Shown here: positions 1 to 37,828 of the stretch, piece after piece | How the letters are laid out: each line of letters starts with the position of its first letter | Numbering within the stretch: position 1 is the first letter of the stretch | NCBI GenBank assembly: GCA_002897935.1 | Contig: BDTA01000106.1 | Span: 1 to 37,828 of the forward strand | Source: a bacterium BMS3Abin08 | Lineage (GTDB): Bacteria; Nitrospirota; Thermodesulfovibrionia; Thermodesulfovibrionales; JdFR-85 | Reading direction: 5' to 3' | Length of the DNA: 37,828 bases | Notes under the pieces: generated by a model | Database searches by the model: none | What the model saw: the letters and a program-made list of their open reading frames with translations, nothing else | Told to the model about the DNA's origin: nothing | Made by a program: the position numbers and the translations under genes

Positions 1-1
1 A

Positions 2-907
2 ATATGGTATGTGGACAGCCCCAGCATTATTGTAGGTGCAATCAAAAACAAGGGATCAGATAATGTGGTACTTTTCCTCTGGGATGACTCATACAGACAT
101 GATATGATTTCCATTGGCTTCAGTAATGTCTATAAGCTCCCTCTTGCAGCTGATGAAAGCATATTTAAAGCTATAAAACTCTCCAAAAAGGCATACAGGA
201 GATATTACAGCCAGGCGGCCTTTGTCGGCAACTCCATGGTAGATGCCTACAGATGGCAGGTCAGGAAAATTCCAGAGGGATTCAACGAAATTGTCGAAGA
301 GATGGCCCGACTGCTCTCCAAAAAAAGGATATCCTTTGGAGAAGTCCTGAATTTACAGGATGCACGTACTGTTGCGAGATTAAATGAACTTTCAGAAAAA
401 GACCTGGGAGCACTGGAGGCAGCGGTTTACTGGAGGGCCACCATGATCCATCGTTTAAAGGCGGTCAGAAGGCTCGGTGAATTCTCTCCTGTTATATACG
501 GCGATGATGGATGGAAGGAATTGCTCGATGATTCCTATGATCTAAGGAAGAAGGTAAATTATTATGACGTGCTTCCACTTGTTTATAACGCAACTGATAT
601 CAACTTCAACGCTACAAGCCTTCAGATGAGGGAGGCAGTGAATCAGAGGGTCTTTGATGTGCCGGCATGTGGTGCATTTCTACTTACAGATCACCAAAGT
701 GCAATTGAAGAACTCTTTGATGTGGGAAAGGAAGTAATTACGTATAAAGACAAAGAAGAGATCCCGGAGCTTGTAAAATATTATCTCAACCATGGAGATG
801 AACGCAAAAAGATTGCAGCGAGTGCTCGAGACAGGGTGCTAAGGGAGCATACTTACAAACACAGAGTCAGAAAGATAATAGAGGTAATGAAAAAAAGATT
901 CGGTTAA
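2..907 (+). CDS. CgeB-like glycosyltransferase, 5' partial
   Basis: The reading frame is open to the left edge of the window: before the GTG at 11 the codons read IWY and then VDSPSIIVG, the usual CgeB-type 'W-[FY]-V-D-x-P' lead-in. The true start is therefore outside. The C-terminal 110 residues look like the group-1 glycosyltransferase domain of the CgeB/DUF3880 family: INFNATSLQMREAVNQRVFD, then VPACGAFLLTDH, an acidic stretch and VLREHTYKHRV near the end. Family members transfer sugars, often in flagellin or surface glycan clusters (known of the family). The substrate here cannot be told. A hairpin follows the stop codon. Family assignment is fairly sure; role is inference. Confidence 0.8.
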   Translation: MWYVDSPSIIVGAIKNKGSDNVVLFLWDDSYRHDMISIGFSNVYKLPLAADESIFKAIKLSKKAYRRYYSQAAFVGNSMVDAYRWQVRKIPEGFNEIVEEMARLLSKKRISFGEVLNLQDARTVARLNELSEKDLGALEAAVYWRATMIHRLKAVRRLGEFSPVIYGDDGWKELLDDSYDLRKKVNYYDVLPLVYNATDINFNATSLQMREAVNQRVFDVPACGAFLLTDHQSAIEELFDVGKEVITYKDKEEIPELVKYYLNHGDERKKIAASARDRVLREHTYKHRVRKIIEVMKKRFG

Positions 908-917
908 GCAGTGAAGC

Positions 918-936
918 CCCCGATCAAAGATCGGGG
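918..936 (+). terminator. Hairpin after the glycosyltransferase gene
   Basis: Perfect 8-bp stem CCCCGATC / GATCGGGG with an AAA loop, 11 bases after the stop codon. It is followed by TATT rather than a clean T-run, so it is a weak terminator candidate. It also resembles the stem part of the dispersed hairpins at 14911, 25516 and 28874. Confidence 0.45.
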
Positions 937-1065
937 TATTCAGCCGGCATCCTCGCAAATAATTATGTCATCAAGACACAAAAAACCAAGACACACAAAA
1001 ACATTGAATATCCAGAGTGAACTTCAGGCTGCCATGCACAAGCAGACACGGGAGCACTGTGGTTT

Positions 1066-2049
1066 TTAAAATCTATAACTATATCCAATGCCGGCCATGA
1101 AATCAGGGGCTCCGGCAGTATTTGTGTCCTCTGAGAAAGAAATTTCCAGAGCTGATTTTGGATTAATACTGTATCTGCCGCCAAAGCTCAGAATCGTAGC
1201 AACCTCATCTATGCTTCTGATACCTGTCTTTCTAAAAGGTGACCCTTGAATAAAAAACTGCGTGTTAAGTGAAATCCTTTTGGAATAAAGCCACTCCAGA
1301 CCTACCCCACCGTAAAGATAGTCTCTCAGACTGACCGTCTGTTCAGCCCTGAAACTGTCGGTAAAGACAACACCTGCATTGAGATATGTCATGAACCTGT
1401 CACCAAGACCTTTATTTACAAGCAAGGCAATACCTCCGTCCAGAGCCCCGTTTCCATAACCGCCCTTGGGATCTCCCGTGGGAAACTCGATGAATCCGTA
1501 GATACTTATATAAGGGTCTCCGATATAGAGCGCTTTTTTTATCCCGATCTTCAAATCACCTAATGCTATCTCACCAGATTTGCCTCGAATAACCGTACTA
1601 CCGTTATGAGTGACCTCAAACAAAAAATCGTTAAGGGGCCTTTTACTTCTACCATAATCAGGGAATCCAAAGGCATCGTGATATACCTTTAAAAAACCAT
1701 CCATAATCCCACTGTTAAAGCTGATAACCGGCAGGTCAAGACTTAGCTCCATTGAATCACCAAAAAGTTTTCTTACTTGAATATCCATAACTGCAGTCTC
1801 TAAATCCATCTTAAAAGACCATTCATTTGATGTATCAACAAGATATGTGCTTGAATATGTAAAATCAAGATTCAGAGCGTTTTTACATTCAGCAGAAATA
1901 ATTGACGGGCTCCCGGCTGACAGGAATAAAGGAAGGCTATTTCTTATATTAAGAGGACCCTCAAACCCTTTAGCAATGCCTGTTAACCCGAAAAATGAGA
2001 TCAGGCACAGAGCAAGAACAGTCGGAAATTTATCAGTGCAGATTGCCAT
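1066..2049 (-). CDS. DUF3187 family outer-membrane protein
   Basis: The 327-residue protein has an N-terminal signal peptide (hydrophobic stretch about residues 10-26, LALCLISFFGLTG). The mature part begins FEGPLNIRNSLPLFL, the signature of DUF3187 proteins. The rest alternates polar and hydrophobic residues as in beta strands and ends in YSYRF, a terminal aromatic typical of outer-membrane barrels inserted by BAM. The function of the family is unknown. The gene stands alone, facing the glycosyltransferase and 46 bp from the toxin gene. No good Shine-Dalgarno precedes the chosen ATG, but the signal peptide supports it. Confidence 0.82.
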   Translation of the reverse strand: MAICTDKFPTVLALCLISFFGLTGIAKGFEGPLNIRNSLPLFLSAGSPSIISAECKNALNLDFTYSSTYLVDTSNEWSFKMDLETAVMDIQVRKLFGDSMELSLDLPVISFNSGIMDGFLKVYHDAFGFPDYGRSKRPLNDFLFEVTHNGSTVIRGKSGEIALGDLKIGIKKALYIGDPYISIYGFIEFPTGDPKGGYGNGALDGGIALLVNKGLGDRFMTYLNAGVVFTDSFRAEQTVSLRDYLYGGVGLEWLYSKRISLNTQFFIQGSPFRKTGIRSIDEVATILSFGGRYSINPKSALEISFSEDTNTAGAPDFMAGIGYSYRF

Positions 2050-2095
2050 AAATCTTATGAAAATGGTTAATTCAGACGGTTAAGAAAACCCACCC

Positions 2096-2518
2096 TTATT
2101 CATTTATAGTATCCAACACATTTATAAATTCAACCGGATTAAATATCGGTATCTCGGATTTCTTAAACCCTTTTGTGTCCCTTGTAATTATATATTCAAC
2201 ACCTAAATGACATGCTCCCACATGCAAAACCGAATCCTCAAAATCAGAAAATTTTGATTTTAATGCGTCTTCTAAAATTATACGGTTTACAGGGACAATT
2301 TCAAAAATGGATAGTAATGTTTCAATTTTATTTGCCGCTATCTCATTCCCAAGACTCTTTTGTAAAAGATAGTATATTGTTGTTATAGTAGTTGCACCCA
2401 GGTATCCTATTATTTCCGATTTCTCCACCTTAGTCATCAAATACGTTGCTTCTTCTGCAAATGGTTCTCTATCTAATAAAACATCAAGAATAATATTCGT
2501 ATCAAAAAGAACTTTCAT
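2096..2518 (-). CDS. PIN-domain toxin (VapC-like ribonuclease)
   Basis: A 140-residue PIN domain, the usual length for a VapC-type toxin. It opens MKVLFDTNIILDVLLDR with the first acidic residue at D6. The later catalytic acids are visible in DFEDSV (D95) and ITRDTKGF (D114), giving the metal-binding cluster of a Mg-dependent RNase. Its ATG overlaps the antitoxin TGA by 4 bases (ATGA), so translation is probably coupled. PIN toxins cut tRNA, rRNA or mRNA and are held inactive by the neighbouring antitoxin (known of the family). The RNA target here is unknown. Confidence 0.9.
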   Translation of the reverse strand: MKVLFDTNIILDVLLDREPFAEEATYLMTKVEKSEIIGYLGATTITTIYYLLQKSLGNEIAANKIETLLSIFEIVPVNRIILEDALKSKFSDFEDSVLHVGACHLGVEYIITRDTKGFKKSEIPIFNPVEFINVLDTINE

Positions 2519-2757
2519 AAGTGTTTTTCTTCTAAATGTTTTTTGTAATCAGATTCATCTATTTTCTTACCACGTAGTATTCCTTTTAAAGATTTCACAG
2601 CAGGTGTTATCTTATACTTCTTTCTCAATTTTTCATTCTTTATCACAGTGAACAAATCAGCAACTATTTTTGAAATAGGTTTACCACTCTTGGCAGAATA
2701 TTCCTTAGCATTTTTAATCAAATCCTCATTTAGGCGTAATGTTAATTTTGTTTTCAT
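2515..2757 (-). CDS. Antitoxin of the PIN toxin (DUF6364/RHH-like)
   Basis: An 80-residue protein starting MKTKLTLRLNEDLIKNAKEY, a ribbon-helix-helix type DNA-binding N-terminus, followed by a basic, charged tail that would wrap the toxin. The start is set at 2757 because GGAGGT lies 5 bases upstream. A TTG further up (2769) would place that ribosome site inside the gene. It is the first gene of the pair and overlaps the toxin gene by 4 bases. The upstream DNA holds TATAAT and TATAAC spaced one helical turn apart and the palindrome ATACGTAT, suitable for promoter and autorepression (inference). Confidence 0.85.
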   Translation of the reverse strand: MKTKLTLRLNEDLIKNAKEYSAKSGKPISKIVADLFTVIKNEKLRKKYKITPAVKSLKGILRGKKIDESDYKKHLEEKHL

Positions 2758-3371
2758 AATTACCTCCAATCATCTATCATATACGTATTGTTATACTAAC
2801 ATTATACGGCTCATTTGTAAAGTATTATTCCATCAAGATTTCTTTTTGAGGCAACGTGGATAGAGGTTCAAACATTCAGTTTTTTACTTGATCTTAAAGG
2901 GACAGGTGGATCGGGGAGCTTACGCTCTCGTCGATCTCTAAGAACGGTGCGAGCGAGTTTCCACACACACTGCTCAAGCCCCTGTAAAGTCTTATTTTAC
3001 AAGGCACACTTGAGATAGAAAACTCTCCCCTGACAGCCTCCTGAATATAGCCTTCCTCAATATATGAACCGTTACATAGGTCTCTCACAGTCTTTGTCTT
3101 TACTTTACTTGCCGTTATTGTCTGACAGATTAAAGTTGTACTGAAATTGGCCGATAATATATTAAGCATTAAGCACAAATTCGTATAGATGGGCGCTGTT
3201 GAAACTCTGCTGGTGGTGGTTGAAAAGTAAAAGACTCTATTGTTTTTCAAGAGTGGAATCTGTGACGTTTCCAGGGGGGCAAGTATAACTACTTATTCAC
3301 ACCCACTCATATACAAGCAATATCCATTCCGTTTAATCTCTGATTTTCCGTACTCAGTGGATTGATTTCTC
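2758..3371. other. Gene-poor gap with toxin-antitoxin promoter and intron remnant
   Basis: This gap holds the promoter region of the toxin-antitoxin pair (about 2765-2815, minus strand) and a group II intron 3' remnant (2906-2975). An open frame on the minus strand (2894-3250, 118 codons) runs through the intron RNA domains and matches no protein family that I recognise, so I do not call it a gene. The sigma-54 activator begins at 3372 without a strong ribosome site. Confidence 0.6.
2906..2975 (-). mobile_element. Group II intron remnant, domains V and VI
   Basis: On the minus strand, 2975-2942 is a 34-nt element beginning GAGC and ending GTTC, with a GAAA tetraloop closed by G-C and a CG bulge. 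This is the exact length and plan of a group II intron domain V, including the AGC triad. Three internal mismatches (A·C, T·T, T·T) suggest decay. Just 3' of it, 2936-2909 folds as a domain VI-like hairpin (GATCG/CGATC outer stem, GAGC-GTAA-GCTC inner stem), followed by AC at 2907-2906 as a possible intron end. No maturase gene is present, so this is a fragment. Basis: structure seen in the sequence; family knowledge for the consensus. Confidence 0.6.
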
Positions 3372-4784
3372 ATGCAGAAGATACTGATCATAGATGATGA
3401 AAAGCTCATAAGGCTTCTCTTACGTGAAATCCTGGAAAGCAAAGACTTCTCTATAATCGAGGCTTCCAGTGGCAGAGATGCCTTAGAGATTTTTCCGAAA
3501 GAAAGGCCCGACTCGGTACTCCTTGATCTTAAAATGCCGGATATGGACGGCATTGAGACCATGCGGAAACTGAAAAAGATTGACCCTGAAATCCCGATTA
3601 TCATAGTAACTGCATATGGTGATATTCCTACTGCGGTAGAGACAATAAAACTTGGAGCGTATGATTTCATAGTCAAATCACCTTCAACCGACAGCATTGT
3701 CTTAACCCTGAACAGGGCTGTTGAAAAGTTGGAATTAGAGAGGGCTGTAAAGAGGCTTAATACCGCCGTAGAGACATCCCTCGAGTGGTTGTTGGGCAGA
3801 AGTGATGCCATGAAAAGGATTATTCAACAGATAAAACAGGTTGCGCAGAGCGATTTTTCCATAATTATTCAGGGAGAGACAGGCACTGGAAAATCCATCG
3901 TTGCCCAAACCATACATAATTTAAGCAAGAGGGCTGAAAAGCCGTTTGTTACGGTTGATATGGGCGCAATACCGGAGAGCCTCGTTGAAAGCGAGCTTTT
4001 TGGACATGAAAAAGGCGCCTTTACAGGGGCTGAGAAAAAGAAAAAAGGGTTCTTTGATGTCGCTGATAGTGGCACTATACTGATAGATGAATTACAGAAT
4101 ATGTCCCCTTTTATGCAGAGTAAGCTTCTCAGCGTGGCCGAAAAAAAGAAGACATATCCCCTGGGCAGTACCCAACCCATACATACGGATGTCCGAATTA
4201 TTGCTGCAACCAATACGGAGATAAAAAGGAATGTAATGGAAAAGAAGTTCAGGGAAGATTTGTTTTTCAGGCTCGGTGAGTTCATAATCAGCCTTCCACC
4301 ATTAAGGAAAAGGATTGAAGACATACCATTTCTTGCCCACAGGTTTCTTACAGAAGCCGGCGCAGAGTTGAACAAACAGACAAGGGAAATATCAGACACT
4401 GCCGTCACCATTTTGATGCAATACCCATGGCCAGGCAATGTGAGAGAGTTAAAAAATGTGGTCAGAAGGGCTGTTCTCTTTTCCGACAACGGTATAGTAA
4501 GACCGGAACATTTAGACTTTTTAACGGAAGACAAATGCGGATTTAATGATACGTCCCGTGTATTGCCTCTTAAAGAGCTTTCCGCTATGGCTGCAAGGGA
4601 GGTAGAGAAAAAGGCCATCAAACATGCACTGGATCTGACCAAGGGTAATAAAACAAAGGCAGCGTCAATATTACAGATAGATTATAAAACCCTTCTTACA
4701 AAGATAAAAGCGTATAGCGTTACCTCGGGAAACCATTCCATAACTATGGAGAGGTTTCCACAAGTTTCCGATCCCTTCAAATAA
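3372..4784 (+). CDS. Sigma-54-dependent NtrC-family response regulator
   Basis: A 470-residue activator with the full three-domain plan. The receiver (1-120) has acidic D8/D9, phospho-acceptor D52, T80 and K102. The AAA+ domain (about 140-370) has Walker A GETGTGKS (168-175), the sigma-54 contact loop GAFTGA (215-220), Walker B ILIDE (236-240) and arginine finger region REDLFFR (294-300). A Fis-type helix-turn-helix spans about 421-448 (KGNKTKAASILQIDYKTLLTKI). A 20-residue tail follows the HTH. No histidine kinase lies nearby. A -24/-12 promoter begins 43 bp after its stop, ahead of the chemotaxis genes, so it probably controls them (inference). Confidence 0.95.
   Translation: MQKILIIDDEKLIRLLLREILESKDFSIIEASSGRDALEIFPKERPDSVLLDLKMPDMDGIETMRKLKKIDPEIPIIIVTAYGDIPTAVETIKLGAYDFIVKSPSTDSIVLTLNRAVEKLELERAVKRLNTAVETSLEWLLGRSDAMKRIIQQIKQVAQSDFSIIIQGETGTGKSIVAQTIHNLSKRAEKPFVTVDMGAIPESLVESELFGHEKGAFTGAEKKKKGFFDVADSGTILIDELQNMSPFMQSKLLSVAEKKKTYPLGSTQPIHTDVRIIAATNTEIKRNVMEKKFREDLFFRLGEFIISLPPLRKRIEDIPFLAHRFLTEAGAELNKQTREISDTAVTILMQYPWPGNVRELKNVVRRAVLFSDNGIVRPEHLDFLTEDKCGFNDTSRVLPLKELSAMAAREVEKKAIKHALDLTKGNKTKAASILQIDYKTLLTKIKAYSVTSGNHSITMERFPQVSDPFK
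4728..4759. promoter_or_regulatory. Inverted repeat, candidate activator binding site
   Basis: GGAAACC (4728-4734) and GGTTTCC (4753-4759) form a perfect inverted repeat, with half-sites 25 bp apart centre to centre. It lies about 100 bp upstream of the expected start of the sigma-54 promoter at 4827, the usual enhancer distance. A further half-site GTTTCC follows at 4764. It lies inside the non-conserved tail of the activator gene. Assignment as enhancer is inference. Confidence 0.4.
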
Positions 4785-4826
4785 GCAACCCCTTTAAAAT
4801 CAACGTGTTAACACGGCTTGGACGTA

Positions 4827-4842
4827 TGGCATTCCTTTTGCT
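4827..4842 (+). promoter_or_regulatory. Sigma-54 (-24/-12) promoter of the chemotaxis genes
   Basis: TGGCATTCCTTTTGCT fits TGGCAN6TTGCW with the correct 10-bp GG-to-GC spacing. It is in the 102-bp gap between the sigma-54 activator and the first receptor gene and reads toward the receptor, giving a leader of about 35 nt before the ribosome site AAGGAGG. Confidence 0.72.
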
Positions 4843-4886
4843 ATTTCAATTTGGAAAATCTGGAAAAACTATAAGGAGGCGGCAGG

Positions 4887-6512
4887 ATGAGACTGATAGA
4901 CAATATGAAAATAGGGACAAGGATAATTGGAACGGTATCCGTTCTCTTGCTTTTACTTGCAATATCCACCGGGTTCGGCATTATCAAGATGGGAAGCATA
5001 GGAGATGAAATAAAGGGAATCGCTGAAGAAGACATCCCGCTGACCGGCAAGATCACTGAAATTGCAAACAACCAATTGGGGCAGGCAATATGGTTTGAAC
5101 GTGCGTTACGATATGGGGAGGTGCTGGCCTCAAAAAAAGTTGCCGTAGCGGGTCTCAAGACCGCTGAGGATGAATTCGCAAAACTCTCCAGGCTATCGGA
5201 TGAAGCGATTACAAAGGCAAAGGAAGTTGCTAAAGAGGCGGCAAAAAAGGCTAAGACGGCCAACGCCCGGAGCGAATTCCGGGAAATAGATCAACACCTG
5301 AAGACCATCGAACAAAAACACTCCGGCTTTGAGAAGGATGTAATGGAGGCATTCCGGATGATTAAACAGGGAAACCTCCACGAGGCCGAGACCATTGCAG
5401 AAAAGATAGAAAAAGACGAAGACGCCATCGATAAAGAGATTGAAAAATTCTTAATGAAGGTTGAAAAATTCACCGGGGAATCGACACTCAGGGCTGATAA
5501 TGATGAGGAGACGGCTGTAAAGGGAATGCTGATTGCCGGTATTATCTCGTTGATTTTTGGATTACTTATGGGTGTCATGGTCACTCGCAGCGTTACCGGG
5601 GTGTTGGGCGAGGTAAAAACGGTGGCCGATACTGTAGCAGCCGCAAGCCGGCAGATGAGCGCCGGTTCAGAAGAACTCTCACAGGGGGCGACAGAACAGG
5701 CCTCCTCGGTTGAGGAGGCGTCATCGTCGATGGAGCAGATGGCCTCCAATATCAGGCAGAATGCCGACAACGCACAGCAGACGGAGAAGATCGCGGTCAA
5801 GTCCGCCGGGGATGCCCGGGAGGGCGGGAAGGCTGTAACAGAAACCGTCAACGCCATGAAGGAGATAGCGGAGAAGATATCGATCATCGAAGAGATAGCA
5901 AGACAGACCAACCTCCTGGCGCTGAATGCGGCTATCGAGGCGGCGCGGGCGGGTGAGCACGGCAAGGGCTTTGCAGTGGTGGCCGCAGAGGTGAGAAAAC
6001 TTGCAGAGCGGAGCCAGACCGCGGCGGCGGAGATCAGCGAGTTATCCGGCACAAGTGTAGAGGTAGCTGAGAAGGCTGGAGAGATGCTTGAAAAGCTCGT
6101 ACCCGACATCCAGAAGACGGCCGAGCTGGTACAGGAGATCAGTGCGGCGAGTAACGAGCAGAATACCGGGGCCGAACAGATAAACAAGGCCATCCAGCAG
6201 CTGGACCAGGTGATACAGCAGAACGCCGGGGCCTCGGAGGAACTGGCCTCGACTTCCGAGGAGTTGTCCTCCCAGGCGGAACAACTCCAAGCCTCTGTAG
6301 CTTCACTCATAAAAACCGACGGCACCGATGGCTTAAAAATCAGGCATAAAAGAAAGCCGACCCAAAAAGCTCATAAAAAAACGGCATACCATTTGCCGGG
6401 TAAAAAACCCCCGGCCCGGGTTAAAGCAGAAGACGACCCTGTAGGCGTCGCCCTTGACATGGGCAGTGAGGGCAACGGAGATGAAAGGGACAAGGAGTTT
6501 GAAAGTTTCTGA
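4887..6512 (+). CDS. Methyl-accepting chemotaxis protein without HAMP
   Basis: A 541-residue receptor: TM1 about 12-33, a helical, charged periplasmic sensor (34-212, four-helix-bundle type), TM2 213-233, then the signalling domain with hairpin tip [20 protein letters not shown] (335-354). No HAMP domain follows TM2. The paralogue starting at 16094 has about 54 more residues exactly there. The C-terminus EFESF fits the x-[aromatic]-x-x-[aromatic] tether that binds CheR/CheB in other receptors. The start has AAGGAGG upstream. It probably is the first gene of the sigma-54 transcript. The ligand cannot be told from sequence. Confidence 0.95.
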
Positions 6513-6594
6513 AATATTACTGTGTGTTATCAATCTGCTCTTTAATGAAAACACGTAGATAGAATACGCAACATACAACTCTAAAGGAGGAAAC

Positions 6595-7080
6595 ATGAGC
6601 GTAGCTGCAATGATAGAGACCACCCAGTACCTGTCCTTTACACTGGGTGACGAGGTGTTTGCCCTGGACATATCCAAGGTCCGGGAGGTGATGGACTTCA
6701 CGACAGTGACAAAGGTGCCCGGAACCCCGGAGTTCATGCGTGGTGTGATAAACCTCCGCGGTAGCGTGGTTCCTGTAGTTGATCTTCGACTGAAGTTTGG
6801 AATGTCGAAGACGGAGAAGACGGTAAACACCTGCATAGTCATAGCAGAGGTACCCCTCGACGGAGATACCACGGTTATTGGTGCCCTTGCAGATTCGGTA
6901 CAGGAGGTATTTGAGCTGAAAGCCGACCAGATGGAGCCACCTCCAAGGATAGGGAGACGTTTAGATACGGAGTTCATTAAGGGTATGGGTAAATGTGACG
7001 AACAGTTCATTATTATCCTTGATATCGACAGGGTCTTTTCCTCGGATGAACTGACCGTCGCACATGAGTCGGGCAGTTAG
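6595..7080 (+). CDS. cheW: CheW coupling protein (copy 1)
   Basis: A 161-residue CheW-like SH3-type protein (typical 150-170). Seen: TQYLSFTLGDEVFALDISKV at the start, VTKVPGTPEFMRGVINLRGS and VVPVVDLR, the conserved receptor/CheA-binding faces. It links receptors to the CheA kinase in the array. GGAGG sits 5 bases before the ATG. It follows the first receptor by 82 bp and is a close paralogue of the CheW at 17964, so the mcp-cheW pair was duplicated as a unit. Confidence 0.96.
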   Translation: MSVAAMIETTQYLSFTLGDEVFALDISKVREVMDFTTVTKVPGTPEFMRGVINLRGSVVPVVDLRLKFGMSKTEKTVNTCIVIAEVPLDGDTTVIGALADSVQEVFELKADQMEPPPRIGRRLDTEFIKGMGKCDEQFIIILDIDRVFSSDELTVAHESGS

Positions 7081-7182
7081 ATGTCTGCCGGGGGGTCGGA
7101 GTATAGGGGGTAATTTCCCGGGTCACAATAAAGACTCGATTCTCTTAACCTCCTCCTTTATCCATGTGAGACTTTTTACTTA

Positions 7183-7281
7183 GAGTCGAACAGTTGTCGC
7201 TCTTTAAGAAGGATTCCGGACAAGCCGGAATGACAAATAACTAATAACAGATGACAAATAACTGTAATTTATACACAGACC
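7183..7281 (-). repeat. MITE-like repeat, family A, copy 1 (truncated)
   Basis: Reverse-oriented relative of the repeats at 14491, 14629 and 18606. It shares GTGTATAAATTAC-type ends, TTATTTGTCATTCC and the palindromic core ATTCCGGACAAGCCGGAAT. The GTCGAAC end lacks the terminal TGTGTATAAA, so it is truncated on the left side. Confidence 0.65.
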
Positions 7282-7286
7282 CGAAT

Positions 7287-7314
7287 TAAAGTTTTTTTAT
7301 TAATTGTCCGAAGG
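7287..7314 (+). promoter_or_regulatory. Possible sigma-28 (flagellar) promoter
   Basis: TAAAGTTT, a perfect -35 element for FliA-type sigma factors, is followed after 12 bp by TCCGAAGG, which keeps the CCGA core of the GCCGATAA -10 element. The spacing is one longer than the usual 11. It lies 66 bp before the short receptor and cheY. Chemotaxis genes are classic sigma-28 targets. Confidence 0.4.
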
Positions 7315-7380
7315 TATACTTAAATAAAAAAACCGGAGCAACATCTAAAAGGACTACGGGTATAAAAAAGGTATGCTGCT

Positions 7381-8553
7381 ATGAAACGTAACTTGAAGTT
7401 ATATGGGAAAATTTTCCTGGTCTTTTTATGCGTTACCGCAGCATCCATGATAGAGCACAGGACGATAAGGGTTCTTGTAAACATAGCCATATACGCTGCT
7501 TTCATTTCAATAACCTATCAATTAATGAAGAAAAATCTGAAAAGCTTAGAGGATAACTACCTGAAAAAGGAAAAGAGACACCTCTCGGAGATAGAAGAGA
7601 CGGTGGTGCCCATGACGGGGTTCCTTCTTGAAAGGGCACAGCTCATGCCTGTATTGACCAACCAGCTGACAGAGGTAATACAACAGACGGAATCTGCAGC
7701 CCTGGATATAGGCGACCGGTTCATGAACATCGTCGAGAGGGCCCGGAACCAGGCAAGGAAGGCATCAGGTGCCTTCAGCAGGTTTGCAGGAGACGATGAA
7801 GACGGCAAGGGTGCCCTTCTCGACCTCAGCAAGAAGGCCCTCTCGGATGTAATAGAGAGCATGAAAGGCATTGCTACCGTTGTTGAACAGACCCTTGCGG
7901 GTATGGAGTTGATTATTGAAGATGCTGAGAACATAAGAAAGATAGTCTCGGAGATCGAATACATAGCGGAACAAACAAACCTCCTTGCCCTTAACGCAGC
8001 TATCGAGGCAGCAAGGGCAGGAGAGCATGGAAGGGGATTTGCCATTGTTGCAGACGAGGTAAGAAAACTCTCCGACAGGTCAAATGCCGCAGCAGATGAG
8101 ATACGAAAACTCATTACAAAGGTTGAAACAGACATGAAGGATATCTATTTAAAGACGGAAAAGAGCACCTCCGAGAGTAATGCGTTGTCTTCGGAGGCTG
8201 AAATGGTCGTGGAAGATACACTGAAAGAGATAGATGGCGTGATGAATGATGCAAAAAAACAGCTTGAAGAACTCACTGCGGAAACCGAATCCCTTGCAAA
8301 GGATATAAGTAGCATTATCATCTCCATGCAGTTTCAGGACATAACAAGGCAGCGCATAGAGCATGTGATTGAACCACTGCTCTCGTTTAAATCAGACCTG
8401 GAAAAAACAACTCAAAAGATCAGGAATATGAGTGAGAAGATTCATGAAGCACAAGGTAACGGCGGTGCGGCATGGCTTGAAAATATGTATACAATGGAGG
8501 CAGAAAGAGATGTAATGAAGAACATGCTCGATAAAGTCGGTAAGGGGAATTAA
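7381..8553 (+). CDS. Short membrane MCP with CheZ-like motif
   Basis: A 390-residue receptor with two closely spaced N-terminal membrane segments (about 9-25 and 30-49) and no periplasmic sensor or HAMP. Residues 82-120 ([20 protein letters not shown] onward) are a helical region. The signalling hairpin tip is [20 protein letters not shown] (197-216). Near the end [14 protein letters not shown] places D320 and Q324 with the same D-x3-Q spacing as the CheZ active site (DFQDLTGQ). The gene ends two bases before cheY. It may sense membrane or cytoplasmic signals and might dephosphorylate CheY (inference). The C-terminus has no CheR tether. Confidence 0.9.
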
Positions 8554-8555
8554 AC

Positions 8556-8921
8556 ATGGCAAAAACTCTTTTAATAGTAGATGACTCAGCTTCCATGAGA
8601 CAGCTCGTATCCTTTGCTTTAAAGGATGCAGGATATGAAGTGATTACCGCAATAAATGGAAGGGATGCGCTGAATAAACTGAATGGCACAAAGATTGATA
8701 TGGTAATCACTGATCTTAATATGCCGGAGATGGATGGGATTGAATTCATAAAACAACTGCGCAGTAACTCCGGATACAAATTCACACCCGTGCTTATGCT
8801 GACGACGGAATCTCAGGAATCAAAGAAACAGGAAGGCAAGCAGGCAGGCGCCAGCGGCTGGATAGTAAAACCCTTTACACCTGAACAGTTGATAACTACT
8901 ACAAAAAAATTTGTGAGATAA
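8556..8921 (+). CDS. cheY: CheY response regulator
   Basis: A single-domain receiver of 121 residues with acidic pocket D9/D10, phospho-acceptor D53 (MVITDLNMPEMDG), T83/T84 and K105 in VKPFTPEQL. No output domain, hence CheY: phosphorylated by CheA, it diffuses to the flagellar switch. It begins two bases after the preceding receptor gene, so the two are co-translated or at least co-transcribed. It could also be a CheY that acts as a phosphate sink. Confidence 0.95.
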   Translation: MAKTLLIVDDSASMRQLVSFALKDAGYEVITAINGRDALNKLNGTKIDMVITDLNMPEMDGIEFIKQLRSNSGYKFTPVLMLTTESQESKKQEGKQAGASGWIVKPFTPEQLITTTKKFVR

Positions 8922-8964
8922 AAATAATAACTATACATGCTTCTCTAAAAGGAGGAAACGAACA

Positions 8965-9309
8965 ATGGAACTACAGGTTGAACAGTCGGGTGATATAGAA
9001 AGGTTGACTTTTGCCGGTGAACTGACCGTACAGCATTCGGATAAACTGAGGGTATCCCTGATGAGGACACTGGATAGTGTAAATCACGTATTTATCGATC
9101 TCGAAAATGTGACATCGGTTGACCTGTCCTGCCTGCAACTTCTCTGTTCGGCCTGTCATTCCTCACAGAAATTAAACAAACTCCTGACGATAACGGACAA
9201 ACGTCCGGAGATTTTCAAAAAGGCAATCGAGGATGCCGGATATTCCCGCCATGTAGGTTGTGCCTCTACTATCAACAAAAGCTGCTTATGGATAGAAAAT
9301 GGCAACTGA
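8965..9309 (+). CDS. STAS-domain protein
   Basis: A 114-residue STAS domain like anti-sigma-factor antagonists. It has beta strands around RLTFAGELTVQHSDKLR, and the loop VTSVDLSCLQLLCSA places S55 where SpoIIAA-type proteins are phosphorylated. AAGGAGG precedes the ATG by 8 bases. Position between cheY and cheA, 19 bp before cheA, indicates a chemotaxis role. STAS proteins occur in several chemotaxis clusters, but their job there is not settled. No partner anti-sigma kinase is present in the window. Confidence 0.85.
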   Translation: MELQVEQSGDIERLTFAGELTVQHSDKLRVSLMRTLDSVNHVFIDLENVTSVDLSCLQLLCSACHSSQKLNKLLTITDKRPEIFKKAIEDAGYSRHVGCASTINKSCLWIENGN

Positions 9310-9328
9310 CGGGAAGGAGGTTCATGCG

Positions 9329-11788
9329 ATGGACAAACATAGAGAAGCCTTCAGAGATGAAGCATATGAATTACTGGCTGAGCTTGAAACATCACTGCTT
9401 GAGCTTGAAGATGCGCCTGAGGATATCGAAATTATCGGGCGCGTCTTTCGTGCAATGCATACGATCAAAGGCTCAGGGGCCATGTTCGGGTTTGATGACA
9501 TTGCAGCATTTACACACGAAATCGAAACGGTTTTCGATCTTGTACGGAACGGGGAAATATCCGTCACAAAAGAGTTGATCGACCTGACACTCTCCGCCCG
9601 TGACCATATCCGTACAATGCTTGACGCCTCTGATGGAGGTGAGACAACGGATGAGGTAATGGCCGGAGAGATCATGGCATCCCTCAAGAAGCTGATTCCA
9701 GGCAGTGAAGAGACAAAAGAGGATGCCGAGGGCCCGGTGCTGCTGACAGATCTGATCGATGAGGCTATTGTCAGGGTGCTCTCCGAAAATGAAGAACAAA
9801 GACTGAGAGCAAATATAAAGAAAAACAAGAGGATATACTGCATAGACACAGTCGCCTCTTCTCCCGATTTTGACAGTGCACTCTCCGAGATCAAGGCAAA
9901 GATCAAAAAACAAGGTGAATTAATATCGATCCATCCAATCTCTGAAGATGTCACTGCCGGTACCGTAAGATTTAAATTACTCTTTGCCTCCGACAAGACC
10001 CCTGAATCTCTGAAAGCCGCCTTAGGGGTTATGCCTGAGCAGATTACGAGTAGAACGGGAGAGGATGATTTTAGTTCAACAGGCCTCCCGTCATCCGATA
10101 CCCGGGAAGAAAGCATCACCTACCGTATCAGATTCCGCCCCTCCCGGGATATTTTCGCAAAAGGCACAAATCCGGTTCTCTTGCTTGACGAGCTTCGCCA
10201 GAGCGGTAAATGCAAGGTGGTGGCACAGACGGATGCCATCCCGTTGTTGGAAGACTTTGATCCTGAGGCCTGTTACACATACTGGGATGTGATTCTGACC
10301 ACCCATCGAGGGATAAATGCCATAAAAGACGTGTTTATCTTTGTTGAGGACGACAGCGAGTTGATCATCGATGTCATCGATGATGACGGAAGACTGGACA
10401 ATGAAGCCGGTTACAAGAGGCTTGGAGAGATCCTGATTGAACGTGGCGATCTGACACATGAGGATCTTCAAAAAGTGCTCAGTTCCCAGAAACGCATTGG
10501 AGAGATGCTGGTTGATGCCGGAGTGATCGACACCGGAAAGGTCCAATCAGCGCTTATTGAACAGCAGCACGTCAGTGATGTAAGAGAGAGCCGCCGGAAG
10601 GCGGAATCCCTCTCAAGCATCAGGGTGTCCTCAGGTAAGCTGGACAGTCTTGTGGACCTGGTGGGTGAGCTGGTGACGGTTCAGTCCCGCTTAAGCCGGA
10701 CGGCTGCCTATCAAAACGATCCCGAGTTACTCTCTATAGCAGAGGAGGTGGAACGTTTGACCTGCGAACTCCGTGACAACACGATGAGCATCCGCATGCT
10801 TCCGATCGGGACGACGTTCAGTAAATTCAGACGTCTGGTGCGTACCCTTTCCAACGAACTGGGTAAGGAGGTCGTAATGACGACCGAGGGAGCAGAGACG
10901 GAACTGGATAAGACGGTAATCGAACGCTTAAACGATCCCCTTGTGCACCTGATCAGAAACAGCATCGATCACGGGATAGAACTTCCCGGGGTACGTGAGG
11001 GTTCAGGGAAACCGAGACAGGGGACGGTACATCTTTCGGCAATACACTCCGGCGCCAATGTACTGATCAGGATAGAGGATGACGGTTCAGGGCTTAATGC
11101 CGGGGCCATAAAGGCCATGGCCTTGGAGAAGGGACTGGTCTCGCATGATCTGGAAATGACGGAAAAAGAGGTGTTTGCATTAATCTTTGCCCCGGGATTT
11201 TCCACCGCAAAAAACGTTACGGGCGTATCCGGACGCGGGGTGGGAATGGACGTTGTTAAAAGGGGTATCGAAGCTCTCAGGGGCTCAATCGACATAAACA
11301 GTAAGAAGGGCGCCGGGACGACTATTACCCTGAAACTGCCACTCACACTGGCGATCATTGACGGTCTTCTGGTGAAGGTTGCAGGAGAATTCTTCGTATT
11401 GCCCCTTTCGATTGTAGAGGGATGCGTGGAACTGTCGCGTGAAGACGTGGCAAGGGCCCACGGCCGGCATGTGGCAAATGTCCGCGGGGAACTGGTTCCA
11501 TACATCTGCCTGAAAGAACACTTCATGATAAACAGAGAGGCCCCGGGCATAGAGCAAATAGTGATAACAGAGGTGGACGGCAGCAGGGTCGGTTTTGTGG
11601 TGGATAATGTGATAGGTGAGCACCAGACCGTAATCAAATCACTGGGCAGCTTCTACAAAGACATGGAAGGAGTATCAGGGGCGACCATACTGGGTGACGG
11701 AAGGGTGGCCCTGATTCTGGATGCCCCAAAGCTCGTTCAGGCTGTGGAACGGGAAGAGGCAGGGATATATAGCAACATACAAAGCTAA
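9329..11788 (+). CDS. cheA: CheA histidine kinase with inserted MshEN-like module
   Basis: An 819-residue CheA. P1 Hpt has phosphorylatable H44 (RAMHTIKGSGAMFGFD). The region of about 165-350 is long and holds two alpha/beta stretches (around IRFRPSRDIFAKGTNPVLLL) in the P2 place. At 362-415 two tandem units LGEILIERGDL and IGEMLVDAGVI resemble the MshEN/GspE-N fold, unusual for CheA. Then P3 dimerisation (434-500), the ATPase with N-box HLIRNSIDHG, EDDGSGL and GRGVGMD, and a C-terminal CheW-like P5. The start is set at 9329 because AAGGAGG lies 8 bases upstream; an ATG at 9299 would overlap the STAS gene. Confidence 0.96.
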   Translation: MDKHREAFRDEAYELLAELETSLLELEDAPEDIEIIGRVFRAMHTIKGSGAMFGFDDIAAFTHEIETVFDLVRNGEISVTKELIDLTLSARDHIRTMLDASDGGETTDEVMAGEIMASLKKLIPGSEETKEDAEGPVLLTDLIDEAIVRVLSENEEQRLRANIKKNKRIYCIDTVASSPDFDSALSEIKAKIKKQGELISIHPISEDVTAGTVRFKLLFASDKTPESLKAALGVMPEQITSRTGEDDFSSTGLPSSDTREESITYRIRFRPSRDIFAKGTNPVLLLDELRQSGKCKVVAQTDAIPLLEDFDPEACYTYWDVILTTHRGINAIKDVFIFVEDDSELIIDVIDDDGRLDNEAGYKRLGEILIERGDLTHEDLQKVLSSQKRIGEMLVDAGVIDTGKVQSALIEQQHVSDVRESRRKAESLSSIRVSSGKLDSLVDLVGELVTVQSRLSRTAAYQNDPELLSIAEEVERLTCELRDNTMSIRMLPIGTTFSKFRRLVRTLSNELGKEVVMTTEGAETELDKTVIERLNDPLVHLIRNSIDHGIELPGVREGSGKPRQGTVHLSAIHSGANVLIRIEDDGSGLNAGAIKAMALEKGLVSHDLEMTEKEVFALIFAPGFSTAKNVTGVSGRGVGMDVVKRGIEALRGSIDINSKKGAGTTITLKLPLTLAIIDGLLVKVAGEFFVLPLSIVEGCVELSREDVARAHGRHVANVRGELVPYICLKEHFMINREAPGIEQIVITEVDGSRVGFVVDNVIGEHQTVIKSLGSFYKDMEGVSGATILGDGRVALILDAPKLVQAVEREEAGIYSNIQS

Positions 11789-11831
11789 ACCCGCAGCAAC
11801 TATCTTAATTTCTACCTTGCATCAAGAGAAG

Positions 11832-12704
11832 ATGGACTATAACGGCTATAAGGACGTATTTAAGACGACTTTGTCAACAAAGGAATTTACCCGTCTGGGC
11901 GAATTCATCCAAACAGAGTGCGGCATTAAAATGTCGGCTTCAAAGAAGACCATGCTTGAGGCAAGGCTCCGCAAAAGACTGCGCTGCCTGGATATGGAGT
12001 CATTCAGCGAATACTGCGACTACCTGTTCAGCCCTCGGGGGGTTAAAAATGAACTGATCCACATGATTGATGTTGTCACTACCAATAAGACCGACTTCTT
12101 CAGGGAGCCTGCTCATTTCGATTATCTGTTCCATACGGCATTGCCCGAGTTGATTGCCTCCCGTGGTTCGGGCATTAGAAAAAAACTCATGCTCTGGAGT
12201 GCCGGCTGTTCCACAGGCGAGGAGCCGTACACCCTATCAATGGTCTTGAGTGAATTTGCTGAAAGTCATCCCGGATCTGCAATTAACTACATGATCCTTG
12301 CCACCGATATTTCAACAAAAGTGCTTGAGCAGGCAAAACTTGGAATTTACGAATATGACAAAATAGAACCGATACCGATGGAATTCAGGAAGAAATATCT
12401 CCTGCGAGGCAAGGACAGGGGGAAAAAACTGATAAGAATCATACCGGAACTGAGGACGGTTATAAAATTCCGGAGATTGAATTTCATGGAAGGTGACTTT
12501 GGCATGAGAGAGCCTATGGACATCATCTTTTGCCGCAACGTTATCATTTACTTTGACAGGCCGACCCAGGAAATACTGTTAAACCGCTTTTGCCGTCACT
12601 TAAGGCCCGGAGGCTATATCTTTATGGGACACTCCGAGACGCTTCATGGCCTGAACGTCCCTTTAGTCCAGGCTGCTCCAATGGTCTACAGGAAACCGAT
12701 GTGA
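11832..12704 (+). CDS. cheR: CheR protein-glutamate methyltransferase
   Basis: A 290-residue CheR. The helical N-terminal domain includes TNKTDFFREPAHFDYL. The SAM-binding motif WSAGCSTGEEPYTLSM follows, then ATDIS, IIFCRNVIIYF and the C-terminal GHSETL. It methylates receptor glutamates in adaptation. The start at 11832 (MDYNGYKD) lies 43 bases after the cheA stop; the frame extends upstream into cheA but that part has no CheR similarity. Its TGA overlaps the GTG of cheD by 4 bases. Confidence 0.96.
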   Translation: MDYNGYKDVFKTTLSTKEFTRLGEFIQTECGIKMSASKKTMLEARLRKRLRCLDMESFSEYCDYLFSPRGVKNELIHMIDVVTTNKTDFFREPAHFDYLFHTALPELIASRGSGIRKKLMLWSAGCSTGEEPYTLSMVLSEFAESHPGSAINYMILATDISTKVLEQAKLGIYEYDKIEPIPMEFRKKYLLRGKDRGKKLIRIIPELRTVIKFRRLNFMEGDFGMREPMDIIFCRNVIIYFDRPTQEILLNRFCRHLRPGGYIFMGHSETLHGLNVPLVQAAPMVYRKPM

Positions 12705-13243
12705 ACCCGTTAAAAACAAAACTGCCTGTTGTTTATCTTAAACCCGGCGAGATGTATACGGCAGAGAGGCCAACCATGGTGTCAACAGTGCTTGGATCCT
12801 GTGTATCCGTTACGATGTTCAGCCGCCGCCTCAAGATAGGGGCCATCTGTCATGGATTTCTGCCAAAATGCACGAATACGAAACACTGTGATAGTCATTA
12901 CATGGAAGAGTTTAAGTATGTCGACTATTCCATCATGCAAATGATTGAAGGCTTTGATAAATATGGTATTAAACGCAGTGAGATCGAGGTTAAACTATTC
13001 GGCGGTGCAGATGCTTTATCTTTACAGGGAGATAAACCCGGTACCTTTACCGTAGGAAGACAGAATATTCAAACAGCCATACAGGTCATCAAAAACGAAA
13101 GGCTCCATCTTATCATCTCCGATACCGGGGGGTTGCGGGGTCGTAAACTTATATTCTATACACACACCGGCGAGGTGCTTTTAAAACGTCTGAAACAAGG
13201 AAGATTTGTTAAAAAACCAACATTATCAAGGAATCTTAAATGA
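12701..13243 (+). CDS. cheD: CheD receptor glutamine deamidase
   Basis: A 180-residue CheD with GTG start at 12701, overlapping the cheR stop as GTGA. The catalytic cysteine is C34 in [11 protein letters not shown] and the histidine H51 in AICHGFLP, 17 residues apart as in the Thermotoga enzyme. LFGGAD and [17 protein letters not shown] are family motifs. It deamidates receptor glutamines and, in some species, binds CheC. No CheC is visible here. Its stop overlaps cheB by 4 bases (ATGA), so cheR-cheD-cheB are translationally coupled. Confidence 0.95.
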
Positions 13244-14304
13244 AAAAGAAAATCAAGGTACTTATTATAGACGACTCCGCTATAGTCCGTCAGACACTGG
13301 AAGAGATACTTTCTTCAGATCCGCAGATAGAAGTGATGGACACCGCCGCAGACCCGATTATAGCTGCTGAGAAAATCAGACATGCAATTCCGGATGTTAT
13401 CACCCTGGATGTGGAAATGCCGCGTATGGACGGCATCAGATTTTTGCATATAATTATGAGCCAGCACCCCATTCCTGTCGTCATGTGCTCGAGCCTCACT
13501 GAAAAGGGATCTGAAACAGCCCTGGAGGCCCTTGAATACGGAGCAGTTGAAATTATCCAGAAACCAAGAATTGGAGCAAAACAGTTTCTGGAAGAATCAA
13601 GAATCCGCATATGTGATGCGGTGAAGGCGGCATCTATCGCAAGGCCGAGGCGACTTACAAAATCCCGGAAGATTGAACCAAAGCTTACAGCCGATGCCAT
13701 TATTCCCAGGACTACATCAAAGGCAATGACACAGACAACCGAACGGGTTGTTGTTATAGGAGCATCAACGGGCGGTACAGAGGCGCTGAGGGTTTTTCTT
13801 GAAACCCTCCCCATCGACTCCCCAGGCATAGTAATAGTGCAGCACATGCCGGAGCATTTTACCACCGCCTTTGCCAGGCGACTCGATGGTATTTGCAGGG
13901 TATCGGTCAAAGAGGCTGCCAATAACGACACAGCAATCAGGGGCCGGGCGCTTATTGCCCCGGGGAACCGTCATACACTGCTCAAACGCAGTGGCGCACG
14001 TTACTATGTTGAGGTTAAAGACGGGCCGTTAGTCTGCCGGCACCGCCCCTCTGTGGACGTCCTGTTCCGTTCGGCAGCCCGCTACGCAGGCAAAAATGCC
14101 GTGGGTGTTATTATGACCGGGATGGGTGACGACGGTGCACGCGGGATGATAGAGATGAGGGACTCAGGTGCATTCACAATCGCCCAGGACGAAAAAACGT
14201 CGGTGGTCTTTGGAATGCCCAATGAGGCCATCAAAAGGGGTGGTGTGGATATTGTCCTTCCACTTGAAAAGATCGCAAAAGAGGTAATCAGTACCTGTGG
14301 ATAA
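13240..14304 (+). CDS. cheB: CheB protein-glutamate methylesterase
   Basis: A 354-residue CheB: receiver with D57 ([13 protein letters not shown]), linker about 130-165, and the methylesterase domain with catalytic S176 ([12 protein letters not shown]), H202 ([11 protein letters not shown]) and D298 ([12 protein letters not shown]). Phosphorylated by CheA, it removes receptor methyl groups. It starts within the cheD stop (ATGA). It is the last gene of the tightly packed cheR-cheD-cheB block; more than 800 bp without genes follows. Confidence 0.97.
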
Positions 14305-14490
14305 CCATCTGATATAGAAATGTTTAATCAGCAATCCACGCAAGAACCAACGATTGCTTCATCGCTTTACTCTCACCCCCCTTCCGACAATCCACAGACT
14401 TGCTCAGGCAGTTTTAATCTATACCACTGCCGGATTTTGTCTATTCGGCACTCCTGCCTTCTGAACGGTCTTTAAGCAAATGGGTTAGAC

Positions 14491-14624
14491 AGAGCCCGTG
14501 TATAAATTACGGTTATTTGTCATTCCCGCAAGTGAAGCGCGCCGGGAATCCTTCTTAAAGAACGATTCCGGACAAGCCGGAATGACGGAATAACGACAAC
14601 CGTTCGACTTTATACACAGGCTTT
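14491..14624 (+). repeat. MITE-like repeat, family A, copy 2
   Basis: Ends are inverted: GAGCCCGTGTATAAA at the left and TTTATACACAGGCTTT at the right. Inside are TTGTCATTCCCGC, a spacer, and ATTCCGGACAAGCCGGAAT followed by GAC. There is no coding capacity, as expected for a non-autonomous element. Confidence 0.75.
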
Positions 14625-14628
14625 ATAT

Positions 14629-14772
14629 AGGGTCTGTGTATAAACTGCCATTTCTTATTTCTGTCATGTCCCGAACGCTTTCGGGATATCCAGAACTTAT
14701 TGAAAAGAATAGATTCCGGCTTAAGAACTGCCGGAATGACAGATAGAGAGACTGACTTTATACACGGGCTCT
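14629..14772 (+). repeat. MITE-like repeat, family A, copy 3
   Basis: Begins 5 bp after copy 2 with GGGTCTGTGTATAAA and ends with TTTATACACGGGCTC. The interior differs from copy 2 (palindrome TCCCGAACGCTTTCGGGA and ATTCCGGCTTAAGAACTGCC), so the ends are conserved more than the middle. Confidence 0.72.
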
Positions 14773-14910
14773 ATATAGTAGTATTGCCGGTGAAGTCATT
14801 GTTTCGACATTTATTTGGTTAATCCCTTCGTTCACCTTACGTTCTCTGATGACTTATATAATTGCAATATCCCGGATTACACTTATTGCAACCTATTAAT
14901 TTATAAAGCA

Positions 14911-14961
14911 CGTTACAATGCACCTTGCCGAAAGCCCCGACCTTAGGTCGGAGATCTTGAG
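14911..14961 (+). repeat. Dispersed hairpin repeat, family B, copy 1
   Basis: A conserved lead CGTTACAATGCACCTTGCCG, then AAAGC and a hairpin CCGACCT/AGGTCGG. Related copies at 25516 and 28874 keep the lead and the pairing but change the stem bases. Confidence 0.65.
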
Positions 14962-15135
14962 ATTATCCGGATCGTGTCTATAAACATCTCTTATTCTTTT
15001 ATAAGTTATGGCATGATTCTTGTATTGTATCCCCTTGAGGAAACACTGTAATCGCACCTGAACCGGGTAGCGGTACTTTGATAACGCTGATGATAACGCC
15101 AAAGTGCAGCGATAAAGACTAAATGAAAGTATAAC

Positions 15136-15783
15136 ATGAGTTTAAAGGTGGTTCTGGTCGATGACCACACTATATTCCGCGAGGGCCTTCGCTGTTTAAT
15201 CGAGAAACAGCCTGATTTAGAAGTAGTCGGTGAGGCAGCTGATGGACGGAAGGCGATTCATGTGGCCGATGAATTGAGACCGGACCTTGTGATCATGGAC
15301 GTAAAAATGCCCGTCATGAACGGAATAGATGCCACCCGTCAGATCGTTGACAAATTCTCCGGAGTAAAAGTGCTTGCCCTGTCAATGTATTCCGACACGC
15401 GGTTTGTATTGGAAATGCTCCGGGCCGGGGCATCGGGTTACCTGCTGAAGGATTCCACCTTCGAGGAACTCAACCGTGCTATCCGGACCGTGGTCTCAAA
15501 CAAGATCTACCTGAGCCCGGGAATAGCCTGCATCGTTGTTGAAACCCTCTTAAGTCAACAGAGTTCGTCCGATTCTCTTGTATTTTCTCTCCTAACGGAC
15601 AGGGAACGGGAGGTGCTCCAGCTCCTCTCGGAAGGCAACTCGACAAAGCAAATCGCTTTACATCTATATGTGAGCGTAAAGACAGTGGAATCACACCGTA
15701 AGAATATCATGAATAAACTGGATATCCATACCGTGGCTGAACTCACCAAATATGCCATCCGTGAAGGATTGACCTCCCTGTAA
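15136..15783 (+). CDS. NarL/FixJ-family response regulator
   Basis: A 215-residue two-domain regulator. The receiver has D9/D10, phospho-acceptor D55 (LVIMDVKMPVMNG) and conserved LLKDST. A LuxR-type HTH (LTDREREVLQLLSEGNSTKQ, then KTVESHRKNIMNKL) is at the C-terminus. It binds DNA as a phosphorylated dimer. No sensor kinase is nearby. It lies between cheB and the second mcp-cheW pair, in the same direction, so it may regulate that pair or be driven by a distant kinase (inference). The ribosome site is weak. Confidence 0.93.
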   Translation: MSLKVVLVDDHTIFREGLRCLIEKQPDLEVVGEAADGRKAIHVADELRPDLVIMDVKMPVMNGIDATRQIVDKFSGVKVLALSMYSDTRFVLEMLRAGASGYLLKDSTFEELNRAIRTVVSNKIYLSPGIACIVVETLLSQQSSSDSLVFSLLTDREREVLQLLSEGNSTKQIALHLYVSVKTVESHRKNIMNKLDIHTVAELTKYAIREGLTSL

Positions 15784-15844
15784 TCAAGACCCTATGGGGG
15801 AGGGCTTGAGTCCGACCACGACTGCATCTCTTCATAACCATTAC

Positions 15845-15975
15845 CTAAATTGAGCGATTTTATTGTTGTTATGTGCAACGGTATCGGGTTTCCACTCAAT
15901 TTAGATATTACTATAATTCTCAGGTTTTTCGAGGTACTAAATCAGGAGTTACCCTATTTAGACATTACCCGAAAA
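15845..15975. promoter_or_regulatory. Structured region before the second receptor
   Basis: CTAAATTGAG (15845) and CTCAATTTAG (15895) form a perfect 10-bp inverted repeat, inside which CGAT/ATCG and GTTG/CAAC pair in nested order. Downstream GTTTTTCG pairs with CGAAAAAC, and TTTAGATATTAC recurs as TTTAGACATTAC. It could be an operator for the NarL-type regulator, an RNA leader, or a decayed repeat. The choice is open. Confidence 0.45.
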
Positions 15976-16035
15976 ACTCGATAAGAACACAGTCAGACAT
16001 TTACCAGGCTGCTTAAACGCTGATTATGCAAGGGG

Positions 16036-16041
16036 TATAAT
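16036..16041 (+). promoter_or_regulatory. Possible -10 element for the second mcp-cheW pair
   Basis: Consensus TATAAT 53 bp upstream of the receptor start. The -35 region 17 bp upstream (TTAAAC) is poor, so an activator may be needed. Confidence 0.35.
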
Positions 16042-16093
16042 AAACGCCTTGAAAAAATGTCAAATTTTCAACTTATTTAAAGGAGGAAATGGG

Positions 16094-17881
16094 ATGAATA
16101 TTATGAATAACATGAAAATTGGAACCAAGATCCTTGGTGTGGTGTCCGCTCTCCTGGGATTGATGGTGATAGTTGCCCTGTTCGGTATCATAAAGATAGG
16201 GAGCATAGGGAATGAAATAAAGGGAATCGCTGAAGAAGACATCCCGCTGACCAGGGCGGTCACTGCAATTGGAAACAACCAACTGGAGCAGGCAATATGG
16301 CTTGAACGTGGTTTAAGGTTTGGACAGGTGCGGACGGCAAAGGAGGTTGCAAGAGAGGGCCTTAAGACCGCTGAAGGAGAATTCGAAAGAATAGCCAAGT
16401 TGTCGGATGAAAAGATTAAAGAAGCAGAGAAAATAGCTGAAGAGGCGGCAGGAAAAGCCAGGACAGCAGATGCCCGGAGAAAATTTCAGGATATAGGAGA
16501 ACAACTCAAGGTCATTAAAAAAGAACATGCCGGCATAGGGAAGCGTGTAAGGGAGGCATTCCAACTGATTAAGCAGGGAAGACTTAACGAGGCAGGGACT
16601 CTTGCTCAAAAGATAGAAAAAGAGGAAGACGCCCTTGATAAAGAAATCAACAAATTCTTAAAAAAGGTTGAGAAATTTACCGGGAAAGCTGCACTCACGG
16701 CAGAAGGTGACGAAAAGACGGCTGTAAGGGGAATGGGGTTTCTTACTATTTTCTCCTTTATCTTTGGACTTGGTGCAGGGATTCTCATCACCCGCAGAAT
16801 AACCCGTCCAATGCACGAAGCTGTTAGAGTAGCCAATCAATTGTCCAAGGGAGACCTGACACTGAGTATAGATGTCTACGGCAAGGACGAAACAGGTCAG
16901 TTACTTGCAGCAATGAAAAACATGGCTGAAAAACTAAAGGAAATTGTGGCCGATGTGCAGTCCTCAGCAGACAATGTGGCCTCAGGCAGCCAGGAGATGA
17001 GTGCCGGTTCAGAGCAACTCTCACAGGGGGCGACAGAGCAGGCCTCATCGGTTGAGGAGGCATCATCGTCAATGGAACAGATGGCCTCCAATATAAGGCA
17101 GAATGCCGACAACGCACAGCAGACGGAGAAGATCGCGGTTAAATCCGCCGAGGATGCCCGGAAGGGCGGAAAGGCTGTAACAGAGACCGTCAACGCCATG
17201 AAGGAGATCGCTGAGAAGATATCGATCATCGAGGAGATAGCAAGGCAGACTAACCTCCTGGCATTGAATGCAGCTATTGAGGCAGCGCGGGCAGGTGAGC
17301 ACGGCAAGGGCTTTGCAGTGGTGGCCGCAGAGGTGAGAAAACTTGCAGAGCGGAGCCAGACCGCAGCGGCAGAGATCAGTGAGTTATCCGGCACAAGTGT
17401 AGAGGTAGCTGAGAAGGCTGGAGAGATGCTTGAAAAGCTCGTGCCCGATATCCAGAAGACAGCCGAACTGGTACAGGAGATCAGTGCGGCGAGTAACGAG
17501 CAGAATACGGGGGCCGAACAGATAAACAAGGCCATCCAGCAACTGGACCAGGTGATACAGCAGAACGCCGGGGCCTCGGAGGAACTGGCCTCGACCTCAG
17601 AGGAGCTTGCAAGCCAGGCAGAGCAGCTCCTGAGCGCGATTGAATTCTTTAAAGTTGGAGATAATGACAGGGAAATAACCGGAAGGACGGCGAAAAGACA
17701 AAAGAGGAGTTCTAAGGCAGCCAAAAAAGTAAAAGTTGCACCTTTGATACATGAAGAAGCTAACAGTCATGGAGATATTACAAACGAAACAAAAGACACC
17801 GGCAAACCGGCAGGGGTTGTTTTTAATATGGACAACGGCGGAAATGGAGACGAAATAGACAACGAGTTTGAGAGGTTTTAA
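16094..17881 (+). CDS. Methyl-accepting chemotaxis protein with HAMP
   Basis: A 595-residue receptor. TM1 lies at the N-terminus, the periplasmic helical sensor is related to that of the receptor at 4887, TM2 is near residue 216-235, then a HAMP domain ([20 protein letters not shown], ending before [10 protein letters not shown]) and the signalling domain. From MSAGSE to QAEQL the protein and DNA are nearly identical to the first receptor, while the sensor halves differ clearly. The tail ends EFERF, a CheR/CheB-tether type pentapeptide. The start at 16094 has AAAGGAGG 7 bases upstream; a further ATG at 16049 has none. Confidence 0.95.
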
Positions 17882-17892
17882 ACTGGAAGAAA

Positions 17893-17915
17893 GATTCCCG
17901 ACAAGCGGGAATGAC
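17893..17915 (+). repeat. Variant palindromic repeat core
   Basis: ATTCCCGACAAGCGGGAAT, flanked by GAC on the right, is a variant of the ATTCCGGACAAGCCGGAAT core found in the family A repeats. It lies in the 82-bp gap between the receptor and cheW, the same gap size as in the first mcp-cheW pair, where it is absent. Confidence 0.6.
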
Positions 17916-17963
17916 ACAACATGCGCAATAATTTATGACGCTGCATATATAATGGAGGACAAT

Positions 17964-18479
17964 ATGGGTGTAGCTACAATAACAGATGTAACACAGTACC
18001 TGTCCTTTATGCTGGGGGAGGAGGTATTTGCCCTGGATATATCCAAGGTCAGGGAGGTACTGGACTCCACGACAGTGACAAAGGTACCCCGGACACCGGA
18101 GTTCATGTGCGGGGTGATCAACCTCAGGGGTGGTGTGGTGCCTGTTGTAGACATGCGATTGAAGTTCGGAATGTCGAAGACGGCAAAGACTGTAAACACC
18201 TGTATCATCATAGTAGAGGTATCTCTGGGGGGAGAGGCCACGGTGCTTGGCGCCCTGGCCGACTCGGTACAGGAGGTGTTCGACCTCGAGCCGGATCAGA
18301 TAGAGCCACCCCCGAAGATTGGGACAAAGCTGAACATAGAGTTCATCAGTGGCATGGGTAAGCGGAGTGACCGGTTCGTTATCATCCTTGACATCGACAG
18401 GGTGTTTTCCGCGGATGAGCTAACCGTTGTGCAGGAAGCGGAAGGTTATATTTCCAATAGTGAACAGGAGGAGGATTAA
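17964..18479 (+). CDS. cheW: CheW coupling protein (copy 2)
   Basis: A 171-residue CheW, closely similar along its length to the copy at 6595 (VTQYLSFMLGEEVFALDISK; VINLRGGVVPVVDMR; GALADSVQEVF; ILDIDRVFS). An acidic tail of about 10 residues is extra. The start at 17964 is chosen because GGAGG lies 5 bases upstream; an ATG 12 bases earlier overlaps that site. Pairs with the receptor at 16094. The second copy may couple a different receptor set to CheA, or simply add dosage. Confidence 0.95.
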   Translation: MGVATITDVTQYLSFMLGEEVFALDISKVREVLDSTTVTKVPRTPEFMCGVINLRGGVVPVVDMRLKFGMSKTAKTVNTCIIIVEVSLGGEATVLGALADSVQEVFDLEPDQIEPPPKIGTKLNIEFISGMGKRSDRFVIILDIDRVFSADELTVVQEAEGYISNSEQEED

Positions 18480-18605
18480 GAGGTAAATCACCTTGAAGGG
18501 ATATCCCCACTCTTTCGTGGATATAGACGGTCGTACGGCCGTCACCTGAGATTTCCCGTGGTGAGCCTGCCTTTACCGTTACGGATACACCCTGCCTATT
18601 ATTTA

Positions 18606-19029
18606 GAGTCTGTGTATAAACTACGGTCATTTGTCATTCCCGCAATCCCGAACGCATTCGGGGGGTCGGGAATCCTTCTTAAAGAACGATTCCGGACAAG
18701 CCGGAATGACTATTGAGAGTTGACGCGACACTACATAAGACTTTTTTTAGACAGGATGGACAGGATGTTCCTAAAAGAATTACAAGATTCTTATGCCTTT
18801 ATCCTGTTAATCCTGTCTAAGAACTTCCTTTTTCAGTCAGGATGTTAACAAAACTGTAAGACACTACTGTCGTGTCAACCTTGTAATGTCGGGGTGTTTG
18901 AATTGTCATTCCCGCTGCGTCGGGAATCATACTCCTCTTTGATTCCGGACAAGCCGGAATGACTATTGAGAGTTGACGCGACACTATGCGCTCTGAACGA
19001 CAACTGTTCGACTTTATACACAAACTCTA
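18606..19029 (+). repeat. MITE-like repeat, family A, copy 4, with insertion
   Basis: Left end GAGTCTGTGTATAAACTAC, right end TTTATACACAAACTC, so the outer inverted ends are intact although the element is three times the length of copies 2 and 3. Its middle holds a 46-bp sequence repeated exactly at 18688-18733 and 18941-18986, flanking about 207 bp of other DNA. Confidence 0.7.
18688..18986. repeat. 46-bp direct repeats flanking an insert
   Basis: 18688-18733 and 18941-18986 are identical over 46 bases, each starting GATTCCGGACAAGCCGG and ending TTGACGCGACACTA. Between them lies a hairpin of TTAGACAGGAT...ATCCTGTCTAA type. A partial inverted copy of the end (GTCGTGTCAAC) is at 18870. This is the footprint of a recombination or insertion event. 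Confidence 0.7.
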
Positions 19030-19115
19030 TTCAGCTCTTAACAGCGGTGAGTGCCGGGGTGATTAAGCGTAACTGCAATTTAAAAGCGGTTGCGGCATAT
19101 AAACCTTCTATCTGG

Positions 19116-19121
19116 TATAAT
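19116..19121 (+). promoter_or_regulatory. -10 element of der; transcript may be leaderless
   Basis: Consensus TATAAT ends 7 bases before the ATG of der and no Shine-Dalgarno is visible. A transcript starting at the usual distance would begin at or next to the ATG. The -35 side is poor (TTGCGG with a 20-bp gap). Confidence 0.4.
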
Positions 19122-19128
19122 AATCGGT

Positions 19129-20451
19129 ATGTCATTACCGGTTATTGCGATAATAGGCAAGCCCAATGTCGGCAAATCGACCCTGTTCAACAGGATTGTC
19201 CGCTCAAGGACCTCTATAGTTGAAGACGTTCCGGGGGTTACAAGAGACCGTCTTTACAGGGAGGCGTCGTGGGACGACAGGAAATTTATTGTCATAGACA
19301 CAGGCGGCTTCCTTCAAGAAGGCAGTGACGAGATATCGAAACAGACCATGGAACAGGCCTTCTTTGCGATAAACGAGGCTGACAGCATAATCATGCTCTT
19401 CGATGGAAGGGACGGGCTGACCGAGGTTGACCGTGAAATCACAGCTATAATACGCCGGCAATCAAAAAAGGTCTACTATGCGGTCAACAAGATAGATTCA
19501 AAAAGCAGGGAAGACCTGCTCGCAGGCTTTTACTCCCTGGGGGTTGAAGAGATCCTGCCCATCTCTGCAGCCACAGGATACGGAATTACTGAACTGATGG
19601 AGCGAATCATCGATGATCTGCCCGGGGAGAAAGACGCGGGTGAAGTCTCCAATCATCTGCCGAGAATTGCGATAGTGGGAAAACCAAATGTAGGAAAGTC
19701 CACGCTGGTCAATGCCCTTCTTGGAAAAGAGAGGATGATTGTGAGCCCCCGTCCGGGGACAACGAGAGACTCTGTTGACAGTATATGCAGCTACTATGGA
19801 AAACGGTACACCATAATAGACACCGCAGGGGTCAGGAGAAAATCCAGGATTAACTACTCGGTAGAGCGGTTCATGGTGGTAAGGGCATTGAAGAGTATCG
19901 AGCGTTCTGATGTTGCACTCCTTCTGATCGACTCCACAGACGGCATAAGCGATCAGGACCAGAGGATTGCCGGTATTATAGAGGACTTTGGTAAGGGAAT
20001 CATCATCCTCTTCAACAAGTGGGATCTCGTTGAGGAGCCGGAAAAGTACTATCGTGTAGTGAACAATCAGATTCAGAGGAAGCTGTACTTCGCCGATTAT
20101 GCCGCGGTCCTCACTGTTTCAGGTCTCACCCGAAGGAGGATCACAAAGGTCTTTCCTCTCATAGACAGGATAATGGAGGCAAGAAAAACAAGGATAGCCA
20201 CAGCGGAACTGAACAGGATAGTCCCTGAGATAAACCCGTTACTGCCTACAGTAAAGGGCAGGAGGGTGAAAATACGTTACATAACCCAGACCGGCACCGA
20301 GCCTCCCGAGTTCACGGTATTTCTAAACTCGGCCGGGGGGCTCAAGCCGCAACATGTTAAATTCCTTGAACGCAGGTTACGAGAGAAATATCCCTTCTAC
20401 GGAACTCCCATCAGGATTAATATCAGGCAGGCAAAGAGCCGGAAGGTATAA
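19129..20451 (+). CDS. der: GTPase Der (EngA), ribosome assembly
   Basis: A 440-residue protein with two tandem GTPase domains, unique to Der. The first has G1 GKPNVGKST (10-18), DTGG and NKID; the second has G1 GKPNVGKST (near 180), DTAG and NKWD. A KH-like C-terminal domain follows ([19 protein letters not shown]). It acts in 50S subunit maturation. The start [10 protein letters not shown] is set by the first beta strand of domain 1; upstream in-frame codons do not look coding. It heads a four-gene group on the plus strand. Confidence 0.97.
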
Positions 20452-20492
20452 AAAATGGGTTCTGGAAAAATCCATACATACGGGAGGGCTAA

Positions 20493-21236
20493 ATGAGATA
20501 TCTCTTCTATATTCTTCTGATAATCTTCATTGTAACGGCATTTGCATACAAGTACGGACCAAAAACATCACCTCCTCAAAGGGATGATACCGCAATTATT
20601 ATTAATGACCGTTACATTACAAAGGAGGAGTTTCAGCGGCTTTACAAGTCGGGATCTCCCCACCTTAGGGATAAGCGAGAGTTCATTAACTCATTGATTG
20701 AAAAGGAACTCCTCATCCAGGAAGCCAGAAAGATGAAGATAGATCAGGAAGAACCCTTCAGGGCCTCGATACAGAATTTTTATGAACAGTCTCTGATTAA
20801 GATCCTTATGGACAGGAAGTTCTCCTCTCCGGAAATAGTTGTAGATGATAAAGAGGTGAACAGATACATCTCAATGATCGGCAAGCGCCTTCATCTGACT
20901 ATACTCTCCTACAGGACCGAAAGGGACGCAAACTCAGCTACGAATGCAGTCGGAAAGGAGGAGAGTGTCGCGCCCTTCAGGGACCTGTCAAGACCTGTAA
21001 GGACAAGGATCTACCAGCTCAGGAAAGGAGAGAGGACAACCCCCTTCAGAAACGGGAAGTACTTTCAGGTTATAGTGGTTGAAGGCATCGAGAATCTGCC
21101 CCCAACAAAGTCGGCTCTCCCATCGAGGCAAGAAATAAGGGAACTCCTGTTGGAAGAAAAGAGGGAGGAGTACATAAACAACTGGCTGTCAAGGCTCAAA
21201 AAAAATGCAGCCATAGAGGTAATGATAACCGAATAA
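20493..21236 (+). CDS. SurA N-terminal-like periplasmic chaperone
   Basis: A 247-residue protein with one N-terminal signal anchor (about 3-19) and a helical SurA-N-type region (INDRYITKEEFQRLYKSG; REFINSLIEKELLIQEARKM). The C-terminal helix LLEEKREEYINNWLSRLKKN is also SurA-like. A full parvulin PPIase domain is not evident: the part between (about 120-200) is short. It may help outer-membrane protein or exopolysaccharide secretion, as EpsD-like relatives do (inference). GGGAGGG precedes the start. It is 41 bp after der and 16 bp before the next gene. Confidence 0.75.
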   Translation: MRYLFYILLIIFIVTAFAYKYGPKTSPPQRDDTAIIINDRYITKEEFQRLYKSGSPHLRDKREFINSLIEKELLIQEARKMKIDQEEPFRASIQNFYEQSLIKILMDRKFSSPEIVVDDKEVNRYISMIGKRLHLTILSYRTERDANSATNAVGKEESVAPFRDLSRPVRTRIYQLRKGERTTPFRNGKYFQVIVVEGIENLPPTKSALPSRQEIRELLLEEKREEYINNWLSRLKKNAAIEVMITE

Positions 21237-21252
21237 CAGGGGGTGAGCGAGC

Positions 21253-21837
21253 ATGGGAAAAAAGTGGAGGAGAAGAAATTACTTTATAAAACGCGACCTT
21301 CAGGGAAGGTATATCTTTACTTTCTTTCTCTTTGTCGTCATTGGAAGCATTCTTTTCACCGTCATTTTCAGTCTCCTTTCTTCGAATACCCTTACCGTCG
21401 TTTACGATAACTACAATCTCAGAATAGGGAAGACCCCCCTGATACTTCTGAAGGACATCCTGAGTGCCCAATGGATATTCATAGTCTTCTCAGGACTGGT
21501 GGTGGTGGTTTTGTCCATGTTTCTGACCCACAGATTTGCGGGCCCGCTTTACAGGTTTGAAAAGACCCTGGAGTCCCTGATCGAGGGGAATCTCAAATGC
21601 CGGATACATCTCAGGAAAAAAGACGAGGCCAAAGAAATGGCGGACCTCTTTAACGTGCTGATTGAAAGGCTGACAATAAACCTTAAAGAGATACGCCGTA
21701 TGTCCGAAGATATACAAAGGACGATATCCGAGCCCGGCGTGGACAGGGAGGCTCTTCTCTCCTCACTCGGGAAGATTGAAGAAGATAACAAAAGAATTCG
21801 GGATATCCTGAAGGACTACACACTTGAGAATGATTAG
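21253..21837 (+). CDS. Small HAMP-domain membrane protein
   Basis: A 194-residue protein: basic N-terminus (MGKKWRRRNYFIKRD), TM1 about 20-42, a short periplasmic loop, TM2 about 72-94, then a HAMP domain (HRFAGPLYRFEKTLESLIEG; ADLFNVLIERL) and a coiled tail. There is no kinase, cyclase or receptor output domain. Such HAMP-only proteins recur beside SurA-like genes in related bacteria by my recollection; their role is unknown. It may pass a conformational signal to a partner. GGGGGTG serves as ribosome site. Confidence 0.8.
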   Translation: MGKKWRRRNYFIKRDLQGRYIFTFFLFVVIGSILFTVIFSLLSSNTLTVVYDNYNLRIGKTPLILLKDILSAQWIFIVFSGLVVVVLSMFLTHRFAGPLYRFEKTLESLIEGNLKCRIHLRKKDEAKEMADLFNVLIERLTINLKEIRRMSEDIQRTISEPGVDREALLSSLGKIEEDNKRIRDILKDYTLEND

Positions 21838-21842
21838 GCGTT

Positions 21843-22376
21843 ATGCAACAAAAAACCACCGCAACCATATACGTGCTTTTACTGAGCCTCCTCTTTACCT
21901 CCTCAGCCTGTGCATTTGAGCTCTCTACCCGCTATGCAACCATCATATACATCAAGAAGAACCAGTTGCAGGAGTTCAATGATAACGTCTTCCTCGGAAG
22001 CCTCTCGTACCTGACAAGAAGGAAGAGGGCCGTAACCGTTGAAGATGAGGTAAAAAACAAACTCGACACTATCCTTGAAAAGGTTGAATCCACACTTGAG
22101 ATGTATCCCTCAAAGATAAGGCTTCGCGTTATACTTTTAGACTCGGAAGACGACGTAAGAAAAGCTTACGCAAGACTCTACGGCAAAAGCAGGGATTTTG
22201 TTGCATTCTATTCACCCCGGGAAAAGACACTCTACCTGTCACTAAGGAACGTCACCCTGGGTTTGCTTGCTCACGAACTGGCCCACGTCGTTATCGATCA
22301 CTACTTCGGGATCTCACCACCCGTCAAGATACACGAGGTGCTCGCCCAATATGTTGAGACCCATATCGAAGACTGA
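21843..22376 (+). CDS. Exported HExxH metalloprotease-like protein
   Basis: A 177-residue protein with a signal peptide (hydrophobic 9-20, cut near SACAF) and a zinc site HELAH at 144-148; E165 in HEVLAQYVE could be the third ligand. This is the peptidase MA-like plan. A mature protein of about 150 residues is small for a protease. Starts 5 bases after the preceding stop, so part of the der group. Its stop lies one base from the stop of the convergent ligase gene. Substrate unknown. Confidence 0.78.
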   Translation: MQQKTTATIYVLLLSLLFTSSACAFELSTRYATIIYIKKNQLQEFNDNVFLGSLSYLTRRKRAVTVEDEVKNKLDTILEKVESTLEMYPSKIRLRVILLDSEDDVRKAYARLYGKSRDFVAFYSPREKTLYLSLRNVTLGLLAHELAHVVIDHYFGISPPVKIHEVLAQYVETHIED

Positions 22377-22377
22377 G

Positions 22378-24747
22378 TTACGGGTCATCACTTCCCGGGG
22401 AGAGTCTTTCTATAGCCTTCCGCGCCCTCCTGTTCGAGGGGTCGAGGATCAGGACCTTTTTGTACTCCTCCATCGCCCTGTAAGTAATACCAAGCCTTTC
22501 ATACTCCGCTGCCAGTGTTAACCTCAGGCCGGGGGTATCGGGGATCTCCTCAACTGCATCCTTCATCACCTCAAGCGCCACATTACGATCACCCCTTTTG
22601 AGATAAAACCTGTATATCCTGTAAAAATAGTCCGGCCTCAGCCTCCCCTCCTTTTTGGCTGATTCCAGTGCCCGCCGGTATGCAACTTCGGCGAGGCCGG
22701 ACCGGCCGGTATTCTCAAGATATTCGCCAAAACGGAAGAAGGGAACTGAAAGTTCAGGCAATATACCGAGTATTTCTTTGTCCTTCAAGCCGTTAAGAAC
22801 CATCATTGTAACAAACTCACCGGTTTTCTCAGGTGTAATCACAAGGGCCCTCCTGACCACATCCCCGGCAAGGGACCTTCTCCCTTCCGAAAAAAGCCGG
22901 GAAGCGTATCTCAGGTACATCAACGGGTTATTTCTCTCAACCTCCACCCCCCTTGAAAGCAACCGCTCGCCTTCCCCCTTCCTTCCCTCTGCCATCAGCA
23001 CAAAACCCGTGGTCTGAAGATACTCACCTTTGAGGGGAGATAGTTTGATGGCATCATAAAGAAAATCCATCGCTCTCTCCATATCCTGCTTCAACAGGTA
23101 TGATTGCGCGGCAGCGTACCTGTACCTTGCCTCGAGGGGGTCGGACATTGCGGCCTTCAATGCATTTGTCCTTATCTTTTCAACCTGCTTGCCGGAGAGA
23201 TGATCACTTAGTTGTATATTCCTGATCGAGGCAAAGAAGGCCTTCCCTGCAAGGATACCTGAGTTTATGAGGACTGAAAGGAAAAGCATCAAGGATACGG
23301 CAATTATCAGCGGTCCGCCAATCTTCAGCTCTTTCTCTTCAAGGTATGTCTCCTCCCCTCCATTTAAAAACCTCGTATTCACCACTGCCACTGCCAGCCC
23401 CATCAGAAAAAAGAAATACAACCCGTTAGCCCCTATCTGGAGGTTAAAATCGCTCAAACTGTGTATAAGTATGGCGACCACACCGCTTACCGCACCCATA
23501 AAGAGATACCTTGAATACCAGTCCCTTCTCTTCCTGAAACGTCTGAAGGAGGTGCAAAGGACACCAAGAACAAACCAGAAAAACAGCAGGAAGGAAACGA
23601 TACCACCGCTGGTAAGGAGTTCTATGTAATCATTATGGGCATGATCGGCAATTCCCCCGCCTGAAAGGGTACGGTAGGAGGGATAGATATCGACAAAGCT
23701 CCCAAACCCTGAGCCGGTAAGAAAAAAATCCTTTATTATCCCTGCGCTGTCCCTCCAGATCACAAGACGCTGCTCCGAGAACTGTCCTTCAGGTGTCCTT
23801 ATCTTCTCAAACCTCTCGAAAATCGGCTCCCAGCCGAACCATCCAACGGTAATAAGAACAACAAAAAATACAAGCAGCATAACAACCCCCCTCTTCCTCA
23901 TCCTGCCGTTACCAATAAGGAGCAGACCAAAGAAGACCATTGAGAGACTGAGGCTTATAATCCCACCCCTGGAGAGACTCAGGAATATTGAAGTGGCAAT
24001 AAGCACCGACGAAAACCCAAGCAATATGTATATATTCGTTCTGGGCTGATTAAAGACCTCTGCAATTTTTTCCCGGAATGTTGTGTATGTCACAACGGGC
24101 TTATAATAGAGAAACATCCCAACAATCAGGGGGAAGAGCATCTCCATCAGTCCTGCATAGTGGTTTCTGTTAACATACGGGCCATAGGGTGCTCCTCCCT
24201 GCGTCAGCTCCCTCACCCAGTATATCCTGTTATTAAAGAGCAGGTACTGTAGTATTGCAAAGAGCGAGAGAGCAGAAAAAAAGACTACCAGGACCGTCAA
24301 GGTCCTCTTCAGCAGTTTCTTTCTCGACAGCAACTGCACCGTCAGTATGTAAAAGAGGACATAGGAAAGGAAACGGAAAAACTCCAGTAAAGTTGCCTTC
24401 CTGTCAACGGTGAGAGGCATCCATCTCAATGGCTTAACAATACCGGCCGAATGATCATAAACACTGTAGTCCGCCCCTGAAATCACCTTTACAAGTGAAG
24501 GCGGCAGAGGAATCATCTGGAAGACGATGACAACCAGCAGGAGAAGCAGGGGAACCACACCGGGAGTGTGGTAATATGAAACCCTGTTCTTTCTGATATC
24601 AATCAGCAATAACAGAAAGGCCGCCACTGCTGTGACCTCCATAACCGTCAAGGACCATGCCTCCACGGTACCGAAGGCAAGAGGCGTAAATATCAGGAGA
24701 AATATGTATAGCCTGTAGGACTTAATCACTATACACCAGCCCTTCAC
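22378..24747 (-). CDS. O-antigen ligase/polymerase-like protein with TPR tail
   Basis: A 789-residue membrane protein. About 11-12 membrane segments fill residues 5-480, with the Wzy/WaaL-type motifs SRGGIISLSLS and GSGFGSFVDIYPSYR and the periplasmic DHAHNDYIELLTSGGI. Residues 520-789 are tetratricopeptide-like helices (LYDAIKLSPLKGEYLQTTGF; EEYKKVLILDPSNRRARKAI). Such fusions act in polymerising or attaching exopolysaccharide or O-antigen (known of the family). Start is uncertain between GTG 24747 and GTG 24729; both overlap the end of the phosphatase gene. Last gene of the exopolysaccharide operon. Confidence 0.88.
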   Translation of the reverse strand: MKGWCIVIKSYRLYIFLLIFTPLAFGTVEAWSLTVMEVTAVAAFLLLLIDIRKNRVSYYHTPGVVPLLLLLVVIVFQMIPLPPSLVKVISGADYSVYDHSAGIVKPLRWMPLTVDRKATLLEFFRFLSYVLFYILTVQLLSRKKLLKRTLTVLVVFFSALSLFAILQYLLFNNRIYWVRELTQGGAPYGPYVNRNHYAGLMEMLFPLIVGMFLYYKPVVTYTTFREKIAEVFNQPRTNIYILLGFSSVLIATSIFLSLSRGGIISLSLSMVFFGLLLIGNGRMRKRGVVMLLVFFVVLITVGWFGWEPIFERFEKIRTPEGQFSEQRLVIWRDSAGIIKDFFLTGSGFGSFVDIYPSYRTLSGGGIADHAHNDYIELLTSGGIVSFLLFFWFVLGVLCTSFRRFRKRRDWYSRYLFMGAVSGVVAILIHSLSDFNLQIGANGLYFFFLMGLAVAVVNTRFLNGGEETYLEEKELKIGGPLIIAVSLMLFLSVLINSGILAGKAFFASIRNIQLSDHLSGKQVEKIRTNALKAAMSDPLEARYRYAAAQSYLLKQDMERAMDFLYDAIKLSPLKGEYLQTTGFVLMAEGRKGEGERLLSRGVEVERNNPLMYLRYASRLFSEGRRSLAGDVVRRALVITPEKTGEFVTMMVLNGLKDKEILGILPELSVPFFRFGEYLENTGRSGLAEVAYRRALESAKKEGRLRPDYFYRIYRFYLKRGDRNVALEVMKDAVEEIPDTPGLRLTLAAEYERLGITYRAMEEYKKVLILDPSNRRARKAIERLSPGSDDP

Positions 24748-25433
24748 CTCTTATAACGGACATGGGGTTATCCCTGACAAGCCTTAACGCCCTCTCGCTC
24801 CCTATCGTTCGTGAGGCGACCTCGAGGGCTTCGGAAAGCACAGGGACCCTTCCCCTGAAAGAGTGCGCATCACTTGCAATGAAGTGTACCACCCCCCTGG
24901 AAAGCAGAAACCTTGCACACTCCATCACATCCCGTCCCATCCTCCCCAAAAGGCTGTCGGCAGTTATCTGAAGCAGCAAACCCTCTGAAGCAAACTCCAT
25001 AACGGTCTCCGGTCTCCTGATCACCGTCGGGTTCCGTTCAGGATGTGTAATGATGGGTACCTTGCCGGCTGAAATAACCTGGAAGAGTATCTCCCCGGCA
25101 TTCCTGGGTATATGGGTGTGGGGAAACTCAAGGAGCACATAATCCGTGTTACTTACTGTATATGAGCAGATAATTGAAGGATCCAAAAGGGCATAGACAT
25201 CCGCACCGGAAATTATCTCTACCCCTATGCCCTCCTCCTGCAGTCTGTCATTCAGACTGCAGACCCTCTGACGGATTAATTCAACAGGAATAACCCTGTC
25301 CTTGATGTGTGGGGTTGCCACTATGGTGCTAATCCCGTCACGACAGGCAATCTCGGCCATCCTGACTGATTCATTTTCGCTATGGGGACCATCCGTCCAG
25401 ACCCGGCAGGATATGACAGTGTATGTCAATCAC
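24722..25433 (-). CDS. CpsB/YwqE-type PHP tyrosine phosphatase, frameshifted
   Basis: PHP-family phosphatase that would act on the BY-kinase. From the GTG at 25433 the frame reads VIDIHCHILPGLD, the expected N-terminus with the HxH metal motif. The rest, from DGPHS on (IVATPHIKD; LLEFPHTHIPRN; ITHPERN; FIASDAHSF), is in another frame. An extra G in the GG pair at 25393-25394 breaks the canonical LPGLDDGP. Without it the gene would be one 236-codon frame, the usual 230-260 length. Either a real mutation or an assembly error. The frame without the HxH motif begins at TTG 25429 and has no good N-terminus. Confidence 0.85.
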
Positions 25434-25515
25434 TCTGCAAGGTCCTGAACACGGATTGAGATATTGAAGTCATACAGGTCATAGCACAAGAGGTTACCCG
25501 CGGCTCGATCGGGAG

Positions 25516-25565
25516 TTTACAATGCCTGCTTGCCGAAAGCCACCGCCTCAGGCGGTAGTGCTTGA
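25516..25565 (+). repeat. Dispersed hairpin repeat, family B, copy 2
   Basis: Lead TTTACAATGCCTGCTTGCCG, then AAAGCC and the hairpin ACCGCCT-C-AGGCGGT. It lies in the 168-bp gap between the kinase and phosphatase genes. The stem sequence is wholly different from copies 1 and 3 yet still pairs. In the minus direction it could act as a processing hairpin within the operon transcript. Confidence 0.55.
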
Positions 25566-25601
25566 CGGATTCCCATTTAAAGAAAAACGACAAAGAGTGA
25601 T

Positions 25602-27821
25602 CTACTTGCCGTCATCATCCTCAGAAGTATAATAGTAGTGGTAATGCCTGTAATAGTAGTAACCCCTTTTACCGGCATCGAGGGCATTGATTACTACACC
25701 AAGGATATTGGACTTGATATCACTTAAAGACTTTACACCCCTCCGTACTTCCTCATAGGTGGTTCTGGCTGCACGTGCAACTATTATAGTGCCATCCATG
25801 ACCTTACTGAGAATAAGGCTGTCGGCAACAGAGAGAAGGGGCGAGGAATCATAAATAACGATATCATACCTCTGTGCGAGGGTCCTTACAAGGGCCGGCA
25901 TCCTTTTGGAACTCAGCAACTCAGATGGGTTTGGCGGTATGGGCCCCGATGTAATAACACCGAGTCCGGGCAGCGGCCCCTCCTGGACTATATCAATCGA
26001 TGATGCCCCTGCCAGATAGGTGCTCAGTCCCTTTGTATTTGACAGGCCGAAAAGCTTATGAATCCTTGGCCTTCTGAGGTCCGCATCAACGAGTGCAACA
26101 GAGTGCTCCGACTGTGCTATCGCCACGGCAAGGTTTACTGCAACAGCAGTCTTCCCCTCTTCCGGACCCATGCTCGTTATCAGTATGTGCCCGGGAGGTT
26201 TGTCAGCAGAGGAAAGAATTATCGCGGTCCTTATAGCCTTGTACTCTTCAGAAATACTTGATTTGGGGTCATTAAGCACCACCTCATCAGGCGAGATATC
26301 CTTGGACTTAAGAACGCTGACAACACCGAGCACCGGCAGCCCGATACGGTCCTCAACCTCCTCCGGAGATTTAATGGTATTATCGAGATACTCCACAAAC
26401 AGAGCAAGCCCGACACCACCAAATACTCCAACAATGAGCCCGAGCAGTATATTGAGCATCTTCCGGGGTCTTACGGGGACATCGGGGGTTTCGGCTTTCT
26501 CTATAACCCATACATTAACAGTCTTGATCTGTTCCGTTATGCTCTGCTCCTTTATCTTCTTGATGAGGGCATCATAGAGCTGTCGGTTTGTATCTGCCTC
26601 TCTCTTTAATACCCCGTATTGAATAAACTTTTCGTTAAGGTTCAATGCCTCACTCTTTGTTCTCTTAAGGAGGCTCCTGAGGTTGCTTTCATTCGACTTT
26701 GCAAGTTCATACTCATTCTTTATTGAACTGATTACCCTCCTTATCTCATCCCCCCGCTTCTTCTTCAGCACCTTTAAATCATCCCGGGCCCTGATCATCA
26801 CCGGATGCTTCCTTCCAAACTTTTTTGACAGTTCCATGATATTCTGTTCTGCCTTGATTATCTGCCCCCTCAGGGACTGGACGGTAGGATCATTCGATAT
26901 GGCGGAAATAGTCTCGGCGTTTCTGAGGTTACCGGCAACAACAGACTGGATTTTTTTGTAGAGTTCCTCCAGTTCCTCCCTCTTTGTTTCCGCCTTGACC
27001 AGTTGGGAACTCAACTCCGTCAACTTCCGGGGGATGATTGCAACCCTGTTCTCCATTGTGACTATGTCGTTTGCCTTCATATAAGACTGCAGGGCGTATT
27101 CCGACTTGTTGAGCTTGGTCCTCTCCTCCTCAGCCTTCCTGGTCATCCACTGCAGTGTATAGCGGGAGGAACTCATCTTCATATCGAGGATCTCTTCAAT
27201 ATACGCCTTTGCAACGGTATTTGCGATCATCGAGGCAAGTCCGGGATTGGTTGAGAGAAAGCTTATATTCACAATCCTGCTGTTCTTTACGGGGGAAACA
27301 CTTATCCCTGCGCTGATCACCTTTGCAAGCCCTTCAATCCTTGTCTGTTCATCTTCCCTCTCACCGGGTCCCCTCCCCTTCACTGCGCCGGCCGCATCCT
27401 CTTCGTTTGCTCCCCGGCCTGCGGCCCTCGTGGCTATGGATATCACCCTTTTCACCCAGTTAATACTGTCCGAAATCATTGAAGATCCACTGTTTGCTTG
27501 ACCAAGGAGGGAGTTGTACCTGCTGTCGAGAGAAAGCATTTTAACCACCTTCCCGGCAACAGATGTGCTCTTTATCAACTGGTACTGCGTTTCATAAAAT
27601 TCCGGGTCATAAGGCATGTAATAATAATTCCGCATGAAGTCACTTGGGGGTCCCTTTTCTATCAGCACCTTGGTTGTAGCCATGTAAAGGGGTGTTGCGG
27701 AGAGGGTCCCGATCAACACTATCGTAAATACAATGATAAAGAAGGTATACACGGTATACCTTCTCTTATCAATTATCTTTAAATAGTCCCTTAAATGAAT
27801 CTCCCTTTCTTCCATAATCAA
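25602..27821 (-). CDS. Wzz-domain/BY-kinase tyrosine autokinase
   Basis: A 739-residue fusion of chain-length determinant and bacterial tyrosine kinase. Wzz part: TM1 about 23-44, a long periplasmic coiled coil, and the PxxP-TM2 region DVPVRPRKMLNILLGL. Kinase part: Walker A ITSMGPEEGKTAVAVNLA, Walker A' VALVDADLRRP, Walker B IVIYDSSPLLS. The C-terminus carries a tyrosine cluster (RGYYYYRHYHYYYTSE), the autophosphorylation tail. It controls polymer length and export. TTG start at 27821 overlaps the TGA of the exporter gene (TTGA) and has GGAGAG 7 bases upstream; an ATG 6 bases later is less well placed. Confidence 0.94.
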   Translation of the reverse strand: MIMEEREIHLRDYLKIIDKRRYTVYTFFIIVFTIVLIGTLSATPLYMATTKVLIEKGPPSDFMRNYYYMPYDPEFYETQYQLIKSTSVAGKVVKMLSLDSRYNSLLGQANSGSSMISDSINWVKRVISIATRAAGRGANEEDAAGAVKGRGPGEREDEQTRIEGLAKVISAGISVSPVKNSRIVNISFLSTNPGLASMIANTVAKAYIEEILDMKMSSSRYTLQWMTRKAEEERTKLNKSEYALQSYMKANDIVTMENRVAIIPRKLTELSSQLVKAETKREELEELYKKIQSVVAGNLRNAETISAISNDPTVQSLRGQIIKAEQNIMELSKKFGRKHPVMIRARDDLKVLKKKRGDEIRRVISSIKNEYELAKSNESNLRSLLKRTKSEALNLNEKFIQYGVLKREADTNRQLYDALIKKIKEQSITEQIKTVNVWVIEKAETPDVPVRPRKMLNILLGLIVGVFGGVGLALFVEYLDNTIKSPEEVEDRIGLPVLGVVSVLKSKDISPDEVVLNDPKSSISEEYKAIRTAIILSSADKPPGHILITSMGPEEGKTAVAVNLAVAIAQSEHSVALVDADLRRPRIHKLFGLSNTKGLSTYLAGASSIDIVQEGPLPGLGVITSGPIPPNPSELLSSKRMPALVRTLAQRYDIVIYDSSPLLSVADSLILSKVMDGTIIVARAARTTYEEVRRGVKSLSDIKSNILGVVINALDAGKRGYYYYRHYHYYYTSEDDDGK

Positions 27822-28606
27822 AAGAAGCTCTCCGGAACGACTATTATGTCATCGGGCAATACCGGTTCATCCATACTAACCCGTTCAATCACTTTCTCCT
27901 TGCCGTTGGCCTTTCTTATTATCCTGATTTTGCTGGTGGATGCCTTGTCGGTAAGTCCCCCTGCCATTGTTATTGCCTTTAAGACCGTTGTACCCTCTTC
28001 GTACCTGTAAGCATCGGGTTTCTTCACCTCCCCGGTTACGTAAAAAACACCCGCCTTTGTAATATAAATATTGTCGCCATCCCGGATCGCGACATTCTGG
28101 GTCATATCACCTTCTCTGATGAGTCTCTTCAGGTTGATTGTTAATACACTCTCCCCTGCCCCCTTCCTCTTGATAATCGCCTTGTCTCCCGCATCATCCT
28201 TGAGCCCCCCGGCCTTGGACAGTAATTCAAGAAATGTGGTTGTACCCCTCAATTCATAAAGCCCGGGATGATCCACCTGCCCCATGATGGTGGCTTTCTT
28301 GCTCTTGAACTCCTTAATAAATACCGTAACCTGGGGATCAACGATATAACCGTCTCTCAGAAGGGATGAAATCTTTTCTGCAACCCCCCTGACTGTAAGG
28401 CCTTTGACATTTACCTGTCCGATAAGGGGAAAGCTTATGGTTCCGTTACCGCTGACCCTTGATGTTGTCTCGAGGTCGGGATGATCGTAAACAGAGATCG
28501 CAAGGACATCACCCTCACCAATCAGATAATCCTGAGAAAGAGACAATCCCTCCAAGACAAGAAAAAAACAAAAAAAGACTAAAAAATATCTTATTACAGT
28601 AGTCAT
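27818..28606 (-). CDS. Polysaccharide export protein (Wza/SLBB type)
   Basis: A 262-residue secreted protein with signal peptide (about 5-23, RYFLVFFCFFLVLEGLSL) and no lipobox cysteine. Poly_export domain: YLIGEGDVLAISVYDHPDLE, then ISFPLIGQVNVKGLT. Two SLBB domains follow (ATIMGQVDHPGLYELRG; FYVTGEVKKPDAYRYEEGTT). It should form the outer-membrane or periplasmic channel partner of the kinase encoded next, with which it overlaps by 4 bases. The ATG at 28606 lacks a Shine-Dalgarno; TATAAC lies 5 bases upstream. First gene of the exopolysaccharide operon. Confidence 0.93.
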   Translation of the reverse strand: MTTVIRYFLVFFCFFLVLEGLSLSQDYLIGEGDVLAISVYDHPDLETTSRVSGNGTISFPLIGQVNVKGLTVRGVAEKISSLLRDGYIVDPQVTVFIKEFKSKKATIMGQVDHPGLYELRGTTTFLELLSKAGGLKDDAGDKAIIKRKGAGESVLTINLKRLIREGDMTQNVAIRDGDNIYITKAGVFYVTGEVKKPDAYRYEEGTTVLKAITMAGGLTDKASTSKIRIIRKANGKEKVIERVSMDEPVLPDDIIVVPESFF

Positions 28607-28873
28607 CAAGAGTTATAATGATTCATATTTCCTTAATCACTTCGTTAGTCTATCAAAAATGCCCTTATTATGACAACAGCCGAATTAACTTTGGTTTGTA
28701 TATCCGCCGCTGTATTGAAAATCCACCCTGAATTGTCGACAGAGATTACATCAATCCATGAAAAGGCAGACGGGTAAGGGTTTTGAGCGGTTTTCAGGCA
28801 ACCGTTATACTTCACCGTAATTGCTTGCCCCGGGGTCCCGACTTGACGTAGGGACGGGAATGAGACGAAAGGC

Positions 28874-28923
28874 CGTTACAATGCACCTTGCCTAAAGCTC
28901 CGGCCTTTGGTCGGAGAGCTTTA
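28874..28923 (+). repeat. Dispersed hairpin repeat, family B, copy 3
   Basis: Lead CGTTACAATGCACCTTGCCT, then AAAGC and hairpin CTCCGGCC/GGTCGGAG with one G-T pair. It matches copy 1 at 14911 almost base for base in the lead. Confidence 0.65.
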
Positions 28924-29039
28924 CCCATCTGCCCTCAATTTGACCCACGTGTCAAACGGCGGATTTGGGATCCACCGTTGCATTGAAAATCCGCTGCTCA
29001 AAATGCTAAAATTCAGAGTTGAAACTAAACTATGATGCA

Positions 29040-29159
29040 CTCGTAAAAAGTCCTGATTGTCACCCTGAACTTGTTTCAGGGTCTCATAACTTCTTGATTT
29101 ATATAGATTCTGAACCAAGTTCAGAATGACAGAATAGGGTATTTCTGATTTTTTACGAG
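29040..29159. repeat. MITE-like element with CTCGTAAAAA ends
   Basis: CTCGTAAAAAGTC at the left and GATTTTTTACGAG at the right form imperfect terminal inverted repeats about 120 bp apart. Inside, GTCACCCTGAACTTGTTTCAG and CTGAACCAAGTTCAGAATGAC are further inverted copies. No coding capacity. Confidence 0.6.
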
Positions 29160-29273
29160 ACTGTCAATATTGATTTATTTATATAGCCGGCATTCATCCC
29201 CGATCAAGGAATTCAACAAGTGCTCGATAATGAAATTCAAAAATTGAGGGAACTCCTGAAAATGTTATAAAGC

Positions 29274-29302
29274 TTGACTTTTCTCCTCGAAGATGTTATC
29301 AT
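29274..29302 (+). promoter_or_regulatory. Sigma-70-type promoter of the cold-shock gene
   Basis: TTGACT and TATCAT separated by exactly 17 bp, each one base off consensus. Expected start near 29309, giving a leader of about 113 nt before the cold-shock protein ATG. Confidence 0.65.
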
Positions 29303-29338
29303 AATTCTGAAGTTCAGAAGTTTTATAGTGTGTTCACG

Positions 29339-29374
29339 AAGGCCACAAAGACTTTTAGCTTTGTGGCCTTTTTG
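29339..29374 (+). terminator. Intrinsic terminator inside the cold-shock leader
   Basis: A perfect 12-bp stem AAGGCCACAAAG / CTTTGTGGCCTT with an 8-base loop, followed by TTTG. It lies between the promoter and the gene, 48 bases before the ATG, so it would act as an attenuator of the gene or end a short RNA of about 65 nt. Confidence 0.7.
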
Positions 29375-29421
29375 TTGTGTATCGTTTCTGAGGCTTCAAA
29401 TTCGTAAAGGAGGTAAATTAT

Positions 29422-29622
29422 ATGACTAACGGAACAGTTAAGTGGTTCAATGATAGCAAGGGTTTTGGCTTCATAACCAGCGACGAGGGTCAGGATGTTT
29501 TTGTCCATTACTCTGCCGTACAGGGCGACGGGTTCAGGTCACTCACAGAGGGTGATGCTGTAAGCTTCGAATCAGAAGACGGACCCAAGGGACCAAAGGC
29601 GATCAACGTAACAAGGATATAA
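29422..29622 (+). CDS. Cold-shock domain protein (CspA family)
   Basis: A 66-residue cold-shock protein, the standard length. Both RNA-binding motifs are intact: RNP1 KGFGFI (14-19) and RNP2 VFVHY (26-30), after the typical GTVKWFNDS start. It binds single-stranded RNA and melts hairpins, and some relatives act as antiterminators. AAGGAGG lies 6 bases before the ATG. The leader contains a terminator hairpin. A second hairpin follows the stop. Confidence 0.96.
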
Positions 29623-29632
29623 TAAAACCAAA

Positions 29633-29657
29633 ATTCCCCCTGCCCCGCAGGGGGAAT
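29633..29657 (+). terminator. Hairpin after the cold-shock gene
   Basis: An 11-bp perfect stem ATTCCCCCTGC / GCAGGGGGAAT with a CCC loop, 10 bases after the stop. There is an A-rich stretch before it but no T-run after it, so it is either a poor intrinsic terminator or an RNA-stabilising hairpin. Confidence 0.55.
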
Positions 29658-29984
29658 CCCTATGCTTACCCCAATTCCTCGTAATACTTTGTAATGCTAT
29701 CGAAAACTGCGCAAGAAATGTCCTGCATTTCGTCATTCCAGTGAAAACGGGAATCCAGAAACGTATAAAATACTGGATTCCGGACAAGCCGGAATGACGG
29801 AAATATGGAACTGCGGCACAGACCGCAGGGTGTTATATTTATTACAAATTCAGAATGACATCATATGCGTTTTCAGGATTCTGTCACAGCCTGCTGCTGC
29901 GGAATGACAAACACAGAGACACAGGACATTAATTTTACATGGCTTGATAATATCAACTCAAAGCAAATGAATTAAGGAGATGTT
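29658..29984. other. Repeat-containing gap before mgsA
   Basis: No gene seen. It includes a palindromic GTCATTCC...GGAATGAC unit at 29732-29798 whose right half has the ATTCCGGACAAGCCGGAAT core (29777-29795), and a more degenerate unit at about 29850-29910. An AAGGAG ribosome site for mgsA closes the gap. Confidence 0.55.
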
Positions 29985-30458
29985 ATGGAAAAAATAAAAA
30001 ACATAGCTTTAGTAGCACATGATAACCGCAAGAAAGACTTGCTCGAATGGGTTGAATGGAATTACACATCAATAATTGCACATAAATTAATTTGCACCGG
30101 AACAACAGGGATGATGGTCGAGCAAGTTCTCAAAAAGAAACTTGAGAAAGAAGATGCTGATTTTAACATCATAAAACTGAAATCAGGCCCGCTTGGTGGT
30201 GACCAGCAACTGGGCGCCATGATTGCCGAAGGTAAAATCGATATAATTATATTCCTCTGGGATCCAATGCAGCCTCAACCTCACGATGTCGATGTGAAGG
30301 CCTTATTGCGAATTGCTGTCCTTTATAACATCCCTACAGCATGTAATCGTGCCACAGCAGATTTCCTGATTTCATCATCATTGATAGGTCAAGAATACAC
30401 TCCTGTAACAAAAAATTATGAATCATATATTAAAAGAGATCTTAACTTGCAACAGTGA
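29985..30458 (+). CDS. mgsA: Methylglyoxal synthase
   Basis: A 157-residue enzyme converting dihydroxyacetone phosphate to methylglyoxal and phosphate, a bypass of lower glycolysis. Seen: IALVAHDNRKKDL, the phosphate-binding CTGTTG, SGPLGGDQQLGA with the catalytic aspartate region, and WDPMQPQPHDVDVKALLRIA, followed by PTACNRATADF. Length is typical. AAGGAG lies 6 bases before the ATG. It stands alone between the cold-shock gene and a minus-strand gene and ends in a strong hairpin that includes its stop codon. Confidence 0.95.
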   Translation: MEKIKNIALVAHDNRKKDLLEWVEWNYTSIIAHKLICTGTTGMMVEQVLKKKLEKEDADFNIIKLKSGPLGGDQQLGAMIAEGKIDIIIFLWDPMQPQPHDVDVKALLRIAVLYNIPTACNRATADFLISSSLIGQEYTPVTKNYESYIKRDLNLQQ

Positions 30459-30490
30459 ATCTCCCCGACGCCGGTTGGGGAGATTCACTG
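30453..30490. terminator. Strong hairpin overlapping the mgsA stop
   Basis: A perfect 14-bp stem CAGTGAATCTCCCC / GGGGAGATTCACTG with a 10-base loop, then TCCTTTAT. The mgsA stop codon lies within the left arm. It can serve as a terminator for mgsA and, read from the other strand, for the convergent gene at 30587. Confidence 0.65.
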
Positions 30491-30586
30491 TCCTTTATCT
30501 CTACACAATCGGAAGCCGTGAAAATTTCCGCAAAAAGCTGAAAAAATGCCTGTAGTGTAAGATTACAGATGATCAATGGATTATTG

Positions 30587-31363
30587 TTATTGGCGAACCG
30601 ACTTTGCCATGAGTGATATTGCAATATCCAGATCTTCTTCAGGGTTGAATAAAGGCCCCAACATCTGTGCCTGCGCTGCCTTGTTCAAAAGAGATTCATT
30701 GTAAGCAGCATTGGGGCATCGGCGTTTCAGTTCGGCGGCAATAAAGGTGAAGTTTGCTGAACGGGCGGGCTTTAGCATGGAACCAAGTGATGAATAGACT
30801 AAGGAATTCTCCCGAAACACGATTATGTGTTTCATTCCGGCATATAAATTAAGAAATCCTTCACGATTTTCAGAAGTGTCTACACGACGCTTCTCGGTAG
30901 ACTTGGTCATCATAAGTCCGCCTGTAATCACGGTGCGGCCAACACTTAATTTTCTCTCCTTTTCAATCCTGGACTCAGTGACCTGCTTAATGCAGGTACC
31001 GCGCAATATGAGGTCTATGAGGCTGTAATCAACAACAAGGCTCTCCTCCTGTCTCGATTCAACGCGAAGTTGCATATCATCAAGGAAAAACTTTCGTACG
31101 ATAAAGCGCTCTTCCTCAGACTCAATTTCATTCTGTCTCAGAACAACCGCTCCGAAGCCGGCAGCCCTGAGTTTAGCTGCTCTTTCCTCTGCGGATGCAA
31201 GTGCTGCGTATACTGCAACAATAACAGGGAACCTTCCGGCAACGCGCAAACGGGAGCCTGCCTCGTAGAGTGTTGTGCCGATAATCTCACCAAGAATTGT
31301 TGCGGGGCTATCTTTATTTTCAGGTCTTTTATGGATAGCAACGAGATTCACAGAGTGGGCCAT
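30587..31363 (-). CDS. Unrecognised 258-residue protein
   Basis: I do not recognise this protein. It has no signal peptide or membrane segment. The N-terminal third (SRLRVAGRFPVIVAVYAALA, then SAEERAAKLRAAGFGAVVLR) has the strand-strand-helix feel of a SPOR-like fold, but that is weak. The middle is charged and helical (RVESRQEESLVVDYSLIDLI). The C-terminal part (MKHIIVFRENSLVYSSLGSM; FTFIAAELKRRCPNAAYNES) has a conserved look. Normal codon use and an intact long frame argue that it is a real gene. No Shine-Dalgarno stands out at the ATG. It converges with mgsA. Confidence 0.7.
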   Translation of the reverse strand: MAHSVNLVAIHKRPENKDSPATILGEIIGTTLYEAGSRLRVAGRFPVIVAVYAALASAEERAAKLRAAGFGAVVLRQNEIESEEERFIVRKFFLDDMQLRVESRQEESLVVDYSLIDLILRGTCIKQVTESRIEKERKLSVGRTVITGGLMMTKSTEKRRVDTSENREGFLNLYAGMKHIIVFRENSLVYSSLGSMLKPARSANFTFIAAELKRRCPNAAYNESLLNKAAQAQMLGPLFNPEEDLDIAISLMAKSVRQ

Positions 31364-31539
31364 TAGTTCTTAGATGCCCCGAAGAGGTTTTCCGAACCTG
31401 ATCCGGGATTCAGCATGACACTGTTGAAAGCACTTTGCTTTGGATCTGCCATTAGACTGGTTAAAGAGTTTTAGTTGCAAAATAATTACCACGGCCACGG
31501 TCCCCTGTTAATCAAATGGACCAGGATTTGTTTCTAAAC

Positions 31540-31573
31540 TTATGATAAGCGATTAAGGCTTTATTTGCAAGGG
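31540..31573. repeat. Dispersed repeat, family C, copy 1
   Basis: TTATGATAAGCGATTA, then AGGCTTTATTTGCAAGGG. Near-identical stretches occur at 34150 and 36150. CCCCGCAAAGGGC downstream resembles the sequence after the 36150 copy. Confidence 0.6.
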
Positions 31574-31733
31574 CCAAAAGTACGACCCCGCAAAGGGCGT
31601 TCCCCAATGGGGATAGAGGCGGGTATAACCTTTTAAACCGCGCAAGCCGTTCCTTCCGTTTGAACCGTTCACTGAATTTTCCCATTTGTAGTTTAATGAA
31701 GTGAGGAAAGCGTTAAAACTCTTTCATCCAAAA

Positions 31734-31781
31734 TTTCAGCACAGGTTTGAGCACAGGTTTGAGCACAGATTTCAGCACAGA
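31734..31781. repeat. Four 12-bp tandem units
   Basis: Four consecutive copies of TTTSAGCACAGR (S = C or G, R = A or G), the outer two with C and the inner two with G at position 4. It ends 15 bp before the -35 element of the helicase promoter, so it could be a regulatory site or a slippage product. Confidence 0.8.
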
Positions 31782-31796
31782 ATCGAATTCTTCAAT

Positions 31797-31826
31797 TTGA
31801 CAGGATTCCCCCAAAGCTGGTAATAT
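31797..31826 (+). promoter_or_regulatory. Sigma-70-type promoter of the helicase gene
   Basis: Consensus TTGACA, an 18-bp spacer and TAATAT. Expected start near 31833, leaving a leader of about 85 nt with a terminator-like hairpin. Confidence 0.65.
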
Positions 31827-31869
31827 TACAAGAACTGCTGTAACCGGATAAAACCTACGTCATTGTAAG

Positions 31870-31891
31870 CCCCGGAATACACCGGGGTTTT
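31870..31891 (+). terminator. Terminator-like hairpin in the helicase leader
   Basis: Stem CCCCGG / CCGGGG with loop AATACA, extended by A-T and G-T pairs, followed by TTTT. It sits 27 bases before the ATG and 17 before the AAGGAG ribosome site. Confidence 0.6.
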
Positions 31892-31917
31892 CCCCCGAAA
31901 GCAGAAAAAAGGAGATT

Positions 31918-33279
31918 ATGGAATTTATGAAATTTCACACATTTGATTTAAACCCGCGCGTCACGGCCGGGATCACGGCAGTGGGCTTTGTTACGCCAAC
32001 GCCGATCCAGGCGCAGGCGATCCCGCCGATCCTCCAGGGACACGACGTCATGGGCCTGGCACAGACCGGAACAGGCAAGACTGCTGCCTTCGTGCTGCCG
32101 ATTCTGGAGCGCCTTATAAAAGGACCGCGCGGTCGTATCCGCGCCCTAATCATAGCCCCTACCCGCGAACTGGCGGAGCAGATCCACGAGGCAATCGGCG
32201 CACTGGGACGGCAGACCCGTCTCCGGAGCGTAACCGTCTATGGCGGCGTGGCAATAAACCCGCAGATAAATAAACTGCGCACCGGGGTCGAGATCGTCGT
32301 TGCGTGTCCCGGCCGCTTGCTTGATCACATCAATCGGCGTACGATCAACCTGTCGAACCTGGAAGTGCTCGTTCTCGACGAAGCGGACCGGATGTTTGAC
32401 ATGGGCTTCCTGCCTGATATCCGGAAGATCATCAAACATGTACCGGCTAAGAGACAGACGCTGCTCTTTTCGGCCACCATGCCTGAGGATATCAGACAGT
32501 TGGTCCACGACGTCCTGCGCTCCCCGGTCACGGTACAGGTCAATCACAGTGCACCGGCAAGCACTGTTGCGCATGCACTCTATCCGGTTGATCAGCACCA
32601 AAAAACCGCGCTCCTCATCGAACTGCTGCGACACACCGACATTGAGTCGATCCTGATCTTTACTCGCACCAAGCACCGCGCCAAGCGCGTGGGGCAGCAA
32701 CTGGAAAAGGCCGGATACCGTGCTACATCGCTGCAGGGCAACCTGACTCAGAGCAAGCGCCAGGCGGCACTCAACGGATTCCGTAACGGCTCGTATCAGG
32801 TCCTTGTTGCGACCGACATTGCAGCCCGCGGCATCGATGTCTCACGCATATCCCACGTCATCAACTACGACATGCCCGATACCGCCGACGCGTACACGCA
32901 CCGGATCGGTCGCACCGGTCGGGCTGCGAAGACCGGCGATGCCTTCACGTTCATTACCCGTGAAGACGGGGCCATGGTGCGCAGCATCGAGCGCGTCCTC
33001 GGTAAAAAAGTGGAACGTCGCACACTGAAGGGCTTCGACTATAAAAAACCGGCACCGGCCCGCGGTAGCGGGGCTGCCTGCCTGCCGCTCGAATCACAGC
33101 GCAGCCGGGAGCAGAAACAACCGTCACTATCCAGGACCCGTCCAGATATTATTAGCCGGCGCAAAAGGTACCAGGTACAGCCGGTAGGCGAGTCGGATCA
33201 TCGGGGTTCCGCTCATCGGCACTCCCCCGGTTCAACAACACCCAAGGAGCAGGCGCACAAACTCGCCCCCAGTCACTGA
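31918..33279 (+). CDS. DEAD-box RNA helicase, RhlE type
   Basis: A 453-residue ATP-dependent RNA helicase. Motifs in order: Q motif TPTPIQAQAIP, Walker A AQTGTGKT, PTRELA, DEAD, SATM, then ATDIAARGID and HRIGRTGRA in the second RecA domain. After about residue 380 comes a basic, low-complexity tail for RNA binding. Such helicases unwind RNA in ribosome assembly and cold shock. Codon use is much richer in G+C (many CGC, GGC) than in neighbours, suggesting transfer or high expression. AAAAAAGGAG lies 5 bases before the ATG. No partner gene in the same transcript. Confidence 0.96.
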   Translation: MEFMKFHTFDLNPRVTAGITAVGFVTPTPIQAQAIPPILQGHDVMGLAQTGTGKTAAFVLPILERLIKGPRGRIRALIIAPTRELAEQIHEAIGALGRQTRLRSVTVYGGVAINPQINKLRTGVEIVVACPGRLLDHINRRTINLSNLEVLVLDEADRMFDMGFLPDIRKIIKHVPAKRQTLLFSATMPEDIRQLVHDVLRSPVTVQVNHSAPASTVAHALYPVDQHQKTALLIELLRHTDIESILIFTRTKHRAKRVGQQLEKAGYRATSLQGNLTQSKRQAALNGFRNGSYQVLVATDIAARGIDVSRISHVINYDMPDTADAYTHRIGRTGRAAKTGDAFTFITREDGAMVRSIERVLGKKVERRTLKGFDYKKPAPARGSGAACLPLESQRSREQKQPSLSRTRPDIISRRKRYQVQPVGESDHRGSAHRHSPGSTTPKEQAHKLAPSH

Positions 33280-33676
33280 CCGGCGTTATGGGTATAGCAG
33301 GGAACCTTGGATTTCAAAAAACAAGATCTGATAGTCACAGGAAAGGGCCCCACGCTAAGAACAATAAAGAGAACGATGAGCCTGTCCGAATGAGCTGATA
33401 TTTAGCGTTCTTGTCATTCCGGATTAATTTCAGGGACGACAATACTTCGGACAGGTTTTTAGTATAGAAGGCGGGTTCCGGTCAAGGATTATAATTCAAG
33501 CAATGAGGGAATGTTTTCGTTAAGGCAAACAATTTCCACCCCGGGAAGAGTGTTAGCACATCACATTTCATTTTCAGGACAAGAGCCAACCCTCTCGTAG
33601 AAGGTCACAACTCTTCTCTTTGTTTGTACTCAGCGACTGGACAATCAAGATTCAGTTTTTTCGGGTATTATTCAGC
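33280..33676. other. Gap after the helicase gene with one inverted repeat
   Basis: No gene seen. CCTGTCCGAA (33381-33390) and TTCGGACAGG (33446-33455) are a perfect 10-bp inverted repeat followed by TTTTT. This could be a small MITE-like element that also serves as a terminator for the helicase transcript. Confidence 0.55.
33381..33460. repeat. Small inverted-repeat element ending in T-run
   Basis: 10-bp perfect ends CCTGTCCGAA / TTCGGACAGG with a 55-bp interior that includes GTCATTCCGGATTAA, plus a TTTTT run on the right. Confidence 0.55.
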
Positions 33677-33907
33677 CTACTCCAAAATTTCAAGGACACA
33701 ACGCTTGCCGATCTTGGTGCCGGCAGCGCTCATTATTGTTCTCATTGCCCGTGCTGTGTTTCCCTGCTTTCCGATAACCTTCCCAATATCATTTTTAGCA
33801 ACACGCAATTCAAAAACAGAGGTCCTTTCTCCCTCTACCATGGAAACTACAACTTCCTCCGGACTATCCACCAGCGCCTTTACCATTTGCTCAATTAGTG
33901 CTTTCAT
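33677..33907 (-). CDS. khpA: KH-domain RNA-binding protein KhpA
   Basis: A 76-residue single KH domain, the usual KhpA (YlqC) length. Seen: [18 protein letters not shown], then [20 protein letters not shown] with the GKQG loop that contacts RNA, and [12 protein letters not shown]. KhpA pairs with KhpB in Gram-positive bacteria; here it is alone and not next to rpsP or rimM, its usual neighbours. The start at 33907 is set by GGAGGT 4 bases upstream; an ATG at 33919 would contain that site. Confidence 0.92.
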
Positions 33908-34111
33908 GTCTACCTCCATTTGAAGCTGAGTTCTTTTTTACAGACCCGATATTTTCAAGAGTTCCACAACATACGTTTGTAGTAGAGCAATAAGTGAACG
34001 TTGTTGCCTACGTGAACCAAGTTCAGTAGCGGACAACCTAAAAGTGCTTGAGATTTGTCCTGACTCTGGACAAAGAGAAAGATATAGCATAACCGCTACG
34101 TCAACCTATCT

Positions 34112-34180
34112 ATTTATCCGACAGAGCAAGATTTGATTATGTACCTATAATAAGCGATTAGGTCTTTATTTGCAATAGGG
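34112..34180. repeat. Dispersed repeat, family C, copy 2
   Basis: TTTATCCGACAGAGCAAGA, then a variable stretch and TAATAAGCGATTAGGTCTTT ending ATTTGCAA. The match to the 36121 copy spans about 60 bp. Confidence 0.65.
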
Positions 34181-34267
34181 CAGATGGCAGAGAGCAAAAC
34201 ACATAGGGCAGATGGCATTGTGCAGAGCGGAAAATTCATGTTGAGGCTGTCTTTATTGTCAATATTC

Positions 34268-34438
34268 GACAGGCTGTTGAAAAAGGCACAAAACAGTACA
34301 ATGGGTCATACTGAATGTCCCGGGCTAAGCTCGGGACATTCAGTAGAATCAACGGGTTAGGAGATCCTGAAACAAGTTCAGAGCCTGCGCCGTACTTGAT
34401 ACCGGGATGACAATTAAGGAGTTTTTCAACAGCCTGTC
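34268..34438. repeat. MITE-like element with perfect 17-bp inverted ends
   Basis: GACAGGCTGTTGAAAAA (34268-34284) and its exact complement TTTTTCAACAGCCTGTC (34422-34438) bound a 171-bp element. Inside, a second palindrome ACTGAATGTCCCG / CGGGACATTCAGT (13-bp stem) forms a hairpin. No gene inside. Confidence 0.75.
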
Positions 34439-34480
34439 CCAGCATCTCTCCTTTGTACGAATGGTTTAAACGGGATCAAG

Positions 34481-34720
34481 TCAGGCGCCGGGGGGGTCTT
34501 CTTCCTCTTCTCCCGGTTTTTCCTCTATCTCTGACAACACCTTATTTACCTCTTCCTTGGTGGTCCTCAGACTGGTCTTGCAGAATTTTATGAGCTGGGC
34601 AGCTCTCTTTACCTTCCCGGCAAAAAGATCCACATCGATTGTTTCCGACTCTATTTCCTGGATTATCTGTTCAAGTTCAGATAATGCCTTGGCATAGGTA
34701 AGGTTCTTGCTATTTCTCAC
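34481..34720 (-). CDS. xseB: Exodeoxyribonuclease VII small subunit
   Basis: A 79-residue helical protein of the XseB family: YAKALSELEQIIQEIESE, then a second helix RAAQLIKFCKTSLRTTKEEV that forms the antiparallel coiled coil binding XseA, and an acidic tail. It overlaps the end of xseA by 11 bases in the standard xseA-xseB order, so translation is coupled. Confidence 0.93.
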   Translation of the reverse strand: MRNSKNLTYAKALSELEQIIQEIESETIDVDLFAGKVKRAAQLIKFCKTSLRTTKEEVNKVLSEIEEKPGEEEEDPPGA

Positions 34721-36026
34721 GTTTAATATCCTCCCGTATCTTCTTCACAGTGCTTGTGATAGCTCCGGCATGCAGTCTGGTGTCTATTATATCACCTTCC
34801 TTTAGTACAGACGCGTTCTTCAGGGCCTCCCCGTTAAACCGTGTTACACTATAACCTCTCTTTAATATATTTAAAGGATCAAGCAGTCTGATTATAGTCT
34901 CAAGTCTGTCCAGACTGTCTGATTGCCTTGAAACATACCTCTCAGTAAGGTACATAAGGGAAACCCTTGACCTGTCAAGCCTGTTGTGCCGGTTGCTTAG
35001 GGCCTGTATAACTGTATGGTCAAAGTCCTGTATGGTTGCCAAAAGGCCATGCCTGTGTGTTGCAAGATAATTCCCTGAGGCAGACAGCAATGATTTCAGA
35101 CCTGAACTTAAATTATATTCCTCCCTCTCAATCAAGGTCCTGGTTTTGTTAACAAGCCTGTCTCTCAGTTCATCTACCATGTCTTCAAAGCTTCTAACTT
35201 TCTGAATAATAAACTCGGCAACAGCAGTTGGCGTTATCAGTCTTTCATGGACTACACTGTCGACAACGGTCTCATCACGTGTGTGTCCGATCCCGGCAAG
35301 AACCGGAATCGGCAAAAGTGCAACCTCCTTTGCCACCGGATAGCTGTCGAAGCAGTGAAGGTCAGCCGTGGAGCCGCCACCTCTTATGATAACCGCAAGG
35401 TCATATTCATTTATGTTATCTCTGATTTTCTGAAGGGCACTCAAGAGTGAGGACTCTGCCTGTTCTCCCTGCACCAAAGACTCTATGAGCGTGATGCTGA
35501 ACCTGTAGCCGTAGGGGTTATTGTCGATCTCATTCATAAAATCACCGTAGCCCGCTGCCGTCTTTGAGGTTATAACGGCAATCCTTTGGGGGACAAGCGG
35601 GAGGGGAAGGCCTTTGTTGTTGTTTATTATGCCTTCTTTTGTGAGTTGCTCTATAACCTGCCTTCTTTTCAGGGCCATCTCCCCCAGGGTATACCGGGGA
35701 TCAATATCCTGAATATCGAGACTCAGCCCGTGTACCTCGTGATAGTTAACCCTGACCAGCATGAGCACCTTCATATCTGCCTGAAGTTCCCTGCCGGTCT
35801 GTTTCCTGAACGTTGCTCTCAGGTGTTTGTATTTTCTTGCCCATATAGTAGCCCTCATCTTTGCTGCAAAAATATCATCTTCCTTCTCTACAAGTCCAAT
35901 GTAACAGTGTCCTTTCCTGTCGCAGCTCAGACCGGCTATCTCAGCCACAACCCAGTACTCATCACTAAGGACGGAAAGAGTGGCTTTGATTATTGATGTG
36001 AGTTCTTTAAGTGTCAGGTAGTTCAT
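34710..36026 (-). CDS. xseA: Exodeoxyribonuclease VII large subunit
   Basis: A 438-residue XseA (usual 400-460). N-terminal OB fold (YWVVAEIAGLSCDRKGHCYI; KVLMLVRVNYHEVHGLSLDI), then the catalytic domain with RIAVITSKTAAGYGDFMNEI, VIIRGGGSTADLHCFDSYPV and LAGIGHTRDETVVD, and a coiled-coil tail. With XseB it degrades single-stranded DNA from both ends. First gene of the two-gene minus-strand unit. No obvious Shine-Dalgarno, but the conserved N-terminus fixes the start. Confidence 0.96.
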   Translation of the reverse strand: MNYLTLKELTSIIKATLSVLSDEYWVVAEIAGLSCDRKGHCYIGLVEKEDDIFAAKMRATIWARKYKHLRATFRKQTGRELQADMKVLMLVRVNYHEVHGLSLDIQDIDPRYTLGEMALKRRQVIEQLTKEGIINNNKGLPLPLVPQRIAVITSKTAAGYGDFMNEIDNNPYGYRFSITLIESLVQGEQAESSLLSALQKIRDNINEYDLAVIIRGGGSTADLHCFDSYPVAKEVALLPIPVLAGIGHTRDETVVDSVVHERLITPTAVAEFIIQKVRSFEDMVDELRDRLVNKTRTLIEREEYNLSSGLKSLLSASGNYLATHRHGLLATIQDFDHTVIQALSNRHNRLDRSRVSLMYLTERYVSRQSDSLDRLETIIRLLDPLNILKRGYSVTRFNGEALKNASVLKEGDIIDTRLHAGAITSTVKKIREDIKREK

Positions 36027-36381
36027 GGGATTTGCGTGATATATTGGCCCTCCGATAGACCTATCAGGGGCAGCCCTGTTTTATACCAAGAATTGTATTC
36101 CCTGCAGAAATACAACCCCTGTTTATCCGGGAGAGCAAGACTTACTTATTATGATAAGCGATTAGGTCTTTATTTGCAAGGGACCCCCGCAAATGGCATT
36201 ACCCAAAGTGGCAAGGGACAGTAGTATATGCCCGCTTGCTAATACGCACACCTTATGCTATTATTCTGTTGTGCTTCAAAAAGTAATTTCTTATCATCTG
36301 TTGTGTGGGAAAATTAAAAGGCAGCCATCAACACAGGTGGTTTATCTATAATTCATGTGATGTGTTTCGGAGGATTTTGCC
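36027..36381. other. Gap with repeat family C before the UPF0182 gene
   Basis: No gene seen. It contains repeat family C copy 3 (36121-36183) and the leader of the UPF0182 gene, ending in the ribosome site GGAGGA. Confidence 0.65.
36121..36183. repeat. Dispersed repeat, family C, copy 3
   Basis: GTTTATCCGGGAGAGCAAGA, then TTATTATGATAAGCGATTAG and GTCTTTATTTGCAAGGG. Similar to copies at 31540 and 34112, in the same orientation. Confidence 0.65.
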
Positions 36382-37828
36382 ATGAAAACTAAAGTAGGAT
36401 TTATTATCGGGGGCTTAACATTCTTAATCGGCTTAATATTAGCAGGTCTCTTTGTGAGATATTACGGGGATTGGCTCTGGTTCCAAGAGATGGACTATGG
36501 TAGTGTGTTCATCACGATACTATACACCAAGGTGCTGGTTTTTCTCATTTTCTTTGCGATATTCGCTGTGTTTGCGTGGGTGAACATTGCTATCGCCAGA
36601 AAATTCGGATACAGCACACGGTCATCCGGATTAGTTAACCTCAATCAATCCATTCAATCATTAGGGTTCCCTTTAAAAGATACATACCTAAAATATGCAT
36701 GGGGGATAATCATCCTGTCCCTTGCACTTGTTATGGGCTATAGTGCAGTCGGTTCCTGGGAGACTTTCCTGAAATTCATTCATGCATCCAGTTTTGGAAT
36801 AGCCGATCCCATCTTTTCAAAAGATACAGGATTTTATGTTTTTAAGCTGCCGCTGTATAACTTTTTACAGACCTGGTATTCATACATACTCATTCTCATA
36901 TTTATGGGGGTGGGACTCTCCTACTTTCTGGATGCGGCTATCAGTATAAAAGATAACCGATTTCATATCCATCCAAAGGCCAAATATCACCTCACGATTC
37001 TGGTGGCATTATTTTTTCTGGGCATCGCATGGTCATACCGCCTGAAACTGTACAGCCTGTTGTACTCTACTCGCGGGGCTGCCTATGGTGCCGGCTATGC
37101 CGATGTTCACGCTCAAATTGCGGCCTACTGGATTCTGATAGCTCTGACTCTCATTGTTACATCTACGCTTTTCTTTGAACCCCTTATCAAAAAATGGAAA
37201 TGGATCTATTACGCTGTCGGTCTCTATTTTGCCGTGTTGATTGGTTTGGTGTGGATTTATCCAAACATTGTCGAAGAGTACATGGTAAAGCCAAATGAGC
37301 TTGTTAAAGAAACTCCATACATTAAAAACAATATCGATTTTACCCGTTTTGCCTATGGCTTAACCAATGTTACAGAAAAGAAGTTTCAGGTACTGCAAGA
37401 CATTAAATATAGTGATATCAAAAAAAACAGAAACACTATTGAGAATATCCGTCTCTGGGACAGTCGTCCGTTAATTCAAACCTATAAGCAATTACAGGAA
37501 ATCCGTTTGTATTATGATTTTAAAAGCGTTAATGTGGACCGCTACCACTTCAAAAGATATTCGGAGGTGGCGCTGGCGGTCAGGGAACTTCCCGTATCTC
37601 AAATCCCCAGCCGGGCACGCACCTGGATAAACACCCACCTCATATATACGCATGGTTTTGGTTTGGTTATGAGTCCCGTAAACGAGGTCACGCCTGACGG
37701 TATGCCACGTTTCATTATAAAAAACATCCCGCCTCAGGCAAGTGTTCCTCTGACGATAAAATACCCGCAAATTTATTATGGCGAAGAAACTGATCAATAT
37801 GTAATCGTCCACACAAAAACCAAGGAAA
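36382..37828 (+). CDS. UPF0182 family membrane protein, 3' partial
   Basis: Open to the right edge (482 codons seen). UPF0182 proteins are about 900 residues, so roughly half is present. N-terminal membrane segments are at about 5-25 and 50-73, with more further on, about seven in the visible part. Family motifs: WLWFQEMDYGSVF, ADPIFSKDTGFYVFKLPLYN, VKPNELVKETPYIKNNIDFT and RFAYGL. Function is unknown. GGAGGA lies 8 bases before the ATG. The gene faces away from xseA. Confidence 0.93.
   Translation, partial: MKTKVGFIIGGLTFLIGLILAGLFVRYYGDWLWFQEMDYGSVFITILYTKVLVFLIFFAIFAVFAWVNIAIARKFGYSTRSSGLVNLNQSIQSLGFPLKDTYLKYAWGIIILSLALVMGYSAVGSWETFLKFIHASSFGIADPIFSKDTGFYVFKLPLYNFLQTWYSYILILIFMGVGLSYFLDAAISIKDNRFHIHPKAKYHLTILVALFFLGIAWSYRLKLYSLLYSTRGAAYGAGYADVHAQIAAYWILIALTLIVTSTLFFEPLIKKWKWIYYAVGLYFAVLIGLVWIYPNIVEEYMVKPNELVKETPYIKNNIDFTRFAYGLTNVTEKKFQVLQDIKYSDIKKNRNTIENIRLWDSRPLIQTYKQLQEIRLYYDFKSVNVDRYHFKRYSEVALAVRELPVSQIPSRARTWINTHLIYTHGFGLVMSPVNEVTPDGMPRFIIKNIPPQASVPLTIKYPQIYYGEETDQYVIVHTKTKE

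Follow-up and report, generated by a model that had tools for sequence, protein, structure and literature searches.

The CheA kinase encoded in the window, by which we mean the whole stretch of 37,828 nucleotides analysed here, has an enlarged region between its Hpt and dimerisation domains, and the question raised by this locus is what that region consists of and whether it could allow a nucleotide second messenger to act directly on a chemotaxis kinase. The gene (9299-11788, plus strand) encodes a protein of 829 amino acids in which the Hpt, dimerisation, HATPase_c and CheW domains follow each other in this order; all four core domains score above their Pfam cut-offs, which identifies the protein as a CheA chemotaxis kinase. 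From the N-terminus onwards its parts are P1, a grafted P2, a P2-like domain, a compact MshEN_N pair, P3, P4 and P5, located in the window as follows.

9344..9631, plus strand: Hpt domain (P1), residues 16-111 (PF01627, E 1.2e-16)
9761..10060, plus strand: grafted P2 domain of the CheY-binding type, residues 155-254, exactly 100 codons (from the gap in the sister copy L009 and the identities to P2 domains)
10100..10396, plus strand: second ferredoxin-like (P2-like) domain, family-wide, residues 268-366 (alignment A4 of 64 CheAs, AlphaFold2)
10418..10489, plus strand: MshEN-type motif I, residues 374-397 (NF053729; motif definition from PMC5013675)
10490..10492, plus strand: one-residue linker, K398, in place of the five residues of Vibrio cholerae MshE
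10493..10564, plus strand: MshEN-type motif II, residues 399-422 (NF053729)
10532..10609, plus strand: long predicted helix that links the second half of motif II with the dimerisation domain, residues 412-437 (AlphaFold2)
10613..10792, plus strand: dimerisation domain H-kinase_dim (P3), residues 439-498 (PF02895, E 1.1e-12)
10934..11746, plus strand: kinase domain HATPase_c (P4) and CheW-like domain (P5), residues 546-683 and 689-816 (PF02518 and PF01584)

An earlier note had taken the sequence after P1 for an enlarged P2 region of alpha/beta character. Enlarged and alpha/beta it proved to be, but it comprises two ferredoxin-like domains, not one: in the AlphaFold2 model residues ~155-254 and 268-366 each have a ferredoxin-like secondary structure, with a pLDDT of mostly ~65-81 in the former and ~95-97 in the core of the latter, and the alignment used for the prediction held no second copy of the former. 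The second domain is present throughout the aligned CheA family, where it is strongly conserved, and its profile finds matches in 97 of the 245 genomes searched in the phylum; it has no Pfam match in the window CheA. With the CheY-binding P2 domain (PF07194; Thermotoga maritima 1u0s) it shares the ferredoxin-like fold (Z 7.6, rmsd 3.4, 77 aligned residues), a score tied with those of ribosomal protein S6 and many other ferredoxin-like folds. Profile comparison did not detect kinship between the two domains (probability 0.74%), and PDB profile searches with the P2 alignment and with the alignment of the second domain returned chance matches only. CheAs with a duplicated P2 are known and are described as duplications in section 10 of PMC10542144; the window CheA differs from the P2 systems compared in having two such domains in tandem without detectable kinship.

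The first of the two domains, residues 155-254, is homologous to the P2 regions of canonical CheAs. It is 61-63% identical to the P2 of the canonical CheA in four genomes of a sister genus, 51-55% to that of two further genomes of the same genus and 49% to that of the canonical CheA paralog of its own genome. PF07194 gives the domain 16.3 bits, below the cut-off of 23, and the model reaches E <=1 in all 11 aligned P2 regions, at best 9.5e-7. A P2 profile was also made from 15 canonical CheAs. Among the 133 ORF records that match a CheA-MshEN profile, which contain duplicates and other MshEN proteins, it hit only the window gene, the four double hits being one gene. A search with the insert found matches in 80 of 295 genomes, and two matches in its own genome only. 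The G+C content of the domain is 0.44, compared with 0.519 in the remaining CheA gene.

A P2 at this site might be ancestral in this class of CheA and have been lost in all sampled relatives, as canonical CheAs have a P2 at the same place and a loss probably did happen once, in the sister copy described below. We regard this as improbable: the domain is absent from all 78 relatives that cover the site (two of the 80 loci, L061 and L081, begin downstream of it), and in a tree of 16 P2 sequences the insert groups, on a long end branch (0.75), with the four P2s of the sister genus, a genus of the same family (support 88/83), although the kinase core of the window CheA is only 35-40% identical to those of canonical CheAs. 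An ancestral P2 would be expected to be about as distant from the canonical P2s as the core is. We conclude from these sequence comparisons that the P2 came from a canonical CheA into the lineage of the window CheA, by a graft between CheA paralogs. Of 12 nearly invariant columns in an alignment of 11 sequences, six are broken by the grafted P2 alone, so that this domain may be changing its role or decaying.

The history of the graft can be followed in a sister copy of the gene, L009, which lacks exactly 300 nucleotides (100 codons) in frame, while the flanking DNA is 93.8% (upstream) and 94.0% (downstream) identical to that of the window. L009, L092 and L135 apparently belong to one contig (the record of L009 is as long as L135, 13,335 bases) and are counted as one observation. 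Directly before the gap L009 has the residues DLIDE, an apparent scar: the motif [LIV]IDEAI stands at the start of the P2 in all six sister-genus canonical CheAs and in none of the nine other canonical CheAs compared, and L009 is alone among the 78 covering relatives in having a motif of this kind in the linker. A GAGG repeat flanks the gap. That the sister copy lost its P2 is well supported. Since the five-residue scar has been kept, it is moderately secure, as judged from the sequences, that the graft was already in the common ancestor of the window gene and L009, and that L009 lost it by deletion at the GAGG repeat. An assembly artefact fusing two CheA genes might account for an architecture seen in a single copy in a draft assembly of 123 contigs. 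We give this explanation very little credence: the insert is in frame and exactly 100 codons long, the closest match elsewhere in its own genome and in 12 related genomes reaches 63% identity, so that no source of a mis-join was found, and the apparent scar is kept in the sister copy. The graft amounts to a domain swap made in nature between two paralogous CheAs, and the window gene and its sister copy, with ~94% identical flanking DNA and no P2 in the latter, are a ready pair for studying the role of P2 in the choice of CheY.

Between the P2-like domain and P3 lie the two repeats that had been compared to tandem MshEN units within 9820-10600: LGEILIERGDL (residues 375-385) and IGEMLVDAGVI (residues 400-410) are both present, and the resemblance was borne out by profile and sequence searches. 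NF053729, the model of the MshE-type c-di-GMP motif, matches a 73-amino-acid fragment of CheA with 46.1 bits (E 3.1e-12, cut-off 38) and the whole protein with 37.7 bits (E 1.3e-9), slightly below the cut-off. By phmmer the fragment matches PilF of Thermus (6f8l) with an E of 3.3e-12 and MshE (5htl) with an E of 0.0039. In the other direction, a profile made from 79 CheAs finds the c-di-GMP-binding domain of PilF (8pdk, E 2.5e-8) and MshE (5htl, E 8.1e-8), and picks up other MshEN proteins in related genomes. These 79 rows are the window CheA and 78 of 80 relatives, the best 80 of 132 confirmed loci; L069 and L080 were omitted, the pair being missing or scrambled in these two of the 80 close relatives. 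NF053729 reaches E <=0.01 in each of the 79 rows. The profile search that the earlier note had recommended thus succeeded with NF053729 but failed with the Pfam model of MshEN, PF05157, which had no match up to E 10 in CheA or in two CheA fragments; as NF053729 does match, we consider PF05157 uninformative as a test of MshEN here.

What the CheA pair has in common with the MshEN_N domains of V. cholerae MshE (5htl), Thermus PilF (8pdk) and NF053729 is the tandem of 24-residue motifs, the conserved Arg/Lys-Leu-Gly and the Leu...Leu..Gln, and the profiles match in both directions. It differs from them in its linker of one residue, its total of 49 residues instead of 53, the missing PF05157 match, a predicted arrangement unlike 5htl, and its position between a P2-like domain and P3. 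The homology, judged from these searches, goes beyond chance. As the pair has 49 residues with a linker of one in place of the 53-residue layout, we class it on sequence grounds as a derived variant of MshEN_N that stands outside canonical membership; binding of c-di-GMP by it is plausible.

In MshE, according to Wang et al. (PMC5013675), the layout comprises 53 residues (24+5+24) and each 24-residue motif reads RLGxx(LVI)(LVI)xxG(LVI)(LVI)xxxxLxxxLxxQ. Compared with this consensus the outcome for the window CheA is divided: the ligand-contacting positions (R, L, G, L, L and Q in each of the two motifs) are kept in 12 of 12 cases, ten of them identical, but the 53-residue layout is not found, the two motifs being joined by the single residue K398. 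Motif I (R-L-G...L...L..Q) is identical to the published pattern at all six positions; motif II (R-I-G...V...L..Q) is identical at four and has two conservative replacements (L to I and L to V). Only one hydrophobic position deviates, the eleventh of motif I, which has D instead of L, V or I; this D11 is found in 66 of the 79 CheA rows. Over these rows, with R/K, L/I/V, G, L/I/V, L/I/V and Q allowed at the key positions, 30 (the window included) keep all 12, 17 keep 11, 25 keep ten, six keep nine and one keeps eight. G3, L21, E23 and Q24 of motif II are invariant (79/79). Motif I starts with K in 62 rows and with R in 17, K for R being found also in the c-di-GMP-binding PilF domain 8pdk; its position 24 holds Gln in 42 rows and another residue in 37. 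Motif II starts with R in 39 rows and with P in 28. Besides D11, the residues specific to the CheAs are R9 of motif I (72/79) and E23 of motif II, both at positions that are free in the ligand motif.

The distance from the Gly of motif I to that of motif II is 25 residues in 55 of the 79 CheAs, 22 in 23 and 29 in one. Other MshEN ORFs, 27 of which (most of 550-620 amino acids) were taken from PF05157 loci and are probably pilus or secretion ATPases, have a spacing of 29 in 22 cases, 28 in one and 31 in one, three being not measurable. The 23 rows with a spacing of 22, of which 22 are titled Magnetococcales and one Candidatus Magnetaquicoccus, have lost the end of motif I including its Gln and are three residues shorter again. 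Relative to MshE, 4 or 7 residues are deleted, roughly one or two turns of a helix, which suggests a bundle that retained its phase through the loss of the linker and, in the 23 rows, of the end of motif I. The one CheA with a full five-residue linker (L075:3730-3960) offers a natural control for binding. A second group of CheAs (L106-L114), 39-46% identical to the window CheA, has a spacing of 25 in nine of nine members, and its motif I starts with F, L or Y instead of R.

In a small AlphaFold2 model the pair folds into four helices with a mean pLDDT of 90, blocks of 92-97 across most of its length and a pTM of 0.56. The last helix (412-437) reaches the start of the dimerisation domain, and the same helices recur in a longer AlphaFold2 model. 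The first-ranked Foldseek hit is 5htl, the c-di-GMP-bound MshE, but the superposition is poor (E 2.5, TM 0.38, rmsd 11.7), and the arrangement predicted for the single chain is thus unlike that of 5htl. Among the 22 chains compared with the small model by VIA-align 5htl is not listed, which carries no weight either way.

The pair occupies what we take to be the place of the flexible P2-P3 tether of a textbook CheA. We tentatively propose, at somewhat below an even chance, that it is a c-di-GMP-responsive hinge before the dimerisation domain: c-di-GMP would bind the MshEN pair, the ligand would alter the placement of the P1 and P2 arms with respect to the kinase core, and the hinge would thereby set the flow of phosphate to CheY. 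The grafted P2 would be a second CheY-docking site of the kind found in canonical CheAs, possibly connecting the array to the CheY of the canonical system. The complete set of key positions, the K for R shared with 8pdk, the NF053729 match in every row, the naming of CheA as an MshEN fusion partner by Wang et al., the helix running from motif II into P3 and the c-di-GMP-related genes of the genome argue for the hinge; the latter amount to 10 GGDEF, 7 PilZ and 8 PF05157 matches, and therefore c-di-GMP is very likely both made and read in this organism. Against the hinge stand the linker of one residue in 55 of the 79 rows and its further shortening in 23, D11, the Gln at position 24 of motif I in no more than 42 of the 79, the weak superposition on 5htl with a pTM of 0.56, and the two of 80 relatives without an intact pair. 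The deviation of the grafted P2 in six of the 12 columns common to the other ten P2 sequences also counts against this scheme.

Nearly tied with the hinge, and likewise just short of an even chance, is the explanation that the derived pair no longer binds a ligand and serves as a helical spacer or protein-docking module, placing P1 and P2 beside P3, the core of the fold having been kept and the nucleotide site lost. The spacings of 29, 25 and 22, which descend by roughly helical-turn steps, are what would be expected if phase and not a pocket had been selected. The frequent replacement of the Gln at position 24 of motif I (37/79) and the Pro at position 1 of motif II (28/79), the retention of R9, D11 and E23, which the ligand motif does not require, and the poor fit to 5htl are also in line with a ligand-free module. 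The same module, however, leaves it unaccounted for that none of the 12 key positions is lost in the window and in 29 further rows, and that Gly3, Leu21 and Gln24 of motif II are invariant beyond the needs of a generic spacer.

The short linker also bears on a third explanation, which we consider rather unlikely: c-di-GMP would be bound only by the dimer, between motif I of one protomer and motif II of the other beside P3, and would staple the CheA dimer together. Cross-protomer pairing is suggested because the short linker would prevent an MshE-like bundle within one chain, and it agrees with the helix leading into the dimerisation domain, the kept key residues and a single-chain model unlike 5htl; the local confidence of that single-chain model (the blocks of 92-97) and the full five-residue linker of L075 argue against it. 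A wider, still more speculative version, for which we see but a small chance, would have c-di-GMP bridge the domain-swapped MshEN motifs across the CheA dimer and lock the P1 and P2 arms, while the borrowed P2 re-addresses phosphate to the canonical CheY. If this domain-swap version were true, a second messenger would directly gate chemotactic phosphotransfer, and the output partner would have been changed by the transfer of a domain between paralogs.

To our knowledge, c-di-GMP has so far been linked to chemotaxis by way of adaptors or CheY-like proteins, with MapZ and a CheY-like protein as examples, and a CheA with its own c-di-GMP-type module would place the messenger on the central kinase. 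The records of CheAs with the shortened pair are titled as several different phyla, and the conserved shortening by about a helical turn at a time would allow nucleotide binding without the five-residue linker to be tested. The fusion as such is already in print: CheA is named among the fusion partners of MshEN in section 12 of Wang et al. 2016 (PMC5013675), the same domain partnership as in the window CheA. Supplementary table aside, the portions of that paper covered describe neither the short linker nor an added P2. In the main text of the CheA architecture survey PMC10542144 the terms MshEN, GspE, T2SSE and c-di-GMP do not occur, and the CheA-MshEN fusion is not named in the portions covered of PMC12943098, PMC10542144 and PMC10212136. 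The form with a one-residue linker and the P2 graft look new with respect to the portions of the literature searched, supplementary tables aside, in which a prior notice is possible.

The CheA gene is part of a chemotaxis block, in which CheW, CheY, CheR, CheD and CheB were putatively assigned from their translations and neighbours, and the others by Pfam.

3372, plus strand: sigma-54-type response regulator
4887, plus strand: MCP
6595, plus strand: CheW
7381-8553, plus strand: MCP-like protein
8556, plus strand: CheY
8965, plus strand: STAS protein
11721-12704 (ORF), plus strand: CheR
12590-13243 (ORF), plus strand: CheD
13240, plus strand: CheB

The block has a counterpart in contig C22 of G015, which represents another genus in the same family: over 3117..14308 (plus strand) the two share 92-94% DNA identity (blastn against L135), and at the protein level the identities are 88.7-97.5%, some proteins being in two pieces. 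CheB is 95% identical to that of G015, 76-78% to that of four genomes of other families and at most 56% to that of the other searched members of its own family. The housekeeping baseline is Der/EngA, encoded on the same contig as the block: compared with 11 further genomes of the family it shows 60-65% protein identity, and no copy turned up in G015. Also on this contig, but not within the block, a Wzz/GNVR-type gene shares 59-67% identity with G002, G003, G005 and G007, four genomes that represent other genera in the family, and only 30-32% with the genus sharing the block. From these identities the che block has probably moved between genera horizontally. Misbinning of the contig was considered and is unlikely, the Wzz/GNVR-type gene being closest to those of the four genomes just named.

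Several smaller features accompany the block. The pair of MCP and CheW is duplicated in the window (4873-7058 and 16080-18436), with three pairs of 300-nucleotide repeats that are 74, 89 and 80% identical. A palindrome-like intergenic repeat, GATTCCGGACAAGCCGGAATGAC, occurs at 7212, 14564, 18688 and 18941 of the window, and in L135 a neighbouring repeat marks the end of the shared block, near 11692-11769. The C-terminal part of the MCP-like protein (7381-8553) shows a weak match to the CheZ phosphatase (E 2.1e-4, 21.7 bits, below the cut-off of 30.7).
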